A stretch of 64,000 nt of DNA, taken from positions 1-64,000 of the forward strand of contig CALFBI010000003.1 of NCBI GenBank assembly GCA_937951675.1, written 5' to 3'. Shown one piece after another: positions 1 to 64,000 of the stretch; positions within the stretch are counted from its first letter, which is position 1, and every line of letters begins with the position of its first letter. The position numbers were made by a program, and so were the translations under genes. This stretch comes from an uncultured Verrucomicrobiales bacterium. GTDB lineage: Bacteria > Verrucomicrobiota > Verrucomicrobiia > Verrucomicrobiales > Akkermansiaceae. Below the pieces are notes generated by a model. The model was not told the DNA's origin. It made no database searches and saw nothing but the letters and a program-made list of their open reading frames with translations.

Positions 1-267
1 GAGGAAGGAGAGAATATTAGAAAGAACGATGCTTGCAGCTCCGAAGAGAGCCATCGTTTTTCCAAGTTCAATATTAGCGAAAACGTAGAGTTGCCCCATC
101 GTCGCAATTTGCCTGATGAGGAGGTAAAGGAGAAACCATCCGCCTAGAAAGGAGCTCAGCGTAAACCCTTTTTCTTTCATCGCGGAACGGCCGATAAGAT
201 CCGAAATGGTAAAAAGGATCTGAGTGACAATGATGTAGAGGTAAGGAGATTTCCACCAAGGCATCAT
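1..267 (-). CDS. Partial small membrane transporter-like protein (DMT/SMR-like)
   Basis: Read on the minus strand from tandem ATG codons at 267 and 264, this frame stays open to the window edge, so only the first 89 residues are visible. It begins MMPWWKSPYLYIIVTQILF and holds three hydrophobic segments (roughly residues 8-25, 38-57 and 66-89), with the sequence LGKTMALFGAASIVLSN in the third. The spacing and the small residues in this last helix resemble EmrE-like and EamA-like members of the drug/metabolite transporter superfamily. Substrate cannot be told. It is divergent from recQ. Family placement is inference from a fragment. Confidence 0.55.
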   Translation of the reverse strand, partial: MMPWWKSPYLYIIVTQILFTISDLIGRSAMKEKGFTLSSFLGGWFLLYLLIRQIATMGQLYVFANIELGKTMALFGAASIVLSNILSFL

Positions 268-337
268 CAATTCTTAACAGGGGAGGGCCTATTTGCAAGG
301 AGCTCGGTGATTCCTTTTAGTTTTCACTTCTTTTTCA

Positions 338-2470
338 TTGATTCAGAAGAGCGCTAATGAAAATGATCTGGGAATGATGTTTACCTCAACACAAGAAGCC
401 TTAGAGCAAGTCTTCGGCTTTCCTTCTCTCCGGGAGGGGCAAGATGAGGTGATCGATACGATCATGTCGGGTCGCGACGGAGTAGTGATCATGCCGACAG
501 GAGGTGGGAAATCATTATGTTATCAGCTTCCAGCCTTATGCCGAGAGGGAGTGACCATTGTGGTGAGCCCTTTGATCGCTCTGATGAAGGATCAGGTCGA
601 CGCTTTAAAGTCTAAGGGGGTTTCGGCAGAAATGATTAATTCGACGGTCTCGTGGGAACGGCAGGTGGAGATCATGGATCGAATGCGGTCGGGCGAACTC
701 AAGCTCGTTTACGTCGCGCCTGAGAGGTTCCGAGTGGAAAGCTTTTTACAGACGATTCAGAGGGTGAAAATTAGCTTATTGGCGATTGATGAGGCGCACT
801 GTCTAAGCCAATGGGGGCATGACTTCCGACCTGACTACATGCGTTTGGGTAAGGCTCGTCATTTGTTAGGGGATCCACAGTGTGTTGCTTTTACTGCGAC
901 TGCGACCGCGAAGGTTCGAGATGATATTAATCAGGTTTTGAGCCTCAAGGATGCCTTTTCAGTGATTAGTGGATTTTCGAGGCCGAATTTAAGTTTTAAC
1001 ATCAATCATCTCGATAAGCAGCTGAAGAAATTTCAAAGGATGCGGGAGATCGTGGCGAAATATAGAACTGGTATTATTTACTGCTCGACTCGTAAAAAAG
1101 TAGAAGAAGTGGGGGAGCTTCTGCATGACTTAGGAGTTAGGGTCGTGACTTATCATGGCGGGATGAGTGATCAAGACCGGGAGCGCACGCAAAATGCGTT
1201 TATCAAGAAAGAGGTCGATGTGGCGGTAGCGACGAATGCTTTTGGAATGGGGATCGATCGCTCGGACTTACGGTTTGTGATTCACTATGAGCTGCCTGGG
1301 AGTGTAGAGGCTTATTATCAAGAGGCTGGTCGCGCAGGCCGAGATGGGGAAGATGCCTATTGTGAGCTTTTTTTCAACTATGCTGATACCAGGACTCAGG
1401 AATTTTTCATTGAAGGGGTGAACCCTTCAGCTTCTTTAATTCGAAGAGTCTATCAACTTTTAGTAAATAAAAGTGATGGACGAGGAGAAGTTCGCTTGAG
1501 GATCGAAGATATTTCCAATGAGCTTGATCGAGCCAATGGGATGGCGGTGAGTTCGGCGATTAGCTACTTATTAAAGAGCCAAGTAATTGAAAGGTTTGAC
1601 GTCGAGGGGCAGAGAGTGAAAGGCACCCGTATTTTAAATACCTCTTTGCTGGCGCGGGACCTCCCGATTAAAGAAGCGGCATTGGAGGAAAAGGAGAGAA
1701 GGGATCGGGAGAAACTCAAGTCGATGGTGTCTCTTTGTTACGATGATCGCTGTCGTCAGGAATGGATTCTCCATTATTTTGGTGAAGATGAGTCGACTCC
1801 TTGTTTGCAGTGTGATCAATGCGTCTCAGGGGAGTCTTCCGAGCAGCGTGAGCCCTCGGAGGAGGAGCACCTTTTGGTTCGCAAGGTTTTGAGTGGGGTG
1901 GCAAGAATGAGTCACCAAACGACAGAGGGGTGGAAGCCCCGGTTTGGAAAAGGGAAAATGGTGCAGGCTCTGACCGGGAGCCAGTCTCAGGAGATGTTCA
2001 AATTTGGGCTGCAAAACCTTTCCACTTACGGTATTTTAAAAGGAGAGAAAGTGACGTATCTCAATGCGGTATTAGGAGCTCTAGAGCGAGCGAGTTTGGT
2101 GCGCACAGAGGTCGGTGATTACCCTTTGTTGACTTTAACCGAATCTGGAGAAAAGGCGATGAAGGGAAATTCTCAATACCGCTTAGTCTGGCCGTCGCGT
2201 CAACAAGCGAGCATCTCATCGATTCAACATGTTTTAAGTGACTGCGGCTTTGATTCGCAAGTTTATGACTCGCTTTGTCGAGTGCGGGACCGTTTAGCAA
2301 AGGAAGAAAAAGTGCCTCCTTATCGGATTTTCTCTAATAAAACATTAGAGGAGTTAGCTCGCTACCGGCCTACTTCGAAAGAGGAGGCTTTGCATGTGAA
2401 CGGGGTGGGGCCTCAGAAAGCGGATTCTTATGTGGCGGCGTTTTTAGAAGAGTTGCGTCGTTTTTCTTGA
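338..2470 (+). CDS. recQ: ATP-dependent DNA helicase RecQ
   Basis: A 3'-5' DNA helicase of recombination and fork repair. Walker A MPTGGGKS lies at about residues 52-59, DEAH at 151-154, helicase motif VI QEAGRAGRDG at about 328-337, the zinc-binding Cys at 472, 489, 492 and 495, and an HRDC domain fills the last 80 residues (NGVGPQKAD near the end). At 710 residues it is about 100 longer than E. coli RecQ. The extra length is a winged-helix-like stretch with a charged helix (about 360-465) between the second RecA domain and the zinc module. The TTG start at 338 has no clear Shine-Dalgarno; ATG codons at 374 and 377 fit the family N-terminus as well. Confidence 0.95.
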   Translation: MIQKSANENDLGMMFTSTQEALEQVFGFPSLREGQDEVIDTIMSGRDGVVIMPTGGGKSLCYQLPALCREGVTIVVSPLIALMKDQVDALKSKGVSAEMINSTVSWERQVEIMDRMRSGELKLVYVAPERFRVESFLQTIQRVKISLLAIDEAHCLSQWGHDFRPDYMRLGKARHLLGDPQCVAFTATATAKVRDDINQVLSLKDAFSVISGFSRPNLSFNINHLDKQLKKFQRMREIVAKYRTGIIYCSTRKKVEEVGELLHDLGVRVVTYHGGMSDQDRERTQNAFIKKEVDVAVATNAFGMGIDRSDLRFVIHYELPGSVEAYYQEAGRAGRDGEDAYCELFFNYADTRTQEFFIEGVNPSASLIRRVYQLLVNKSDGRGEVRLRIEDISNELDRANGMAVSSAISYLLKSQVIERFDVEGQRVKGTRILNTSLLARDLPIKEAALEEKERRDREKLKSMVSLCYDDRCRQEWILHYFGEDESTPCLQCDQCVSGESSEQREPSEEEHLLVRKVLSGVARMSHQTTEGWKPRFGKGKMVQALTGSQSQEMFKFGLQNLSTYGILKGEKVTYLNAVLGALERASLVRTEVGDYPLLTLTESGEKAMKGNSQYRLVWPSRQQASISSIQHVLSDCGFDSQVYDSLCRVRDRLAKEEKVPPYRIFSNKTLEELARYRPTSKEEALHVNGVGPQKADSYVAAFLEELRRFS

Positions 2471-2474
2471 GAAT

Positions 2475-2921
2475 TCATAAGGAGGAGGATTTTTCAAAAA
2501 ACGAAATAATTAAGACGACGAGAGTGATTACGATAAAGGCAACGAGATAGATCATCAGTTGTTGCATGACCCCTAAAGAACGAACTGTTTTTTTGGTTAG
2601 GAAAGGATCAGGATTGATGGGTTCAATCCCTTCAGAAAGAAGTGACGGAGGATCTAGTAAGGAAGGGTGACGTTCGAGTAAAGATTCGAGGTCGGGGATT
2701 TCGATTTGGAGGTATCGGCAATATTGAGAGAGGAAACTTTGTGGGTAAGGAGGGGCGAAAGCTTCTCGATAATCACCAGCTTCCATCGCGATGATCTTGT
2801 TGAGGGGGATTTTTAAGGTGTGAGAAATGTCTTCCTGGGAATACCCGCACTGATGGCGCCGTTCCTTGAGGGCTTTTCCGATTTGGTTGAGCTGGTAGGT
2901 GGGGGATTGGGCAGGGGGCAT
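2475..2921 (-). CDS. RodZ-like helix-turn-helix membrane protein
   Basis: A 148-residue protein with an N-terminal HTH_25/XRE-like domain (IGKALKERRHQCGYSQEDIS, then an LKIPLNKIIAMEAGDY helix) and one transmembrane segment near the C-terminus (LMIYLVAFIVITLVVLIISF). This is the layout of RodZ-type proteins, which link MreB to the envelope, but the periplasmic domain of RodZ is missing: only a short FEKSSSL tail follows the membrane helix. The motif YPQSFLSQYCRYLQIEIPDLESLL is typical of the family's cytoplasmic domain. I start it at the ATG at 2921 because a promoter-like pair ends seven bases upstream; a longer TTG start at 2957 would lie inside the -35 box. It converges with recQ, four bases away. 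Confidence 0.75.
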   Translation of the reverse strand: MPPAQSPTYQLNQIGKALKERRHQCGYSQEDISHTLKIPLNKIIAMEAGDYREAFAPPYPQSFLSQYCRYLQIEIPDLESLLERHPSLLDPPSLLSEGIEPINPDPFLTKKTVRSLGVMQQLMIYLVAFIVITLVVLIISFFEKSSSL

Positions 2922-2928
2922 ATGATGA

Positions 2929-2957
2929 AGTATAGCAAAAATGATCCCCTGGGGCAA
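2929..2957 (-). promoter_or_regulatory. Promoter of the RodZ-like gene, probably leaderless
   Basis: Minus strand: -35 box TTGCCC (2957-2952), 17-base spacer, -10 box TATACT (2934-2929). Only seven bases separate the -10 box from the ATG at 2921, so transcription would begin at or just before the start codon. Confidence 0.5.
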
Positions 2958-3010
2958 GATGGTGAGAGCTGAGTTGACTTTTGTGTGGGGTTTCCTTCAT
3001 TCTTTGGAAG

Positions 3011-3484
3011 ATGTCTGAAAATCAACCCACTGTTTTATTTGTATGCACAGGCAACACTTGTCGCAGTCCGATGGCTCAAGCGTTGTTTGAAAAAAAAGCA
3101 TTACAGATCAATTTAGCGGTAAAAACTATTTCGGCAGGAGTGGCCGCTTACCCGGGGTGTTTAGCAAGTCCTGAGACCGTGACGATTATCGAGCAAGAGA
3201 AAGGAAGTCTGGAAGGGTTCAAAAGCCAAGGAGTGACGTCTGAATTGCTCGAGTCAGCCACTCATATTTTTTGCATGACAGAGGGGCACCGGTCCCAGTT
3301 GATAGATCAATTTCCAGATCGAGCGGATGAATATTTCCTTGTGACCGACTTCGCGGTGATTGAGGGGCGGGCAGGGCGAGATGTTCCAGATCCTATTGGG
3401 ATGGGGATGCCAGCTTACGAAAAAACTTGTGAGGTCCTTAATCAGGCTCTTGACGGGGTCCTCACCTATTTGAAAAAACTTTAA
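3011..3484 (+). CDS. Low-molecular-weight protein phosphatase (arginine-phosphatase-like)
   Basis: A 157-residue LMW-PTP. The P-loop CTGNTCRS gives catalytic Cys12 and Arg18, and DVPDPIG near the C-terminus holds the general-acid Asp. The Thr in CTGNTCR (residue 16) is the residue that in Bacillus YwlE favours phosphoarginine over phosphotyrosine, so an arginine phosphatase is plausible; a tyrosine phosphatase or arsenate reductase cannot be excluded. The context supports YwlE: in Bacillus the order is ywlE-rpiB(ywlF)-ywlG-glyA, and here a RpiB-GlyA fusion follows after one TPR gene. The ATG at 3011 is chosen because the P-loop then sits close to the N-terminus as usual; an ATG-less extension to 2981 has no support. 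Confidence 0.85.
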   Translation: MSENQPTVLFVCTGNTCRSPMAQALFEKKALQINLAVKTISAGVAAYPGCLASPETVTIIEQEKGSLEGFKSQGVTSELLESATHIFCMTEGHRSQLIDQFPDRADEYFLVTDFAVIEGRAGRDVPDPIGMGMPAYEKTCEVLNQALDGVLTYLKKL

Positions 3485-3497
3485 TTGATCCCTTTTA

Positions 3498-4172
3498 ATG
3501 TCTGATAAGAGTCTCGATTTATATGACCTTGCGGTCGAAGCTGCTCAAAATGGGGATCTGCCAAAAGCGTTAGAGCATACGGAAGCTTCTCTCATGGAAG
3601 ATTCTCAAGATGGTCAAACATGGCAGATGTATTCGGTTCTGCTCCAGGCCGCCGGACGAGAGGAAGATGCTGAAAAGGCAAAAGCCAAGTGTTTCGAGTT
3701 AGGAGGGGACGATACCGATGTCTATATGATGAAAGCTTCGGAGGCTTTAGCGCAGGGGAAGCCCGGAGCCGCGATCACTCATTATGAGGATGCGCTTGAG
3801 CTAGATGACACTCGGGTCGAAATTTGGATTTCTTATGCGATGGTGCTGATGGAAGAAGGCTATCAAAAAGACGCCTTAGAAGCCTCTCAAAAAGCGGTTA
3901 CAGAGGGCGTCGATCAGCCTGAGGCTCATTATGTGAGGGGGAGAGTTTTGCGTTTATCAAAACGCCCTTCGGAAGCCAAAGAAAGCTATTTGAAAGCGAT
4001 TGAATTAGGCTCGACGAATCCGATCACCTATCACGAGCTGGGAATGGTTTACTCCGAATTAGGTGAGATCTCATTGGCCCGTCAGTGTTTTGAAAAAGTG
4101 CTCGAAAAAGTGCCTAACGATCCAGCCGCTCTCACCGCGATCGATCTTTTAGATAAAAGGTCGAACCTTTGA
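3498..4172 (+). CDS. TPR-repeat protein
   Basis: A 224-residue protein without signal peptide, built almost wholly of tetratricopeptide repeats; about five are visible (for example [20 protein letters not shown] and [20 protein letters not shown]). Such proteins serve as protein-protein adaptors; no partner can be named. It lies 13 bases after the phosphatase gene and about 90 bases before the RpiB-GlyA fusion, on the same strand, so the three may be one operon. Confidence 0.85.
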
Positions 4173-4263
4173 GGTCGAGAGAAGGGTTGGTTTAGAAAAG
4201 AAATCTCACAGTTCGGATTTGCTTTTTTGTCGCTCTGGGTGCATGACTTTTGTCAGACCCAAT

Positions 4264-5937
4264 ATGAGCAAGGAAGCATTGAGAATCGCAGTAGGGGCCG
4301 ATCACGGCGGGGTAGAGCTTAAAGTAGCTGTATTAAAGGCTTTGAATGAGGCCGGTCATACGGTTGTGAACTTTGGCACGGATTCTGAAGGCTCTGTTGA
4401 CTATGGAGATTTCGCGAGCGAAGTCGCACGAGGCGTGCACGAAGAAAGGTTCGATTTAGGTATTTTGATCTGCCGTTCAGGGATCGGAATGAGCATTGCT
4501 GCGAACCGTTTCCGTGATGTCAGAGCCGCTCGTGTTGTTAATAAAGCTGAAGCCATTTTAACCCGTCAGCATAATAAAACTAATGTTCTTTGTTTTGGTT
4601 CAAATGATTTAAATGCGGCGGAGTCCGTAGAAGTGACGATGGCCTTTCTTGACGCCGAATTTGAAGGTGGAAGGCATGAAGTCCGCTTAACGAAAGCTTC
4701 GGGGAGCCGCTTAGCGTTGACGGACCCAGATGTTTTTGCAGCTTTGCTCGATGAGGAATCTCGTCAGCGCAATAATATTGAACTGATTGCTTCTGAAAAC
4801 TTCGCAAGTCCAGCCGTGATGGAGGCGCAAGGGTCTTTGCTTACCAATAAGTATGCGGAAGGGTATCCAGGTCGTCGTTGGTATGGAGGATGTGAAAATG
4901 TCGATGTGATTGAAACGCTTGCCATTGAGCGCGCGAAGGAAATTTTTGGAGCGGACCATGCGAACGTGCAAGCTCATTCAGGTTCGCAAGCTAACACCGC
5001 AGTTTACTTTTCGGTGTTAAAGCCAGGTGATAAAATTCTCACAATGGATTTAGCGCATGGAGGACATTTGACTCATGGGCATAAGGCTAATTTCTCGGGA
5101 CGCTTTTATGAAGTGACCCATTATGGCGTGGATGAAACGTCCGAGCAGATTGATTACGATCACCTCGAGCAAATTGCGAAAGAAGTGAAACCTGCGCTCA
5201 TCACGTGTGGCGCGAGTGCTTACCCGCGCACGATTGATTTTGCTCGGATGAGTGAAATCGCGAAAGCGGTAGGGGCTTATCTCTTTGTCGATATGGCTCA
5301 TATTGCAGGCTTAGTTGCGGCGGGAGTCCACCCGAGTCCTGTTCCGTATGCTGATTTTGTGACTTCGACGACGCATAAGTCGCTTCGAGGACCACGTGGT
5401 GGAATTATTCTTTGTAAGGAAGAGTATGCTAAAAAAATCGATTCCCAGGTATTCCCAGGTATTCAAGGTGGCCCCCTCATGCATGTGATTGCAGCGAAGG
5501 CGGTTTGTTTTAAAGAAGCTCTTCAAGACGGCTTTAAAGAATACCAAGCACAGGTTGTTAAAAATGCGGTCGCATTGGCAGCACGATTGGCGGAGCATGG
5601 TTACCGGATTGTGTCGGGCGGAACTGATAATCATCTCCTTCTCGTTGATTTGCGTTCTGCAGGCCTTAATGGGTCAGAAGCCTCTCATGCTCTTGATCTC
5701 GCGGGAATTACCGTGAATAAGAATTCGATTCCTTTTGATACTGGTTCTCCAATGAAGCCAAGTGGGATTCGGATTGGAACTCCTGCGGTGACGACACGTG
5801 GGATGAAAGAAGATGATATTCGTCAAGTCGGAGACTTCATTCATGAGGCTATTCAGAATCGATCTGATGAAGCAGCCTTGGCAGGTATTATGGAGCGTGT
5901 GCATGCTTTCAATCAGCGATTCCCACTCCCTTTCTAA
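4264..5937 (+). CDS. Fusion of ribose-5-phosphate isomerase B and serine hydroxymethyltransferase
   Basis: A 557-residue two-domain enzyme. Residues 1 to about 140 are RpiB ([11 protein letters not shown], then [16 protein letters not shown] with catalytic-type Cys70), which interconverts ribose 5-phosphate and ribulose 5-phosphate. Residues from about 150 to the end are a complete PLP-dependent serine hydroxymethyltransferase ([39 protein letters not shown] with the PLP lysine at 372), which makes glycine and methylene-tetrahydrofolate from serine. Both sets of catalytic residues look intact. The start ATG at 4264 gives the usual RpiB N-terminus; a 15-residue longer form from 4219 is unlikely. 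Separate rpiB and glyA genes are close neighbours in Bacillus, which suggests how the fusion arose. A strong terminator follows. Confidence 0.93.
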
Positions 5938-5948
5938 GTCATTTGAGG

Positions 5949-5979
5949 GCATGACAGGGAAGGACCTTGTCATGCTTTT
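5949..5979 (+). terminator. Rho-independent terminator after rpiB-glyA
   Basis: GCATGACA(GG) pairs with (CC)TTGTCATGC across a short GA-rich loop, followed by TTTT. Confidence 0.75.
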
Positions 5980-6009
5980 AATTTCTCTCTATTCCGTTCT
6001 ATAACGTTT

Positions 6010-7542
6010 ATGAATAATCCATTTCAAGAAGAGCTCGTTGCGCGTTCGAGTGCTGAACCATGCAGTGTCGTCATTTTCGGTGCGACAGGCGATCTCACTC
6101 ACCGGAAGCTTATTCCGGCTCTCTATAATTTAGAAATAGACGGGGAGCTTCCTCCAGGTGTGAAAATTATTGGGTTTGCTCGTCGTGAAAAAAGCGATGA
6201 GGTGTTCAGAGAGGGACTTGAAGAGCTCAATAAGGACGTTTCACGTAGTGGCCATGATCCTGAGGTTTGGGCTGATTTTGAAAAGGAAGTTTATTATCAC
6301 CAAAGCGAATTTCAGGATGTAGACGGTTATAAACGTTTAGCGGAGCGTCTTGATGAGATTGATCGTGAGCGAGGGGGAAAAGGAAATCGACTTTTCTATA
6401 TAGCAAGTGCTCCTGAGTTTTTTGACGATATCCTCCTTAATCTGAAAGAAGCAGGTCTGAACCAAGCCTCCGAGGGGTTTTGGTCTCGGGTGATTGTGGA
6501 AAAACCCTTCGGAACGGACCTTCCTAGTGCTCAACATTTGAACAAAGTGGTAAGTGGCACTTTTGAGGAAAAAGACACCTATCGAATTGATCATTATTTA
6601 GGAAAGGAAACGGCTCAAAACATTATGGTATTACGGTTTGCAAATGCCATTTTTGAACCTCTTTGGAATAAACAATCGATCGAACAAATTCAAATTACCT
6701 GCGCTGAACCGCTTGGAATGGAAGGTGGTCGAGGAGGTTATTACGATAAGTCTGGGGCGCTTAGAGATATGGTTCAAAACCATTTATTGCAGCTCCTGAG
6801 CCTTGTCGCAATGGAGCCACCTACAGATTTATCTGCTGATGGAGTTCGAGATGAGAAAGTCAAAGTGATTCGCTCTCTTCGCCAGTGGAATACGCCTGAG
6901 CTTGTTGCCGAAAATGTGGTTCGAGCCCAGTATACGGCAGGTCATATTAATGGGAAGCAGGTCGTCGGCTATCGCGAAGAAGACCGTGTGAATCCAGAGT
7001 CTCAAACCGAGTCTTATGTTTCTCTACGTTGCTTCGTCGATACTTGGCGATGGAGTGGAGTTCCTTTTTATGTCCGCATGGGGAAACGCCTTCCTAAGAA
7101 AGCGACTGAGATTTCGATTCACTTTAAAGAAACCCCTTCGGTCCTCTTTAATGCACTTCCTGGTGGAGTGCCTGGGGGGAATGTGCTGGTGCTTCGGATC
7201 CAGCCGGATGAAGGGATTTCCTTGCGAATGAACTCGAAACTGCCTGGAACAAGTCTCCGGATGGAGCCCGTGAAAATGGATTTCCGTTATGCGACGAGTT
7301 TTGGTAAATCGAGCCCTGAAGCATACGAACGACTGCTCTTAGATGCGATGGCTGGAGACGCGACTCTTTTTGCTCGCCGTGATGAAGTTGAAGAAGCCTG
7401 GAAATTTATAGATCAAATCGAAAAAGCGTGGCATCAAAGCTCTGACCCACCAGCCATGGCTGAATATGTGGCTGGTTCATGGGGGCCCGTTGAATCTGAC
7501 GAAATGTTAGCAACGGAGGAGAACCTTTGGAGACGCCTCTAA
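6010..7542 (+). CDS. zwf: Glucose-6-phosphate 1-dehydrogenase
   Basis: Oxidises glucose 6-phosphate to 6-phosphogluconolactone with NADP, the entry to the oxidative pentose phosphate pathway, in the cytoplasm. At 510 residues it has the usual length. Visible motifs are the dinucleotide fingerprint FGATGDLTHRKLIPAL near residue 25, the EKPFGTDL loop, and the substrate-binding RIDHYLGKE. The gene overlaps opcA, the classic partner in actinobacteria and cyanobacteria. Carbon from here can meet the RpiB domain encoded just upstream. Confidence 0.97.
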   Translation: MNNPFQEELVARSSAEPCSVVIFGATGDLTHRKLIPALYNLEIDGELPPGVKIIGFARREKSDEVFREGLEELNKDVSRSGHDPEVWADFEKEVYYHQSEFQDVDGYKRLAERLDEIDRERGGKGNRLFYIASAPEFFDDILLNLKEAGLNQASEGFWSRVIVEKPFGTDLPSAQHLNKVVSGTFEEKDTYRIDHYLGKETAQNIMVLRFANAIFEPLWNKQSIEQIQITCAEPLGMEGGRGGYYDKSGALRDMVQNHLLQLLSLVAMEPPTDLSADGVRDEKVKVIRSLRQWNTPELVAENVVRAQYTAGHINGKQVVGYREEDRVNPESQTESYVSLRCFVDTWRWSGVPFYVRMGKRLPKKATEISIHFKETPSVLFNALPGGVPGGNVLVLRIQPDEGISLRMNSKLPGTSLRMEPVKMDFRYATSFGKSSPEAYERLLLDAMAGDATLFARRDEVEEAWKFIDQIEKAWHQSSDPPAMAEYVAGSWGPVESDEMLATEENLWRRL

Positions 7543-8609
7543 TGTTGAATGCGCTTGCTATGAATACAGAGCTTTTAGGGAGAGAAGTCGATTTAGGAAC
7601 GATTGGAAAAGAGTTAAGAAAGCTCTGGGATGAAGATGAAGCCCGCACTAATGCTTCTCTGATTAATTTGGCTGTTTACTCGGAGAATCCAGCTTCTTTA
7701 GAAACAAATTCAAAACTAGTTTCGAAACTTACGAAGGAGCATGCCTGTCGTGCTTTGTTGATCGGAATGGATCGTAATGCTCCAGAAGCATCAATTCGTT
7801 CTTGGATTACGGCGCATTGTCATCTGTCTCATGGGCAGAAGTCTGTTTGTTGTGAGCAGATTGCATTCTTACTGACAGGGAAAGCCCAAGGCCGTCTTCG
7901 TAATACAATTTTCGCCCATTTGGATAGTGATCTCCCTCTGGTTTTCTGGTGGCAAGGTGCTATTTCTGATTTGTTTGATGACCGTTTGTATCGAATTATT
8001 GATCGCTTCGTTTACGATTCGACAGAGTGGGAAAGTCTTAAGGATGGCTACGATAAGATTGGTGAAGCCATGGAAAAAGCAGGACGCTCTTTAGTCGTGC
8101 AAGATCTTGCTTGGACCCGAAGTTATCATATTCGTCTGAGTATCGCAGCTCTCTTTAATGACCCTAGAGCTAATGAATCGTTATCGACTCTTTCTCAGGT
8201 TAAAATCACCGCGAATGAAGAACAGTGCTCGACTGCGATGCTGCTTCTCGCCTGGGTGGCAACACAGTTAGGTTTTGGTTTTGAGCAAGGGGCGACAAGT
8301 GAAGAGGGCTTTGTTTACCAATTTACCCATCAGGATGGGCGCCGCTTCGAAGGGTTGCTATCTTGGAAAGAAGGAGCTCCTGTGAGTGCAGTGTCTTTAT
8401 TGAGTGATCAAGGAGAAGTTCGCATTACAAGAGAAACAGGTTCTCCACATCTTGCTTTATCTCTCAATTATGGAGATCACCTCGTGAAGCATTCAGCACC
8501 AGCGAGCTCTATTGATGCCAGCGAACTTGTGGATGATCAGCTTTCTCGGGGAGGGAAAAACTCGCTGATGCGCAAGACTTTGCCGCTCTTTAGAGAGATG
8601 TTAGGCTAA
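7527..8609 (+). CDS. opcA: OpcA-like glucose-6-phosphate dehydrogenase assembly protein
   Basis: A 360-residue soluble protein of the OpcA family (LPLVFWWQG motif near residue 135, typical of these proteins). OpcA is needed for activity or redox control of G6PDH in cyanobacteria and actinobacteria. The start is a choice between TTG at 7527, which sits about six bases after a perfect GGAGGAG, and ATG at 7542, which overlaps the zwf stop by one base. The Shine-Dalgarno spacing favours 7527, giving a 16-base overlap and likely translational coupling to zwf. Confidence 0.85.
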   Translation: METPLMLNALAMNTELLGREVDLGTIGKELRKLWDEDEARTNASLINLAVYSENPASLETNSKLVSKLTKEHACRALLIGMDRNAPEASIRSWITAHCHLSHGQKSVCCEQIAFLLTGKAQGRLRNTIFAHLDSDLPLVFWWQGAISDLFDDRLYRIIDRFVYDSTEWESLKDGYDKIGEAMEKAGRSLVVQDLAWTRSYHIRLSIAALFNDPRANESLSTLSQVKITANEEQCSTAMLLLAWVATQLGFGFEQGATSEEGFVYQFTHQDGRRFEGLLSWKEGAPVSAVSLLSDQGEVRITRETGSPHLALSLNYGDHLVKHSAPASSIDASELVDDQLSRGGKNSLMRKTLPLFREMLG

Positions 8610-8647
8610 GGGAGGTAAACGGCCAGATAAGAGGCCGAAGAGGTGTT

Positions 8648-10165
8648 TTATTTTGTTTCGTCCTGACGCGTTTCAAAACGAGAGAGTTGATCTAGCCCTC
8701 TTTGAATTAATTCAGTATTGGCCTTCTCCGATTCCTGGACGTCGAGAAAAATACGATAAGGAGATTCTTTGATGTCGATGACATGGTAACTTTCCTTTGG
8801 TTCATTTAAAGCCGCTTGCAGATCACTAAGGTGGCGAATAGAGATGTCATTAACCTGTGTCACAATTTGATTACTGATACGGTCGTATCCTACGGTCGCC
8901 GGAGTTGGAATGATTTGGCTTAAGATGATGATGCGATCTCGGTCGGTTTCGTAATCTTCAGGGTTAGCAAGCGCATCAAGTAAGGTGATCGGAGCCCTAC
9001 TTTCCCAATCTTTGCCAAAACCTTGGAGATAAGGTTTTGATAATTCGGTGAAAATAAGCCCTCCATGGATCAGGTAAGAGGGGTCAGAGGCAAAAAAGTC
9101 TTTTTGAATCAGGGGCTTTTTACTACGAGCTAAGATAGCTTGTTTTTTAATGATTTGATCATTTCTTTTGATCGTAATTTGGATTTGATCGCCGCTGCTT
9201 TTTTCGCCTCTAATCAGGTGTGTCCAGTAAATACGATGGTAATGAGGATGCTGATAATAGCCTTTACGATCGATTTGGTTGCCATCGATGGATAAAATGA
9301 CATCGCCTTTTTTGAGTCCTGCTTTGCCTGCACTTGAGTCCTCAACCACTCTTGTGATATAGATGCCGCCTTGTTCGGGGGCGAGGTTTAGCCAAGAACG
9401 GAAGTGAGGATCTTCCGTTGTAGCGGCAGAGATTCCTAGTGACGGAAACCCGTCGTAAACAGCGTCTTCAGTATCAGCGATGAACTGTTGAATGACTTCA
9501 GGTGCGATGACATCGCAGATTTGGTCGTCGTTATAATAGCTTGTTAGAATACCCAGAAGTTTTCCTTCTTGAGTAACAGGAAGAGTGTAGCTGCTTGAGG
9601 CACTTTGCATGGATGCCTTCACACGGTAGGTCAAAAAGTAATGTCCAGTTCCAGAGGTGGAAATAATATCAGTAGATTGAATAGAACCTTCTGTTTTTAG
9701 AGGAAGACCACTGCTTTCAATTTGCCAAATAGTGACAGGTCCGCGGGGTTTGACTCCACTTTTTTGTAATTGGATCGGGACGAGTTCGTCGAGAAATGAA
9801 GGTTCTTCAGTATTTGTAGGCTCTAAGATGGCGAGGTTACATTCATAATCAACAAAGACTGTTTTTGCTGGGACGGTCTTTTCCTCATTTGCCGACTCTA
9901 AGGAGATGAAGGTGGCTTTTGCTGCAATATCAGCAGTGGTTAGAATACGGTTTTTACCAAGTAAGATACCAAGGCCTCTTCTGCTGCTGGGTGGCTCTTT
10001 TTCCCAGGGGCGTGTCGGGAGGTATCCTTGTGAGGTTGCATTCACTCGGACAAGGGATTGTGCGGCCAAGCTGTCTTCCTGCTGAGTGTTTGATTTTGGA
10101 ATTTGTTTTTCACATGAGGCGAGAAAAACAAGAGGGAAGCTAATCAGGAAAAAAAGGCGTTTCAT
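8648..10165 (-). CDS. HtrA-like PDZ lipoprotein with decayed protease triad
   Basis: A 505-residue lipoprotein: signal peptide MKRLFFLISFPLVFLASC with lipidated Cys18. The fold follows HtrA proteases, but the triad is lost. Where the neighbour has TNAHVV this protein has TTADIA (about residue 79), where it has DCDLALL this has ECNLAIL (Asn110), and the GNSGGP serine loop is replaced by SSSYTLP (about 191-197). A PDZ domain (AGLKKGDVILSIDGNQI, about 280-298) and a second C-terminal PDZ-like region remain. It lies just downstream of the intact HtrA gene on the same strand, so it may be its partner or adaptor in the envelope. Function is inference. Confidence 0.8.
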   Translation of the reverse strand: MKRLFFLISFPLVFLASCEKQIPKSNTQQEDSLAAQSLVRVNATSQGYLPTRPWEKEPPSSRRGLGILLGKNRILTTADIAAKATFISLESANEEKTVPAKTVFVDYECNLAILEPTNTEEPSFLDELVPIQLQKSGVKPRGPVTIWQIESSGLPLKTEGSIQSTDIISTSGTGHYFLTYRVKASMQSASSSYTLPVTQEGKLLGILTSYYNDDQICDVIAPEVIQQFIADTEDAVYDGFPSLGISAATTEDPHFRSWLNLAPEQGGIYITRVVEDSSAGKAGLKKGDVILSIDGNQIDRKGYYQHPHYHRIYWTHLIRGEKSSGDQIQITIKRNDQIIKKQAILARSKKPLIQKDFFASDPSYLIHGGLIFTELSKPYLQGFGKDWESRAPITLLDALANPEDYETDRDRIIILSQIIPTPATVGYDRISNQIVTQVNDISIRHLSDLQAALNEPKESYHVIDIKESPYRIFLDVQESEKANTELIQRGLDQLSRFETRQDETK

Positions 10166-10201
10166 AACTGATGAAGAAAAATGGAGGTAATGATAGGGGT
10201 T

Positions 10202-11665
10202 TTAATTTCCCAAATAACGGTCTTTAGAAATGCCGTATGTTTGCATGATTTGCGCAGAGGCTTTTTTGGCCTTCTCTCGAGGTAAGACGAGAGGTTGGTG
10301 AACGCCATTGAATTCAAAAGTCAAAAACTCTTCGCTTTCAGGAGATTGATCAATGACTTCGCTGAGTTGCTTTAAACTCGATACACGTGTTCCATTGATA
10401 GAGTCTAAAACGGCGCCCTTAAATTTCGAAGCATGTAAGGTGATTTGATCATCGAAGACTTGAGTAAGAACAATAATATCCTTTCGTTCTTTAAAAATAC
10501 CATCATCCATGTAGTGCTGATAGATTTTACGGACGCGAGGGCTGTTAAACCTTTTGGCGGCATAAAGATTTAGGTCGAGGGGCTGAAAGACCAGTCCAGC
10601 ATGATAATAATATCGAGGTCTTTTACCGTATGTAATAGCGTAAAGGCGAGAGGCCGGAATGGTTGTTAGGGTAATGTTTTTTTGATGCGATTTTCCTTCT
10701 CGAAGAAAGGTAATAGGAATTTGATCTCCTGCGAACTTTCGCTCTGCGATTTCGTAAAGCTCCAGTCTTTCTCCGTCGAGGTTGATCTTACCGCCCTGAT
10801 CAATAGGGTGACTATCAATACTGAGTAGGACATCGCCAGGCTCTAAGACGCCATCAGTAGCGCTTTCCGGTGTTACGGAGGAGACGAGCACTCCACTACT
10901 GTTTTGGTCAAGGCGAAGAGCCTTTCTCATGGCAGGGTTGTAGAGAGGGAAAATACTCGCGCCGAGTTCGACGTATTGATCATATTTTCCGTCTTCAATA
11001 TCTTTTAAGAACCGTTTGATGACAGGAGTCGGGATCATGTATCCAGTATTGTCTGCGCTGCGGAGCCCCTGGAAAGCGACTCCTACAACGTTTTCTCCCA
11101 AGAAAACAGGTCCTCCTGAATTTCCTGGGTTGATCGCCGCATCGATTTGAATGACAAGGTGGGAGTCTGCTCGAGAGTGTGAATAAGGACGGAAATCAAT
11201 TCGTGAGACGACGCCTCGGGTAACAGAAATTCGGTCTCCTCCAACTGGGTAACCAATCGCACTGACAGTGCTCTCAAGGGGAGGGACTCCATCTAGTTTA
11301 AAGTGAATGTAGTTTTCAAAAGGAGAAAAGTCATCCACTTCAAGTAAGGCTAAATCACAATCATGTGCGATATGAACAACTCGGGCAGGATGTTTACGAG
11401 AAGATCCTGGCTGAGTAATTAAGATTCGACGGGCATTAGAGACGACATGAGCATTGGTCAAAAATTGATTGTCTCCAATAAGGAAGCCAGAGCCTATCCC
11501 ACTCGAAAATCTTCCGGGGTTCCACGGGTTTTGGTAGTCAGGAGTTTGAGAAACGACTTCGATTCGAACAATGGATTGGTATCGCTCGGCCTGAGTGAAA
11601 TTCTCTTGAGCAGAGGCACTTATGATCAGGGCCGCATGGAAAAAGAAGAAAACGAATGCTTTCAT
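10202..11665 (-). CDS. HtrA/Deg-family periplasmic serine protease with PDZ domains
   Basis: From the ATG at 11665 it encodes 487 residues with a signal peptide (MKAFVFFFFHAALIISASAQ). The catalytic triad is complete: His73 in LTNAHVV, Asp104 in HDCDLALLEV, Ser183 in INPGNSGGPVF. A PDZ domain follows at about 225-330 (VLEPGDVLLSIDSHPI) and a second PDZ-like region near the C-terminus (FKGAVLDSINGTRV). Role: degradation or quality control of envelope proteins. A start at 11695 would place ten residues before the signal peptide and is less likely. The next gene downstream is a degenerate paralogue. Confidence 0.9.
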   Translation of the reverse strand: MKAFVFFFFHAALIISASAQENFTQAERYQSIVRIEVVSQTPDYQNPWNPGRFSSGIGSGFLIGDNQFLTNAHVVSNARRILITQPGSSRKHPARVVHIAHDCDLALLEVDDFSPFENYIHFKLDGVPPLESTVSAIGYPVGGDRISVTRGVVSRIDFRPYSHSRADSHLVIQIDAAINPGNSGGPVFLGENVVGVAFQGLRSADNTGYMIPTPVIKRFLKDIEDGKYDQYVELGASIFPLYNPAMRKALRLDQNSSGVLVSSVTPESATDGVLEPGDVLLSIDSHPIDQGGKINLDGERLELYEIAERKFAGDQIPITFLREGKSHQKNITLTTIPASRLYAITYGKRPRYYYHAGLVFQPLDLNLYAAKRFNSPRVRKIYQHYMDDGIFKERKDIIVLTQVFDDQITLHASKFKGAVLDSINGTRVSSLKQLSEVIDQSPESEEFLTFEFNGVHQPLVLPREKAKKASAQIMQTYGISKDRYLGN

Positions 11666-11799
11666 GGGAAAGATAAGATGTTGTGTGATGGGCAAGTTGT
11701 CAGCAAGAATTCAAGAGATCGGAGCGAAATGTTATTTTGCTCTTGGAGCGATCCCGATCAGCCGTTATGTCTATCAGAAGTATTATACTATATTGCTGA

Positions 11800-12273
11800 A
11801 TGTCTCAACAGAATCATCGCCCAAGAATTGACCGTAAGAAATACTACCTTATTTCGATGCTGTTTGGTCTAAAAATAGTGCTTATAATCATCGCTCTTTC
11901 GGCTTTACTCGCTGTTCCGGTTCTTGAAGAAGCACTGCAGAAAAAGAGTCTTTACGTGGCAGGTGGAACTTTTGCCTGTTTTGTTTTAGTGGCTTTGATC
12001 ATGGCTATTGAGAATAGCAGTGTCATTTGCCCCTTATGTCGGACTTCTTATTATAAAGCGACAAAGTCAGTGAAACGTTCTCACCGTAAGATTTTGGGGA
12101 GTCTTCGCTTAGCCACAGCGTTGGATATTTTATTGCATCGCCGTCGAATCAGATGTCTTCATTGCGGTGAATCTGTTCGTTGGAGAGAAGATAATCCTCG
12201 TGAAATCCAGCAGCGTGAAGAGGCTCAAAAAGGTGAAGGGCCTCGTCGTAGGACTAAGAGAGTTAAACGTTGA
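11800..12273 (+). CDS. Membrane protein with zinc-ribbon-like cysteines, unknown function
   Basis: A 157-residue protein with two hydrophobic segments (about residues 19-42 and 52-68) followed by a soluble part carrying CPLC and CLHC pairs about 44 residues apart, the pattern of a zinc ribbon. The C-terminus is strongly basic ([11 protein letters not shown]). I do not recognise a family. A TATACT box at 11784-11789 lies ten bases before the ATG, so the message may have almost no leader. The 3' end overlaps the convergent ychF gene by 11 bases. Confidence 0.7.
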   Translation: MSQQNHRPRIDRKKYYLISMLFGLKIVLIIIALSALLAVPVLEEALQKKSLYVAGGTFACFVLVALIMAIENSSVICPLCRTSYYKATKSVKRSHRKILGSLRLATALDILLHRRRIRCLHCGESVRWREDNPREIQQREEAQKGEGPRRRTKRVKR

Positions 12274-13378
12274 AGCGGAATTCGATCACATCACCGTCAA
12301 TCACGGTGTATTCTTTTCCTTCGATTCGTAGTTTTCCTGCATCGCGTGCGGCGGCTTTTGTTTTGAGCTCACTGAAATCATCAAAATGACAAATTTCAGC
12401 CGCAATAAAGCCTCGTTCGAAATCAGTATGAATCACACCTGCCGCAGCGGGCGCCTTATCACCGGAAATGATCGTCCACGCTCGAGTTTCTTTCTCCCCT
12501 GTTGTGAAGTAGGTTCGGAGTCCTAGGAGTTGATAAACGCCACGAATGAGAGCAGAAACACCGGAATCTGTGACACCAAGGTCGGCAAAAAACTCGTTGG
12601 CTTCTTCAGGGCTGAGGTCGATGAGTTCTTCTTCGATCTGAGCTGAGATTATAATGCACTCAGCTCCTTGGGTTTCGGAGGCGTATTGAATGACTTTCGA
12701 AACAAGAGGGTGTTCGCTTGGAGCGGCTTGAGCGGAGCCTAATTCGCCCTCGCTGACATTACAGGCGAAGATCGTTTTTTTGGAACTTAGCAGGAAAAAG
12801 TCTTTAATCAGAGCGGTCTCATCATTATTTAATTCGAGTGAGATCGCTGGTTTTCCGCTATCGAGGTGAGGAAGAAGCTTATCAATAAGGTCTATTTCAG
12901 CCTGGGATTCTTTGTCTCCTCCGCGTGCTTTTTTTTCTCGGGATGTTTTCCGCTTAGTGAGTGCCGCGATATCAGATAAAATCAACTCGGAGTTAATGAT
13001 CTCAATGTCACGAGTAGGATCAACGGTGCCAAGCTCATGAATGATATCTTCATTTTCGAAGCAGCGAACGACTTGCATGATCGCGTCGACTTCTCTGATG
13101 TTTGCGAGGAATTTATTACCAAGTCCGGCGCCCTCAGAAGCTCCTTCTACTAAGCCAGCAATGTCGACAAATTCGATTGCAGTGGGGATGATTTCTTTTG
13201 ATCCTGACAATTCGGAGAGGACTTGAAGACGGGGATCAGGAACGGTGACGATTCCAATGTTGGGATCGATGGTGCAGAAAGGGAAGTTAGCCGCTTGCGC
13301 CTTCCGGGTTCGGGTCAGTGCATTAAAAAGGGTTGATTTCCCAACGTTTGGTAGTCCTACGATTCCTGCTCTCAACAT
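12263..13378 (-). CDS. ychF: Ribosome-associated ATPase YchF/OLA1
   Basis: An Obg-family P-loop ATPase that binds ribosomes and is linked to stress responses. From the ATG at 13378 it has 371 residues. The G1 motif GLPNVGKST stands near the N-terminus, [20 protein letters not shown] forms G3, and the G4 position reads NVSE rather than NKxD, which explains ATP preference in this family. A TGS domain ends the protein ([19 protein letters not shown]). A TATACA box ends eight bases before this ATG, supporting this start over the longer form from 13414. Confidence 0.95.
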
Positions 13379-13473
13379 AAGAGAGCTGTATAGCGTGTCT
13401 TGAGAGACATGCAAACCCGAAGCCTTAGAAAAAACTTTTTGATGAAAGAGGGGGGCTTCTTTCTTGCGAGCGA

Positions 13474-13827
13474 TTACTCTATTTTCAGCAAAGCCTCTGG
13501 AATATCAGGCAAAATACTGGGGCTGTTTTCATCTTCTAAACTTGGAAGAAGCGAAGCATTAGCGTCCATGCTGATGTCAGGTAGGGGCTGGTTCCAAGCG
13601 AGTGCTTCACGTTGTTCTTTCTTGATTTGCTTTTGCCTTTCAATCTCTTTTTCTCGCTTTAAGAGAGCGTAATGATTTTTAAGGTATTCAGAATCGTTAA
13701 GAGTCAGGGTATCAGGGTTTTTACGAGAGAGGTCCCGAAATTTAAACGTCTGTAAGTCTGCTAAAGTTGGCTTCGGAATGGAGCAACTCGTTGTTATAAG
13801 ACCAATAAAAATAAAGAGATGTTTCAT
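13474..13827 (-). CDS. Small lipoprotein, unknown function
   Basis: A 117-residue protein with a lipoprotein signal (MKHLFIFIGLITTSCS, lipidated Cys15). The mature part contains a strongly charged helix (LKREKEIERQKQIKKEQRE) and a proline-rich tail. No family recognised. Its ATG overlaps the stop of the upstream glycosidase-like gene in an ATGA arrangement, so the two are probably translated together. Confidence 0.75.
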   Translation of the reverse strand: MKHLFIFIGLITTSCSIPKPTLADLQTFKFRDLSRKNPDTLTLNDSEYLKNHYALLKREKEIERQKQIKKEQREALAWNQPLPDISMDANASLLPSLEDENSPSILPDIPEALLKIE

Positions 13828-14585
13828 TTTTTCTTAATACCAAGGCAATAACGAGTAGGGCTGAGGGGACTGAGAAGAAAAGGGTGACGTTTTCCATGAC
13901 TCACCCAGAAATAAGAAGAGTTTCCCTCAGATAGCTGTAGGGCAGAGTGAGTTTTGAAACCTCGGGTGAGGGTGGTTTCTTTCAAAATAGAGCCTAATTT
14001 AGCAAGAGAAGTGGGAGGGCAGTAAGCGAGGGCCCAAGTGTTTTTTCCGTCGTGCAAAAGTAAGGTTCGGCGAGCAAACCTGCTAGAGTCAAGATTAGCA
14101 GAAAGGTTGCCGTTATAGAGTAGAAAGGGGCCTGTTTGAACAGCGAGGTTGAGGGAAGGTTTGTTTTGAAGCTGGAAGCCTTTTCTTTGAGTAAGGTGGA
14201 TTCCTTTAAGGTCTTGGTAGTAAAGACCTTCGTTCCCCATTTGGGGAGGGGTGAAGGGCTTGATAACGGTTTGGTTTTTAAAAATAAGCCCGGAGGCCTC
14301 TTGTTGCTGCGCATTGATGGCGGCCAAAAAATCACTATTGGTCTTTCTCAATGTCATTAAAGAAGTCTTTTGGGCAGAGAGGTCGATCAGCTCAAGCTGA
14401 ACCTTTTGATCATTAAAAAAATAAAGATGCAGCGTTCCTGATTGACCACGACTTCCGGTAGGCACTTCGAGGTGCTCTTGTTGAGCGGAGAGGAGTTCAG
14501 AAGCACAGAGAAGGAGGGTGCAGAGTAATCTCCATGTGGGTTTTAAGAAAATCATGTGCGCAAAATTGGGTTTGATTCCGGTCAT
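13824..14585 (-). CDS. Degenerate phosphodiester-glycosidase-like secreted protein
   Basis: A 253-residue secreted protein (hydrophobic segment WRLLCTLLLCASELLSAQ) that aligns by eye with the next gene upstream. Shared blocks are QTGPFLLYNG against QTGPFLVEKG, and DGKNTWALAYC against DGKNRWALGYC. The motifs expected for catalysis in this family have changed: AAINGGFFDP became AAINAQQQEA, and LNLDGGRSS became LQLSEGNSS. It therefore looks like a duplicated copy that lost activity but kept its fold. The signal peptide could also start at an internal ATG at 14555. Confidence 0.75.
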   Translation of the reverse strand: MTGIKPNFAHMIFLKPTWRLLCTLLLCASELLSAQQEHLEVPTGSRGQSGTLHLYFFNDQKVQLELIDLSAQKTSLMTLRKTNSDFLAAINAQQQEASGLIFKNQTVIKPFTPPQMGNEGLYYQDLKGIHLTQRKGFQLQNKPSLNLAVQTGPFLLYNGNLSANLDSSRFARRTLLLHDGKNTWALAYCPPTSLAKLGSILKETTLTRGFKTHSALQLSEGNSSYFWVSHGKRHPFLLSPLSPTRYCLGIKKK

Positions 14586-14594
14586 ATGAGAATC

Positions 14595-15473
14595 TTAATT
14601 TGGTTTTAAGACAAGGTAGTTACGGACCTGTTTATTCCATATTTGCCTGGTATTGACTCCTCCTCCTGAAAGTTTGGAGCTTGCCCAAAGATCTGAAGAA
14701 CGGCCCCCGTCTAGGTTAAGAGCTTCTTGGATCGGAAAGACTTCAAAGGGAACTTGTTGAAGTGATTTCGATAATTCCGCGAGACTAGCACTGGAGCAGT
14801 AACCTAGAGCCCAACGGTTTTTTCCGTCCCAAATTAAAAATGAACGAGGACGGCTTCGGTGATTATTTAAACCGGAAATAGTCTTCCCTTTCTCAACAAG
14901 AAAAGGACCTGTTTGGAGTAAGCGTAGAGCCTTTTGATTAGCTTGTTTTTGGCGGACGAGGCGAGCTCCCTTCTTGATTTGTGAAAGGTAAACCCCGCTC
15001 GTTAATGACGAGTTTGCATTCCATGATCCGGAGAGACCTTGGGAAGCTCGGACTTTGCCAAGAGGTTCTCCTTGAGGATCAAAAAAACCTCCATTGATCG
15101 CCGCAATTCCGCCAAAACTTTGGGCCGCTTGCGCGCTTGTATGAGGTGAGGATTGCAAACCTTTTGGCTTATCGATCACTTCGAGGTGATGAGAGCGCTG
15201 ATCGAAAGTGACTAAGACGAGTTTTAAACCCAAGGACTGAACCGTTTGGATGCGGGGAGGGTGAATCGCAGCCGGCGGTTTTTGAGTTGTAAGAGGAAGG
15301 GGTTGGCTTTTTTTAGGTTGAGCCGGAATCTTTTTTTCGGGGACCTTAGCAGGGGACTGAAAAGGGCGGGTAGCCTGAGAAGACGGGGCTTGACGAGGCG
15401 CCCATTGACAAGAGGCAAAACAGACAAAAGCCAGAAGCGAAAGGCTTCTGGCTTTGTAAAGTAAAGTGGTCAT
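14595..15473 (-). CDS. Phosphodiester glycosidase family lipoprotein (NAGPA/DUF2233-like)
   Basis: A 292-residue lipoprotein from the ATG at 15473, with lipobox FASC followed by a proline- and lysine-rich linker. The C-terminal domain has the signature blocks of the NAGPA/phosphodiester glycosidase family: GIAAINGGFFDPQGEPLG, QTGPFLVEKG, RSFLIWDGKNRWALGYC and ALNLDGGRSSDLW. Family members remove sugars from phosphodiesters or act on cell-wall sugars; the substrate here is unknown. A nine-base-pair hairpin lies over codons 7-14. It is first in a minus-strand set of three genes with a degenerate copy and a small lipoprotein. Confidence 0.82.
   Translation of the reverse strand: MTTLLYKARSLSLLAFVCFASCQWAPRQAPSSQATRPFQSPAKVPEKKIPAQPKKSQPLPLTTQKPPAAIHPPRIQTVQSLGLKLVLVTFDQRSHHLEVIDKPKGLQSSPHTSAQAAQSFGGIAAINGGFFDPQGEPLGKVRASQGLSGSWNANSSLTSGVYLSQIKKGARLVRQKQANQKALRLLQTGPFLVEKGKTISGLNNHRSRPRSFLIWDGKNRWALGYCSSASLAELSKSLQQVPFEVFPIQEALNLDGGRSSDLWASSKLSGGGVNTRQIWNKQVRNYLVLKPN
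15430..15452 (-). terminator. Terminator-like hairpin inside the start of the glycosidase gene
   Basis: Perfect nine-base stem GCCAGAAGC / GCTTCTGGC with loop CTTTC, followed on the minus strand by TTTTGTC. It lies in codons 7-14 of the lipoprotein signal, so it could act as an attenuator or simply be coding sequence. Confidence 0.35.
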
Positions 15474-15506
15474 TGATGAAACCAGCGTTACAAACATACG
15501 CTTTTG

Positions 15507-15791
15507 TTAATCCGATCCTGAGACTCCTGTAGGAAGGTGGAATTGAACATAAAGAGGTGTTTCCTTAAGGATCCCTGCGTCTTCGACGTGCACGCGCACC
15601 ACAAAATCACTGAAAATGGTTAAAGCGTCAGAAGGAATTCTGCGGAATTCATCTTCAGAAACGATTTGGCTTCGAAATCCACGTTCTAAAATTTCGATGT
15701 TAGAACGCATAATTTCATCACGGCCAATGTGATCGGTGCTTACTTGAATCGCTTCATGAGCGCCAGGGAATCTAAGTGGTATTTTAGTCAT
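15507..15791 (-). CDS. Hypothetical 94-residue protein
   Basis: A small soluble protein (begins MTKIPLRFPGAHEAIQVSTD) with no signal peptide or membrane segment and no family I recognise. Its ATG lies only four bases after the stop of the ArsR-methyltransferase gene, so the two are probably one transcript and the protein may belong to the methionine-cycle regulon. Codon use and length look like a real gene; function unknown. Confidence 0.65.
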   Translation of the reverse strand: MTKIPLRFPGAHEAIQVSTDHIGRDEIMRSNIEILERGFRSQIVSEDEFRRIPSDALTIFSDFVVRVHVEDAGILKETPLYVQFHLPTGVSGSD

Positions 15792-15795
15792 GCAA

Positions 15796-16722
15796 TCAAG
15801 AGTGATCTTTTTTTATGGCAGAGGCAAGAATGGTTTGAAAATAAGGAGGTTTTTCCTCTCGATCGACAAGCGTAATCGAGAGGTCCTTAAATCCGGCTTG
15901 CTCAAGCATCTCGGCTATTTTCACCTCGCTGAATCCAAGCCAGCGGTCGGAATAAAGATCACGGGCTTCTTCAAAACGATGCTGGAGAAGGTCGAGAATG
16001 AGAACCCGCCCCCCCGGTTTGAGGTTTTCGTAAGCTTTTTTAATCGCTCTTTCAGGTCTTTCCGCATGATGAAGGGCTTGGCTGAAAATCATGAGGTCTA
16101 CAGAACGAGGCTCAAGAGGAGGATTTTCGATATCACCAAGCCGGTATTCGAGATTATGAAGTCCGTGTTCTGCGGCTAAGGCGGTGCCATGTTCGACCAT
16201 TTTTGGAGAAAGGTCGACGGCGATGACCTTTTTCGCTCGGGGAGCAATGAGTTGTGCGATAGTGCCCTCACCCGCTCCTAAATCGACTACAGTGTCATAA
16301 TTAAGAATTCCGATTAACCCTTCCGCTAGACCCTTCCAAGAGCGCCCTGGCACATATTCTTTTCCGAATTTTCCGGCGAGCTTATCAAAGTAGGCTCGCG
16401 CTTTGTCTTTCCGTTTGCGCAATAAGTGTCGAAGAGCCACTGTATCTTGTTCGCATTCGGGAATTTCAGGTGAAGCTTTTTGGGCGATTAAGATAATATC
16501 GGGGCTTGCGGTGCTACGGTAGAAATGATTTTTACCCGATTTCTCATGATCAATCAGCCCCTCTGACTTAAGCTGAGAGAGTTGTGTTGAAATACGAGAC
16601 TGTCCCATACCGAGAATTTCTTGGAGTTCTGCTACTGACAAGGACTCCGTGTGTAAGAGTAATAAAAGTCTTAGCCGAGTCGGGTCAGAGAGAAGTTTAA
16701 GAGATTTCAATATTGACGACAT
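15796..16722 (-). CDS. ArsR-family regulator fused to a SAM-dependent methyltransferase domain (SahR-like)
   Basis: A 308-residue protein. Residues 1-90 are an ArsR winged helix (LLSDPTRLRLLLLLHTESLS, helix QSRISTQLSQLKSEGLI). Residues 140-300 are a class I methyltransferase fold (DLGAGEGTIAQL for motif I, VIAVDLSP for motif II, FSQALHHAERPERAI). The divergent partners are metK and ahcY, which make SAM and remove SAH. Regulators with this layout, known as SahR in proteobacteria, control SAM-cycle genes and are thought to sense SAH through the methyltransferase-like domain. A 28-base inverted repeat in the 61-base gap is the likely operator. Regulatory role is inference from fold and position. 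Confidence 0.85.
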   Translation of the reverse strand: MSSILKSLKLLSDPTRLRLLLLLHTESLSVAELQEILGMGQSRISTQLSQLKSEGLIDHEKSGKNHFYRSTASPDIILIAQKASPEIPECEQDTVALRHLLRKRKDKARAYFDKLAGKFGKEYVPGRSWKGLAEGLIGILNYDTVVDLGAGEGTIAQLIAPRAKKVIAVDLSPKMVEHGTALAAEHGLHNLEYRLGDIENPPLEPRSVDLMIFSQALHHAERPERAIKKAYENLKPGGRVLILDLLQHRFEEARDLYSDRWLGFSEVKIAEMLEQAGFKDLSITLVDREEKPPYFQTILASAIKKDHS

Positions 16723-16741
16723 GATAGTTTGAATTAAGTTC

Positions 16742-16769
16742 GTATCAACACATCAAGATTTGTAGATAC
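16742..16769. promoter_or_regulatory. Inverted-repeat operator candidate between regulator and metK
   Basis: GTATC-A-ACA-C-ATC-A facing A-GAT-T-TGT-A-GATAC: 11 of 14 base pairs match around a centre at 16755/16756. It lies 15 bases before the metK ATG and 20 bases before the regulator ATG, fitting control of both directions by an ArsR-type dimer. Confidence 0.6.
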
Positions 16770-16783
16770 AAAAAGCAAGAATT

Positions 16784-17995
16784 ATGAGCCAATCCTTTAT
16801 CTTTTCTTCCGAGTCCGTCACAGAAGGTCACCCTGACAAAGTTTGTGATACTGTTTCCGACGCGATTCTCGACGCCTGTTTAGAGCAGGACCCAACAAGC
16901 CGGGTAGCTTGTGAAACATTTGTGAAGGACAATATGATTGGTCTTGCAGGTGAAATTACGACCGCTGCGAAGTTTGACTATTCAGAAAAAGTCCGCGAAG
17001 CCGTGGCCGAAATCGGTTACGACCGAGAATATGAAACCGAAGATTATTCATACGAATGCAAATTCGAAGCAAACTCAATGTTTGTAATGAATCTTCTGGG
17101 GCAACAATCCCCCGATATTGCACAGGGTGTCGATGCTTCAGCGGCTGATAATAAAGCAACGGTAGAGCAAGGAGCCGGAGACCAAGGAATCATGTTTGGA
17201 TATGCTTGTGATGAGACCCCGGAGCTCATGCCTGCGCCTATTTCTTATTCTCATAAATTAGGCTCCGCTTTAACAGCTCTACGTAAATCAAGACAGCTTC
17301 CTTGGCTTCGCCCAGATTCTAAGACTCAGGTCAGTATGGAATATGTTGACGGGAAGCCGAGCCGAGTGACTGCGGTGGTCGTTTCTACAATGCATGCTCG
17401 CGAGATTTCAACTCCAGAAATTCGAGAAGCACTTAGAACAGAGCTTATTGATAAAGTGATTCCAAGTGAGTATCTCACTGATGAAACTGAGTTTCTTATT
17501 AATCCAACCGGGCTCTTCGTGATCGGAGGTCCAGAGGGAGATGCCGGATTAACTGGTCGTAAGATTATCGTCGATACTTATGGAGGCAGTGGTCGTCATG
17601 GAGGAGGAGCTTTCTCAGGGAAAGATCCTTCAAAAGTCGATCGTTCTGCGGCTTACATGGCTCGCTGGGTTGCTAAGAATGTCGTGGCGGCAGGGTTTGC
17701 TTCTAAGTGTGAACTTCAACTTGCTTACGCGATTGGACACCCTGATCCAGTGAGTATCCATCTCGATACATTCGGAACTGAGCAGGCTGATAATGCCCAG
17801 ATCGTTGCTGCGATTAAAGAGGTGTTCTCCTTTAAACCTGCTCAGATTGTATCGCAACTCGATCTTCTCCGCCCGATTTACCGTCAATCGACAAACTATG
17901 GTCACTTTGGCCGTGAAGACGCAGAGTTACCGTGGGAGCTAACAAATAAAATCGCTGAGCTGAAATCAGCCTTACGCTCTCCTGCTTTTGCATAA
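16784..17995 (+). CDS. metK: S-adenosylmethionine synthetase
   Basis: Makes SAM from methionine and ATP. The 403-residue protein has the family motifs: [20 protein letters not shown] at the N-terminus (ATP and metal binding), the hexapeptide-type [12 protein letters not shown] near residue 130, and the P-loop-like [19 protein letters not shown]. Stop to ahcY start is 39 bases, so both form an operon linking SAM synthesis to SAH removal. The palindrome just upstream suggests control by the divergent ArsR-methyltransferase protein. Confidence 0.98.
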
Positions 17996-18034
17996 ACTGT
18001 CTCCTGTAAGAGCTTAACCTTTTTTAATAATACT

Positions 18035-19483
18035 ATGTCTACTGCTACATTAAAACCTACTGCAATTCCTGATTACCAAGTCGCTGATATTACATTGGCG
18101 GACTTTGGACGGAAAGAAATCGAAATCGCCGAGCACGAAATGCCAGGCTTAATTGCTTCTCGTGAGAAATACGGACCTTTGAAATCCCTCGATGGAGTTC
18201 GGGTGATGGGGTCTCTCCACATGACAATTCAAACCGCAGTTCTCATTCAAACTCTCAAGGGGCTTGGGGCAGATCTTCGCTGGTGTTCATGCAATATTTT
18301 CTCCACTCAAGATCACGCGGCAGCGGCGATTGCGGAAGATGGAGTTCCTGTTTTTGCTTGGAAGGGAGAAACTCTAGAAGAGTATTGGGAGTGCACATGG
18401 AACGCCCTTCGTTTCCCGAATCCAAATGGTGATCTTCCTCTCGGCCCTCAACTCATTGTTGATGACGGTGGTGATGCCACTCTTCTCATTCATAAAGGAT
18501 ATGAGATGGAAGATGGATCGGACTGGGTTGATCAAGATTCAGATGTTTTAGAAGAACAGATCATTAAAGATCTTTTGAAAAAGATTCGAGTGGAATCTCC
18601 AGGGATCTTTCATGCTTGGGTTCCTGAACTCAAAGGTGTGTCGGAAGAAACAACGACTGGAGTTCACCGCCTCTATCAGATGCAGCGTGATGGAAAGCTT
18701 CTTTTCCCTGCGATCAATGTGAACGATTCCGTGACGAAATCGAAGTTTGATAACCTTTACGGGTGCCGTGAATCTCTTGTGGATGGAATCAAGCGTGCGA
18801 CAGATGTGATGATCTCAGGAAAGGTTGCAGTTGTGTGCGGTTACGGCGATGTAGGTAAAGGATGTGCGCAAGCACTCAAAGCACACGGAGCACAAGTGGT
18901 GGTAACCGAGATTGACCCAATCTGCGCGCTGCAAGCTTCTATGGAAGGCTTCCGAGTTCTTACTCTCGAAGATACTCTTGGTTGGGCTGATATTTATGTG
19001 ACGACGACAGGGAACAAAGATATCGTTACTGCTAAACATATGGAGCAGATGAAAGACCAAGCAATTGTTTGTAATATTGGTCACTTCGATAACGAAATTC
19101 AGGTGGAGAAACTTGATGAACTTGACGGTGTTCAAAAATTGAACATTAAGCCTCAGGTTGACCGTTATACCTTTAAAGATGGAAACGCTATTTACCTTCT
19201 TGCAGAAGGACGGCTGGTAAACTTAGGTTGCGCGACAGGGCACCCAAGCTTTGTTATGTCCAATAGCTTCACGAACCAAACTCTTGCTCAGGTAGCTCTT
19301 TGGGAGAGTAAAGAAACCCGCCCAATTGGGGTAGAAGTCTTACCGAAAGAGCTTGATGAGGAAGTGGCCCGTCTCCATTTGGAAAAAATTGGATGTAAGC
19401 TTACCGAGCTTTCGCAAGAGCAGGCAGATTATATTGATGTTCCTGTCTCGGGCCCTTATAAGCCAGAACATTATCGTTATTAA
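18035..19483 (+). CDS. ahcY: Adenosylhomocysteinase
   Basis: Splits S-adenosylhomocysteine reversibly into homocysteine and adenosine, using tightly bound NAD. The 482-residue protein shows the NAD site [20 protein letters not shown], substrate motifs [15 protein letters not shown] and [16 protein letters not shown], and the C-terminal PYKPEHYRY typical of the family. It includes the extra segment found in longer bacterial forms. It is the second gene after metK and is followed by a terminator. Confidence 0.98.
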
Positions 19484-19542
19484 GCGCAGGATGGTTTGGT
19501 GAATTGAGATTCATCAAACTTCATTTCTGTTTGATTGTTTTT

Positions 19543-19576
19543 AAGCACTCCTTCGAAAAGAGGGGGTGCTTTTTTA
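19543..19576 (+). terminator. Terminator of metK-ahcY
   Basis: AAGCACTCC pairs with GGGGTGCTT (one G-T pair), followed by six T residues, about 60 bases after the ahcY stop. Confidence 0.75.
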
Positions 19577-19607
19577 TAGAGCCTCGGATGGTATGGGCAG
19601 ATCAAAA

Positions 19608-19648
19608 AAAGAACCTCTTATCTCAGGTGAGAAAAGAGGTTCTTTTGT
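19608..19648. terminator. Bidirectional terminator, long near-perfect hairpin
   Basis: AAAGAACCTCTT-A-TCTC, loop AGGT, GAGA-A-AAGAGGTTCTTT: twelve plus four base pairs with a single A-A mismatch. The A and T runs at its ends suit termination in both directions, chiefly for the minus-strand gene starting at 20431. Confidence 0.75.
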
Positions 19649-19669
19649 GGAAAAGAAAAACGAATGGAA

Positions 19670-20431
19670 TTACCACCCATCGAAGGTAGCGCGGCCTTGT
19701 TTCTTATGTTTTTTAAAACCAGGAGTGAGGACCGTTTCTTCCTTCAATTTGACCAGCTCTTTCAGAAGTGTCCAATCTCCCTCGTAGGCGTCTTCGAGCT
19801 CGTTAACAGTCGTTTTGTAGGTAACGATGTTGTCTTTGGAGTCCATCAAAATGATTGCATAGCCATCATGTTTGTATCCAATACTGGCTCCAGAAAAGGT
19901 GTAAACACGACCCTCAAGGCCATATTTATTCTCAAACTCTTTAAGGGAGCGTGAGAAACTACCTCCGCCTCCAATTTCTCCCGTAAAGCTTTCATTTGCA
20001 AGGATCACGAATTCTTTCTTTTTCTCGATGTCTTTAGCGAAGTGCATCACATAGGCCGTGAATTTAGGGCAACGCATGTTGTTATCAGTATTCGTGATGA
20101 GAAGCTTCGACGTAATACGCTCGGTGCGGTGGAAAGTGTTTTTATCGCGAACTTTTCCAACCGAAAGATTCAATTCAAGCTCCGGGAAAGGAGGGGCCAA
20201 ATCTTTCGTCGCCTCTTTGATTCGTTTTTGGGAATCGGCGTCGAATTTCGTAATATCGAAGTTATTAAAAACTTTATCGTTTCCGATTTTTTTAAAGCTG
20301 ATTTTTCCTTCGTGATGGGAAAGCACATCGACCGAAATGCTTTTTCCTGAAGTGCTCGTGAGGTCCATCTCAACCGCTGAAACAGGCATGATGCCAGCCA
20401 TTAAAAGGAGTAAGAAAGGGTGCGTTTTCAT
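19670..20431 (-). CDS. Secreted protein with SHD1-like N-terminus, unknown function
   Basis: A 253-residue protein with a signal peptide (MKTHPFLLLLMAGIMPVSAV). The first mature segment, about residues 20-75, has the pattern of SHD1-type domains common in planctomycetes and verrucomicrobia (LTSTSGKSISVDVLSHHEGK, then ITKFDADSQKRIKEA). The rest, including a glycine-rich GEIGGGGSFS stretch, matches no family I can name. It is flanked downstream by a strong bidirectional terminator and stands alone between ahcY and argH. Confidence 0.7.
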   Translation of the reverse strand: MKTHPFLLLLMAGIMPVSAVEMDLTSTSGKSISVDVLSHHEGKISFKKIGNDKVFNNFDITKFDADSQKRIKEATKDLAPPFPELELNLSVGKVRDKNTFHRTERITSKLLITNTDNNMRCPKFTAYVMHFAKDIEKKKEFVILANESFTGEIGGGGSFSRSLKEFENKYGLEGRVYTFSGASIGYKHDGYAIILMDSKDNIVTYKTTVNELEDAYEGDWTLLKELVKLKEETVLTPGFKKHKKQGRATFDGW

Positions 20432-20512
20432 AAAAAGATTATTGATAGTAGTTGGTTTAGCGTCATTTACAACTTTTTAAAGATTTTGTAATGAACTTAT
20501 ATCCGGCTGTCG

Positions 20513-21892
20513 TTAGTGAGGTTTTTTTTCAAGAGGTGATGAGATCCATTTTTGCCAACGTGTGATTTCGAGTCGACTATTTTGAATGGAAGGGGAACCT
20601 GGGTTGGTGCGCGCCGCAAGTGCTTTTTGAAGTGAGAAGACACCACTAGCACCAGCATCGTAATGGCTAGAAAGAGCAGGAAAGTCGAGTTCGTGGAGAG
20701 GGGTTTGGGTCTCAATCGATTTGGCAACAGCCATGCCGACGAGTTCGTGGGCTTCGCGGAAAGGAACTCCTGATTTTACTAAATAGTCTGCAAGGTCCGT
20801 GGCCAATAACATCGGGTCAGAAGCTGCCGCGAGGCAAACGTCTTCCCGGAATGCCATTTCTTGAACCATTTCGGCATTGACTTTCAGCGCGATAATCATG
20901 GTGTCAATCGAATCAAAAAGCGGTTCTTTATCTTCTTGAAGATCTCGATTGTAAGTCAAAGGAAGCCCTTTGGCAGAAGTAAGAAGGGAAACAAGGTTTC
21001 CATAAAGACGGCCTGTTTTGCCACGAGTAAGTTCACAAACATCAGGATTCTTTTTCTGGGGCATGAGAGAAGATCCGGTGGTATGAGCGTCACTCAAATT
21101 CACGAACCCAAATTCAGCAGAGCACCAAAGAATTAAATCTTCACTCCAGCGCGAGAGGTGCATTCCCGCGAGTGAAAGGGTGAAGAGTAATTCTGCCATG
21201 TAGTCCCGGTCAGCAATCGCATCCATCGAGTTTGTAGTGACTCCATCGAAACCAAGTTCTTCTGCGATTTGATGACGATCAAGATTGATCGTTGATCCCG
21301 CCAGCGCTCCGGAACCAAGAGGGCATTTATTAGTCCTCTTACGGCAGTCTCGAAGTCGTTCGATGTCTCGAGCAAACATTTCGACATAGGCGAGAAGGTG
21401 GTGGGCCACGGTGACGGGCTGTCCTCGTTGAAGATGAGTGTATCCAGGGATGGGCGTTTCAAGATATTGCTCCGCTTTCGCTAGAAGTGAGGTTTGGAAG
21501 GTGAGGAAAAGATCTACGAGCACGTCGATTTGTTCCCTGACGTAGAGTCTAGTATCTGTCGCGACCTGATCATTGCGGGAGCGAGCGGTATGGAGTTTGC
21601 CTCCTACGGAACCAATGTCTTGGGTCAAGGCGGCCTCGATATTCATATGGATGTCTTCGAGCTCGATTGAGAACTGGAAATCTCCCTTTTCAATTCTTTC
21701 GCGAATCCGAAGCAGTCCACTTTCGATGAGCTCGAATTCGTCTGAAGTTAAAATACCAGCTTTGACCTGTGCTCTGGCGTGAGCAATGGAGCCAGCAATA
21801 TCATGAGCATAAAGCCGCCAGTCATAAGAGATCGATTCTCCGTATTGTTGAACAAGATCGGCAGTTGCTTTTGAGAAACGTCCCTTCCACAT
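20513..21892 (-). CDS. argH: Argininosuccinate lyase
   Basis: Last step of arginine synthesis: argininosuccinate to arginine and fumarate. The 459-residue protein begins MWKGRFSKATADLVQQY and shows KLHTARSRNDQVATDTRL (residues near 105), TIPGYTHLQ-type sequence, and the superfamily signature GSSLMPQKKNPDVCEL carrying the catalytic serine loop. No other arginine genes lie nearby. Start ATG at 21892. Confidence 0.97.
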   Translation of the reverse strand: MWKGRFSKATADLVQQYGESISYDWRLYAHDIAGSIAHARAQVKAGILTSDEFELIESGLLRIRERIEKGDFQFSIELEDIHMNIEAALTQDIGSVGGKLHTARSRNDQVATDTRLYVREQIDVLVDLFLTFQTSLLAKAEQYLETPIPGYTHLQRGQPVTVAHHLLAYVEMFARDIERLRDCRKRTNKCPLGSGALAGSTINLDRHQIAEELGFDGVTTNSMDAIADRDYMAELLFTLSLAGMHLSRWSEDLILWCSAEFGFVNLSDAHTTGSSLMPQKKNPDVCELTRGKTGRLYGNLVSLLTSAKGLPLTYNRDLQEDKEPLFDSIDTMIIALKVNAEMVQEMAFREDVCLAAASDPMLLATDLADYLVKSGVPFREAHELVGMAVAKSIETQTPLHELDFPALSSHYDAGASGVFSLQKALAARTNPGSPSIQNSRLEITRWQKWISSPLEKKPH

Positions 21893-21951
21893 AAAAAAGG
21901 TGATTAGCGATTTATAGTCAAAGAGACAAGCGCGATCTCATTCGGGTGGGA

Positions 21952-22449
21952 TTAACGGCGCTTTTTGAGTTTCTTACCGCTAAGCCTGGCCGCAATGAGG
22001 TTCTCGCAACGACCTTGGAGGCGGAGTTTATCACAGCAAGCTTCGATCCGAAGAGTTTGACTGACGGCCTGAAAGCCAAGGCGCTTGGAAAGGCATTCGT
22101 TAAGAGTTTCTAAGTGATCGTCTTCAAATTCGATCACTTTGCTGCAATCAACGCATACTAAGTGGTTATGGCTAGGCCGATCCAGAAAATTAGGGTCGTA
22201 GGTGGTTAACTCATCCCCAAGATCAATCTCTTTGAGAAGATTCGCCTCTGTTAGCAAAGAAAGGGTTCGATAAACGGTCGCCCGGGAAGGGTGGATTCCC
22301 GTTTTTTTCATGCGGTCCATGAGTTCTTCTGCATTGAAGTGCTCATCGGTGCGAAAGACTTCTTCGACAATGGCATCACGCTGGCTTGTTTGACGAAGCT
22401 TTTTACTTTGAGCAAAAGCTAAATACCTTTTTTCAATTTCAGGGTGCAT
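21952..22449 (-). CDS. Fur-family transcriptional regulator
   Basis: A 165-residue metal-dependent regulator. The winged helix includes RQTSQRDAIVEEVFRTDEHF and SRATVYRTLSLLTEANLL; the dimerisation part has HNHLVCVDCSKVIEFED, the His-rich metal site and first CxxC pair. The second cysteine pair is unusual: instead of a simple CxxC it reads ACCDKLRLQGRC. It could be Fur, Zur or PerR; the HNHLVC form is closest to Fur. A TATACT box (22464-22459) ends nine bases before the ATG, again suggesting a very short leader. Confidence 0.85.
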   Translation of the reverse strand: MHPEIEKRYLAFAQSKKLRQTSQRDAIVEEVFRTDEHFNAEELMDRMKKTGIHPSRATVYRTLSLLTEANLLKEIDLGDELTTYDPNFLDRPSHNHLVCVDCSKVIEFEDDHLETLNECLSKRLGFQAVSQTLRIEACCDKLRLQGRCENLIAARLSGKKLKKRR

Positions 22450-22524
22450 GACCCAAAAAGTATAATCAGATAAGTTTCGAAGATGAAACGTTGAATTTTA
22501 GTTTGATCCCTTCATTCTCAATCT

Positions 22525-22992
22525 ATGTTGCGAATCGGAATGATCTTGGCGATCCTCATCGGATTGGTTTCTTGTGCGAGTAATTCTCACCCCCTCAAAG
22601 TGAGCTATGAATATATAAAGGACACGCAGCTGGGTTCGATCAGGAGTCAAGACCAGGCTCTATTACGGTCTGAGAAGCAGAAGCGTCTCTATGGAGCTCT
22701 CACCTCCAGAGAGCGTCAAGCCCGCTTGGGCCACTATTACACATTCCACTGGAATCTTAAAGATAAGGCTCTAGGTGATCAGCTCACTTTAAGGTTCGAA
22801 TACCGCCAGGCGGCAACCGGAGAATTGGTTTATCAAAAGGAGAAGACGATTCCTTGGGATCAGAAAGGAAGGCTCGAATTTCAGGTGATCGGTGATGAAT
22901 ATCAAAACCGTGGCCGGGTCTTGGCATGGAGAGCGCAAATTTTGGTGGGGGAGCAAGTCGTGACCTCGCGAAATTCTTACTTGTGGGAGTAA
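22525..22992 (+). CDS. Lipoprotein, unknown function
   Basis: A 155-residue protein with a lipoprotein signal (MLRIGMILAILIGLVSCASN, lipidated Cys17). The mature part is predicted mostly beta (YYTFHWNLKD, LTLRFEYRQ) with no family recognised. It is divergent from the Fur-family gene, 75 bases away, and is followed by the promoter of the STAS gene. Confidence 0.7.
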   Translation: MLRIGMILAILIGLVSCASNSHPLKVSYEYIKDTQLGSIRSQDQALLRSEKQKRLYGALTSRERQARLGHYYTFHWNLKDKALGDQLTLRFEYRQAATGELVYQKEKTIPWDQKGRLEFQVIGDEYQNRGRVLAWRAQILVGEQVVTSRNSYLWE

Positions 22993-23000
22993 GAATAAAG

Positions 23001-23029
23001 TTGTCATGAGCCTTGCTAGCAACTATGAT
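23001..23029 (+). promoter_or_regulatory. Promoter of the STAS gene
   Basis: TTGTCA, 17-base spacer, TATGAT: one mismatch in each box against the sigma-70 consensus. Transcription would start near 23036, which rules out the earlier start codons and supports the ATG at 23064. Confidence 0.6.
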
Positions 23030-23063
23030 AAAAGCACTCAAAAATGATTATTCGAGAGCAATA

Positions 23064-23561
23064 ATGAGTTCTACTGGAGCGATAAAAATAGGAACCGATG
23101 AACAAAGCATCTGGGTGCAGGTCATAGGCAAAGGGAACTTCAATAATAGCCCTTCTCTTAAGGCGTATATCGATGCCTGTATCGATCAGGGGTGGCGAAA
23201 TATCGTGATCGATTTAGGAGGGTGCACCGCGATGGATTCAACATTCATGGGCACTTTAGCCAGTTTCGGAATGCGTCTAAGAGATGTTCAAGGAAGTGTC
23301 TTTATTGCTGATGCGAGTGATTCCAATCAGAAAAATTTACAAGGGTTAGGCCTCCATTACCTTATGGTGATTAATCCTTCTCCTGCCAGTTGGGATGGGA
23401 GGTTGGATCTGATCAGAGCCTCGTGCGAGACTTCACTGGTTCAAGAAGAATCGAGTGCGGAGCACGTTTTGGAAGCTCATGAGACACTTTGTGACGCTGA
23501 TGAGGCTAATATTGAAAAATTTGAGACAGTTCTCAATGTGCTCAAAGAAAAAAAGAGCTAA
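23064..23561 (+). CDS. STAS-domain protein (anti-anti-sigma-like)
   Basis: A 165-residue cytoplasmic protein. Residues 1-100 are a STAS domain with the phosphorylatable-serine motif CTAMDSTFMGTLASFG (Ser59 by position), as in anti-sigma-factor antagonists such as SpoIIAA. The C-terminal 60 residues are acidic (EAHETLCDADEANIEKFE) and specific to this protein. No kinase or sigma factor gene lies beside it; grpE-dnaJ follows on the same strand, about 60 bases on, so a link to stress control is possible but unproven. Confidence 0.82.
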   Translation: MSSTGAIKIGTDEQSIWVQVIGKGNFNNSPSLKAYIDACIDQGWRNIVIDLGGCTAMDSTFMGTLASFGMRLRDVQGSVFIADASDSNQKNLQGLGLHYLMVINPSPASWDGRLDLIRASCETSLVQEESSAEHVLEAHETLCDADEANIEKFETVLNVLKEKKS

Positions 23562-23623
23562 GGAAGGCTCGATTTGACGTCTAAGGGTTGACGATTGCTC
23601 TCCCTTCGTTATTTGTGTGCAGT

Positions 23624-24211
23624 ATGAACGAAGCAAGTCAATCTGAAGAAACACCTGAGATTCAAGAGGAGCTCACTGATGATACTGTTGTCGAAGAGAC
23701 CTCGTCTGAAAATCTTGGAGAAGAAGAGGCTACTGAGGAAATCGAAGAGGCCCAAAAATGGAAAGATATCGCGCTGCGTGAGCGAGCAGAGCTTGAAAAC
23801 TTTCGGAAACGAATGGCTCGTGAAAAGGCGGACTCGATCCGTTTTGCCAACCAAAGGTTAATCGAGGAGCTTCTTCCTGTCTTAGATAATTTTGATATGG
23901 GGATGATGGCCGCGAGCCAAGACCAAGATTCCATGATCTTTAAAGGAATGGAAATGGTTCGTAAGCAGTTCGGAGATTTCCTCAATCAACAAGGAGTGAA
24001 AGAAGTCGAGGCAGAAGGATTGTTATTTGATCCTAATGTGCATGAAGCTCTGAGCCAGGAAGTGAGTGAGACCGTGCCTGCAGGCCATGTGATTCGTGTA
24101 ATGAGACGAGGGTTCATGATGAATGACCGACTCGTGCGCCCGTCATCAGTCGTCGTTTCCCAAGATTTAGAAGAAGAGACCTCTAAGGAGGAAGATTCTC
24201 AGTCAGCGTAA
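23624..24211 (+). CDS. grpE: GrpE nucleotide exchange factor
   Basis: Releases ADP from DnaK in the Hsp70 cycle. From the ATG at 23624 it has 195 residues: an acidic N-terminal tail, a long helix (ELENFRKRMAREKADSIRF), and the C-terminal beta domain with HEALSQEVSETVPAGHV and the family motif GFMMNDRLVRPSSVVVS. It lies 30 bases before dnaJ; dnaK itself is not in the window. Confidence 0.95.
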   Translation: MNEASQSEETPEIQEELTDDTVVEETSSENLGEEEATEEIEEAQKWKDIALRERAELENFRKRMAREKADSIRFANQRLIEELLPVLDNFDMGMMAASQDQDSMIFKGMEMVRKQFGDFLNQQGVKEVEAEGLLFDPNVHEALSQEVSETVPAGHVIRVMRRGFMMNDRLVRPSSVVVSQDLEEETSKEEDSQSA

Positions 24212-24241
24212 AGGGAACTTTAACTCAGAATTATTTCGAAT

Positions 24242-25399
24242 ATGTCACAAGACCTTTATGAGCTTCTCGGCGTCGCAAGAGACGTGAGTCCCGCAGAATT
24301 AAAAAAAGCTTATCGGAAACTGGCGGTTAAATACCACCCCGATAAAAATCCGGACGATCCAGAAGCAGAAGATAAGTTCAAAGAGCTTGGGAATGCTTAC
24401 GAAATTCTCAGCAACGAGGATAAGCGGGCAGCTTACGATCGTTATGGGCACGCTGCTTTTGAAAACGGAGGAGGGGGCCGTTCTTCGGGAGGAGGAGGGT
24501 TTCATGATCCGATGGATATTTTCTCTCAAGTTTTTGGTGGCGGAGGAGGTGGCTTTGGCGGCTTCGAAGATATTTTTGGAGGAGGCGGTGGACGCCGTCG
24601 CGATCCTTCGGGGAAACAGCGTGGGTCTGACTTACGTTATGATTTAGAGATTTCACTCGAAGAGGCTGCTACTGGAGTTCAGAAAGAACTCGAAATCGAA
24701 AAGCTAATGTCTTGTGACACTTGCAGTGGTTCAGGCTCAAAAAGCGGTTCAGGCCGGAAGTCTTGCTCGACGTGCGGTGGACGAGGTGCCGTGACTCGCC
24801 AAGCAGGTATTTTTGTGCAACAGACCGCTTGTCCAGAATGCCAAGGGGCGGGCCAAATTATTTCGGATCCATGTGGTGATTGCCGGGGAGAGGGCCGGAT
24901 TGAAAATGAAGAGCGAGTGAAGCTTCAAATCCCGGCTGGAATTGATTCGGGAACACGCCTCAGGTCGACTGGGAATGGCGATGCGGGTTTGCGAGGTGGT
25001 CCAGCTGGCGATCTTTATGTTTTTCTGAATCTTAAAAGACATCCGATCTTTGAAAGAGAAGATAATAATCTTTACTGTGAGCTTCCGATGCCATTTTCGA
25101 CTGCGGCTTTGGGAGGAGAATTAGATGTTCCTACGCTGGAGGGTAAAACTTCTATTAAAGTTCCAGCAGGCACACAGGGCGGCACTGTTTTCCGAGTGAG
25201 AGATCGAGGGATTAAAGATCTTTCGTCAGGGAGAAAAGGAGACCTTCACGTTGAGGTTCGAGTTGAAGTTCCAACGAAATTAAACGGGGGGCAGAAGGAA
25301 AAGCTGCAAGAGTTTGCAAATTCTATCGGACAGGAAAATTCTCCAATGCAGAAATCGTTCTTTGATCGAGCGAAAGAATTTTTCACTGGAGGAGACTAA
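24242..25399 (+). CDS. dnaJ: Chaperone DnaJ
   Basis: Hsp40 co-chaperone that feeds substrates to DnaK. The J domain carries HPD (KYHPDKNPDD), followed by a glycine-rich linker with PMDIF. Four zinc-finger repeats follow: CDTCSGSG, CSTCGGRG, CPECQGAG and CGDCRGEG. The C-terminal substrate domains complete the 385 residues, a normal length for type I DnaJ. The stop is one base before the rsmE start. Confidence 0.97.
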   Translation: MSQDLYELLGVARDVSPAELKKAYRKLAVKYHPDKNPDDPEAEDKFKELGNAYEILSNEDKRAAYDRYGHAAFENGGGGRSSGGGGFHDPMDIFSQVFGGGGGGFGGFEDIFGGGGGRRRDPSGKQRGSDLRYDLEISLEEAATGVQKELEIEKLMSCDTCSGSGSKSGSGRKSCSTCGGRGAVTRQAGIFVQQTACPECQGAGQIISDPCGDCRGEGRIENEERVKLQIPAGIDSGTRLRSTGNGDAGLRGGPAGDLYVFLNLKRHPIFEREDNNLYCELPMPFSTAALGGELDVPTLEGKTSIKVPAGTQGGTVFRVRDRGIKDLSSGRKGDLHVEVRVEVPTKLNGGQKEKLQEFANSIGQENSPMQKSFFDRAKEFFTGGD

Positions 25400-25400
25400 A

Positions 25401-26126
25401 ATGGATCGCTTTTTTTCCCCACCAGAACGCTGGGGGCGTGAAAAGATTTCTCTTCCAGCAGATGAGTCGCATCACTGTGCTCGTGTGATGCGCAAGCAAG
25501 TAGGAGCGAAGATTGAGGTCTTTGATGGTGTTGGTAGGTCTGTGGTGACACAGATCGACCAGATTTCGAAAACGCAAGTGGATCTTTCACTCATTTCGGA
25601 AGTGAAAGAATCTGTTCAAGCTCTTCAGATACATCTCTGCCAGTCGATCCCAAAAGGGAAAAATATGGACTTAGTAGTCCAGAAAGCGGTGGAATTAGGA
25701 GTGTCTTCTATACAGCCACTTCTTTCAGAGAATACGGTCGTTAAAGTTTCGAAAGAAGAGGCCGTGAAGCGCCAAGAAAAATGGCAGAGAGTCGCCTTAG
25801 AGGCCTGCAAGCAATGTGGCCAGAATCGTCTACCAGAGGTGAAGCTTCCTTGTTCTTTCAATGACTGGGTCACTACTTTAATAGATCTCAAAGGAGTGGT
25901 GGCCTCTTTACACCCCGGAACACAAAAGCTCCGCACGGTGCTTGGGGAATTATCCTCTGCTGATCCTATTGGGGTATTGATTGGGCCGGAGGGCGACCTG
26001 ACTGAGGAAGAGGTCGAACGAGTCCTTTCGAAGGGTTGGAGTCCAGTCACGTTGGGTGATATTGTCTTACGTTCTGAAACAGCAAGTATCTATACTTTGA
26101 GTGCGATTTGCCATCAATGGGGGTAA
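25401..26126 (+). CDS. rsmE: 16S rRNA (uracil1498-N3)-methyltransferase RsmE
   Basis: SPOUT-family enzyme that methylates U1498 of 16S rRNA. The 241-residue protein starts MDRFFSPPERWG at the ATG at 25401, placed after a good GGAGGAG; longer forms from 25314 overlap dnaJ and lack support. Key blocks are HHCARVMRKQ near the N-terminus and the knot motif IGPEGDLTEEEVERV followed by LGDIVLRSETAS. Gene order dnaJ-rsmE (often with prmA) is common in bacteria; here prmA lies apart, at 53 kb. Confidence 0.95.
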   Translation: MDRFFSPPERWGREKISLPADESHHCARVMRKQVGAKIEVFDGVGRSVVTQIDQISKTQVDLSLISEVKESVQALQIHLCQSIPKGKNMDLVVQKAVELGVSSIQPLLSENTVVKVSKEEAVKRQEKWQRVALEACKQCGQNRLPEVKLPCSFNDWVTTLIDLKGVVASLHPGTQKLRTVLGELSSADPIGVLIGPEGDLTEEEVERVLSKGWSPVTLGDIVLRSETASIYTLSAICHQWG

Positions 26127-26275
26127 GTCAACGAAGCTGGTTTAATTGTTTGTTCTGAGGGTTTATGATGAAAGTTAAAGGCGCTTAGAGACGAGGCGAT
26201 GAGGGGGAGCTATCCGAAATTTGAGCTCAAAATGGAAATAGAAGTGCTTTTTCCGGGCTGAGCTGAGCTCACGGC

Positions 26276-26305
26276 TTGCCAATACCTGAAATAGTAGGCT
26301 AAGAT
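26276..26305 (+). promoter_or_regulatory. Promoter of cdaA
   Basis: TTGCCA, 18-base spacer, TAAGAT. Eight bases separate the -10 box from the TTG start at 26314, so the message is probably leaderless or nearly so. The preceding gap (26127-26275) holds a perfect 12-base palindrome TTTGAGCTCAAA at 26220-26231 of unknown meaning. Confidence 0.45.
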
Positions 26306-26313
26306 CAGTTCTA

Positions 26314-27150
26314 TTGAACTTCCTCCAACAACATTGGCGTGATGCCGTCGAGATCCTGATTCTCTGGCTTTGCCTCTATCAAGGTTATAGAGTTTTTCGC
26401 TCGACTCGTGGGGCTAGTATTTTGGTGGGCTTGGCGTTTGTTTTGATCGCCCTGACGTTGATCTCTTATCTTCTTAATCTTAATGTGATTTGGTGGATCA
26501 TCACCCGGATGGCGGCTCTTTTAACAGTGACTTTGGTGATCATTTTCCAGCCGGAGTTACGACATGCTTTAGCACGTCTAGGGAGCGCCAATTGGTTTTC
26601 TTTTAATAGAAGTCAGAAGCAGGCCTTCTTTGAGGTTTTCAGTGACACGGTGATTTGCTTATCTCAGAAGCGCACAGGAGCCTTGATTGCATTTGAGAGA
26701 GGGATCTCACTTGGAGAGCATGCGGAAACGGGAGTTCGATTAGATGCGATTTTCAGTAAGGAGTTGGTGCAAACGATTTTCAACCCTAAGACGGCCTTGC
26801 ATGATGGCGGGATGATTATTTCTAATGAAACGATCCACTCGGCGGGATGCGTTTTCCCTGTGACACAGCGGCATTTAAGCGATCGTTCCTTAGGGCTTCG
26901 GCATCGAGCCGCCATCGGGGTTTCAGAAGAAACAGATGCGGTCGCGATTGTGGTGAGTGAAGAAACAGGGAATATTTCGATTTGTGCAGATGGCAAGATG
27001 GAGCGCGCTATTTCACCGCAGGATTTTTTAGACCGCCTCCTTCTCCTTTTTTTACCTAATGACCAAGAGACTGAAGAACCTCGTGACGAGCAACCTGATC
27101 GCGAAGATCGCATCCCTCCTGCTAGCGATCGCGATTTGGTATCTGATTAA
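26314..27150 (+). CDS. cdaA: Membrane diadenylate cyclase CdaA
   Basis: Makes the second messenger c-di-AMP from two ATP. The 278-residue protein has three N-terminal transmembrane helices (ILILWLCLYQGY; ASILVGLAFVLIALTLISYL; MAALLTVTLVIIF), then FQPELRHALARLG and the DAC domain. The nucleotide motifs are ALHDGGMII (164-166, where most CdaA proteins have DGA) and GLRHRAAIGVSE (RHR at 196-198). A charged C-terminal tail rich in Asp, Glu and Arg overlaps the next small gene in another frame. The TTG start fits both the family N-terminus and the promoter just upstream. Confidence 0.92.
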   Translation: MNFLQQHWRDAVEILILWLCLYQGYRVFRSTRGASILVGLAFVLIALTLISYLLNLNVIWWIITRMAALLTVTLVIIFQPELRHALARLGSANWFSFNRSQKQAFFEVFSDTVICLSQKRTGALIAFERGISLGEHAETGVRLDAIFSKELVQTIFNPKTALHDGGMIISNETIHSAGCVFPVTQRHLSDRSLGLRHRAAIGVSEETDAVAIVVSEETGNISICADGKMERAISPQDFLDRLLLLFLPNDQETEEPRDEQPDREDRIPPASDRDLVSD

Positions 27151-27214
27151 GGGGCACCCTGATCACAGCAGGACTCCCTTTCCTATTCAGCAAGGGCTGA
27201 GTCGCGAAATTTAA
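27059..27214 (+). CDS. 51-residue YbbR/CdaR-like membrane anchor
   Basis: An ATG at 27059 inside the 3' end of cdaA, in another frame, opens a 51-codon gene. Its product begins MTKRLKNLVTSNLIAKIASL and continues LLLAIAIWYLIKG: a short basic start followed by one transmembrane helix. This is the N-terminal anchor pattern of YbbR/CdaR proteins, the CdaA regulators that normally follow cdaA, but the extracellular YbbR repeats are absent. It overlaps cdaA by 92 bases and ends seven bases before bioD. Position plus sequence pattern make it a likely reduced CdaR; an unexpressed remnant is the alternative. Confidence 0.6.
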   Translation: MTKRLKNLVTSNLIAKIASLLLAIAIWYLIKGHPDHSRTPFPIQQGLSREI

Positions 27215-27221
27215 TAAATTA

Positions 27222-27881
27222 ATGGCTGGATATCTTATTACCGCTACCGATACCGATGCGGGCAAAACTCATGTCGCGACCATGCTCGTTCATTTTTTAC
27301 GAGAGGCTGGAGTGAATGCGGTCGGTTTTAAACCGGTGAGCTGTGGAGATCTTGCGGATGCGGAAGGTCTTTGGGAAGCTTCAGAGCGAGTGGTGTCGTT
27401 AGAGGAGATTTGCCCGATCGCTCTGCAAACTCCTGCGGCCCCTTCGGTGGCAGGTGAAATCGAAGGCGTAGATACCTCGGTAAAGCGTCTCTTAGAAGGA
27501 TATCACCATTTGGCCTCTCAGTTTGAGGTCGTGATTGTGGAGGGAGTCGGAGGCTGGGAGGTTCCTTTGACCGCAAAGGAAAGTTTTCCTGATTTCGCAA
27601 AAGCGCTCGGTTTACCTGTTGTTTGTGTGACGGCGAATCGCCTGGGAGCTTTGAACCATACCATTTTAACGACGAAGGCGATTCTGAGAGAAGGGCTCGA
27701 TCTGAAAGGAGTCATTTTAAATTGTATCGAAGAAGAGCAAGACGTCGCGACAGTGACGAATCGGGCTCAGCTGGAAACCTTTTTATCAACCCCGATCCTA
27801 GGAGAGATTATTTATGACGCTCCTTACCTTGAAGAGGGGCTTTATGAGGCTTTGATTAGCCCTTTCGTGAAAGAAGGCTAA
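27222..27881 (+). CDS. bioD: Dethiobiotin synthetase
   Basis: Closes the ureido ring of dethiobiotin using CO2 and ATP, the next-to-last step of biotin synthesis. The 219-residue protein has the P-loop ITATDTDAGKTHVATML at the N-terminus, the substrate motif FKPVSCG, the EGVGGWEVPL loop, and ANRLGALNHTILT. No other biotin genes are in the window, so bioD here is a single gene that may share the cdaA transcript. Confidence 0.95.
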   Translation: MAGYLITATDTDAGKTHVATMLVHFLREAGVNAVGFKPVSCGDLADAEGLWEASERVVSLEEICPIALQTPAAPSVAGEIEGVDTSVKRLLEGYHHLASQFEVVIVEGVGGWEVPLTAKESFPDFAKALGLPVVCVTANRLGALNHTILTTKAILREGLDLKGVILNCIEEEQDVATVTNRAQLETFLSTPILGEIIYDAPYLEEGLYEALISPFVKEG

Positions 27882-28001
27882 AAGGTAAGAGAAACGCTTT
27901 AAAATGACAGCGAGTGGAGCCTTCATTTTTCCAGTGTGGTCCCTTGTTTCATTCTTAAATTTAAAGGTGCAATAATTGAAAAAGGAGATTAAGTTCGCCG
28001 C

Positions 28002-29216
28002 GTGAGCCAATCATCTTTCGCGACACTACCCGACGCAGGCGGACATTTCGGTAAGTTTGGAGGCATGTTTGTGCCTGAAACATTGATGACGCCGTTGCTT
28101 GAACTAGCAACCGAATATGAAAAAGCCAAAGCGGACCCTGCGTTTCAGGAGGAGCTTTCTTTTCTTCTCAAGAACTATGTAGGACGAGAAACGCCTTTAT
28201 ATTTCGCAGAACGCTGGACCGAAAAATTGGGTGGGGCGAAGATTTACCTCAAACGCGAAGATTTACTCCATACCGGCGCCCATAAGATTAATAACGCGCT
28301 TGGGCAGATTCTGCTCGCCAAGCGATTAGGAAAAACCCGGATCATTGCTGAAACGGGGGCCGGTCAACATGGCGTGGCTACCGCGACAGTGTGTGCTCGG
28401 TTTGGAATGGAATGCGTCGTTTATATGGGCGCGGTCGATATGGAACGCCAGGCTTTAAATGTGGCCCGGATGCGGCTCATGGGGGCAGAGGTTCGCAGTG
28501 TGACCGCTGGGCAGGCGACTTTGAAGGAGGCGGTGAATGAGGCGATGCGTGATTGGGTCGCATCCGTAGATCATACTCACTATATTTTAGGTTCAGCTCT
28601 CGGAGCTCATCCTTTCCCGATGATTGTTCGTGATTTTCATCGTGTGATTGGGGTGGAGGCTCGTCAGCAAATTTTAGAGAAAGAAGGGCGTTTGCCTGAC
28701 CTTCTCGTGGCTTGCGTCGGAGGAGGCTCTAATGCCATAGGCCTTTTTCACCCGTTCTTAGATGATGAAGAGGTTCGGATGATCGGAGTAGAGGCCGGTG
28801 GTGATGGGATCATTCCAGAACGCCATGCCGCTCGTTTTCAAGGGGGAAAACTTGGCGTGTTGCAAGGCACTAAGACGTGGCTTTTGGCAAATGATGATGG
28901 TCAGATTGAATTGACCCATTCAGTCAGTGCCGGTCTAGATTATGCGGCGGTCGGGCCAGAACATGCTTATTTACAAGATCTCGGAAGGGTGGAATACACC
29001 TATGCGACAGATGAGGAAGCTCTGAATGCTTTCAGAGAGCTTTCTTGCACAGAAGGGATTCTTCCAGCTTTGGAGAGTTCTCATGCGATGGCTTATATAG
29101 AAAAGGTTGCGAGTAGTCTTCCTCCAGAGTCTATCATTATCGGAAATCTCTCCGGACGTGGAGATAAGGATGTCGAGCAAGCCGCCAAATATTTGTTAAA
29201 CGAAGAGGGTCTTTGA
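28002..29216 (+). CDS. trpB: Tryptophan synthase beta subunit
   Basis: Joins indole and serine to tryptophan with PLP. The 404-residue protein has the N-terminal block [14 protein letters not shown], the PLP lysine in [13 protein letters not shown], the phosphate-binding [13 protein letters not shown], and SGRGDKDV at the C-terminus. The GTG start at 28002 follows AAAGGAGA. trpA is not beside it, while trpC lies at 38 kb, so the pathway genes are scattered. Confidence 0.97.
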
Positions 29217-29259
29217 TTTTTCATTCTCTCATTCGCGAAAGCCTGAAAACTTTTTCGTC

Positions 29260-30057
29260 ATGAACCGGTTGTTTTGGGGCGAATTTATGGGGACCTTTAT
29301 TCTCGTTTTTTTCGGGATTGGGTCAGTAGCCCTATCTCTCGTGTCGGAGGTTTTAGAAGGAGCTTTTCAAGTCGCTTTGGTATGGGGGATCGGTCTTACT
29401 TTAGCCATTACTATAACGAGGCCGATGTCCGGTGCTCATCTGAATCCGGCTATCACCTTGGCAATGGCTTCGTGGGGTGATTTTCCGTGGAGAAGAGTAG
29501 CGCCTTATTTTTTAGCGCAGTTTGGAGGGGCCTTATTGGCTGCGATAGCTATTTGGGGCTTTTTTAATCATGCTATTCTCTCTTTTGAGGAGTCGGCAGG
29601 GCTTATTCGAGGAAAGGAAGGTAGCGAGGCTTCAGCTATGATTTTTGGAGAATACTTCCCAAACCCCGGAGGGCAACCACTAGGAAAGCTTCCAGAATCA
29701 TCATTTAAAGTGGCTTTCGCAGCTGAATTTTTCGGAACTGGGCTGTTAGCTTTTTTTGTTATGATGTGGGCTCACCCAACCAGTTCTTTTGTTCTTTCCG
29801 CAAAGTTGATCCCTATGGCTTTAGGTTTAACTTTAACGGTTTTAATTATTCTGTTCTCGCCGTTGAGTATGGCAGGTTTTAATCCGGCGAGGGATTTAGC
29901 TCCTAGAGTTTGGAGCGCTTTAGCGGGGTGGGGAAGTCTTCCATTTAGGCTCAATGGGCAGGGATGGTGGCTTGTTTACCTAGTGGCTCCATTTTCAGGA
30001 GCTTCCTTCGGTTTTTATCTGGCAAAGCGTTGTTTTCAGAAGCGGAGCGATTTTTGA
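29260..30057 (+). CDS. Aquaglyceroporin (glycerol facilitator-like)
   Basis: A 265-residue MIP-family channel with six membrane helices and two pore loops: SGAHLNPAITLA and AGFNPARDLAPR. The Asp after the second NPA-Arg (NPARD) is the mark of glycerol facilitators rather than water-only channels, so glycerol or other small polyols are the likely cargo. No glycerol kinase lies nearby. It sits alone between trpB and the rpmH operon. Confidence 0.9.
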   Translation: MNRLFWGEFMGTFILVFFGIGSVALSLVSEVLEGAFQVALVWGIGLTLAITITRPMSGAHLNPAITLAMASWGDFPWRRVAPYFLAQFGGALLAAIAIWGFFNHAILSFEESAGLIRGKEGSEASAMIFGEYFPNPGGQPLGKLPESSFKVAFAAEFFGTGLLAFFVMMWAHPTSSFVLSAKLIPMALGLTLTVLIILFSPLSMAGFNPARDLAPRVWSALAGWGSLPFRLNGQGWWLVYLVAPFSGASFGFYLAKRCFQKRSDF

Positions 30058-30147
30058 GGGGTGAGACAAATTAACCTCAAAAAAAGCCTTATTTCTCTTT
30101 TTTGCTTCCAAAAAAACAAATGAAGAAAGATTTATTGATTTGCTTGA

Positions 30148-30175
30148 TTGACAAACGCCACCTTAAGGCTAGTTT
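30148..30175 (+). promoter_or_regulatory. Promoter candidate for rpmH operon
   Basis: A perfect TTGACA at 30148-30153 followed after 16 bases by TAGTTT, a weak -10 box. It lies about 65 bases before rpmH. Confidence 0.4.
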
Positions 30176-30238
30176 TCTCGCCCCTTGATATCGTTATGAC
30201 GGTGTTAAGATTTAACTTTTGAATCGATTTTCTGACTG

Positions 30239-30424
30239 ATGAAAAGAACTTATCAACCATCTAAAAGAGTTCGCAAACGCCAACATGGCTTTCGCGCCCG
30301 TATGAGCACTAAAGCTGGTCGCGGAATTCTGCGTAACCGCCGTAAAAAAGGCCGTAAGCGTCTCCTTCCGAAAGGAGCTGAGATTCATTACAAGCGCCAT
30401 ACGGTTCAGAACAATACCAAGTAA
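30239..30424 (+). CDS. rpmH: Ribosomal protein L34
   Basis: Begins [20 protein letters not shown], the family signature, and continues [11 protein letters not shown]. At 61 residues it is about 15 longer than the usual 44-46; the extra C-terminal part is [12 protein letters not shown] and its lead-in. It is first in the conserved order rpmH-rnpA-yidD-yidC. Confidence 0.96.
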
Positions 30425-30461
30425 TCTTTTGAGGCGAGTAAGCTTCTGAGAGGTTGATCTC

Positions 30462-30809
30462 ATGAAACTTCCTCGTCGATATTCGATGAATCAGCGCGCG
30501 GAGTTCCTCCGGGTGCGACAAGAAGGCCAGTCTCGTGCTGGCCGTTTTGTTATTGTGGCAACTCTGGCAGAAGAAAAGCTGTCTCATCCTAAGCTCGCTT
30601 TCGTGACCTCTAAACGAGTTAGTAAGAAAGCGTGTGAGAGGAATCGAGTGCGTCGTTTGCTCAGAGAGGTCATCATCAAGCACGGTGATGACTTTCAATG
30701 GCCGCGTTATATCGTGACCATTGCTCGAACTTCTGCGGTAGAGGCGACTTTTGAAGAGCTCGAAAAGGATTGGCTTCGTCTCGCTCGGAAACTTGATATT
30801 AAAACCTGA
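30462..30809 (+). CDS. rnpA: Ribonuclease P protein component
   Basis: The 115-residue basic protein cofactor of RNase P, which trims tRNA 5' ends. The RNR signature is SKKACERNRVRRLLREVI, near the middle. It is followed with no gap by yidD, as in most bacteria. Confidence 0.95.
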   Translation: MKLPRRYSMNQRAEFLRVRQEGQSRAGRFVIVATLAEEKLSHPKLAFVTSKRVSKKACERNRVRRLLREVIIKHGDDFQWPRYIVTIARTSAVEATFEELEKDWLRLARKLDIKT

Positions 30810-31091
30810 ATGATGAATCAGGTCATTGTCAGTTTTTTAAAAGGTTTGGTTTGGTTTTATCGCAAAGCTTTAAAGCCGGTGCTTCGAGCATTGAGTGGAG
30901 GAAATGATTCCTGTCGTTTCGATCCTTCATGTTCACAATATTTTCTAGAAGCGATCGACCTTTATGGGCCATGGAAAGGGAGTTGGATTGGAATTCGTCG
31001 CATTTTTCGCTGTCATCCATGGGGGGGCTTTGGTTATGACCCTGTTCCACCAATCGAAGGTTCGCCTTCAAAGACTCCGAGTGGGGAGTAA
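30810..31091 (+). CDS. yidD: Membrane protein insertion efficiency factor YidD
   Basis: A 93-residue member of the YidD family: [20 protein letters not shown] followed by SQYFLEAI and the C-terminal [13 protein letters not shown]. It is an amphipathic inner-membrane-associated protein that helps YidC. The ATG at 30810 directly follows the rnpA stop; a second ATG stands at 30813. Confidence 0.95.
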
Positions 31092-31111
31092 TTCTTTATT
31101 TTTTTAATCAC

Positions 31112-33022
31112 ATGAAACTTGATAAAATCAGTTGGGTCGGGCTCGTAGCCTGTGCCGTCGCGCTTTTTTTCTACATGAGCCAAAGCGCCAAAAATGAGGC
31201 GATTCGCCAGAAGCTTAAGGCACAAGAGGCTCAACTTGCGGAAGCTCAAGAGAAGCCTGCTGTGGCAGGAAAACCAGTCACTAGTGAGGCGCCAGTCAGA
31301 GGTTTAGAGGCACTGCCTCCAGAACCGGCTCTTGCTGAAGAATTAACTCGCTTAGAAACAGAAACCGCGAGTTTCGTTTTCACTAACCGTGGGGGAGGGA
31401 TTAAATACGTTGTTCTCAAGAATCATCGTGCGGTCAATAACGAGGAGGTAAATGTTCGCCTTAATGGGAATTCGGCTCTCGCCATTGGAGAGTTAACCGG
31501 GAGAGGTGCTGCTCGGCTTGATGGTATTTATACGAATCGTTCAGAAGCAGAAGGCACGATTGATTATGTTGGGAAGACTCAAACTGGCTTATTAGTTCGT
31601 AAAGTTTGGTCGATCATTCCAGATGAAAGTGCTCCAGGGCGTGGGTATCGTTTGAATTTTGAAATCACTGTTGAGAATCCATTTGAGAATGGATCCAACT
31701 TGGCTGATCTGAGCCTTTTCTCCGGAGAAGCAACCCCGCTTTACCAACGGGAGTGGGATCAACAAGTCGGTTTGGTTGTTGATAATGGAAAGAAGATGAA
31801 GTTTCGGAATGTCGGGTATTTTGGGAAAGGTTTCTTTCGCGGAGAGCGGAGCTCTTTATCAGAAGACTACGATGAGTTTCGTTTCACAGGAGCGACGAGT
31901 CAGTTTTTCTCAACAGTCTTTTCGGCTAAGAATCAGCAAGCCACTCAAGTTTGGGCTAAGCCCGGCAGTGTGATCATTCCTGAGGAAGCAGGGGGAGGCG
32001 AAAAGAAGACGGTTTTAACAGGCTTCTCCTTACCGAATCAAATCCTCGCTGGAGATGGTGGAAAGCAGGCGATTCAATATGAGCTCTATGCGGGCCCTAA
32101 GAAAAACATTCTCATCCGTAAGCTCGATGGAGGGCGTGGAAACATTATGAACTACGGGTTCTTTGGCTGGGTGAGTAGCCCACTCAATTATGGTCTTAAT
32201 TTTTTACACGATAAGATTTTTGCGAAGATTGCAGACAATTGGGCGTGGGGGCTTTCGGTTATTTTAATTACAATCTTAATTCGAATCGCGCTCTGGCCAC
32301 TTTATAGTAAATCACAGGGCACGATGAAGCGGATGTCGAAACTTCAGCCGAAGATGAAGGAGCTGAAGGCGAAATACCCAGATGATCCTAATAAAATGAA
32401 CATGGAGCTCATGAAGCTCTATAAGCAATATAAGGTGAACCCAATGGGTGGCTGTTTGCCAATGTTCCTTCAGATTCCAATCTTCTTTGGGTTCTACCGG
32501 ATGCTTCAGTATGCAGTTGAATTACGAGGAGAGTCGTTCTTGTGGGTAAAGGATCTCTCACAGCCAGATACGTTAGTGAGTTTTGACCTGCCTTTCAGTC
32601 TTCCATTTCTCGGGAATGAATTACCACTGAACCTTCTTCCGATTTTAATGGCGGTGACGATGTTTATTCAGATGTCCATCACGCCGAAGACGGGCGATAA
32701 GATGCAACAGAGAATCTTCATGCTCATGCCCTTCATGTTCTTCTTCTTCTGTTATAACTTTGCTTCAGCCTTAGCTCTTTATTGGACGACTCAGAATATT
32801 TTCTCGATCTTCCAGACTTGGCTCACGCAGAGACTTCCAGAGCCGGAGCTCCAAGAGCGTGCTCCCGCAGTTGCCGGGAAGGCTTCCTTTATGGAGCGGA
32901 TGCAGGCCCGTTCAGAGCAGATGCAGAAGCAGCAGTCCGACATGCGTAAAGCAAAAGGACGAGTGACTTCTAGCGAGCAACCAAAGAAAGTGAAGAAGCG
33001 CGGCCCTCGCACTGGAGGTTAA
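31112..33022 (+). CDS. yidC: Membrane protein insertase YidC
   Basis: Inserts and folds inner-membrane proteins, with or without Sec. The 636-residue protein has an N-terminal anchor (ISWVGLVACAVALFFYM), a large periplasmic domain typical of Gram-negative bacteria (about 60-345), and the conserved five-helix core with NPMGGCLPMFLQIPIFFGFY and ALALYWTTQNIFSIFQTW. The tail is basic and Gln-rich, as expected for ribosome contact. A terminator follows. Confidence 0.97.
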   Translation: MKLDKISWVGLVACAVALFFYMSQSAKNEAIRQKLKAQEAQLAEAQEKPAVAGKPVTSEAPVRGLEALPPEPALAEELTRLETETASFVFTNRGGGIKYVVLKNHRAVNNEEVNVRLNGNSALAIGELTGRGAARLDGIYTNRSEAEGTIDYVGKTQTGLLVRKVWSIIPDESAPGRGYRLNFEITVENPFENGSNLADLSLFSGEATPLYQREWDQQVGLVVDNGKKMKFRNVGYFGKGFFRGERSSLSEDYDEFRFTGATSQFFSTVFSAKNQQATQVWAKPGSVIIPEEAGGGEKKTVLTGFSLPNQILAGDGGKQAIQYELYAGPKKNILIRKLDGGRGNIMNYGFFGWVSSPLNYGLNFLHDKIFAKIADNWAWGLSVILITILIRIALWPLYSKSQGTMKRMSKLQPKMKELKAKYPDDPNKMNMELMKLYKQYKVNPMGGCLPMFLQIPIFFGFYRMLQYAVELRGESFLWVKDLSQPDTLVSFDLPFSLPFLGNELPLNLLPILMAVTMFIQMSITPKTGDKMQQRIFMLMPFMFFFFCYNFASALALYWTTQNIFSIFQTWLTQRLPEPELQERAPAVAGKASFMERMQARSEQMQKQQSDMRKAKGRVTSSEQPKKVKKRGPRTGG

Positions 33023-33042
33023 AGTCTGATTTTTTAAAAGGG

Positions 33043-33082
33043 GAGCTCTTCGCTTAGAATAAGCGTAGAGCTCTCTTTTTTT
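33043..33082 (+). terminator. Terminator of the rpmH-yidC operon
   Basis: GAGCTCTTCGCTT pairs with AAGCGTAGAGCTC (one mismatch, loop AGAAT), followed by a T-rich tract. Confidence 0.8.
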
Positions 33083-33121
33083 GGTTCGCCAGAAGGAGCG
33101 AAAAGCTGTCTTCTAAAGGCG

Positions 33122-34333
33122 ATGAAAGATCGTTTACTGTCGGTTCATGAGGTTGATGCTCTCATAGAGGCTGAATCCTTAGAATACGAGATTGAAAAGG
33201 TTTCTATAAAGGAGGCTTTAGGCAGAGTGCTCCATAGTCCTATTCTTGCGGATCGCCCCTTTCCTCCATTTGATCGAGCCATGATGGATGGGGTTGCTGT
33301 GAATCGAGAAGCTGAAGAATTCTCTTTCAAGAAAAGAGGTATGGTAGCGGCAGGCCAGCCAGAGTTCCGCTCTTTGCAGCTTCGAGAATGCGTGGAAATC
33401 ATGACTGGTGCGGTGGTTCCGAAAGGAGCAACACATGTCGTTCCCTACGAGGAAATCGAAATCAATGAAAAGGAGGAGACCGTCATCGTTCATCGCGAGC
33501 GAGTGTGGGGGGCTCGTTATATTCATGAAGAGGGGGCAGATCTTAAAAAAGCTGATGTTTTATTAAGCGAAGGGTTGCGGTTGAATGAGCGCCAGTTGGC
33601 GATCGCGGCAAGTGTAGGGGCGACCACTCTGGAGGTGAGGCAGAAGCCTAGAGTCGCTTTACTGACGACCGGAGATGAGGTCATTCCTCCCGCCTCTATT
33701 CCTGAGCCTCATCAGATTCGGCGATCACATGATACTTTGGTGAGAGGGATCTTAGAAGGGCGTCACTTGGCGATCGTTTCTCATGAACATTGTCTAGATA
33801 AGAAGGCCGCGCTTCATCAGGCCCTACAGTCAGCGGTTCAAAAGAGCGATGTTGTGGTGATTTGCGGAGGAGCCTCGAAGGGGAAGTATGATGCGGTGTC
33901 AGAGGTTCTTTCAGAGTTAGGAGTTTGCTTGTTTCATGGCGTTTTACAGCGTCCAGGGAAACCCTTAGGTCTTTGGAAGCTTCCTTCCGGTTTGCTTTGC
34001 TGGGCCTTACCAGGGAATCCACTTTCGGTGCTTCATGCGGTGGAGCGTCATTTGATTCCCTTTTTGAGCAGATCGGCAGGCGAAGTGATTTCGCGACGCT
34101 TTCGCGTTTCTTTTGAGTGTGAGCAAGAGCTGGCGGCGCCTCATTTGACCCGATTCATGCCAGTGCGGCTGACAGAAGAAATGAAAGCTCAGCTTGTCGA
34201 GTCGAACAATTCTGGTGATGATACGACCGTTGGTCAGGCCGATGGCTTTTTAGAAATTCCTTCTGGGGTGACTTCGGTGAATCCAGATCAACAATTTGAC
34301 TTTTATTCTTATGGCTCAATTCACGCATCTTGA
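33122..34333 (+). CDS. moeA: Molybdopterin molybdenumtransferase MoeA
   Basis: Inserts molybdate into adenylylated molybdopterin. The 403-residue protein has PPFDRAMMDGVAV near the N-terminus, TGDEVIPP, the GGASKGKYDAV motif of the MoaB/MogA-like domain (usually GGVSVGxYD), and ALPGNPLSVL. It is first in a four-gene cofactor operon and overlaps moaC by 23 bases. Confidence 0.93.
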   Translation: MKDRLLSVHEVDALIEAESLEYEIEKVSIKEALGRVLHSPILADRPFPPFDRAMMDGVAVNREAEEFSFKKRGMVAAGQPEFRSLQLRECVEIMTGAVVPKGATHVVPYEEIEINEKEETVIVHRERVWGARYIHEEGADLKKADVLLSEGLRLNERQLAIAASVGATTLEVRQKPRVALLTTGDEVIPPASIPEPHQIRRSHDTLVRGILEGRHLAIVSHEHCLDKKAALHQALQSAVQKSDVVVICGGASKGKYDAVSEVLSELGVCLFHGVLQRPGKPLGLWKLPSGLLCWALPGNPLSVLHAVERHLIPFLSRSAGEVISRRFRVSFECEQELAAPHLTRFMPVRLTEEMKAQLVESNNSGDDTTVGQADGFLEIPSGVTSVNPDQQFDFYSYGSIHAS

Positions 34334-34784
34334 TGATCAAAATCAACCTGGGATGGTTGATATCTCGACCAAATCAGCAACGCAACGCACTGCTACGGCG
34401 CAAGCCATTGTGCGGGTGAATGAATCCGTCGCAGCGGCTTTTCAAGATGGTGAGATTCAATCTAAGAAAGGTCCTGTATTTCACACCGCAGTCTTAGGGG
34501 GGACGATGGCGGCAAAGAAAACTCCGGATTTAATCCCTCTTTGCCATGGTCTTCATTTAGAGGATTGTGATTTTGAGATTCAACTCGATGGGCAAGAAAT
34601 CGTGATCACTTGCACCACGGTGACGACTGGGAAAACGGGGGTGGAAATGGAGGCCATGGTCGGAGCCAGTCAGGCCGCTCTTACGATTTACGATATGTGT
34701 AAATCGATGGATAAAGGGATCGTTATTCAGGAGGTAAAGCTTTTGAAAAAAACGGGTGGAAAAAGTGATTTTATCGCCTCATGA
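34311..34784 (+). CDS. moaC: Cyclic pyranopterin monophosphate synthase MoaC
   Basis: Second step of molybdopterin synthesis. From the ATG at 34311 it has 157 residues with the family blocks GMVDISTKSATQRTATAQ, KKTPDLIPLCHGL and TGKTGVEMEAMVGAS. The operon lacks its usual partner moaA, which must lie elsewhere. The stop overlaps the next ATG by four bases. Confidence 0.95.
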   Translation: MAQFTHLDDQNQPGMVDISTKSATQRTATAQAIVRVNESVAAAFQDGEIQSKKGPVFHTAVLGGTMAAKKTPDLIPLCHGLHLEDCDFEIQLDGQEIVITCTTVTTGKTGVEMEAMVGASQAALTIYDMCKSMDKGIVIQEVKLLKKTGGKSDFIAS

Positions 34785-35614
34785 CTCCACACCAAGATTC
34801 TCCTTTGAAAGGGTTGCTTCTGGTGGGCGGTAAAAGCTCTCGGATGGGGAAAGATAAATCTGATCTTGTTTACCAGGATGGCTTGACCGCTCGTGAGCGA
34901 GGGGCCGCTTTGCTCAGATCGGTATGTAGCCAAGTTTACTTTTCTCAACGTGAGGGAGCGGGGGATGGTGTGATTTCAGATGCCTATGGCGAGATCGGCC
35001 CGATGGGTGCTATTGCGAGCGCGATGGATATGGACCCCGAGGCAGCTTGGCTCGTGATGGCCTGTGATTTACCTCTTGTTACTACCGAGACTTTAAAATT
35101 GTTAGTTCGTGAGAGGCAAGATTCCGCTACCGCTTTTCGTGGTCACTTTAAGGGCTGGCCTGAGCCACTTTGTGCGATTTATGAACCAGCAATGAAGAAG
35201 AAAGTTTTGGCCGCCATTCAAGCTGAGGATTATTGCCCTCGTCATCTTTTAGAAGGAACGGCACATCTCGTGCCTCTTCCTTTTCCTTCGGCCTTGGATA
35301 ACGCTAATACTCCAGAAGAGTTTGAACGCATTCAAGCGATTCTAAATACTGGATTCAAGAAAGAGAAGCGTGCTCAAATTTACCATCTTACTTTTTTTGC
35401 GAAGTTGAGAGACGAGGTCGGGGTGAGTGAGCTTTCGCTGGAGAGCTCCGCTTGTAATCCTGCCCAATTATTTGAGGAGTTGAGAGAAACATACTCGATC
35501 TCGCTTCGCACCGATATGATCCAAGTGGCCGTGAACGATGCTTTCGCTGCGTGGTCGACCGATCTTCATCATGAAGATCGGATTGTTTTTATGCCTCCGA
35601 TGAGTGGAGGTTAA
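34781..35614 (+). CDS. Fusion of MobA guanylyltransferase and MoaD sulfur carrier
   Basis: A 277-residue protein joining two cofactor-synthesis activities. Residues 1-190 are MobA-like (LLLVGGKSSRMGKDKSDL nucleotide motif, GPMGAIASAM, VMACDLPLV), which attaches GMP to molybdopterin. Residues 200-277 are MoaD-like (YHLTFFAKLRDEVG) and end in MPPMSGG, the free Gly-Gly tail that MoaD needs for thiocarboxylation. The moaE gene follows at once, so the carrier domain sits beside its partner. MobA and MoaD act at different stages of the pathway; I know of no standard fusion of this kind. The domain calls are firm, while joint function is inference. Confidence 0.88.
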   Translation: MTPHQDSPLKGLLLVGGKSSRMGKDKSDLVYQDGLTARERGAALLRSVCSQVYFSQREGAGDGVISDAYGEIGPMGAIASAMDMDPEAAWLVMACDLPLVTTETLKLLVRERQDSATAFRGHFKGWPEPLCAIYEPAMKKKVLAAIQAEDYCPRHLLEGTAHLVPLPFPSALDNANTPEEFERIQAILNTGFKKEKRAQIYHLTFFAKLRDEVGVSELSLESSACNPAQLFEELRETYSISLRTDMIQVAVNDAFAAWSTDLHHEDRIVFMPPMSGG

Positions 35615-35630
35615 TTTATTCAGTCAAGTC

Positions 35631-36068
35631 ATGTTCAGAATTGTGAATCAACCCATCTGCACTGAGTCTCTTCGGGAGCAAGTGCTCGACCCAGCCTCCG
35701 GAGGATTTGTTTCCTTTGAGGGGTGGGTTCGTAACCACCATGAGGGGAAAGAAGTCAAAGCCCTCGAGTATGAATCCTATGAGCTTTTAGCGAACCAGGA
35801 AGGGGCCCGGATTTTAAAGGAGGCGGTTGAGAAATTTGATCTCAAGTCCGCGGTTTGTGAACACCGGGTTGGTTATTTGGAGATCGGGGGAATGGCGGTC
35901 TGTGTGATGGTCTCTGCCGCACACCGGGAAGAAGCCTTTACCGCCTGCTCTTATATCATCGACGAAGTCAAAGCCCGAGTTCCAGTTTGGAAAAAGGAGT
36001 ATTACCTCGACGGACCGAGTGAATGGGTCGGCTGCCACCGATGCGCCGAGAAAGGGCATCGGCATTAA
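35631..36068 (+). CDS. moaE: Molybdopterin synthase catalytic subunit MoaE
   Basis: Transfers sulfur from MoaD to precursor Z. The 145-residue protein has GGFVSFEGWVRNHHEGKEV, LEYESYELLA and the catalytic-lysine region VPVWKKEYYLDG. An unusual C-terminal tail CHRCAEKGHRH could bind a metal. The start may instead be GTG at 35604, overlapping the previous gene by 11 bases; the ATG at 35631 gives the usual N-terminus. Last gene of the cofactor operon. Confidence 0.92.
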   Translation: MFRIVNQPICTESLREQVLDPASGGFVSFEGWVRNHHEGKEVKALEYESYELLANQEGARILKEAVEKFDLKSAVCEHRVGYLEIGGMAVCVMVSAAHREEAFTACSYIIDEVKARVPVWKKEYYLDGPSEWVGCHRCAEKGHRH

Positions 36069-36085
36069 ATGTGAAGCAATGGGGC

Positions 36086-37975
36086 TTAAGCTTCGGCGGC
36101 CGCTTTAATCTCTTCGAGTTCTTCCCATCGAGCATAGATAGCCGTGACTTTGACTTTATTCTCTTTGAGTTCGTTTTCGAGCTTTTCCCAGTCCTGACTA
36201 TGTTTTTCGTAGAAGTTCGGTGCGGCGATCTTGGTTTCGAGTTCGCTGACGGCGGTCTCTGCCTTCATGATGTCATCTTCCATCGTTTCGAGTTCTTTCT
36301 CTTCGGCCCACTTTAGTTTTCGGGAACGTTCTTTTTTGGCTCCTTTTTGAGGTTTTTCTTTAACTTTGAACTCTTGATTTTTGACCTCCCGCTCTTTTTT
36401 CTTGTCGAGGTAGTAATCGTAGTTTCCGACCTGGTAGATGACTTCTCCATGGCCTTCGAATCCTAGGATGCCGGTGCAGATTCGGTTTAGAAAATATCGG
36501 TCATGGCTAACGACGAGAACGGTTCCTTTGAATCCGAGGAGGGCTTCCTCTAGAATCCGGAGAGTGGCGAGATCCAGGTCGTTCGTTGGTTCATCAAGAA
36601 CGAGAACGTTTCCGCCTCGCTTTAAAATTTTAGCGAGCAGAACTCGACTTCTTTCACCACCACTTAGCAGCTCAATTTTAGTATTAATTCGGTCGTCGTC
36701 GAAGAGGAAACGGCGAAGATAGGCCCGGATCCCAATAGATTCGTTACCTAGTTGGACGTGGTCACTGCCTTCTCCCACTTCTTCGTGAATGGATTTCTGA
36801 TCGTCTAAGGTCAGGCGGTCTTGGTCGACATAGTTGATGTCGGTTTTAGCTCCGAGAGTGACGAGGCCCGAGTCGGCTTCCATTTTATTGAGAAGGACTT
36901 TGAGTAAAGTTGATTTTCCTAGGCCATTTCTTCCTACGATCCCGAGCCGTTCGCCTCCTTCCAGCTTCATGGAGAGATTGTGAAAGAGTGTTTTTCCTCC
37001 AAGGGATTTACTGATTTCTTCCGCTTCTAGAATTCTATTAGAGAGCCTGCCTGCTGGAGGGATGATGAGCTCGACATCGAGCTCTTCTTCGGGGCCGTCC
37101 TGTTCTTTTGTTTCAAAGAAGCGATCGATTCGGTCTTTTGCTTTGGTTCCGCGGGCCTTCGGGCGACGACGAACCCAGTCGAGTTCTTTTTTGAGGAATT
37201 TTTGCCGCTTGTGCTCCTCTTTTTCAGAGACGGCATCACGTTCGGCACGGGCGAGGAGGTAGTCGCCGTAGTTTCCTTCGTAAGAGTTGAGCTTGCCAGC
37301 GGCGACTTCGATGATACGAGTCGAAATACGGTCGAGGAAGTAACGATCGTGAGTTACAAAGAGGCAAGTTCCTCTATATTTTGCGAGGTAGGATTCTAAC
37401 CACTCGATCGCCTCGGTATCAAGGTGGTTCGTCGGTTCGTCGAGGATGAGGAAATCGGGCTCTGCTAAGAGTGCCCGGCAGAGGCCTACTCGTCTCCGTT
37501 CTCCTCCAGAAAGGGTGTTCACAATCCGGTCTATGTTCGGAGCGTGGAGGTTATTGATAAGAGATTGCGCCCGCTGCTCAAGATTCCACCCATCGAGGAG
37601 GGTGATTTCCTCGATCAAATCGGCACTGCGGTCACTTTCCGGGTCGACTTCGTCGTATTCGCTAAGAAGAGCAACCATCTCAGGTGCTCCACTGAGCACG
37701 TTTTGGAGCACGGACTCCTCTTCCTTGAGGTCAAAGTTCTGAGGGAGGTATCCAACAACTAGGTCTTTTCGGAAGACAAAGCTTCCGGAATCAGGCTCAA
37801 AGTCCCCGGCTGCAATTTTAAGGAAAGTTGACTTTCCCGCCCCATTTCGGCCAACAAGACCGACCCGATCATTTTCATGAATGGCAATGGTGGCTTCGTC
37901 GAGGACGGTGTGGGTCCCGTAACGGACGACGAGATCAGTCGCGCTAGCAACGGAGTGGACTTTGGCTTCTGACAT
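36086..37975 (-). CDS. ABC-F family ATPase (Uup-like)
   Basis: A 629-residue soluble protein with two ABC domains and no membrane part, as in the ABC-F translation factors. Walker A GRNGAGKSTFL and GRNGLGKSTLL, signatures LSGGERRRVGL and LSGGERSRVLL, Walker B followed by DEPTNHLD and DEPTNDLD. The charged C-terminal coiled coil (about 540-629) points to the Uup subgroup, which acts on ribosomes or DNA junctions. It converges with moaE and is followed upstream by trpC transcription on the same strand. Confidence 0.9.
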   Translation of the reverse strand: MSEAKVHSVASATDLVVRYGTHTVLDEATIAIHENDRVGLVGRNGAGKSTFLKIAAGDFEPDSGSFVFRKDLVVGYLPQNFDLKEEESVLQNVLSGAPEMVALLSEYDEVDPESDRSADLIEEITLLDGWNLEQRAQSLINNLHAPNIDRIVNTLSGGERRRVGLCRALLAEPDFLILDEPTNHLDTEAIEWLESYLAKYRGTCLFVTHDRYFLDRISTRIIEVAAGKLNSYEGNYGDYLLARAERDAVSEKEEHKRQKFLKKELDWVRRRPKARGTKAKDRIDRFFETKEQDGPEEELDVELIIPPAGRLSNRILEAEEISKSLGGKTLFHNLSMKLEGGERLGIVGRNGLGKSTLLKVLLNKMEADSGLVTLGAKTDINYVDQDRLTLDDQKSIHEEVGEGSDHVQLGNESIGIRAYLRRFLFDDDRINTKIELLSGGERSRVLLAKILKRGGNVLVLDEPTNDLDLATLRILEEALLGFKGTVLVVSHDRYFLNRICTGILGFEGHGEVIYQVGNYDYYLDKKKEREVKNQEFKVKEKPQKGAKKERSRKLKWAEEKELETMEDDIMKAETAVSELETKIAAPNFYEKHSQDWEKLENELKENKVKVTAIYARWEELEEIKAAAEA

Positions 37976-38006
37976 GAGGGAGGTGGTGAATTAAGGTAAG
38001 AAAAGG

Positions 38007-38792
38007 TTATGAAGCGACAAGCTCGCGGTAAGCGATCAGCTCTTCGGCGGGAACATTCGCGCGCATCAGAGCTTCGCCAATTAAGAGGGCATTGGCTCCG
38101 GCATTAAGGGCTCGCTGTCCGTCTGCAGGGCTTTTAATCCCAGATTCAGAAACGAGAAGAACATTATCAGGAAGTTCTTCCGCTAATACTTCGGTGACCG
38201 ATAAATCGGTGGTGAACGTTTTCAAGTTTCGGTTATTTACTCCGATGAGATCGGCCCCGAGATCAACCGCACGCTCAAGCTCTGGTAAATCATGGACTTC
38301 GACGAGAACATCGAGTTGGAAATCTTTCGCGGTTTGGTAAAGGCGTTTCATGAGCTCGTCATCTAGCGCCGCCACGATGAGTAAAATGGCATCAGCACCT
38401 GCTACGATCGCTTCGTAAATTTGGACCTCATGCATCATGAAGTCTTTACGAAGGAGAGGGATATTCGAAATACGTGAAATCTGAGTGAGATAAGAGAGGG
38501 ATCCTTGGAAATATTTCTCATCCGTTAAGATCGACATACAATGAGCCCCGCCATCGAGATACATATGGGCCTGACGAACAGGGTCGAAATGAGGGTCGAT
38601 GATTCCTGCAGAAGGGGACGCTTTTTTGATTTCCGCGATGATTCCAAGTTGATCAGGTCCTTGGTCGAGAGCAGCCCGGAATCCTCCGAAGTCATTCCGT
38701 TGCAAAGCGGAAGCTCGGAGCTTCTGCAACTGAGGCAGAACTGCCTCTACTTCCTTTTTTTTGTGAGCCATGATCTCAGCAAGCTTGTCCAT
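38007..38792 (-). CDS. trpC: Indole-3-glycerol phosphate synthase
   Basis: Closes the indole ring in tryptophan synthesis. The 261-residue TIM barrel has the signature AEIKKASPSAGIIDPHFDP, catalytic-type LRKDFMMHEVQIYEA, VEVHDLPELERA, and GVNNRNLKTF. It stands apart from trpB at 28 kb; its stop codon lies about 30 bases before the ABC-F gene start on the same strand, so the two may be co-transcribed. Confidence 0.96.
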   Translation of the reverse strand: MDKLAEIMAHKKKEVEAVLPQLQKLRASALQRNDFGGFRAALDQGPDQLGIIAEIKKASPSAGIIDPHFDPVRQAHMYLDGGAHCMSILTDEKYFQGSLSYLTQISRISNIPLLRKDFMMHEVQIYEAIVAGADAILLIVAALDDELMKRLYQTAKDFQLDVLVEVHDLPELERAVDLGADLIGVNNRNLKTFTTDLSVTEVLAEELPDNVLLVSESGIKSPADGQRALNAGANALLIGEALMRANVPAEELIAYRELVAS

Positions 38793-38905
38793 GGCGTTAC
38801 TGTAGCGAGCTTCTCAAACTTTCAAACTCCGAAAGCTTAAAAAAGTCTTGCATCACTAGATAAAAGTTGCGAAGAATTCCGCCCCTTCCCAGATAACACT
38901 TTTAA

Positions 38906-38980
38906 GCGGGTGTAGCTCAGGGGTAGAGCGCAACCTTGCCAAGGTTGATGTCGGGCGTTCGAATCGCCTCACCCGCTCCA
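38906..38980 (+). tRNA. tRNA-Gly (anticodon GCC)
   Basis: 75 bases folding as a standard cloverleaf: acceptor GCGGGTG/CACCCGC, D arm GCTC/GAGC, anticodon stem CAACC/GGTTG with loop TTGCCAA, T arm GGGCG TTCGAAT CGCCT, and an encoded CCA. Confidence 0.95.
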
Positions 38981-38984
38981 TTTT

Positions 38985-39020
38985 AAAAAAAGCCTCACAG
39001 GATTCTGTGGGGCTTTTTTA
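38985..39020. terminator. Terminator between tRNA-Gly and the convergent DUF2071 gene
   Basis: AAAAAGCCTCACAG, loop GATT, CTGTGGGGCTTTTT: 14 base pairs with one wobble. A and T runs flank it, so it can serve both strands. Confidence 0.8.
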
Positions 39021-39028
39021 GTTTCAAC

Positions 39029-39820
39029 TCACAGAGTAGGTGATGATTTTGGGTTGCCAGTTTTTGAGCTGATTTCAGGATTTCGGATCAGGGGGTGGAT
39101 CTCGACCGAGACTGGCTCTGCAATAAGGGCGGATAGGGGAGGTGTTTGAGGTTCCTTGAAGCCGCAAAGGGTAAAAAGTTGGGTAGAGTAGTCAGTGATT
39201 TCAATTTTTTGAAATTGATACGGCTGATGATGCACGAGTCCACTAGAGATTCTTTGAGTGCGATCGACACTGAAGAGACGGTAGCGCTCTAGGAGGAAGA
39301 ATTCCAAGGACTTAGGTTCTGCGGTTTTTGGTTGGGTTTGTGTTATAGGGTAGGTAAAGGTTTGAAGCGTGTCGTCGCCCTGACGTTTGGAAGAGTAGAT
39401 GAGGTTTCCGTTTTTTCTAGTAGATGTCATCTGAGCGTGTTGGTAAGGGAGGCCAAAGAGAGCTCTTGCGCATTTGACAGCAAGCCATTGATTACAATCG
39501 AGTGTATAAAACCAGACTCCTGGTCGCCCCTGTTCATCATAAACATAGGTGCGCAGGTTCAGCTCTTGAAACCAGGAAATCCCTGGCACTGGAGGGAGGT
39601 AGGAAGGTCGGACTTTTTCCATGAAAAAGGGGACGATTCCAAGAAAGGCTCTCCCTTTAAAAGTGTCAACGGTAAGCCCAGGGGGAAGCGTCGCTTGAAT
39701 CGTGGAGGGAGGAATTTCCCAATGAAGAAACAAAAGATGTGTCCAATCTTGCTTCATGATGACAGGCGAACTCGGCTGCTGTCTTTCGGCCAGACGTTGG
39801 GTAAGGGTCGGGCGACTCAT
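39029..39820 (-). CDS. DUF2071 (YqjF-like) protein
   Basis: A 263-residue protein of the YqjF/DUF2071 family: WTHLLFLHWEIPPSTIQATL, then PGLTVDTFKGRAFLGIVPF and SWFQELNLRTYVYDEQGRPG are family blocks. Biochemical role unknown; the fold resembles acetoacetate decarboxylase. Its ATG overlaps the stop of the flavin-reductase-like gene (ATGA), so both are translated together, which hints at a shared small-molecule redox task. Confidence 0.85.
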   Translation of the reverse strand: MSRPTLTQRLAERQQPSSPVIMKQDWTHLLFLHWEIPPSTIQATLPPGLTVDTFKGRAFLGIVPFFMEKVRPSYLPPVPGISWFQELNLRTYVYDEQGRPGVWFYTLDCNQWLAVKCARALFGLPYQHAQMTSTRKNGNLIYSSKRQGDDTLQTFTYPITQTQPKTAEPKSLEFFLLERYRLFSVDRTQRISSGLVHHQPYQFQKIEITDYSTQLFTLCGFKEPQTPPLSALIAEPVSVEIHPLIRNPEISSKTGNPKSSPTL

Positions 39821-40434
39821 TGTTTTTGAGCTTTGGCGTAAGGGAGGCGTGAGTGCTCTGTCAGGGTGAAGTAAGTATTGAGTGCAGTGGAGGCCAGAGA
39901 ACCTTGCTCCACAAGTGAAATAGAGCCGTCTGAAGAATAGGATTCGTCAGGAAGTTCGACGAGGCAGACTTTACCAATGATGAGTTTGGTCCCATTAGAA
40001 GGAATATCGATGAGGTCCTCTAAAGTAAGAGCATAGCGGACCGGGCACTCTTTAACAAAAGGTGCGATGATGCCTTCATGACGGAGTTCGCTGAGTCCGG
40101 TGGTATCAAATTCCGAAGTTTCGGCGGGGGAACGTGCCGAGCATTGATGTGCTTGTTTCACCGTTTGAGCAGTGACGTGGTTTAAAGTCCAGGATTCGGT
40201 ATCAATTATGTTTTTCAGAGTATGGCGTTCGACAATATCAGGACGGGTCACCATTCCGATGAGAAGGGGAGAAGAACCGAGATGGGTGATACTGGAAAAA
40301 GGAGCGAGATTGGTAATGCCTGTGATGGATCGTGTTCCGACAAGGCAGATCGGTTTGGGGCCAGGTAAGGTTGTCGCGAATTGAACGCGTTGCAACTTAT
40401 CCATCTTTTCAATATCAGCAGTATGAATGATCAC
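39817..40434 (-). CDS. Flavin reductase-like FMN-binding protein
   Basis: A 205-residue split-barrel flavoprotein (GPKPICLVGTRSITGITNLA, then PFSSITHLGSSPLLIGMVTR). Proteins of this family reduce or carry FMN. It is transcribed away from the DUF2805 gene and coupled to the DUF2071 gene. Its closeness to two flavin-dependent photolyase-like genes may be chance. Confidence 0.8.
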   Translation of the reverse strand: MIIHTADIEKMDKLQRVQFATTLPGPKPICLVGTRSITGITNLAPFSSITHLGSSPLLIGMVTRPDIVERHTLKNIIDTESWTLNHVTAQTVKQAHQCSARSPAETSEFDTTGLSELRHEGIIAPFVKECPVRYALTLEDLIDIPSNGTKLIIGKVCLVELPDESYSSDGSISLVEQGSLASTALNTYFTLTEHSRLPYAKAQKQ

Positions 40435-40522
40435 ACTTTAAACTAGCCATGATTGCTCAGTTCGCAAAAACTATTTTAGGCGGGCTTGGTTGATTTTTTG
40501 AAAACTGGTGTGATGATACTTT

Positions 40523-40777
40523 ATGACAGATCAAGAGATCGACCGGGTAATTCGAATGGCGTGGGAAGATCGGACCACTTTTGAAACGATCGAAAAGCGA
40601 ACGGGGCTGTGTGAGGCTGAAGTCATTAAGGTGATGAGAAAAGAGATGAAGGCTTCGAGCTTTCGAATGTGGCGTAAGCGAGTGAGTGGTCGTGTCACCA
40701 AACATGGGAAGGCCTTTAAACAAGACCGGCAAAAGATGAAAAAGGTGTCAGGCCGTCATTTGTTAAGAGAAGATTGA
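40523..40777 (+). CDS. DUF2805 (TIGR03643) small protein
   Basis: An 84-residue basic protein: MTDQEIDRVIRMAWEDRTTF, a helix-turn-helix-like middle (GLCEAEVIKVMRKEMKASSF) and the family block RMWRKRVSGRVTKHGK. The family has no proven function but is often found near photolyase or cryptochrome genes in other bacteria, and here it lies in a group with two such genes. DNA binding is a guess from its charge and HTH-like pattern. Confidence 0.8.
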   Translation: MTDQEIDRVIRMAWEDRTTFETIEKRTGLCEAEVIKVMRKEMKASSFRMWRKRVSGRVTKHGKAFKQDRQKMKKVSGRHLLRED

Positions 40778-40823
40778 TTTTTCACGCGGGGGAGCGAGCT
40801 TGCGGTGTGAGCAAATAGGAAAA

Positions 40824-41663
40824 TTACGACGGGAGATTTTTGATGGCATCGAGATAAGCGTTTTTCGGCGCTTTTTTTTCGGGTGAGGGTTCCCGTTCAT
40901 GCATGTGGGCGACAGTTTCGCCACTGGTGGCGATGAGCTCTTTGATGATGCTAGCCTCCGGAAGATTTTTCCAATATTTCTTGGGCATTTCAGATTGCAT
41001 TGCCTTTATTTTGACTCGCGCTGGATTGAATATGTGACGGTAGTAAGATTTCCAAAGTTCGTCTTGTTCGTCGGCCGAGGGAACGAAGCTTTGATCAGCA
41101 CCTGGGGTGAAATGAACCCGTTGGCCATTCCAGTGCATGCATTCGTCTGGCGTGAGAATAGACCAATTCATTCCCGTGAAGCGTTTTTTAAAAAAGCCTG
41201 CGGTCAAAGGCACAATTTTATGGTCGGGCTCGAACCAGGCGACGAATTGTTCGCGTCCTGTTTCGGGGCAGTCATCGACTTTCCGAAAGCGAACAAAGGC
41301 ATGCATTTTATGAATATCACGGCGGATATGTTTTTCCATACTTTTGAGATGATGGACGTCTTTGTCTGAGGAGAGAGATAATAGATGGCGTTCGCCGTGA
41401 GTGATTCTCCAGAGTGCTCTGTAGAGATGAAACCACTGTCTGCCTGAGCGATGAACTGCGACGGTGTTCGCAAGACTGAGAAATTCTTTTGATACCTTAA
41501 AATGAGAATGAGCTTTGGGGTCAGTGACCGGGTTGATCGCAAAGAGGGTGTTCTGTTCAGGGGATTGCCAGAGAACTTCATCAGGAGGGACTTCTCGTGC
41601 GAGAAGTTCGCGAGCCAGCTCGCGCCATTCCAAGAGTCCTTTTGGATAGATGCAGATTTCCAT
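40824..41663 (-). CDS. DUF4130 (TIGR03915) DNA-repair-associated protein
   Basis: A 279-residue protein from the ATG at 41663; a TTG at 41684 would overlap the upstream gene. Recognised as the DUF4130 family by RDIHKMHAFVRFRKV, EQFVAWFEPDHKIVP, FFKKRFTGMNWSILTPDEC and DELWKSYYRHIFNPARV. In other genomes this family pairs with the radical SAM protein encoded just upstream, and is sometimes fused to uracil-DNA glycosylase, so DNA repair is the usual guess. No activity has been shown that I know of. The gap to the radical SAM stop is four bases. Confidence 0.85.
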   Translation of the reverse strand: MEICIYPKGLLEWRELARELLAREVPPDEVLWQSPEQNTLFAINPVTDPKAHSHFKVSKEFLSLANTVAVHRSGRQWFHLYRALWRITHGERHLLSLSSDKDVHHLKSMEKHIRRDIHKMHAFVRFRKVDDCPETGREQFVAWFEPDHKIVPLTAGFFKKRFTGMNWSILTPDECMHWNGQRVHFTPGADQSFVPSADEQDELWKSYYRHIFNPARVKIKAMQSEMPKKYWKNLPEASIIKELIATSGETVAHMHEREPSPEKKAPKNAYLDAIKNLPS

Positions 41664-41667
41664 GAGC

Positions 41668-42966
41668 TTAGAATTCGCCTCCAATGACAGCCGATTTAGG
41701 AACTTGAATGGACGGGGTTTGAGTAAAGTTCATTTCTAATTGCGCGGGGGGAGGGGCGTAAATGGCGCGAAGCTTTTCACTGTCTATTTCTAATCGAGCC
41801 GGTTGATGATCTGCAGTGATCATGAAAGGGAGAGCCTTTTTAAGGCTGACCCGTATTTTGATGAGGTCCGAAGTGCTCACGGGAAAGTGCCTTCTCATTT
41901 GAGTAATACGCTGTGCATTCCGGACTCCTAAACCTGGAATCCGGTAGAGCATTTCACGAGAGGCGCGGTTGATATCGATGGGGAAAAATTCACGGTTTCG
42001 AAGGGCCCAGGAGAGTTTAGGGTCGATATCTAAATCAAGGTTAGGCTGCTCTTTGGTCGTGATTTCATTCACACTGTAACCATAAAAACGCATGAGCCAA
42101 TCGGCTTGATAAAGGCGGTGTTCACGAACCAGGGGAGGGCTGACGAGAGGGAGGCGTTGAGAGGCGTCAGGAATAGGACTAAAGGCGGAGTAGTAGACTC
42201 GGTTCAATTTAAAATTACCATAGAGGTCGCCGGCTCGTTCTAGAAATGTGGCGTCATTGGAAGCATCAGCACCTACAATCATTTGAGTGCTCTGCCCGGT
42301 AGCAAAAAGGCCTTTTTTTCGTTGGCGGCGTGGAGTATTTGGTTTGGAGGCTCGGGGTTTGAATTCTGCGATTTTTTCTCCAATGGATCCCATCGCTTCG
42401 CGGGTGCGCGAAAGGTTTTTTTCAGGGGCAAGGTGGTCCAGGCTTTGTTGCTGAGGGAGTTCGATATTGATACTGATCCGGTCGGCGTATTTCCCAGCGA
42501 GCGCGATGAGTTCGTCGGAGGCTTCGGGAATGGTTTTGAGGTGAATGTAACCCCGAAAATCATGATCTTCTCTTAGGCTACGAGCAACTTCGACAACTTG
42601 CTCCATGGTGTAATCGGCGCTGCGGACAATGCCAGAGCTGAGGAAGAGGCCTTCGACGTAGTTGCGTTTGTAAAAATCGAGTGTGAGTTGCACCACTTCT
42701 TGGGGGGTGAAGCGGGCGCGGCGCACATTACTTGATCTGCGGTTAATGCAATAGTGGCAATCATAAAGGCAGACATTTGTGAGAAGGAGCTTTAGTAATG
42801 AAATGCAGCGCCCGTCTGGAGTGTATGAATGGCAAATCCCGGTGCCATTAGTTGATCCCACGCCCTGATGGTTCGGGGCGTCCTTTTTTCTGCCACCGGA
42901 ACTGGCGCAAGAGGCATCGTATTTAGCGGCATCAGCTAGGATTTCGATTTTCTTTTGCGTGTTCAT
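41668..42966 (-). CDS. Radical SAM protein, putative DNA modification/repair (TIGR03916)
   Basis: A 432-residue radical SAM enzyme. The cluster motif CLYDCHYC gives Cys66, Cys70 and Cys73 for the 4Fe-4S centre that cleaves SAM. Three more N-terminal cysteines (20, 45, 54) are conserved-looking. A helix-hairpin-helix segment near residues 330-372 (INRASREMLYRIPGLGVRNA) suggests DNA binding. Together with the DUF4130 gene it forms a known pair of unknown reaction, possibly repair of a base lesion in the manner of spore photoproduct lyase. Divergent from the photolyase pair. Confidence 0.87.
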   Translation of the reverse strand: MNTQKKIEILADAAKYDASCASSGGRKKDAPNHQGVGSTNGTGICHSYTPDGRCISLLKLLLTNVCLYDCHYCINRRSSNVRRARFTPQEVVQLTLDFYKRNYVEGLFLSSGIVRSADYTMEQVVEVARSLREDHDFRGYIHLKTIPEASDELIALAGKYADRISINIELPQQQSLDHLAPEKNLSRTREAMGSIGEKIAEFKPRASKPNTPRRQRKKGLFATGQSTQMIVGADASNDATFLERAGDLYGNFKLNRVYYSAFSPIPDASQRLPLVSPPLVREHRLYQADWLMRFYGYSVNEITTKEQPNLDLDIDPKLSWALRNREFFPIDINRASREMLYRIPGLGVRNAQRITQMRRHFPVSTSDLIKIRVSLKKALPFMITADHQPARLEIDSEKLRAIYAPPPAQLEMNFTQTPSIQVPKSAVIGGEF

Positions 42967-43081
42967 AAGTTTAGTGTTCTAATGAGTATCTTTTATTCAT
43001 TCGTTTGACAAGTTTGTTTCTGAGCCATTTTCAGATAAAGTATCAATTGACAACGGGGCGAATCGTTCAATTTTAGTAGAG

Positions 43082-44563
43082 ATGGAGTTAGCTCTTATTT
43101 ACCCCCACCAGCTTTTCGCGAATCATCCCGCTTTGAAGAAAGGGAGGCAGGCTCTTTTAATAGAAGATCCTTTGTTTTATGGAACGGATAGTGAACACCC
43201 CCTGCGGTTACATGCGAAGAAGTTGATCCTGCATCGAGCTTCCATGAAGCGGTATTTTAAAGGTTTGGACCATGCCGACTATATCGAAGTGCCCAACGAA
43301 CCCTGTCGGTCAGATGAACTTCTTGAAAAAGCGGTAGAGGCGCAGGTGACGAAGTTAGTAATGGTGGACCCGGTTGACTATTTACTGGAGCGGCGGATTC
43401 GCCGCTTTGTAGCTCAGCGCGGGATTTTATTAGAGGTCTTACCGTCTCCGATGTTTTTGACCCCAGATGACTGGATGGCGGAAACGATGGATGGAATGAA
43501 AAACCCCTTCATGAAAAAATTTTATGAAGCGCAGAGAAAGCGGATGGGAGTCCTCCTGGAAGAGGATGGAAAGCCGGAAGGGGGTAAGTGGTCTTATGAT
43601 CTTGATAATCGCAAGAAACTTCCAAAAAAGATCCCGATTCCAGAGCCTTATTCTCCCCCGAACCATCCTGAAGTCGTGGAGGCGCAAGCTTGGGTGAAAG
43701 AGCGGTTTCCAGAGGCGCTAGGTCAGAGATATTCTTTTCATTACGGGATTTCCCGTGAGGATTCAATAGAGGCCTTAGAGCTTTTTTTAAAAGAGCGGTT
43801 TGAGCAATTTGGTGATTATGAAGACGCTATTTCAACGAGCCATAAAGTCGCCTTTCATTCTGTATTAACCCCCTATTTAAATATAGGAATTATTACGCCA
43901 CAAGAAGTGGTTGAGAGGTCACTAGAGTATGCCTCGGATTCTGGGAAGGTTCCCTTAAATTCCTTAGAGGGCTTTATTCGCCAAATCATTGGGTGGCGAG
44001 AATTTATGCGTATCATTTACCTTCGGCACGGAGTCTATGAGCGGAAAGAAAATTTTTGGGGTTTCACACGCAAGATGCCCACAAGTTTTTACACAGGCAC
44101 CACAGGGGTTGAGCCTATTGATCATGTCATTAAAAGTCTGCAAGAAGAGGCTTACTGTCATCATATCGAAAGGCTTATGGTCTTGGGGAATTTTATGCTG
44201 TTATGTCGGATTGATCCAGACGATGTTTATCGCTGGTTTATGGAATACTTCATCGATGCCTATGATTGGGTCATGGTGCCAAATGTCTATGGGATGAGCC
44301 AATTTTCGGATGGGGGTGTTTTTGCGACGAAGCCTTATCTTTCAGGGTCGAATTACATTTGTAAGATGTCGGACTTCAAAAAAGGAGAATGGGCTGCCGT
44401 TTGGGACGGTCTTTTCTGGACCTTTATTGAAGATCACCATGCTTTTTTTCTGAAGAATTACCGCATGGCGCAGATGGCCCGCATGCATGATCGAATGGAT
44501 GAAGAGAAAAAGGAGACTCATCGCGAAAACGCAAAGAAATTTTTAGCTTCGTTGGATTTATGA
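43082..44563 (+). CDS. Photolyase/cryptochrome-related protein (prokaryotic (6-4) type)
   Basis: A 493-residue member of the photolyase-related family (DPRP/FeS-BCP type): an N-terminal Rossmann domain (LALIYPHQLFANHPAL) and a C-terminal FAD domain with FIRQIIGWREFMRIIY, VLGNFMLLCRIDPDDVY and DAYDWVMVPNVYGMSQF. Members repair (6-4) UV lesions using blue light. The family normally holds a 4Fe-4S cluster, two ligands of which sit in a CxxC block just after the MSDY motif; here that block reads MSDFKKGEWAAVW, so the ligands appear lost. The stop overlaps the next start by four bases. Upstream are two TTGACA boxes (43005 and 43047) in the divergent gap. Confidence 0.88.
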   Translation: MELALIYPHQLFANHPALKKGRQALLIEDPLFYGTDSEHPLRLHAKKLILHRASMKRYFKGLDHADYIEVPNEPCRSDELLEKAVEAQVTKLVMVDPVDYLLERRIRRFVAQRGILLEVLPSPMFLTPDDWMAETMDGMKNPFMKKFYEAQRKRMGVLLEEDGKPEGGKWSYDLDNRKKLPKKIPIPEPYSPPNHPEVVEAQAWVKERFPEALGQRYSFHYGISREDSIEALELFLKERFEQFGDYEDAISTSHKVAFHSVLTPYLNIGIITPQEVVERSLEYASDSGKVPLNSLEGFIRQIIGWREFMRIIYLRHGVYERKENFWGFTRKMPTSFYTGTTGVEPIDHVIKSLQEEAYCHHIERLMVLGNFMLLCRIDPDDVYRWFMEYFIDAYDWVMVPNVYGMSQFSDGGVFATKPYLSGSNYICKMSDFKKGEWAAVWDGLFWTFIEDHHAFFLKNYRMAQMARMHDRMDEEKKETHRENAKKFLASLDL

Positions 44564-45768
44564 AATTATACCCAGCTACTCGAGAGGCAGCTTTTGCTCG
44601 CTTAGCACAGTTTGAGAAAAAAGCTTCTCGCTACAGTTCTCAACGTAACTATGTGATGGAGGGTCATGAAAATGTTTCAAGGCTGAGTGCGGCCGTGAGG
44701 TATCGATTGATTTCTGAAAAGGAAGTGACGGAAGGCATCACTCAACGATATGCTTTTTCGACAGTGCAAAAATTTGTCCAAGAAGTTTACTGGCGGCGAT
44801 ACTGGAAGAGCTGGTTGCGGATGCGGCCTCATGTGTGGGATGAGTATACGGAGTGGTTGGTAGATTCGCCTGAGCCTTCAGGCCTCATGAAGCGCGTTAT
44901 GGGTGGAGAGGGTGAAGTAGCGATCATGAATGCGTTTGTTAAAGAATTAATCTCGACGGGTTACATGCATAATCATGCTCGGATGTGGTTTGCTGCTTAC
45001 TGGGTCCATACTTTGAAGTTTCCCTGGCAGCAGGGAGCTGATTTTTTTTACCGTCATTTACTAGACGCGGATCCCGCTTCGAATACTCTTTCGTGGCGTT
45101 GGGTGGCGGGGCTCCACACAGCGGGCAAAACTTATTTGGCACGCCGAAGCAATCCGGGCAAAACTTATTTGGCACGCCGAAGCAATCTCGAGAAATACCT
45201 GAGTCCTGAATTATTAGAAAGGCACTCGGCGGGCTTAGAACAACTGGAAGGTGGAGTGGCTTTAAGATTAGAGGAAGAGGTCAAACCTAAGGCCGTTAGG
45301 CCTGATTTGAGTGAAGAGGAGGTGGATCAAAATCAAATGACTGGGTTTTGGGTGCATGAGGACGACCTGAGTGCGGAAACGTTCATTAAAGTTGCCTATT
45401 CACAGGTTATTTTGACTAACCCTGAGGGGCCTAAAGCGGAAGCGGCTAAGCAAGAGTGGTTAGAGGAGGCTTATGTTGACACCGTAAAACGCCTTTCGGT
45501 TCAAGTTCATCGTTGCGACTTGAGTGTAGATAAAATGGTTCGCTGGGCGCAAACCTCAGGGCTGACTCAAATCGTTTCAATGCGACCAGAAATCGGGTAT
45601 TTGAATGATTCTTTGGCGGAACTAAAGAGGGGCTTAGAACGGGCTGGGATTTTATTAATTCTTTTAGATCGCCCTGAAGACCTTACGGTTCTTCCTCATG
45701 CGCAATCAGGCTTTTTTAGTTTTTGGAAGAAGATAGAAAGGCAGGTTCGATCATTCAAAGCTTCATAA
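44560..45768 (+). CDS. Photolyase-like flavoprotein with FAD domain first (domain-swapped)
   Basis: A 402-residue protein. Residues about 25-215 are a photolyase FAD-binding domain: TGYMHNHARMWFAAYWVH and HLLDADPASNTLSWRWVAG match the flavin pocket. The antenna-type Rossmann domain that normally comes first is missing at the N-terminus. Residues about 260-402 look like it, placed behind: TGFWVHEDDLS resembles the first strand, and GFFSFWKKIERQV resembles the end of that domain. This would be a circular permutation. An in-frame 33-base duplication repeats TYLARRSN in the FAD domain. Translation is coupled to the preceding gene by ATGA. Confidence 0.75.
   Translation: MKLYPATREAAFARLAQFEKKASRYSSQRNYVMEGHENVSRLSAAVRYRLISEKEVTEGITQRYAFSTVQKFVQEVYWRRYWKSWLRMRPHVWDEYTEWLVDSPEPSGLMKRVMGGEGEVAIMNAFVKELISTGYMHNHARMWFAAYWVHTLKFPWQQGADFFYRHLLDADPASNTLSWRWVAGLHTAGKTYLARRSNPGKTYLARRSNLEKYLSPELLERHSAGLEQLEGGVALRLEEEVKPKAVRPDLSEEEVDQNQMTGFWVHEDDLSAETFIKVAYSQVILTNPEGPKAEAAKQEWLEEAYVDTVKRLSVQVHRCDLSVDKMVRWAQTSGLTQIVSMRPEIGYLNDSLAELKRGLERAGILLILLDRPEDLTVLPHAQSGFFSFWKKIERQVRSFKAS
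45122..45187 (+). repeat. Two tandem 33-base copies inside the photolyase-like gene
   Basis: Unit beginning CGGGCAAAACTTATTTGGCA repeats exactly at a period of 33 bases, adding eleven residues in frame (GKTYLARRSNP, then GKTYLARRSNL). Confidence 0.9.
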
Positions 45769-45789
45769 AATTGATTCAGAATAATAAGC

Positions 45790-48700
45790 TCAGTCTTCTT
45801 CAATGAAAGGGAGGTTTCCTTTATTTTCTGGCAATGATTTAATGTGAATGTCGGTTTGCGGAAAGGCTATTTCGATTCCTTCTTCGCGGAAGCGCTTGTC
45901 TATTTCGTAGTGTAGATCGCTAGGCACTGCGATGAGTTTTTCAGGTCGTGCAACATAGCCGCGGACGAGGAAATCAAGGGTGCTTGCTCCGAAATTGGTA
46001 AATAAGACTTCTTTTTTCTCATTAGGAAGAATGTCAGGATGTTTCGACATAATATCTAAAAGCGTATCAGTTACTTTTTTGGTGTTCGTTCCGTAAGCCA
46101 CCCCAACTATAAACTCAAAGCGTAAGACGTTGTCGCTGAGGGTCCAGTTAATGAGCTGCCCTGTGATGAACTCTTTATTAGGAACAACAAGCTCTCGGTT
46201 ATTAAACTGTAATATAGTAGTGGCGCGGATTTTGATTTGAGTAACTTTCCCCGAGACATCGCCTACAGTGACAATATCGCCTAGGCGGAGAGGTCGCTCA
46301 AAGAGAAGAATAATCCCTGCTACAAAGTTAGCGAAAATTTCTTGCAGACCGAAACCAATTCCGAGAGTTACAGCGGCGGCCAGCCATTGCACGCTCGACC
46401 AAGTCACCCCGATTTTCTCGAAAGCAATGAGACAGCCAACAACAATAATAAAGTATTTGAGAACAGTTGTGACGGCATAGTTCCCTCCTGGCTTGAAATC
46501 TAATCGACTCAGAACGGAAAGTTCTAATAGCCCAGGTATATTTCTTGCTGCGATGATCGTGAGAATGATTATAAAAATAGCGGTTAAAATATCCTGCAAG
46601 CTAAGTCTACTATCTTCTTCCTCAATGGTGAGTAAAGAGGTCGCTTTGGGTGATTCGGGTGCTTTTTCAGTCGTTGGATTTGAGAGAGGGTTAGTGATTC
46701 CAGGTAAGTTTTGTTGCAATGGTGCTACTTCGCTGGTTCTTTTTTCACCAAACCTAATACTATCTAATGCTTTTAGTGCAGGGAGTGATGGGGACCAGAT
46801 ATTCCAAAAAGCTAGTGCGATAAAGACGTAAACTCCTACTCGGACTAAGCGAGTAGTTTGCTCTTCAACGGAGACAATATTTAAAGCATTCGCCTCAATT
46901 TCTTCAATTGTAGGAAGATCCTCGGCAGAGACCTTCTCTTTTTCTTTTGCGGCGAGAGTAGCCTTATATTTTTTAATAGCCTGATCTTTAGCGAGTCTTC
47001 GTCGAGAGACTAAAATCCAACGTAAAAGAAGTCTTCCGATAAAAAGAGTTATAAGTGTGGTAATTAAAGTCGTAATAAATTGAATTCGAACCGTTTGAAC
47101 CGATGTGATATACCCTAAGCTGAGACCTATAATAAAAATGATAGGGACTCCCACTCCTATGATGTAAATTAATTTTGCCCACTTATCCGAATACCTATTA
47201 AAGAGCCCCTTACTAGGTTGAAGCAATAAATGCATAAAGGTGATGATGACCATCAACATAGCAATGAAAAATAGGCGACCTGATTGAGGAAAAAGAGCTG
47301 AGCTGAGTAAAGAAGTCGTGCTTAAAATAAAGAGAGGAATTGTATAATAAAACCAGTTGAGTTGTTTCGTAACGTGTAGAGCTATTTTTTTATTAAAAGA
47401 AAAATGAGAAACTAATAAACCCTGTGGTTTAAAGAGAATTCGGAGTGCTCCAAAGACCATAAGAAAGAAAGCGCAATCCCGGAAAGCTTTGCTGTATTCA
47501 CTTGGTTGATCGATTCGCCATGCTACTAAGCCGAATAGTAGAGGAAGAGGAAGAGCTAGGAGAAATGTGACCCAGACAGCTTTGAATGTGGGTGTTATTT
47601 TTAGGCAGCTCTTTTTCTCTGTGATGGTTGCCGTTTCGATTAAAACTTGTTTGTAGCGATTTCTTCGGAATGTTAGAAGAATCATTATGCCAGAAGCTAA
47701 GACCCATATTAAAGGGTGGCTAGATAGGTCTGAAATAAAAGATTGCATCCAATTATTCAATCTAGTTTTGCTCGTGAGATTTTTAATAGATTCTACTTCT
47801 TTAGCAGGGTCTTTTGTAGAGATCGCTTGAGCACTGGGGATCCAGAGAAGTCGTTCATCAAGAAAGAGGCTGTAAGACTTCGCTTCTTCAGCAGCGAGTC
47901 GTGTTTCTTCGTTAGAGACCTTGAGAATCGCGATATAAGCAGCGATGTCTTGATCAAGGGAGAGGAGTGCAGAGCGATGTTGCTTGAGTAATTCTTCTAT
48001 CGCTTGATGAGTGATTTCTTTATTGGTGAGATTTTTGTGAATTTCGGTGGCGTGCGCAGATGTATCGATAGGTGTTTTACGGAGCTCTTCTTGTATTTCA
48101 AGTTGTGTGATTTGAGCTTCAGTAGATTCTTGAATATGCTGTTTAAGTTCTGAGCGGAGTTCGTGCTGAGTAGGGATTTGAGCTCGTTGATTTCTTAAAA
48201 GCCGTCCCGTTTTAGCATCGATAGGCAGTTTTGATTTTTCGAGGAGTCGAATACGCTTCAGAGCATTGGTTCGTTGGCGAAGGATGAGGGCGCGTTGAGA
48301 AATAATTTTTTCTTGGTATGCCTTACTCAGAGCTGACTCTTGATTGATTGTAGCACGAAGATTGGTGAGCTCGGCCACTTGTTCTGCGATTTTAGCCAAA
48401 GCGGGAACATTTTGATATGTAGTTACCCATTTTTCCGCATTTTCTTGAGCGAGATTAGTGACTTCAGAGGTTTTTTCGGTAAGAAGTTTACGCCATACTT
48501 TGACGATGCTTTTTTCTTTATCTAGTTGCTGGTAAGCAAGCTGTTTTTGACTGATGACAAGTTCGGATTGAGTCGAATAGAGCTCAAGTTCCGTTTTAAG
48601 CTCATCAATTTTGGCCTGAAGCGCTTCGCGTGAAGCGAGAGCTAACTCATAGTTAAGAATTGTTTCAGAACTTGCTCCTGCGAGTGGTGCTTTTAGTTCA

Positions 48701-49139
48701 TGAAGATTACTTAATTTGACCTTAGCTTTTGCTAAAATTTCAGGAATTTCGGTGAGACGTTTTGATTTTTGGGCTTCAGCGAGTATTAAGCCTTCGATCA
48801 GTTCTTCGGATTCGTTCACTCTAGCATCATATTGAGCGACTTGCTCTGAGATTTGAGCTATAGAAAGATCTTTTTCGATGACGATTTCTTGCTCAGGGTT
48901 GAATGCCTTTAATCGTGCAACGGCTTGTTCTAGCTTTGAAGGGGCTTCATTGATTTTTTCCTGATACGCTTTTTCGAGGTTTCTAGATACAGTGGTGAGG
49001 CTCTTTGTTTCTTTAATATTTTGGCGAATAGTTTCAGAGAGAGTTGGCTCTTGAGAATGAGCACTGAGAGAGAAAAAAAGAGAGCGATTATTACTTTAAT
49101 TGGGGTATCAAAAGTCCTGTGTAAGAAAGTGTTATTCAT
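45790..49139 (-). CDS. Large MscS-family mechanosensitive channel (MscK/MscM-like), frameshift in signal peptide
   Basis: The long frame to 45790 encodes coiled-coil periplasmic sequence, about ten membrane helices, and a C-terminal MscS core (LGIGFGLQEIFANFVAGIIL, then VVPNKEFITGQLINWTLSD). It opens solidly upstream of its first start codon (GTG 48819) but has no start there. A signal peptide starting at ATG 49139 (MNNTFLHRTFDTPIKVIIAL) lies in the other frame; a -1 shift at a run of seven T (49073-49079 on the plus strand as A) joins them, giving LFFFSLSAHSQEPTLSE with a normal cleavage site. The joined protein has about 1116 residues, matching MscK and MscM (about 1110-1120). Cause: real frameshift, slippage or assembly error. 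Confidence 0.8.
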
Positions 49140-49272
49140 GGATGTAATGGATGAAATTATATATATGAGAGGGTCCTTTAGAAAGAGAAGAGGGCCTGAG
49201 TTGGTTACCTTAGTATTAAAAGAAAGTGCGAGCTCATAGATTCACTCTGAGGTGGAAGATGGTTGAGATGAT

Positions 49273-50361
49273 TTAGAGCCAGCCTCGTTTTCTGAAAAAG
49301 CGGGCAAGAGAAAGGCCAATTGTTATAATAATAATCAATAAGGTAGGGTATCCCCATTTCCAGTGTAGCTCAGGCATCACATCAAAATTCATCCCGTAAA
49401 GGCCTGCAAGAAAAGTGAGAGGTAGAAAAATCACGGAGATGGCGGCAAGCACTTTCATTACTTCATTCATTCGATGACTTGTGGTGGTAAAGTAGAGTTC
49501 ACGAATACTAGTAGCATGTTCTCGAAGAAATTCGGTGCGTTCGACGGCGAGAATCGCATGATCATAGAGATTTTTGAAATAGGGGGAGGAAGTGTTGTGG
49601 ATGAGAGAAGATTCGGTATGGCAGAGCGTATGGGTAATTTCTTTAAATGGCCGAACTCCTCGGTGAAGTTTTGCGATTTCCCGACGTGTTCCATGCACGG
49701 TTTTTAATTCAGGGAGCTCTTTATCGAGAGAAATAGAGTCTTCGATCGCTTCTAACCGTTCTTCAATTTGATCAATAAACGCGAGAGTATTATCTGTAAT
49801 AACATCTAGAATTGCACAGCCAAAATAATCAGAATGACGTTTTGTGAGACGGTTGTTTGGGGCCGATAAGCGTTTATGTATAGGTTGAAATACTGGGAGT
49901 TTATCTTCTAGAAATGTAATAGTAATGCGCTCTGCAATTATTAAGCTAGCTTGTTGAATTCGGATTATACCATCATGATCGAGTGTCGAAGTTTTGGTGG
50001 AAATGAAAATGTAATCATCGTATTCTTCGACCTTAGGAAAAGATTCGGTATTGAGTAAATCTTCGATAATAAGAGGGTCGACCTTGAGAATTTGGCAGAT
50101 GGCTTCAATTTCTAAATGGTCATGAAGGCCCGACACTTCAATCCATCGTTGAAACCCATCCACGAGAGGTGAGAGCTCTGAAATTTTGGGAATTGTCTGA
50201 GTGGTTACCTCAGAGGGGCTATAATCAGTGATTTGAATATTAAGATTTTCCAGTCTTCTGGGTCCAACATGAATTAACGTAGCAGGTGGAGCCCCAATCG
50301 CTTTTTGAGCCGGAGAAAGATTGTTGGTTACATTCATTATGTCATCTTGTCGATTCATCAT
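49273..50361 (-). CDS. corA: CorA-type magnesium/cobalt transporter
   Basis: A 362-residue channel-type transporter: large cytoplasmic domain (RRLENLNIQITDYSPSEV at the start), then two C-terminal membrane helices with the selectivity motif YGMNFDVMPEL between them (GMN) and a basic end (RFFRKRGWL). I chose tandem ATG codons at 50361/50358; an earlier ATG-like start at 50496 would overlap the divergent gene, and an ATG at 50337 is also possible. Confidence 0.92.
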   Translation of the reverse strand: MMNRQDDIMNVTNNLSPAQKAIGAPPATLIHVGPRRLENLNIQITDYSPSEVTTQTIPKISELSPLVDGFQRWIEVSGLHDHLEIEAICQILKVDPLIIEDLLNTESFPKVEEYDDYIFISTKTSTLDHDGIIRIQQASLIIAERITITFLEDKLPVFQPIHKRLSAPNNRLTKRHSDYFGCAILDVITDNTLAFIDQIEERLEAIEDSISLDKELPELKTVHGTRREIAKLHRGVRPFKEITHTLCHTESSLIHNTSSPYFKNLYDHAILAVERTEFLREHATSIRELYFTTTSHRMNEVMKVLAAISVIFLPLTFLAGLYGMNFDVMPELHWKWGYPTLLIIIITIGLSLARFFRKRGWL

Positions 50362-50477
50362 TGGTAATGAAAAATTGAGATTAAGTCTGTTGAGGCTCTT
50401 TAAAGAAGAGGAATTAAAGTAATAAAAAGTGTCATGCTTGTAATTGAGAATTTTTTCCAATAGATACAAGTATTCAG

Positions 50478-50927
50478 ATGAGTAGATTAATGACAATAGG
50501 TTGGCGAGAATGGGTTTCGTTTCCTCATTTAATGACCCATAAAATCAAAGCTAAAATTGACACGGGGGCTCGCACATCTTGTTTAGATACAGATCATTAT
50601 GATTTCTTCGAAAACGAGGGGGATAAATGGGTTCGTTTTTCTTTACAATCCGATCGTAAGAATCCTGGAGATCTATTAACGTTTGAAAGCCCCTTATCGT
50701 CTTATAAAATCGTCCGAGATTCTGGAGGGCATGAAGTCTTAAGGCCTTTTATTAAAACGCAAATGAAGATCGGAGATCTTTCATACGAGATTGAATTAAG
50801 TTTATCTAATCGTTCTAAGATGAAGTTTGGTGTTTTAATTGGGCGCGTTGCTTTGAAAGACCGTTTTCTTGTTGATGTTGGAAAAGATTACCTCATTGGT
50901 CAAAAAGGCACCACATCAGATCCTTAA
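50478..50927 (+). CDS. Retropepsin-like protease of the RimB/ATP-dependent zinc protease family
   Basis: A 149-residue protein with the aspartic-protease motif [15 protein letters not shown] near the N-terminus and [19 protein letters not shown] at the end, as in RimB-type proteins (older name: ATP-dependent zinc protease). In pseudomonads RimB modulates RimK, the ligase encoded next. The start is ATG 50478 or 50490 ([12 protein letters not shown]); the latter matches the family start better. Confidence 0.85.
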
Positions 50928-50949
50928 ATATGAGACAAATAATAAAAAA

Positions 50950-51855
50950 ATGAAAATCGCGATCTTATCTAGAAACCCTCGTCTTTATTCTACCAACAGC
51001 TTAGCTCAAGCAGCTAAGAAGGCGGGGCACGAGGTGCGTGTGATTGATTATCTTAAGTGTCATATGAATATCGCTTCGATGCGACCGACCATCTTTTTAG
51101 GAGACGAGGAGTTGGTCGGTTTTGATGCTGTTATTCCTAGAATCGGTGCTTCACGCACCTTTTTTGGAACAGCGGTTGTTCGGCAGTTTGAGATGATGAA
51201 TATCTATTCTGTCAATGAGTCGGTTGCCATTTCTCGCTCAAGAGATAAACTTAGAAGTCTACAGCTTTTAGCCCGTAAAGGCATTGGGCTTCCAGTGACT
51301 GCTTTTGCACACGACACAAAGGCAACAGGTCATATGATTAAGCTCTGCGGAGGGGCTCCTATCGTGATTAAGCTTCTGGAGGGCACGCAAGGAGTCGGCG
51401 TTGTGTTAGCTGAAACAACTAAAGCTGCTGAATCTGTGATCGAGGCTTTTCGGGGGCTCGATGCTAATATATTGGCACAAGAATTTATTAAAGAAGCAGG
51501 AGGGGCTGATATTCGTTGTCTAGTTGTTGGCGATAAGGTTGTTGCTGCAATGAAGCGTCAAGGAAAAGAAGGAGAGTTTCGTTCTAACCTTCATCGAGGG
51601 GGAAGTGCAGAAGTGGTCAAGATTACGCCGGAAGAACGGTCTACGGCTGTGAGAGCTGCTAAAATTATGGGATTAGAATTAGCGGGGGTAGATCTTTTAA
51701 GGTCTAATCATGGTCCTGTTGTGATGGAGGTGAATTCTTCTCCTGGATTAGAGGGAATCGAGACTGCTACAGGAAAAGATGTGGCAGGCCTCATTATTAA
51801 ACATATCGAAAAAAGCGCTATGGTTCGTGGCACTAAAACTCGAGGTAAAGGTTAA
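50950..51855 (+). CDS. rimK: RimK-type ATP-grasp glutamate ligase
   Basis: Adds glutamate residues to the C-terminus of ribosomal protein S6, and possibly other targets, using ATP. The 301-residue protein has the ATP-grasp pattern: [56 protein letters not shown] and [15 protein letters not shown]. The start at 50950 ([14 protein letters not shown]) is the standard one; longer forms overlap the upstream protease. It stands between a RimB-like protease and a desuccinylase-like gene. Confidence 0.93.
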
Positions 51856-51888
51856 TTCCATTAGGCTAAATTATCAATAATTTCATCA

Positions 51889-52947
51889 TTGAACTCTTTA
51901 AAAAACAAAGCTTTTGAATTAGGCGGGCAGGCGGTCCTTCCTGGTGAAACCCGACAGATTTCGTTGTCGGTAGGAACATTTTCAACACATGAAGAGCTCA
52001 TGGTTCAGGCCACGGTGATTCATGGGAAAAAGCCTGGCCCCGTTTTACTCATTATGGGCTGTGTGCACGGGGATGAGTTTAATGGTGCTGAAATTATTCG
52101 GAGAGCTTTGCGCTCGAAACAAATTTTCAAGCTCAAAGGCACATTAATAGCAGTTCCTATCGTAAACCGACCTGGTTTTATCAGTCGCTCGCGATATATG
52201 CCAGATCGTCGTGACCTTAATAGGCTTTTCCCTGGTTCGGCGAAAGGCCCTCTAGGGGGGCGATTAGCGAAGGTTATTACGGACTCTTTAATTCAAAAAA
52301 GTGATTGTGTGATTGATTTTCATACCGGTGCAGTTAATCGAGAAAACCTTCCGCAGATTAGAATTAATCCAGATGACGAAAGAGCTTTAGAGCTCGCCAA
52401 AGCCTTTGGGTCACCAATGATTCTTAGCTCAAAGATCATTGAAGGGAGTGTGCGTTCAGCTTGTCATTCACTTGGTAAGACGAGTCTTCTTTTCGAAGGA
52501 GGAGAAGCCCTTCGGTTTGATGGGGCCTCTATCCGTTATGGCGTGCAGGGGATTGTTGCGGTAATGAGGAGTTTGGGAATGCTTCCTCAATTAAAGAGCA
52601 AGAAAATTTCACCACAGAAGAAGACGGTTTTATCTTATCAAAGTTATTGGGAAAGAGCCCCTGAAGGAGGACTTTTCATCCCACTCCAAGTGCAGGGGAA
52701 AGCAGTTCGAGAAGGAGATCTGTTAGGGCTCATTGGAGATCCGCAAGGAGACCAAGAGGTAGAGATTAGGGCGAAGTTGGCAGGTATTATTATCGGCAGA
52801 ACTAATGAAGCAGTGGCAGACGAAGGGGATGGTCTGTTCCATATTGCAAAAAGTGCTAACTTGGTTGCGGCGGAATCCACGATCATAAAATCGACAGACG
52901 CGATGGCTTACGAGCTTGATGAAGCCAATGATGACCATCCTGTTTGA
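51889..52947 (+). CDS. Succinylglutamate desuccinylase/aspartoacylase family protein
   Basis: A 352-residue zinc carboxypeptidase-like protein: GCVHGDEFNGAEIIRRAL (zinc-binding His and Glu), then MPDRRDLNRLFPG and VIDFHTGAVNRENLPQI (second zinc-binding His). Proteins of this type repeatedly stand beside rimK and RimB-like genes, suggesting removal or recycling of N-acyl or glutamyl groups; the substrate is unknown. A TTG at 51889 is the only suitable start upstream of the first motif. Confidence 0.88.
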   Translation: MNSLKNKAFELGGQAVLPGETRQISLSVGTFSTHEELMVQATVIHGKKPGPVLLIMGCVHGDEFNGAEIIRRALRSKQIFKLKGTLIAVPIVNRPGFISRSRYMPDRRDLNRLFPGSAKGPLGGRLAKVITDSLIQKSDCVIDFHTGAVNRENLPQIRINPDDERALELAKAFGSPMILSSKIIEGSVRSACHSLGKTSLLFEGGEALRFDGASIRYGVQGIVAVMRSLGMLPQLKSKKISPQKKTVLSYQSYWERAPEGGLFIPLQVQGKAVREGDLLGLIGDPQGDQEVEIRAKLAGIIIGRTNEAVADEGDGLFHIAKSANLVAAESTIIKSTDAMAYELDEANDDHPV

Positions 52948-53094
52948 AGCCTAGAGTAAGGGGGCTGGTGGATTTTAGAATGTTTTGTGCTTCTTTCTGG
53001 CGGTTTAAAAAAACCGTAGGAAAAAAAGGGTAAGTCCTTGTTTCACGGTGAATGAGAGTTGCGGTTTGCGTGTTTTATGGCTTTGATTCTGATC

Positions 53095-53937
53095 ATGTGG
53101 GTTTGGTCTAAGTTATCAGGTGCGAAGTGGGAAGATGCTTGGGAAGAGCGTTTTTATGGAAATCCGAATGTGGTGATTTCTCATTTCAAAGATAAGCCAA
53201 CGATCAGGATTGAGGTTTATGGTCCTTCGGAAGCGGCGGCTTTGGAAATTCAGGAGCAATTTGGGGGATCGATCCGGAAGGTGAAGGAGCAAAATTGGGC
53301 CGCTTTGAGTCCAGTGCAGGCTCCACCCTTGAAGATTCGAGATTGTTTATTGATCACGCAAGAGTCGGAGAAAGAGAAATTGGCGGCTTTACAGGAGGAT
53401 TTTCCGGACCGTCAGCTCATTTCGATCCCGCCTGAAATGGCTTTTGGAACGGGGGATCATGCCACGACTTCGACCGTGCTGCGTTACCTTGTCGATGAAG
53501 CGCGCCGGAGGGAGGGGCAGAGTTGGTCATGTCTGGATCTCGGGACAGGTTCAGGAATTCTCGCGATTGGGGCTTCTTTAATGGGCGCGGTCGGAGGACT
53601 TGCGCTTGATTATGATCCGAAGTCGGTAGAGGCCACATTAAGAAATTTGAAGCGTGCCGAAGTCACTCAGTTCGAGGTGGTCGAGGCGAATGTTCTCGAG
53701 TGGGAAGCACCTGCAAAATACGAGGTTCTTTTTGCGAATTTGTTCTCTGATGTATTACGAGGGTCTTTCCCGGGGATGGCGCGATGGATTAAGCCTGGTG
53801 GGACTTTGATAATTTCAGGCATTTTAAAAGAGCAGTGGTCGATCACGAGAGAAGCGGCTGAGTTAGCGGGGTTTGCGTTGGCTGAGGAGAAGGCGATTGG
53901 GAAGTGGGTTTCGGCTCGCTTGACTTGGGAATCTTAA
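53095..53937 (+). CDS. prmA: Ribosomal protein L11 methyltransferase
   Basis: Trimethylates lysines of ribosomal protein L11. The 280-residue protein has the PrmA N-terminal domain, the family signature PPEMAFGTGDHATTSTVLR and methyltransferase motif I CLDLGTGSGILAIGA, plus NLFSDVLRGSFPGMARW. From the ATG at 53095 the N-terminus MWVWSKLSGAKWEDAWEERF suits the family; ATG 53077 would add six hydrophobic residues. Confidence 0.9.
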   Translation: MWVWSKLSGAKWEDAWEERFYGNPNVVISHFKDKPTIRIEVYGPSEAAALEIQEQFGGSIRKVKEQNWAALSPVQAPPLKIRDCLLITQESEKEKLAALQEDFPDRQLISIPPEMAFGTGDHATTSTVLRYLVDEARRREGQSWSCLDLGTGSGILAIGASLMGAVGGLALDYDPKSVEATLRNLKRAEVTQFEVVEANVLEWEAPAKYEVLFANLFSDVLRGSFPGMARWIKPGGTLIISGILKEQWSITREAAELAGFALAEEKAIGKWVSARLTWES

Positions 53938-54069
53938 GCGGAGGTTAAACTCTCTCGATTTCGTTGTTTATGCTCTTGCATGTCGGGGCTGACAGGCTAA
54001 GTTTCGATCCTCTTCCGACGAGCCAATCGGTGAATCATCAGATTACTGTTCCGTGGGAGGAGTAGCTCA

Positions 54070-55254
54070 ATGTCACCTAATCATATGGATAGTCTTTCGT
54101 CACGCATTCAACAAGTTACGCCGTCTCTTACTCTTTCTGTTACCAACCAAGCGAAGGCTCTTCGTGAGCAAGGAGAAGAGGTTTATGGTCTCGCCGGAGG
54201 GGAGCCAGATCGCGACACGCCTCAGTTCATCAAAGATGCCGCAATTGCCGCATTACAAGATGGCAAAACTAAATACACTCCTGCGACAGGGGTTCCAGAA
54301 CTCAAAGCTGCGATTGCTCAAAAGCTCGCGACTGAGAATGGCTTAAACTATTCAGCTGATCAGATCTGTGTGACGAGTGGTGGCAAGCAAGCTTGTTACA
54401 ATGCAATCCTCGCCGTTGTTGAAGAGGGTGACGAAGTGATCATCCCAGCTCCATATTGGGTGAGCTATCCAGAAATGGTGCGTCTTGCTGGTGGAGTTCC
54501 TGTGATTGTTGAAACACAGGAGTCTAATAAGTGGAAAATCACAGCGGATCAGTTCGAGGAAGCGATGTCTCCTCGCACCAAGATGATTATTTTGAACACT
54601 CCTGGGAATCCAACCGGGATCGTTTATTCTGCTGAAGAACTTAAGTCGATCGGAGAAGTCGCGACTTACGAAGATATTATCATTCTTTCCGATGAGATTT
54701 ATGAAAAACTCGTTTATGGTGAAACGACGCATACGAGTATCGGTTCTCTAGATGAAGAAATCGCGAACCTCACGGTAACAGTTGGTGGCTTCTCAAAAGC
54801 TTATGCGATGACAGGATGGCGCCTCGGTTATACGGCGGCTCCAAAGGAAATTGCAGAAGCCATTGCGAAGATCCAAGGTCATACGAGTTCTAATGCGACA
54901 AGCTTCGCTCAGTATGGAGCAATTGCAGCTTTAGAAGAAGCCGGCAATGCTTTTATCGACGAGATGCGGGCTGAATACGATGTTCGTCGTCAGTTCATGC
55001 TCGGGAAACTTCGCGAGATTAATAATATTTCAGTAGTCGAACCTCAAGGTGCTTTCTACTTCTTGGTGAACTGCACGCAGCTGGGCATTAGTTCCGTTAA
55101 TCTCTGTGACAAACTGCTTTCTCGTTATAAAGTAGCAGCGGTTCCAGGAATTGCTTTCGGTCATGATAAGTCGATTCGTTTGAGTTACTGCACTGATTTT
55201 GAAGTTCTCAATGAGGGGATCACCCGCTTCGAAGAGTTCTGCCAAAGCCACTAA
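54070..55254 (+). CDS. Class I aspartate aminotransferase
   Basis: Moves amino groups between aspartate and glutamate with PLP. The 394-residue protein has the features of the Thermus-type family I-gamma: LTLSVTNQAKALREQGEEVY, PAPYWVSYPEMVRLAGG, NTPGNPTG, and the PLP lysine in GGFSKAYAMTGWRLGY. The start ATG at 54070 follows a strong GGGAGGAG. A terminator stands right after the gene. Prephenate aminotransferase activity is also possible in this family. Confidence 0.93.
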   Translation: MSPNHMDSLSSRIQQVTPSLTLSVTNQAKALREQGEEVYGLAGGEPDRDTPQFIKDAAIAALQDGKTKYTPATGVPELKAAIAQKLATENGLNYSADQICVTSGGKQACYNAILAVVEEGDEVIIPAPYWVSYPEMVRLAGGVPVIVETQESNKWKITADQFEEAMSPRTKMIILNTPGNPTGIVYSAEELKSIGEVATYEDIIILSDEIYEKLVYGETTHTSIGSLDEEIANLTVTVGGFSKAYAMTGWRLGYTAAPKEIAEAIAKIQGHTSSNATSFAQYGAIAALEEAGNAFIDEMRAEYDVRRQFMLGKLREINNISVVEPQGAFYFLVNCTQLGISSVNLCDKLLSRYKVAAVPGIAFGHDKSIRLSYCTDFEVLNEGITRFEEFCQSH

Positions 55255-55270
55255 TTTTACTTTAATGATC

Positions 55271-55306
55271 AGCCTCACCTGCATTTGAGTAGGTGGGGCT
55301 TTTTTC
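55271..55306 (+). terminator. Terminator of the aminotransferase gene
   Basis: AGCCTCACCT pairs with AGGTGGGGCT (one T-G pair), loop of ten bases, then TTTTT. Confidence 0.8.
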
Positions 55307-55328
55307 TACCCCTATTATTTTATCTTTC

Positions 55329-56111
55329 ATGGTTACTATTTATCAAGGCCTCGATCTTCGGCCTATTATTGAATCGGCGCATCAAGCGGGCTTGGCCATG
55401 ATGGAGGTTTACGCTCGTGATTTTCAAATCGACTTCAAAGAGGATGAGTCTCCCCTTACGGAAGCGGATCAAGCTGGGCACGCTATCATTTTTGCGGCTT
55501 TGACGAAACAGTATCCAGAGATTCCCATCATTTCTGAAGAGTGTGCTCCGCCTGCTTATGAGGAGAGAAAGCAGTGGGATCGTTATTTTTTAGTCGATCC
55601 ACTCGACGGCACGAAGGAATTCATCAAACGCAATGGGGAATTTACGGTTAATATTGCTTTGATTGAGAAAGGAGTGGCTGTGGCAGGAGTCGTTTATCGG
55701 CCGGTGACGGAGACGACTTACTTTGGGATTGTTGGAGAAGGCGCTTGGAAGTCGGAAGGAGATACTATTAAACCGTTAAAAGGAGGAGCTTTTTATAAAG
55801 ATCTTGATGTTGTGAAGGTTGTCGCGAGTCGCTCTCATATGACTTCCGAAGTAGAGTCATTTGTTGAAGATTTGAAAGCAGAAGGAAAGCAAGTGGAGTT
55901 CCTTTCGGCCGGAAGTTCGTTAAAGCTCTGTTTGGTGGCTGAAGGGGCGGCAGATGTCTACCCGAGGTTTGGTCCGACGATGGAGTGGGACACGGGGGCC
56001 GCACATGCCGTAGCGGTGGCTGCAGGTCGGTCTGTTCTACGAGCTGATGAAATGACGCCGTTGACTTATAATAAGGAGAATTTATTAAACCCTTACTTCA
56101 TCGTGCAATGA
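55329..56111 (+). CDS. cysQ: 3'(2'),5'-bisphosphate nucleotidase CysQ
   Basis: Removes the 3' phosphate from PAP and PAPS, the by-products of sulfate assimilation and sulfo-transfer. The 260-residue protein belongs to the inositol monophosphatase superfamily: metal ligands in PIISEECAPP and VDPLDGTKEFIKRNGEFTVN, and TMEWDTGAAHAVAVAAG near the end. Start ATG at 55329. Its stop overlaps rnhA by ATGA. Confidence 0.94.
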   Translation: MVTIYQGLDLRPIIESAHQAGLAMMEVYARDFQIDFKEDESPLTEADQAGHAIIFAALTKQYPEIPIISEECAPPAYEERKQWDRYFLVDPLDGTKEFIKRNGEFTVNIALIEKGVAVAGVVYRPVTETTYFGIVGEGAWKSEGDTIKPLKGGAFYKDLDVVKVVASRSHMTSEVESFVEDLKAEGKQVEFLSAGSSLKLCLVAEGAADVYPRFGPTMEWDTGAAHAVAVAAGRSVLRADEMTPLTYNKENLLNPYFIVQ

Positions 56112-56611
56112 GTGAAGGCGGAAAGGTTCGTATTTTTACCGATGGCTCTTCGCGAGGGAATCCGGGGCCGGGAGGGTATGGGGCGCTTTTGATCTCAGGC
56201 TCTAATGAAAAAAAGATTTCAGGTGGGTTTCGTAAAACCACGAATAACCGGATGGAGCTTATGGCTGCTATCAAGGCCTTACAGTCATTAAAGTTTCCTT
56301 GTGAAGTGAGTCTTTCTTCCGATTCTCGTTATGTCATTAATGCTTTTGAGAAAGGCTGGATTTATGGGTGGAAGAAAAATGGCTGGGCCAAGGCAAAAGG
56401 AGCTGAGCTTCTTAATGCTGACTTGTGGCAGGCTCTCTACGCGGCTCAACAACCACATCAAATGGAATGGAAGTGGGTTAAGGGGCACGCTGGGATTCGT
56501 GAAAACGAAATTTGTGATGATCTAGCAACTCGAGCAGCAGCCTTAAGAGAGCTCCCTGTCGATGAAGGTTTCGCTTCAAAGGGGTCGATTAATAAAGACC
56601 TTTTTGGTTGA
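56108..56611 (+). CDS. rnhA: Ribonuclease HI
   Basis: Cuts RNA in RNA-DNA hybrids. The 167-residue protein has all catalytic acids: Asp in IFTDGSSRGNPGPGGYG, Glu in NNRMELMAAIKAL, Asp in SSDSRYVINAFEKGW and Asp in NEICDDLATRAA. Translationally coupled to cysQ. A membrane protein gene follows. Confidence 0.96.
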   Translation: MSEGGKVRIFTDGSSRGNPGPGGYGALLISGSNEKKISGGFRKTTNNRMELMAAIKALQSLKFPCEVSLSSDSRYVINAFEKGWIYGWKKNGWAKAKGAELLNADLWQALYAAQQPHQMEWKWVKGHAGIRENEICDDLATRAAALRELPVDEGFASKGSINKDLFG

Positions 56612-56642
56612 ATCGTTAAATCTATTGGTCTTTTTTAGAGGT

Positions 56643-57107
56643 ATGTATTTCGTCAGGTCTGAAGCACTGAAGCAGCGTTTGAAGTCGAGGGAGTTTTCTG
56701 ATCGGGAGACCTTACCTTACCTCATCGCCTACGTATCTTTAGGTGTTTTGTTGATGGGCGTTTTAAACCACCCTGTATTAGTGACTCCATATAACTCGTG
56801 GGATTGGCTTTCTGTTGGTTTGAGCTCCCTTCTTGGAATTGCTGGGGTTGTTTACTCTTACCAATGTAATGGGGGAAAGGAGGGCCACGATTTGATCCTG
56901 AAATACATTGTTCTTGGCTGGGTTGTATCGATCAGATGCGTTCTCGTTTTGATACCTATTTTAATATTGGTTTACATGGGAGGGTTATTATTTGGCTGGG
57001 CAGGGGAAGCGACAGGATTGTTTGATGTGCTCATCTTGTTTGTCTTCGAATTGATTTTATATTGGCGACTAGGAGAAAATATGCGCGATACAGTAGATCT
57101 TCTCTAG
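56643..57107 (+). CDS. Four-helix membrane protein, unknown function
   Basis: A 154-residue protein starting MYFVRSEALKQRLKSREF at the ATG at 56643, with an AGAGG ribosome site. Four hydrophobic segments follow, for example LPYLIAYVSLGVLLMGVL and VLVLIPILILVYMGGLLFGW. No family recognised. It lies 31 bases after rnhA and before a bidirectional terminator. Confidence 0.7.
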   Translation: MYFVRSEALKQRLKSREFSDRETLPYLIAYVSLGVLLMGVLNHPVLVTPYNSWDWLSVGLSSLLGIAGVVYSYQCNGGKEGHDLILKYIVLGWVVSIRCVLVLIPILILVYMGGLLFGWAGEATGLFDVLILFVFELILYWRLGENMRDTVDLL

Positions 57108-57116
57108 TTCGGTGAA

Positions 57117-57154
57117 TAAAAAAAGCTGAAGACGTTGAACGCCTTCAGCTTTTG
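57117..57154. terminator. Bidirectional terminator
   Basis: AAAAGCTGAAG-A-CG, loop TTGAA, CG-C-CTTCAGCTTTT, with an A run before and T run after. It separates the plus-strand membrane protein from the minus-strand sugar operon. Confidence 0.8.
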
Positions 57155-57185
57155 TAGATTGTTTTTTGAGTTCTAAGAAAGAGTT

Positions 57186-57479
57186 TCAGAGTCTTTCTCG
57201 GATCCATTCAGCTCCAACTTCAGCTCGTTTGGCTCGGGACCCACCTCGAAGGTTCGCAATTTCTGCAATACTAGAGTCGAGTTCAAGTATCTGGCCGAGG
57301 TCAGACTTCTCTTCATCATGGTATTCGGTCGTCGTGCCACAAGAAAAGTGCCAGCTGTCATCTTCTGCAAAGTGAGTGACAATTTTAATAGGAAGGCCTT
57401 CTTCAAGCACCTGGCGTGTAATGATGGCCTCCGTGAAAGGAGGCTGACGAAACGGCCATTTAAATGATTCAATTCCCAT
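57186..57479 (-). CDS. Hypothetical 97-residue protein in the sugar operon
   Basis: From the ATG at 57479: MGIESFKWPFRQPPFTEAII, a HFAEDDSWHFSCGTT block and a C-terminal DSSIAEIANLRGGSRAKRAE. Similar small proteins with this WHFSCG-type block exist in other bacteria, but no function is known to me. It follows the L-galactonate dehydrogenase-like gene by 34 bases and ends the operon before a terminator. Confidence 0.7.
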   Translation of the reverse strand: MGIESFKWPFRQPPFTEAIITRQVLEEGLPIKIVTHFAEDDSWHFSCGTTTEYHDEEKSDLGQILELDSSIAEIANLRGGSRAKRAEVGAEWIRERL

Positions 57480-57513
57480 CTGATCAGAATACGATAATAA
57501 TGAAAAAAAGCGA

Positions 57514-58542
57514 TTAAGAATCGTGATCAATTGAGATCATGGCCTTGATCTGTCCTTCTTGTTTGGTGATTCCTTCGAAAAGGTCTCCGACTTCTTCGAG
57601 TTTCATTCTCTGAGTGATCCAAGGGTCGGTGTCTACTTTACCGGATTCAACTGCTGCAATGACTTTTTCGAAAGTGGATGGGAGCGCGTTGCGGCTCGCC
57701 ATGAGGGTGAGCTCCTTACGGTGGAAGGAAGGGTCGTCAAAGTTAACCTCTCCAATGAAGAGACCAAGGAAGACAATCCGGCAACCATGTCCAGCAAGGT
57801 TGAAGGTGTTTTCCATCGATTTTTTATTTCCGGTCGCATCAATAATGACGGTTGGGAGTTGACCTCCACAAATCGCACGAAGCGCTTCTTCGGAATCGCC
57901 TTCAAGTGGGTTAACGCTCGCGTCAATGCCAAGATCTTTGCGGCAGAATGCGAGGCGATCATTACTGATATCCATCGCAATGACGTGGGCGCCTTCTGCT
58001 TTTGCAAATTGCATCGCTCCGAGTCCAATAGGACCAGCTCCGATAACGAGAGTGTGTTCACCCTGACGAGGGTTCGCACGTTCGACAGCATGAGCTCCGA
58101 TGCAGAGAGTTTCGACAAGAGCGAGTTGATCAAAACTTAGGCTGCTAGATTTATGAAGTTTATCAGTAGGAAGAGTGAAGTAAGGACGCATCCCCCCATC
58201 AACGTGCACACCGAGAACTTTCATGTTTTCACAGGCGTTCGTCACTCCAGCTTGGGAAGCAGGAGATTGTGGGTCAAAGAGGTAAGGCTCGACGGAGCAC
58301 TTATCTCCTACTTTGAGACCTTTTGGGTTCTCTGATCCAATTTCAACGATTTCGACTCCAAGCTCGTGTCCGAGAACACGTGGGTATTCGAAGAAGGGTT
58401 GGCGGCCAGCAAAGGCGTGCAGGTCAGTGCCGCAGACTCCAACTCGGTGAACGCGAACGAGCGCTTCATTAGCGCCGCAAGTGGGATATTCCTCTTCCCG
58501 GCTACCAAAGCGGCCTGGTTCTTCTAAAGTGACTGTTTTCAT
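57514..58542 (-). CDS. Zinc alcohol dehydrogenase, L-galactonate 5-dehydrogenase-like (LgoD/YjjN)
   Basis: A 342-residue medium-chain dehydrogenase. Catalytic zinc ligands by position are Cys37 (GVCGTDLHAFAGRQPFFEYP) and His59-Glu60 (VLGHE); the NAD motif is VIGAGPIGLGAMQF. The structural-zinc cysteines are mostly gone (only Cys104 remains). The blocks GTDxHAxxGxQPFFxYPRVLGHE and IDATGN, then FLGLFIGEVNFDDPSFHRKE, closely follow E. coli LgoD as I remember it, which oxidises L-galactonate to D-tagaturonate. Start overlaps the aldo-keto reductase stop by four bases. The next enzyme needed is the tagaturonate epimerase encoded in the same operon. Confidence 0.85.
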   Translation of the reverse strand: MKTVTLEEPGRFGSREEEYPTCGANEALVRVHRVGVCGTDLHAFAGRQPFFEYPRVLGHELGVEIVEIGSENPKGLKVGDKCSVEPYLFDPQSPASQAGVTNACENMKVLGVHVDGGMRPYFTLPTDKLHKSSSLSFDQLALVETLCIGAHAVERANPRQGEHTLVIGAGPIGLGAMQFAKAEGAHVIAMDISNDRLAFCRKDLGIDASVNPLEGDSEEALRAICGGQLPTVIIDATGNKKSMENTFNLAGHGCRIVFLGLFIGEVNFDDPSFHRKELTLMASRNALPSTFEKVIAAVESGKVDTDPWITQRMKLEEVGDLFEGITKQEGQIKAMISIDHDS

Positions 58543-59486
58543 GACGCTAGATCGTTATTTTTGGGAAGGCCTGAAGCCCAAGTTTGGTTCATTACTGGAG
58601 CAAGGATTTCTTGCACTCCGGCGAGAAGTTCTTTGTTGGTCTCTTCGCTAATGAGTTTCACGTTATTGATGATTCGCTCAGGGTTAGCGGTGCTGACGGC
58701 TGTCGTCGGAATCCCGGGGTGAGCCGTCGAAAATTGGAGTCCAAGCGTAGAAAGGTCACCCCCGTTTTCACGGCAATAAACAGCTGCTTTCTCAGCAGCA
58801 TTTTTTACTTCTTGAGGTGCAGGATGCCATTCTGGAGGTCCTTGGTTCGTGAGGAGTCCCATACTGGTTGGGGCCGCGTTAACGACCGCAATTTTAGCCG
58901 CCTCAAGAGCGGGAAGGATGTTTGCCAAGCCAGTATCATTGAGACTGTATCGGCAGTAGGTCATGATGATGTCGATGAGTTCTGGCGCATTTGCGATTCC
59001 GTTCTCGAATGTTTTGAGAGGGAGTCCAGAAATACCAACGTGCTTGACCTTTCCTGTTTCTTTCAGTTTGTGAAGAGCCGGGAGGGTTTCTTCCCAGATT
59101 TGCTTTTGGTCGACGAATTCGATATCGTGGCAGAAGAGAATATCGATGTGATCAACATTCATCCGAGTAAGAGATTCGTCGACACTTTTGATGACGCGTT
59201 CTGGCGAGAAGTCGAACTCATTCATGTCATAACGACCACATTTCGTAGAGAGAATATAGCGGTCACGATCAATGGTTTTGAGCGCTTTACCAAGAACAGT
59301 TTCGGCCTTTGTGAGGCCGTAGAAAGGGGAGCAATCGATGTAGTTGATTCCTTGATCAAGAGCGGTTTCGACAGTTTTAATGGCCTGCCCTTCGTCGATG
59401 TTTTTGAAGACTCCTCCGAGAGAAGAAGCACCAAACCCTAAGATTGAGACGTCCAGGTCAAGTGGTCCAAGTTTACGGTATTCCAT
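58539..59486 (-). CDS. Aldo-keto reductase, L-galactose dehydrogenase-like
   Basis: A 315-residue aldo-keto reductase with the tetrad Asp51, Tyr56 (YIDCSPFYG), Lys82 (STKCGRYD) and His120 (LFCHDIEF). The blocks FGASSLGGVF, GLLTNQGPPEWHPAPQE and CHDIEF are those of plant and bacterial L-galactose dehydrogenases, which oxidise C1 of L-galactose to the lactone; L-fucose is a possible alternative substrate. Overlaps the LgoD-like gene by ATGA and follows the epimerase-like gene. Confidence 0.87.
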   Translation of the reverse strand: MEYRKLGPLDLDVSILGFGASSLGGVFKNIDEGQAIKTVETALDQGINYIDCSPFYGLTKAETVLGKALKTIDRDRYILSTKCGRYDMNEFDFSPERVIKSVDESLTRMNVDHIDILFCHDIEFVDQKQIWEETLPALHKLKETGKVKHVGISGLPLKTFENGIANAPELIDIIMTYCRYSLNDTGLANILPALEAAKIAVVNAAPTSMGLLTNQGPPEWHPAPQEVKNAAEKAAVYCRENGGDLSTLGLQFSTAHPGIPTTAVSTANPERIINNVKLISEETNKELLAGVQEILAPVMNQTWASGLPKNNDLAS

Positions 59487-59505
59487 AGAGATAGAGTGTT
59501 AAGTG

Positions 59506-60753
59506 TTATCCGAGGATAGGTTTGATGTGGCGATCGAGAATGTTTTCGGTCACGTTGCGGTTAACAACCACTTTAAAGGTTTCGAGAGCATCGAGATAAC
59601 GAGGTCCCATTTTTGCAGCGACCTTGAATCCAACATGAATCAGCTGGCGAAGGCTGTTGTTGTATTCGGGATGGTCTGGGCAATGGCGAAGGGCGTTAAC
59701 AAATTGATCACTATTCCATGCGTTGACGATGGAAGGGTCAGGAAGTTGGGCGTGATCGATGTTGATGACGGTTGCGTAAGGAGCGCAGAGTTCTTCCGCT
59801 TTTTCAAAAGCACCTTGGTAGATTTCTTTGGCAAGCGCGAGGCCATCTCCACCTGCTTCAGCGAGGCCGATGACTTCTTCAAGCCAGGTCGTTCCTGCTG
59901 TTTTAACGTGAAGTCCAGCATCATGCTTTTTGATCAATTTATTAATAATCGGGTAGATCGAAAATTTATCTGAACCAGAGTGAACGGAAAGTTTGAGAGT
60001 CTCAGGGAGACCAAATTCAGCAATGGCAAACTTGATCACGGAGAGGTCTTCGTCGAACTCTTTTTCGAAAGCAACAAGGTCACCGACATAGTCGACACCT
60101 TTGTTGAAGCGGCCAGTAAATTTCGGAGCAATCGTCTGAGCCGGAATATCATTTTGAGCAATCATTGCGAGCACGAAGAGGAGTTCTTCCGGGGACTGAG
60201 GCTTGTCTGTTTCATCTGCTGAAACTTCAATCGCGTAAGTGCCTTCTTCTTTATTGGCTGCGATATGACGATAGATTTTCCCTGCTTCCTGAACGGCTTT
60301 GAGGAACTGGCTTGCCGCTTCACGAGCCGAAGCTTCGGTTGGGTGAAGAGGTTCTGCTAATCCTTCAATTGCGAGTTCCTTGAAGTAAGGTTGCATCTTG
60401 GCAACGAAAGCATCGATATCAGCAGCTGGTGCTGATTCTCCAACGAAGTCTGCAACATCGAGAGTGAAGAAGTTGCTTCCAGGGATGAAGGCGTCAACAG
60501 TTTCGAGTTTGATGTGATCGGCGTCGATATAGTAGTCACCCTCGTAGTTGAGAGCCGCTACCGCAGCATCAGCTTCTTCACGAAGTGACTGAGGTTCAGT
60601 TCCGATAATCGTGTGTTCTCGGTGAGATTTGTTCCAAGTTGCGGCAACGTCGATACCGAGTTTGCGGCCACCCATAATCGCGGCGAGTTGAGCTTCCCCT
60701 TGTTTTCCAAAGCGGTCACCCATTCCGAAGGTGTATTTTGCGAGTTTCATCAT
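59506..60753 (-). CDS. Tagaturonate epimerase family protein (UxaE-like)
   Basis: A 415-residue protein of the UxaE family: MKLAKYTFGMGDRFGKQGEA at the start, LKLSVHSGSDKFSIYPIINK, LHVKTAGTTWLEEVIGLA and a C-terminal RNVTENILDRHIKPIL. UxaE converts D-tagaturonate to D-fructuronate in hexuronate catabolism. Its place between an L-galactose dehydrogenase-like and a lactonase-like gene fits use of tagaturonate made from L-galactonate. Tandem ATG codons at 60753 and 60750. Confidence 0.85.
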   Translation of the reverse strand: MMKLAKYTFGMGDRFGKQGEAQLAAIMGGRKLGIDVAATWNKSHREHTIIGTEPQSLREEADAAVAALNYEGDYYIDADHIKLETVDAFIPGSNFFTLDVADFVGESAPAADIDAFVAKMQPYFKELAIEGLAEPLHPTEASAREAASQFLKAVQEAGKIYRHIAANKEEGTYAIEVSADETDKPQSPEELLFVLAMIAQNDIPAQTIAPKFTGRFNKGVDYVGDLVAFEKEFDEDLSVIKFAIAEFGLPETLKLSVHSGSDKFSIYPIINKLIKKHDAGLHVKTAGTTWLEEVIGLAEAGGDGLALAKEIYQGAFEKAEELCAPYATVINIDHAQLPDPSIVNAWNSDQFVNALRHCPDHPEYNNSLRQLIHVGFKVAAKMGPRYLDALETFKVVVNRNVTENILDRHIKPILG

Positions 60754-60769
60754 GGTTTTTTAGTGTTTT

Positions 60770-61603
60770 TTAAAGTTGGTAAATGCGTTTGGCGTTTCCA
60801 CCCCAGAAGGCCTTTCGCTCATCAGTGGAGAACGCGCTGGTGGCGGTTTCTAAAGTATGAATCCATTCAGCGTAGGTGGTGCGGCATTCGCACACGGGCC
60901 AATCTGAACCAAAAAGGACACGATCCGCTCCAAAGACTTCAAAGCTGTGCTCAAGGTAAGGACGGATAAGATCAGGAGTCCATTTTGTTCCTTGGACTTC
61001 GGTGACAACACCGGAAATCTTACAAGAAATATGAGGGCGTTTAGCTAGCTCACTCATTTGGCTTTTCCAAGCGCTGTCGAATACATCAGCAGTAATGGAA
61101 GGTTTAGCAATGTGATCGAGAACAAAGATTTGATCAGGGTGCTGATCAACGAAGGTCACGGTGTTTTCTAGATGCTTGGCGAGAATGAGGACATCATAGG
61201 CGAGATTGTATTGCTGGAGGCGTTTGATTCCTGCATTGAAATCTTTCCTTAGGATGAAGGCATCGTCAGCTTCCGCTTGCACGACATGACGGACTCCTTT
61301 GAGCCACTGATTTTGAGAGTATTTCTCGAGATAGGGCTCACCTTCTTTTTCGCAAAGAGGCACCCATCCTACAACACCTCGGATTTCTGGAGTTTTGTCA
61401 GCCAAATTGAGAATCCAATTTGTTTCTTCGATGATTTGGCGAGCTTGAACAGTGATGGCTCCATCGACCTTTCCGGATTGAAGAGCTGCTTGTAAATCAG
61501 AGGGTAAAAAGTCTCTCCGAAGATTGGCCATACTTTCGTCAAGCCAGCCAAATTCGACCGGGTCATATTCCCAAAAGTGATGATGTGAGTCGATGCGTTC
61601 CAT
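60770..61603 (-). CDS. Amidohydrolase-family sugar lactonase (L-galactono/L-fucono-lactonase-like)
   Basis: A 277-residue TIM-barrel hydrolase of the COG3618 group, starting MERIDSHHHFWEYDPVEFGW at the ATG at 61603. Metal-binding HxH lies in residues 7-9, then VLDHIAKP and VLFGSDWPVCECRTTY with the catalytic Asp. This group hydrolyses lactones of L-fuconate, L-rhamnonate and L-galactonate. First gene of the operon; the 263-base gap upstream has no clear operator. Confidence 0.87.
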   Translation of the reverse strand: MERIDSHHHFWEYDPVEFGWLDESMANLRRDFLPSDLQAALQSGKVDGAITVQARQIIEETNWILNLADKTPEIRGVVGWVPLCEKEGEPYLEKYSQNQWLKGVRHVVQAEADDAFILRKDFNAGIKRLQQYNLAYDVLILAKHLENTVTFVDQHPDQIFVLDHIAKPSITADVFDSAWKSQMSELAKRPHISCKISGVVTEVQGTKWTPDLIRPYLEHSFEVFGADRVLFGSDWPVCECRTTYAEWIHTLETATSAFSTDERKAFWGGNAKRIYQL

Positions 61604-61866
61604 GTCAGTTAATAAGGGCGGCGACACTGGCCTGAAATAAGAAATTTGACCAGCCCGAAAACACACTAAATTAACAGCTTAGTGGCGATGAAGGCGCTTG
61701 GTCGTGAGGAGGCCAGGAATCTTTAGGAAAAGAGCTGAAGGCCGGTATTATTTACCTTGAGAAGAATTGTTTTTAACGAGGTTTAGTTTTTTTAAGGTGT
61801 TGGTTTTAAGTTGGTTGTTTTTTTGAGAAGAGGGCTGGCACGGAATATGAAGGTAGGGTAGGTGCT

Positions 61867-62704
61867 ATGAAAAATGGAAATACCAAATTAAGTTACCGGA
61901 AATCTTTAGGGATTTGTTTTTTTGTTCATGTGACATTAAGCCTTTCGCAGCAGGGGAGGGCTGATCCAGTGCCCTTTGATAGGCAGCCCAACTTTTTTCA
62001 AGTGGTTTCAGGGCAGTTAAATTCCTTAGATCCTCGTGATGGTGTGTATACCAAAATAGGGTCTAAAAAAGAGAGCTATAATGCCGCCGGTTATAATATA
62101 AAAGATGACCTTGCTTATGCTTGGGGTAGATATTCCCCATATAAAGATCAACTTGTTCGAATTCATGGGGACGGCTCTTTTGTTGCTTTAGGAACCCCAA
62201 CAACTACTGGTGATCCTGTCCCAACTTTCCGTATTTATGCTGGTGATATGGATTTGAGGGGCATTTGTGGGTTCGGGGAGATCGTTTTTATAGTCCCGAT
62301 CTGATGAAGATTAATGTCGAAACCTCTACTTATGAAATGGTTCGTTTTGAAGGGCCAAATCCAGGAGGTGTCGCCGATATTGTTTATCAAGAAAGGGAGG
62401 GATCGAAATACTTCTTTGGGGCGAGAGATCAAAATCTGTATGTTTGGGACCTTTCTACTTATACAGTGCAAAAAATATCAGTGAAGAACCTTCCTGAGGT
62501 TCGAATTGCCTATAGATCCGCTTACATAGATCAATCTGGAAATTTGTATGTAAGTAGTAATAAGGGAGGCGTTTATCAGATTATCAATTATACGACTTCT
62601 GATCCGCGAGCAGTGTTTCTCCTTGATAGTGTTTTGTTACTGGTAATAATGACGGAGTCAGCTGTCCAGTGACAGAGAGCCCCTTAGTGATTCCAAAAAA
62701 TTAA
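61867..62704 (+). pseudogene. Broken secreted DUF6923-like protein gene
   Basis: Starts with a signal peptide region (LGICFFVHVTLSLSQQGRA) and reads SYNAAGYNIKDDLAYAWGRY and DQLVRIHGDGSFVALG, the pattern of DUF6923. The frame then breaks near 62261 (a one-base loss turns GHLWVRGDRF into a stop) and continues at 62265 as LWVRGDRFYSPDLMKINVET. It breaks again at a short T run near 62630 and continues VTGNNDGVSCPVTESPLV to a stop at 62704. Both breaks are mended by one added base. A decayed gene or two base-calling errors would look alike; a complete homologue would be longer. Confidence 0.7.
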
Positions 62705-62785
62705 CCTGCAGTCATTACGATGAAATAGGTGTTCATAGTAATATGGGGAAGACGCGATGTCGAAAGGCATCTTGAGAGGTTAGTG

Positions 62786-62950
62786 ATGAATCAAGCTGAA
62801 ACTGAAACTTTAGACCAATTGTTAGCTTCACCAGTGAGTATTGAGTTTCTCGAAGATCGTAGCTTAATGAAGTCTAATTTGTGTGTCTTTGACTATGATA
62901 AGGAGAAGCACTTAGGCTTAAGCTATTTAGAGCTTTGTAGGGGGAAATGA
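62786..62950 (+). CDS. Possible small protein of 54 residues
   Basis: ATG at 62786 with GAGAGG about six bases upstream; begins MNQAETETLDQLLASPVSIE and is acidic with no membrane segment. No family recognised. It is the only coding candidate in the stretch from 62705 to 63046, where I otherwise see no promoter, repeat or RNA. Confidence 0.35.
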   Translation: MNQAETETLDQLLASPVSIEFLEDRSLMKSNLCVFDYDKEKHLGLSYLELCRGK

Positions 62951-63046
62951 ATATGTGTAGAAACGAGCCAGTTTCTTGGATTGAATAGTTTTTATGTAAA
63001 CTTAATTCAAAATTTTATTTATCCAAACTAGATAATATAGAAAAAA

Positions 63047-63122
63047 TGGTACGCAGGCTGGGATTCGAACCCAGGACCAATTGGTTAAAAGCCAACTGCT
63101 CTACCAACTGAGCTACCTGCGC
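63047..63122 (-). tRNA. tRNA-Lys (anticodon TTT)
   Basis: 76 bases on the minus strand: acceptor GCGCAGG/CCTGCGT, D arm GCTC/GAGC, anticodon stem GTTGG/CCAAT with loop CTTTTAA, T arm CTGGG TTCGAAT CCCAG, encoded CCA. Confidence 0.95.
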
Positions 63123-63217
63123 TTTTGTTGGGGCGATTTGTTTAAGGTGGCGTTAAGGTTTTGGCAATAAGTTTTTGCGTAAAAATGGGTTTTTTATTTA
63201 AAATAGCTGTCAGATTT

Positions 63218-63247
63218 TTGAGAAGATTTATTCTTATAAGCTATAAA
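63218..63247 (+). promoter_or_regulatory. Promoter upstream of nusA
   Basis: TTGAGA, 18-base spacer, TATAAA: one mismatch in each box. A transcript would start near 63254 and run through a terminator-like hairpin before nusA. A second pair, TTGCGT-18-TAAAAT at 63175-63204, lies upstream. Confidence 0.55.
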
Positions 63248-63318
63248 GGGTTGTTTCTACTTGCTTTTGAGATTGCGGGCACTTACTTTTCTGACCAGAA
63301 ACTCAAGGATGGTCCGAG

Positions 63319-63345
63319 AGTGGGTTGAAAGACCCGCTTTTTTTT
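63319..63345 (+). terminator. Terminator in the nusA leader (attenuator candidate)
   Basis: AGTGGGT, loop TGAAAG, ACCCGCT, then eight T. GCGGG at 63275-63279 could pair with CCCGC of its right arm (63333-63337) and open it. It stands between the promoter and the nusA start, 36 bases before the ATG. Confidence 0.6.
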
Positions 63346-63380
63346 GTCCCTAAAACTCAAGAATTTACCATATAAAAGAT

Positions 63381-64000
63381 ATGACGAACGACATCGTTGC
63401 CCTAATTGATTTTTATGAGCGTGAGAAAGAGCTCGAGCGAGAGCGTGTAATCGAAGCTCTCGAATTTGCTTTTATTTCAGCTTACCGAAAAATGGTGCCT
63501 GGTGCTGATAAAATTGAGAAACTCCGTGCGGAAATTGATACGAAAAAAGGAGAAACAAAAATTTTCGCAAGTTTACTTGTTGTCGCTGATGATGATCACG
63601 TAGATAAGTTTAATGAAGTTCCTCTTGCTGTTGCTTTGAGGCGAGATGCTGAAGTTCAAATTGATAGCGAGCTTGATTTTAATGTTACCCCGAAAAATTT
63701 TGGGCGTATTGCGATCCAAACTGCAAAGCAGACAATGATGCAGCGTTTGCGGATGGCAGAGAAAGAGATGATTTACGAAGAGTTTAAAGACCGTGCTGGA
63801 GACATTGTGAGCGGCACCGTTCGTCGTTTTGAGAAAAGTGACGTGTTAATTGATCTTGGTAAGTTTGAAGGTCGAATGCCTTCGAGGGAAAAAGTTCAAA
63901 CGGAAGATTATAATATAGGGGATCGGATTCGCGCTTATGTTGTTGCTGTCGAAAATGAGGCGCGAGGTCCTGAAATTATTCTTTCAAGAAGTCATCCTAA
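63381..64000 (+). CDS. nusA: Transcription factor NusA, partial
   Basis: The frame from ATG 63381 is open to the window end, giving 206 residues. It starts MTNDIVALIDFYEREKELER, followed by VIEALEFAFISAYRKMVPGA, QTAKQTMMQRLRMAEKEMIY and an S1 domain with GDIVSGTVRRFEKSDVLIDL, the order found in the NusA N-terminal and S1 domains; PEIILSRSHP at the edge leads toward the KH domains. NusA controls pausing, termination and antitermination. rimP, often just before it, is absent here. Confidence 0.95.
   Translation, partial: MTNDIVALIDFYEREKELERERVIEALEFAFISAYRKMVPGADKIEKLRAEIDTKKGETKIFASLLVVADDDHVDKFNEVPLAVALRRDAEVQIDSELDFNVTPKNFGRIAIQTAKQTMMQRLRMAEKEMIYEEFKDRAGDIVSGTVRRFEKSDVLIDLGKFEGRMPSREKVQTEDYNIGDRIRAYVVAVENEARGPEIILSRSHP

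Follow-up and report, generated by a model that had tools for sequence, protein, structure and literature searches.

Bacterial catabolism of L-galactose has been described for few organisms, and those that we found reduce D-tagaturonate. For Verrucomicrobiota, a pathway that uses a reductase on D-tagaturonate appeared in 2025 (PMC12632266). The closest known system is the dual L-glucose/L-galactose pathway of Luteolibacter sp. LG18 (lguA-F, lguG and lguH), an organism of the same phylum as our host but of another genus, in which an aldo-keto reductase (AKR) and a zinc dehydrogenase lead L-galactose to D-tagaturonate, LguC reduces D-tagaturonate to D-altronate, LguB dehydrates this to KDG, and a C-4 epimerase serves L-glucose (PMC12632266). 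The LG18 authors reported no organism with a gene set for L-galactose only (PMC12632266). In Phocaeicola (Bacteroides) vulgatus, as summarized in the LG18 paper, an L-galactose and an L-galactonate dehydrogenase (BVU_0219/0222) likewise lead to D-tagaturonate, and in that summary the exit is the one known for L-galactonate in Escherichia coli, via altronate and without UxaE (PMC12632266). UxaE is known from the galacturonate branch of Thermotoga maritima, where the UxaR regulon comprises gnd-uxaE-uxaD-gntE-gntK (PMC3750489). There UxaE follows D-tagaturonate, and the exit presumably passes through D-mannonate, D-gluconate, and 6-phosphogluconate; enzymes of the LarA-type GntE group interconvert D-mannonate and D-gluconate (PMC7583248, PMC11770544).

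The operon described here lies in a window of 64,000 nucleotides (the whole stretch of DNA that was analyzed) from an uncultured Verrucomicrobiales bacterium of Akkermansiaceae type. It resembles the LG18 system in having a zinc dehydrogenase and an AKR that groups with the LG18 enzyme (48% identity), but UxaE stands at the place of LguC, the host genome has no match to the LguC family (PF01232), and a lactonase is encoded inside the operon. From T. maritima it differs in its feed, which would be L-galactose instead of D-galacturonate, in the length of UxaE (about 415 aa), and in that UxaC and LarA group 18 were not found. Our reading, to which we give a probability of about 0.7, is that the operon oxidizes L-galactose to D-fructuronate, with a presumed exit by D-mannonate and D-gluconate. 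This is a known pathway front end with a different fourth step, well supported as far as D-fructuronate, and the UxaE variant would join the same oxidative front end to a different exit. Having no adjoining C-4 epimerase, the operon could be an L-galactose-only set. Our literature search, which covered few subscription papers, found none linking UxaE with L-galactose and no paper for structure 3tj4.

Layout of the operon and its proposed oxidative steps

The four genes form a densely packed minus-strand quartet at 61603-57514, with no broken frame (Table 1). The preliminary description had placed four adjacent genes of these families on this strand, and both its coordinates and its family assignments proved right; its claim that UxaE replaces a tagaturonate reductase also agrees with the comparison to LG18 above, a system that it did not mention. 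In the order of transcription, the lactonase is followed by UxaE after 16 bp and UxaE by the AKR after 19 bp, and the AKR and zinc dehydrogenase (ADH) genes overlap by 4 bp. A fifth ORF could start either with a TTG at 57530 (114 aa) or with an inner ATG (97 aa); no family match, no relative in the collected loci, and no notable solved relative was found for it, and it may not be a gene. The stem-loop beyond it is suggestive of a terminator, in a scan where the count of such patterns was near the shuffled mean and not above it. Within the operon we saw neither a transporter nor a regulator nor an L-galactosidase. The window also encodes zwf and OpcA.

Table 1. Features of the operon and its downstream end
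Feature	Position	Strand	Evidence
COG3618-type sugar lactonase, 277 aa, operon gene 1	60770..61603	-	PF04909 (Amidohydro_2) 148.6 bits, cut-off 26.4
UxaE, predicted tagaturonate/fructuronate epimerase, short form, 415 aa	59506..60753	-	PF16257 (UxaE) 191.9 bits, cut-off 27.1
L-galactose dehydrogenase-type aldo-keto reductase, 315 aa	58539..59486	-	Aldo_ket_red 174.1 bits, cut-off 24; PDB matches; tree
Zinc-dependent medium-chain dehydrogenase, 342 aa, proposed L-galactonate 5-dehydrogenase	57514..58542	-	PF00107 + PF08240 (ADH_zinc_N + ADH_N), above cut-off
Possible fifth gene, 97-114 aa, overlaps ADH gene end	57186..57530	-	ORF only
Terminator-like stem-loop, 15 pairs, then T-run, after last ORF	57121..57153	-	Pattern scan

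In the proposed pathway, the AKR would oxidize L-galactose to its lactone, the lactonase would convert the lactone to L-galactonate, the zinc dehydrogenase would turn L-galactonate into D-tagaturonate by C-5 oxidation, and UxaE would form D-fructuronate from D-tagaturonate by a retro-aldol and then an aldol reaction. These are the four assignments made earlier from the letters of the window, and they are supported here, although not all by the same kind of evidence: sequence and modeled structure lend good support to the predicted roles of the AKR (step 1) and UxaE (step 4), while those of the lactonase and the zinc dehydrogenase (steps 2 and 3), which score under the cut-off of every function-specific model, are proposed from family, gene order, and chemistry.

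Every one of the top PDB matches of the AKR is an L-galactose dehydrogenase (E 3e-92 to 4e-87, with the next family at 5e-27), and its catalytic tetrad is present (D51, Y56, K82, and H120). Its AlphaFold model (pLDDT 92) superimposes with a TM of 0.95 and an rmsd of 1.6, at 48% identity, on 9w6y, the L-galactose dehydrogenase of LG18 solved with L-galactose and NADP. In our tree, the AKRs of the window and of two related genomes (G130 and G380) group with the LG18, spinach, and rice enzymes (support 100/100), separate from a second AKR clade that is common beside UxaE. For the LG18 enzyme, LguA, the Km with L-galactose is 0.09 mM, and L-fucose gave no activity (PMC12632266). Because of this clade, and of a member with these properties, L-galactose is most likely the substrate of the AKR, the preference over L-fucose being argued by analogy with the 48%-identical LG18 enzyme.

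The lactonase keeps the HxH at positions 7-9 and the D234 motif and belongs to the COG3618 superfamily. Its best NCBIfam model is L-fucono-1,5-lactonase (NF052480; 276 bits, under the cut-off of 400), and its best solved relative is 4dlf (E 6e-50). The zinc dehydrogenase keeps C37, H59, and E60 and most closely resembles RspB and threonine-dehydrogenase-like proteins, its best model giving 180 bits where 376 are needed. Its N-terminus, the only part compared, reads MKTVTLEEPG against MKTLVLREPG in LguD, the L-gluconate/L-galactonate dehydrogenase of LG18 (PMC12632266).

The predicted epimerase and a possible way out of D-fructuronate

UxaE of the window is a short form whose profile match starts at position 78 of 475. 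Its AlphaFold model (pLDDT 91) matches Cohnella UxaE 6il9 with Z 40.1 and an rmsd of 2.4 over 376 residues, 9lhu with Z 41.3, and Thermotogota relatives with Z 41; an archaeal tagatose 4-epimerase reaches Z 27, and other folds at most 23. Glu126 and Asp159 are the proposed catalytic residues of the Cohnella enzyme, which uses retro-aldol chemistry (PMC11194214); they align with E46 and D79 of the window protein, and both are invariant in 18 relatives.

Short UxaE has at least 569 confirmed matches in the genome collection, including Planctomycetota, Bacteroidota, Acidobacteriota, and Spirochaetota. The best 80 short-UxaE loci include 20 with UxaC, 19 with an SDR, 13 with LarA, and 10 with Gnd; GH28 pectinases and ExuT-like transporters are also seen repeatedly. 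Of four SDRs tested from UxaE-bearing relatives, three pass the cut-off for D-mannonate oxidoreductase, and the LarA beside short UxaE in relatives is of group 18, the "putative hexonate epimerase." These surroundings are similar to the UxaR regulon of T. maritima. From the neighbors UxaC, SDR, LarA, and Gnd, short UxaE would normally interconvert tagaturonate and fructuronate, the window protein is a predicted epimerase, and a common exit beside short UxaE would lead from D-mannonate to D-gluconate. The UxaE tree shows clusters of L-galactose-type and of uronate-type contexts, yet the two are mixed (14 and 17 changes), so that the context cannot be read from the UxaE sequence alone.

The host genome (2.05 Mb, 96.8% complete) was searched family by family. 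Its family also includes a genome named as Akkermansiaceae, which has the same UxaE as family member G279. It gave no match to UxuB/UxaB (PF01232), UxuA (PF03786), or UxaC (PF02614), although positive controls matched, and none to LarA group 18 (NF052594) at E 1e-20, a threshold at which the T. maritima control matches. UxuA, UxuB/UxaB, and UxaC were accordingly rejected as downstream enzymes, and the entry into the usual hexuronate pathway that had been put forward for the operon is not supported; the path described as complete ends at D-fructuronate.

Within the order, 387 genomes hold short UxaE in 99 cases and UxuB/UxaB in 58, but both in none, where 14.8 would be expected (Fisher 1e-8, kinship not corrected). 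Full-length UxuA occurs together with UxaE in 7 of these genomes against 7.4 expected and is thus neither enriched nor depleted. Since UxuB/UxaB does not occur with UxaE and UxuA is not enriched, the lineage would have to use fructuronate by something else. The absence of UxuB from every UxaE genome tested, and of UxuA from most, raises the question of how fructuronate, and hence galacturonate, is used. D-Mannonate oxidoreductase (NF006132) is above its cut-off in 26 genomes of the order, 5 of them with UxaE, and is not enriched; LarA group 18 exceeds its cut-off in 16 genomes, of which 11, from genera g11 and g12, also have UxaE; the host is not among the 16.

On one host contig (C11), a gluconokinase, an Ldh_2-family dehydrogenase, and an SDR are encoded together as an operon. 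The gluconokinase, GntK, scores 144.7 bits (cut-off 113.75), and the best model of the SDR is D-mannonate oxidoreductase, with 242 bits of the 281 needed. The SDR shares 64% identity with an SDR next to UxaE in a Mariniblastus genome, and most members of the order, whether or not they have UxaE, encode close relatives of the C11 protein. SDR, UxaC, Ldh_2, and GntK lie side by side in another genome (G244), two further genomes have Ldh_2 with a C11-type SDR and a kinase 78-80% identical to the kinase on host contig C27, and the orders UxaE-GntK-SDR and SDR-GntK-UxaE are found in two other phyla. The C11 gene set appears by these neighborhoods to be tied to fructuronate, and not directly to the window operon.

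With UxuB/UxaB, UxuA, and LarA group 18 not found, our best guess is an exit in which an SDR would make D-mannonate from D-fructuronate, followed by D-gluconate and 6-phosphogluconate, with the C11 SDR, Ldh_2, and gluconokinase as candidates. No known enzyme for the step from D-mannonate to D-gluconate was found in the host genome. As a hypothesis only, and one that we find possible but doubtful, two ordinary dehydrogenases (Ldh_2 and a 2-hydroxyacid dehydrogenase) might replace the nickel enzyme LarA/GntE by way of 2-keto-gluconate, in which case the whole route would proceed without altronate, UxuA, or UxuB.

Competing readings of the operon

L-Fucose (6-deoxy-L-galactose) is far commoner than L-galactose, and were it the substrate, the AKR would act as L-fucose dehydrogenase and the lactonase would hydrolyze L-fuconolactone, as the top function model of the latter would have it. 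However, that score is under the cut-off, and the AKR falls in the L-galactose dehydrogenase clade, the LG18 member of which is inactive on L-fucose (PMC12632266). Moreover, as L-fucose lacks the 6-hydroxyl, D-tagaturonate cannot be formed from its acid, and UxaE would be left without a substrate. We regard this reading as quite improbable, and an AKR preferring L-fucose, an outcome that the preliminary description had allowed for, appears less likely given the 100/100 grouping with LguA and the plant enzymes. The UxaE-like protein might also be an aldolase that splits D-tagaturonate into dihydroxyacetone and tartronate semialdehyde, which would make fructuronate reductase and mannonate dehydratase unneeded and would suit a genome where UxuB and UxuA are missing; the retro-aldol chemistry of UxaE (PMC11194214) and a fold next to class II aldolases are in its favor. 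Both epimerase catalytic residues are nevertheless kept, and elsewhere UxaE adjoins D-mannonate oxidoreductase and LarA, which is sensible only for fructuronate, making an aldolase highly improbable. Nor do we give much credence at all to UxaE serving D-galacturonate from an incidental position among L-galactose genes: short UxaE is indeed a galacturonate enzyme in many genomes, beside UxaC and GH28, but the host genome has no UxaC match, and UxaE sits inside the operon, with gaps of 16-19 bp, and its partners recur next to it in G130 and G380.

After the same front end, an SDR could also reduce D-fructuronate to D-mannonate, from which an MR_MLE dehydratase on contig C15 would make KDG, and a kinase and KDPG aldolase on contig C27 would complete the route. 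Every part is encoded in the genome, C15 holding the MR_MLE protein and an SDR and C27 a KDPG aldolase, a 2-hydroxyacid dehydrogenase, and a PfkB kinase, and a KDPG aldolase adjoins the UxaE cluster in several relatives. The MR_MLE protein, however, reaches 126 of the 550 bits needed for ManD and is closer to L-talarate/galactarate dehydratase (257 of 500), and no ortholog was found in 58 other genomes, of which 29 carry UxaE. Present in the host alone among the 59 genomes, it was rejected as a conserved partner, and we consider the KDG exit unlikely and prefer the one by D-mannonate and D-gluconate.

Related loci in other genomes

A search for the same gene set elsewhere, as the preliminary description had suggested, was successful: UxaE-AKR-ADH recurs, beyond what chance would give, in G130 (66/69/72% identity) and G380 (63/49/54%), with the gene order kept and the AKR falling in the clade of the window enzyme. 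The neighbors in G380 include GH43, an arabinofuranosidase, and a GH106 rhamnosidase, which would point to a plant cell-wall polysaccharide in that genome. An L-galactose-type AKR beside UxaE would provide a sequence rule for spotting L-galactose users.

UxaE and a relative of the AKR occur together in 29 of the collected loci. A commoner cluster of the family has the second-clade AKR together with RbsD, an IolO-like 5-keto-L-gluconate epimerase, an ADH, and UxaE, and sometimes adds a lactonase, a KDPG aldolase, and a ROK kinase. At first read as the L-galactose pathway, these clusters were left out of the evidence for L-galactose use, as their AKR is in the separate clade and an IolO/LguG-like epimerase is present; they may serve another sugar, e.g., L-glucose. 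IolO is found in 0 of the 2 loci with an L-galactose-type AKR and in 20 of the 27 others, as expected if the sugar of the second AKR needs C-4 epimerization, a side point drawn from few cases. In LG18, rbsD adjoins lguG, apart from the lgu cluster (PMC12632266).

UxaE across the order

Short UxaE, the tagaturonate/fructuronate epimerase, occurs in 99 of the 387 genomes of the order and the Mannitol_dh family, which includes UxuB and UxaB, in 58, and order-wide no genome carries both. A more distant second form of UxaE (28% identity) was found at two loci (L074 and L075). Many Akkermansiaceae have UxaE in a cluster with an aldo-keto reductase (AKR) of the second clade, set apart in the tree from the L-galactose dehydrogenases, and the substrate of these clusters is possibly L-glucose or a related sugar.

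Related gene sets

An SDR, an Ldh_2-family dehydrogenase, a gluconokinase or PfkB kinase and a 2-hydroxyacid dehydrogenase recur together (L166, L168, L171 and L157), with UxaC enclosed in one case, and this set could possibly provide a nickel-free route from fructuronate to gluconate. The MR_MLE dehydratase on contig C15 of the window's genome (G000) closely matches the solved structure 3tj4 (E 1e-125); it was found in none of 58 other genomes and was therefore probably acquired by G000.

Coordinates of the gene sets and window features
Feature	Location	Strand	Basis
SDR/Ldh_2/kinase, genome G244	L166:5632-9600
SDR/Ldh_2/kinase, G000 contig C11	L157:3595-6001
SDR/Ldh_2/kinase	L168; L171
AraC regulator opposite RspB-like ADH, MR_MLE dehydratase, SDR (C15)	L036:6997-10826
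Second UxaE form, lactonase, ADH	L074:9209-12465
Same, plus another AKR-like protein and SDR	L075:7768-12738
RbsD, IolO-like epimerase, second-clade AKR, ADH, UxaE	L053:6279-12918; also L060, L062, L064, L067, others
Two overlapping frames, DUF6923 match in first	window, 61867-62672	+	frame list, family profile
Ribose-5-phosphate isomerase B-serine hydroxymethyltransferase fusion, single 572-aa frame	window, 4219-5937	+

Other genes in the window

The overlapping frames look like a single secreted protein that a change of frame has divided in two. Downstream of the isomerase-hydroxymethyltransferase fusion lie zwf and an OpcA-like gene.
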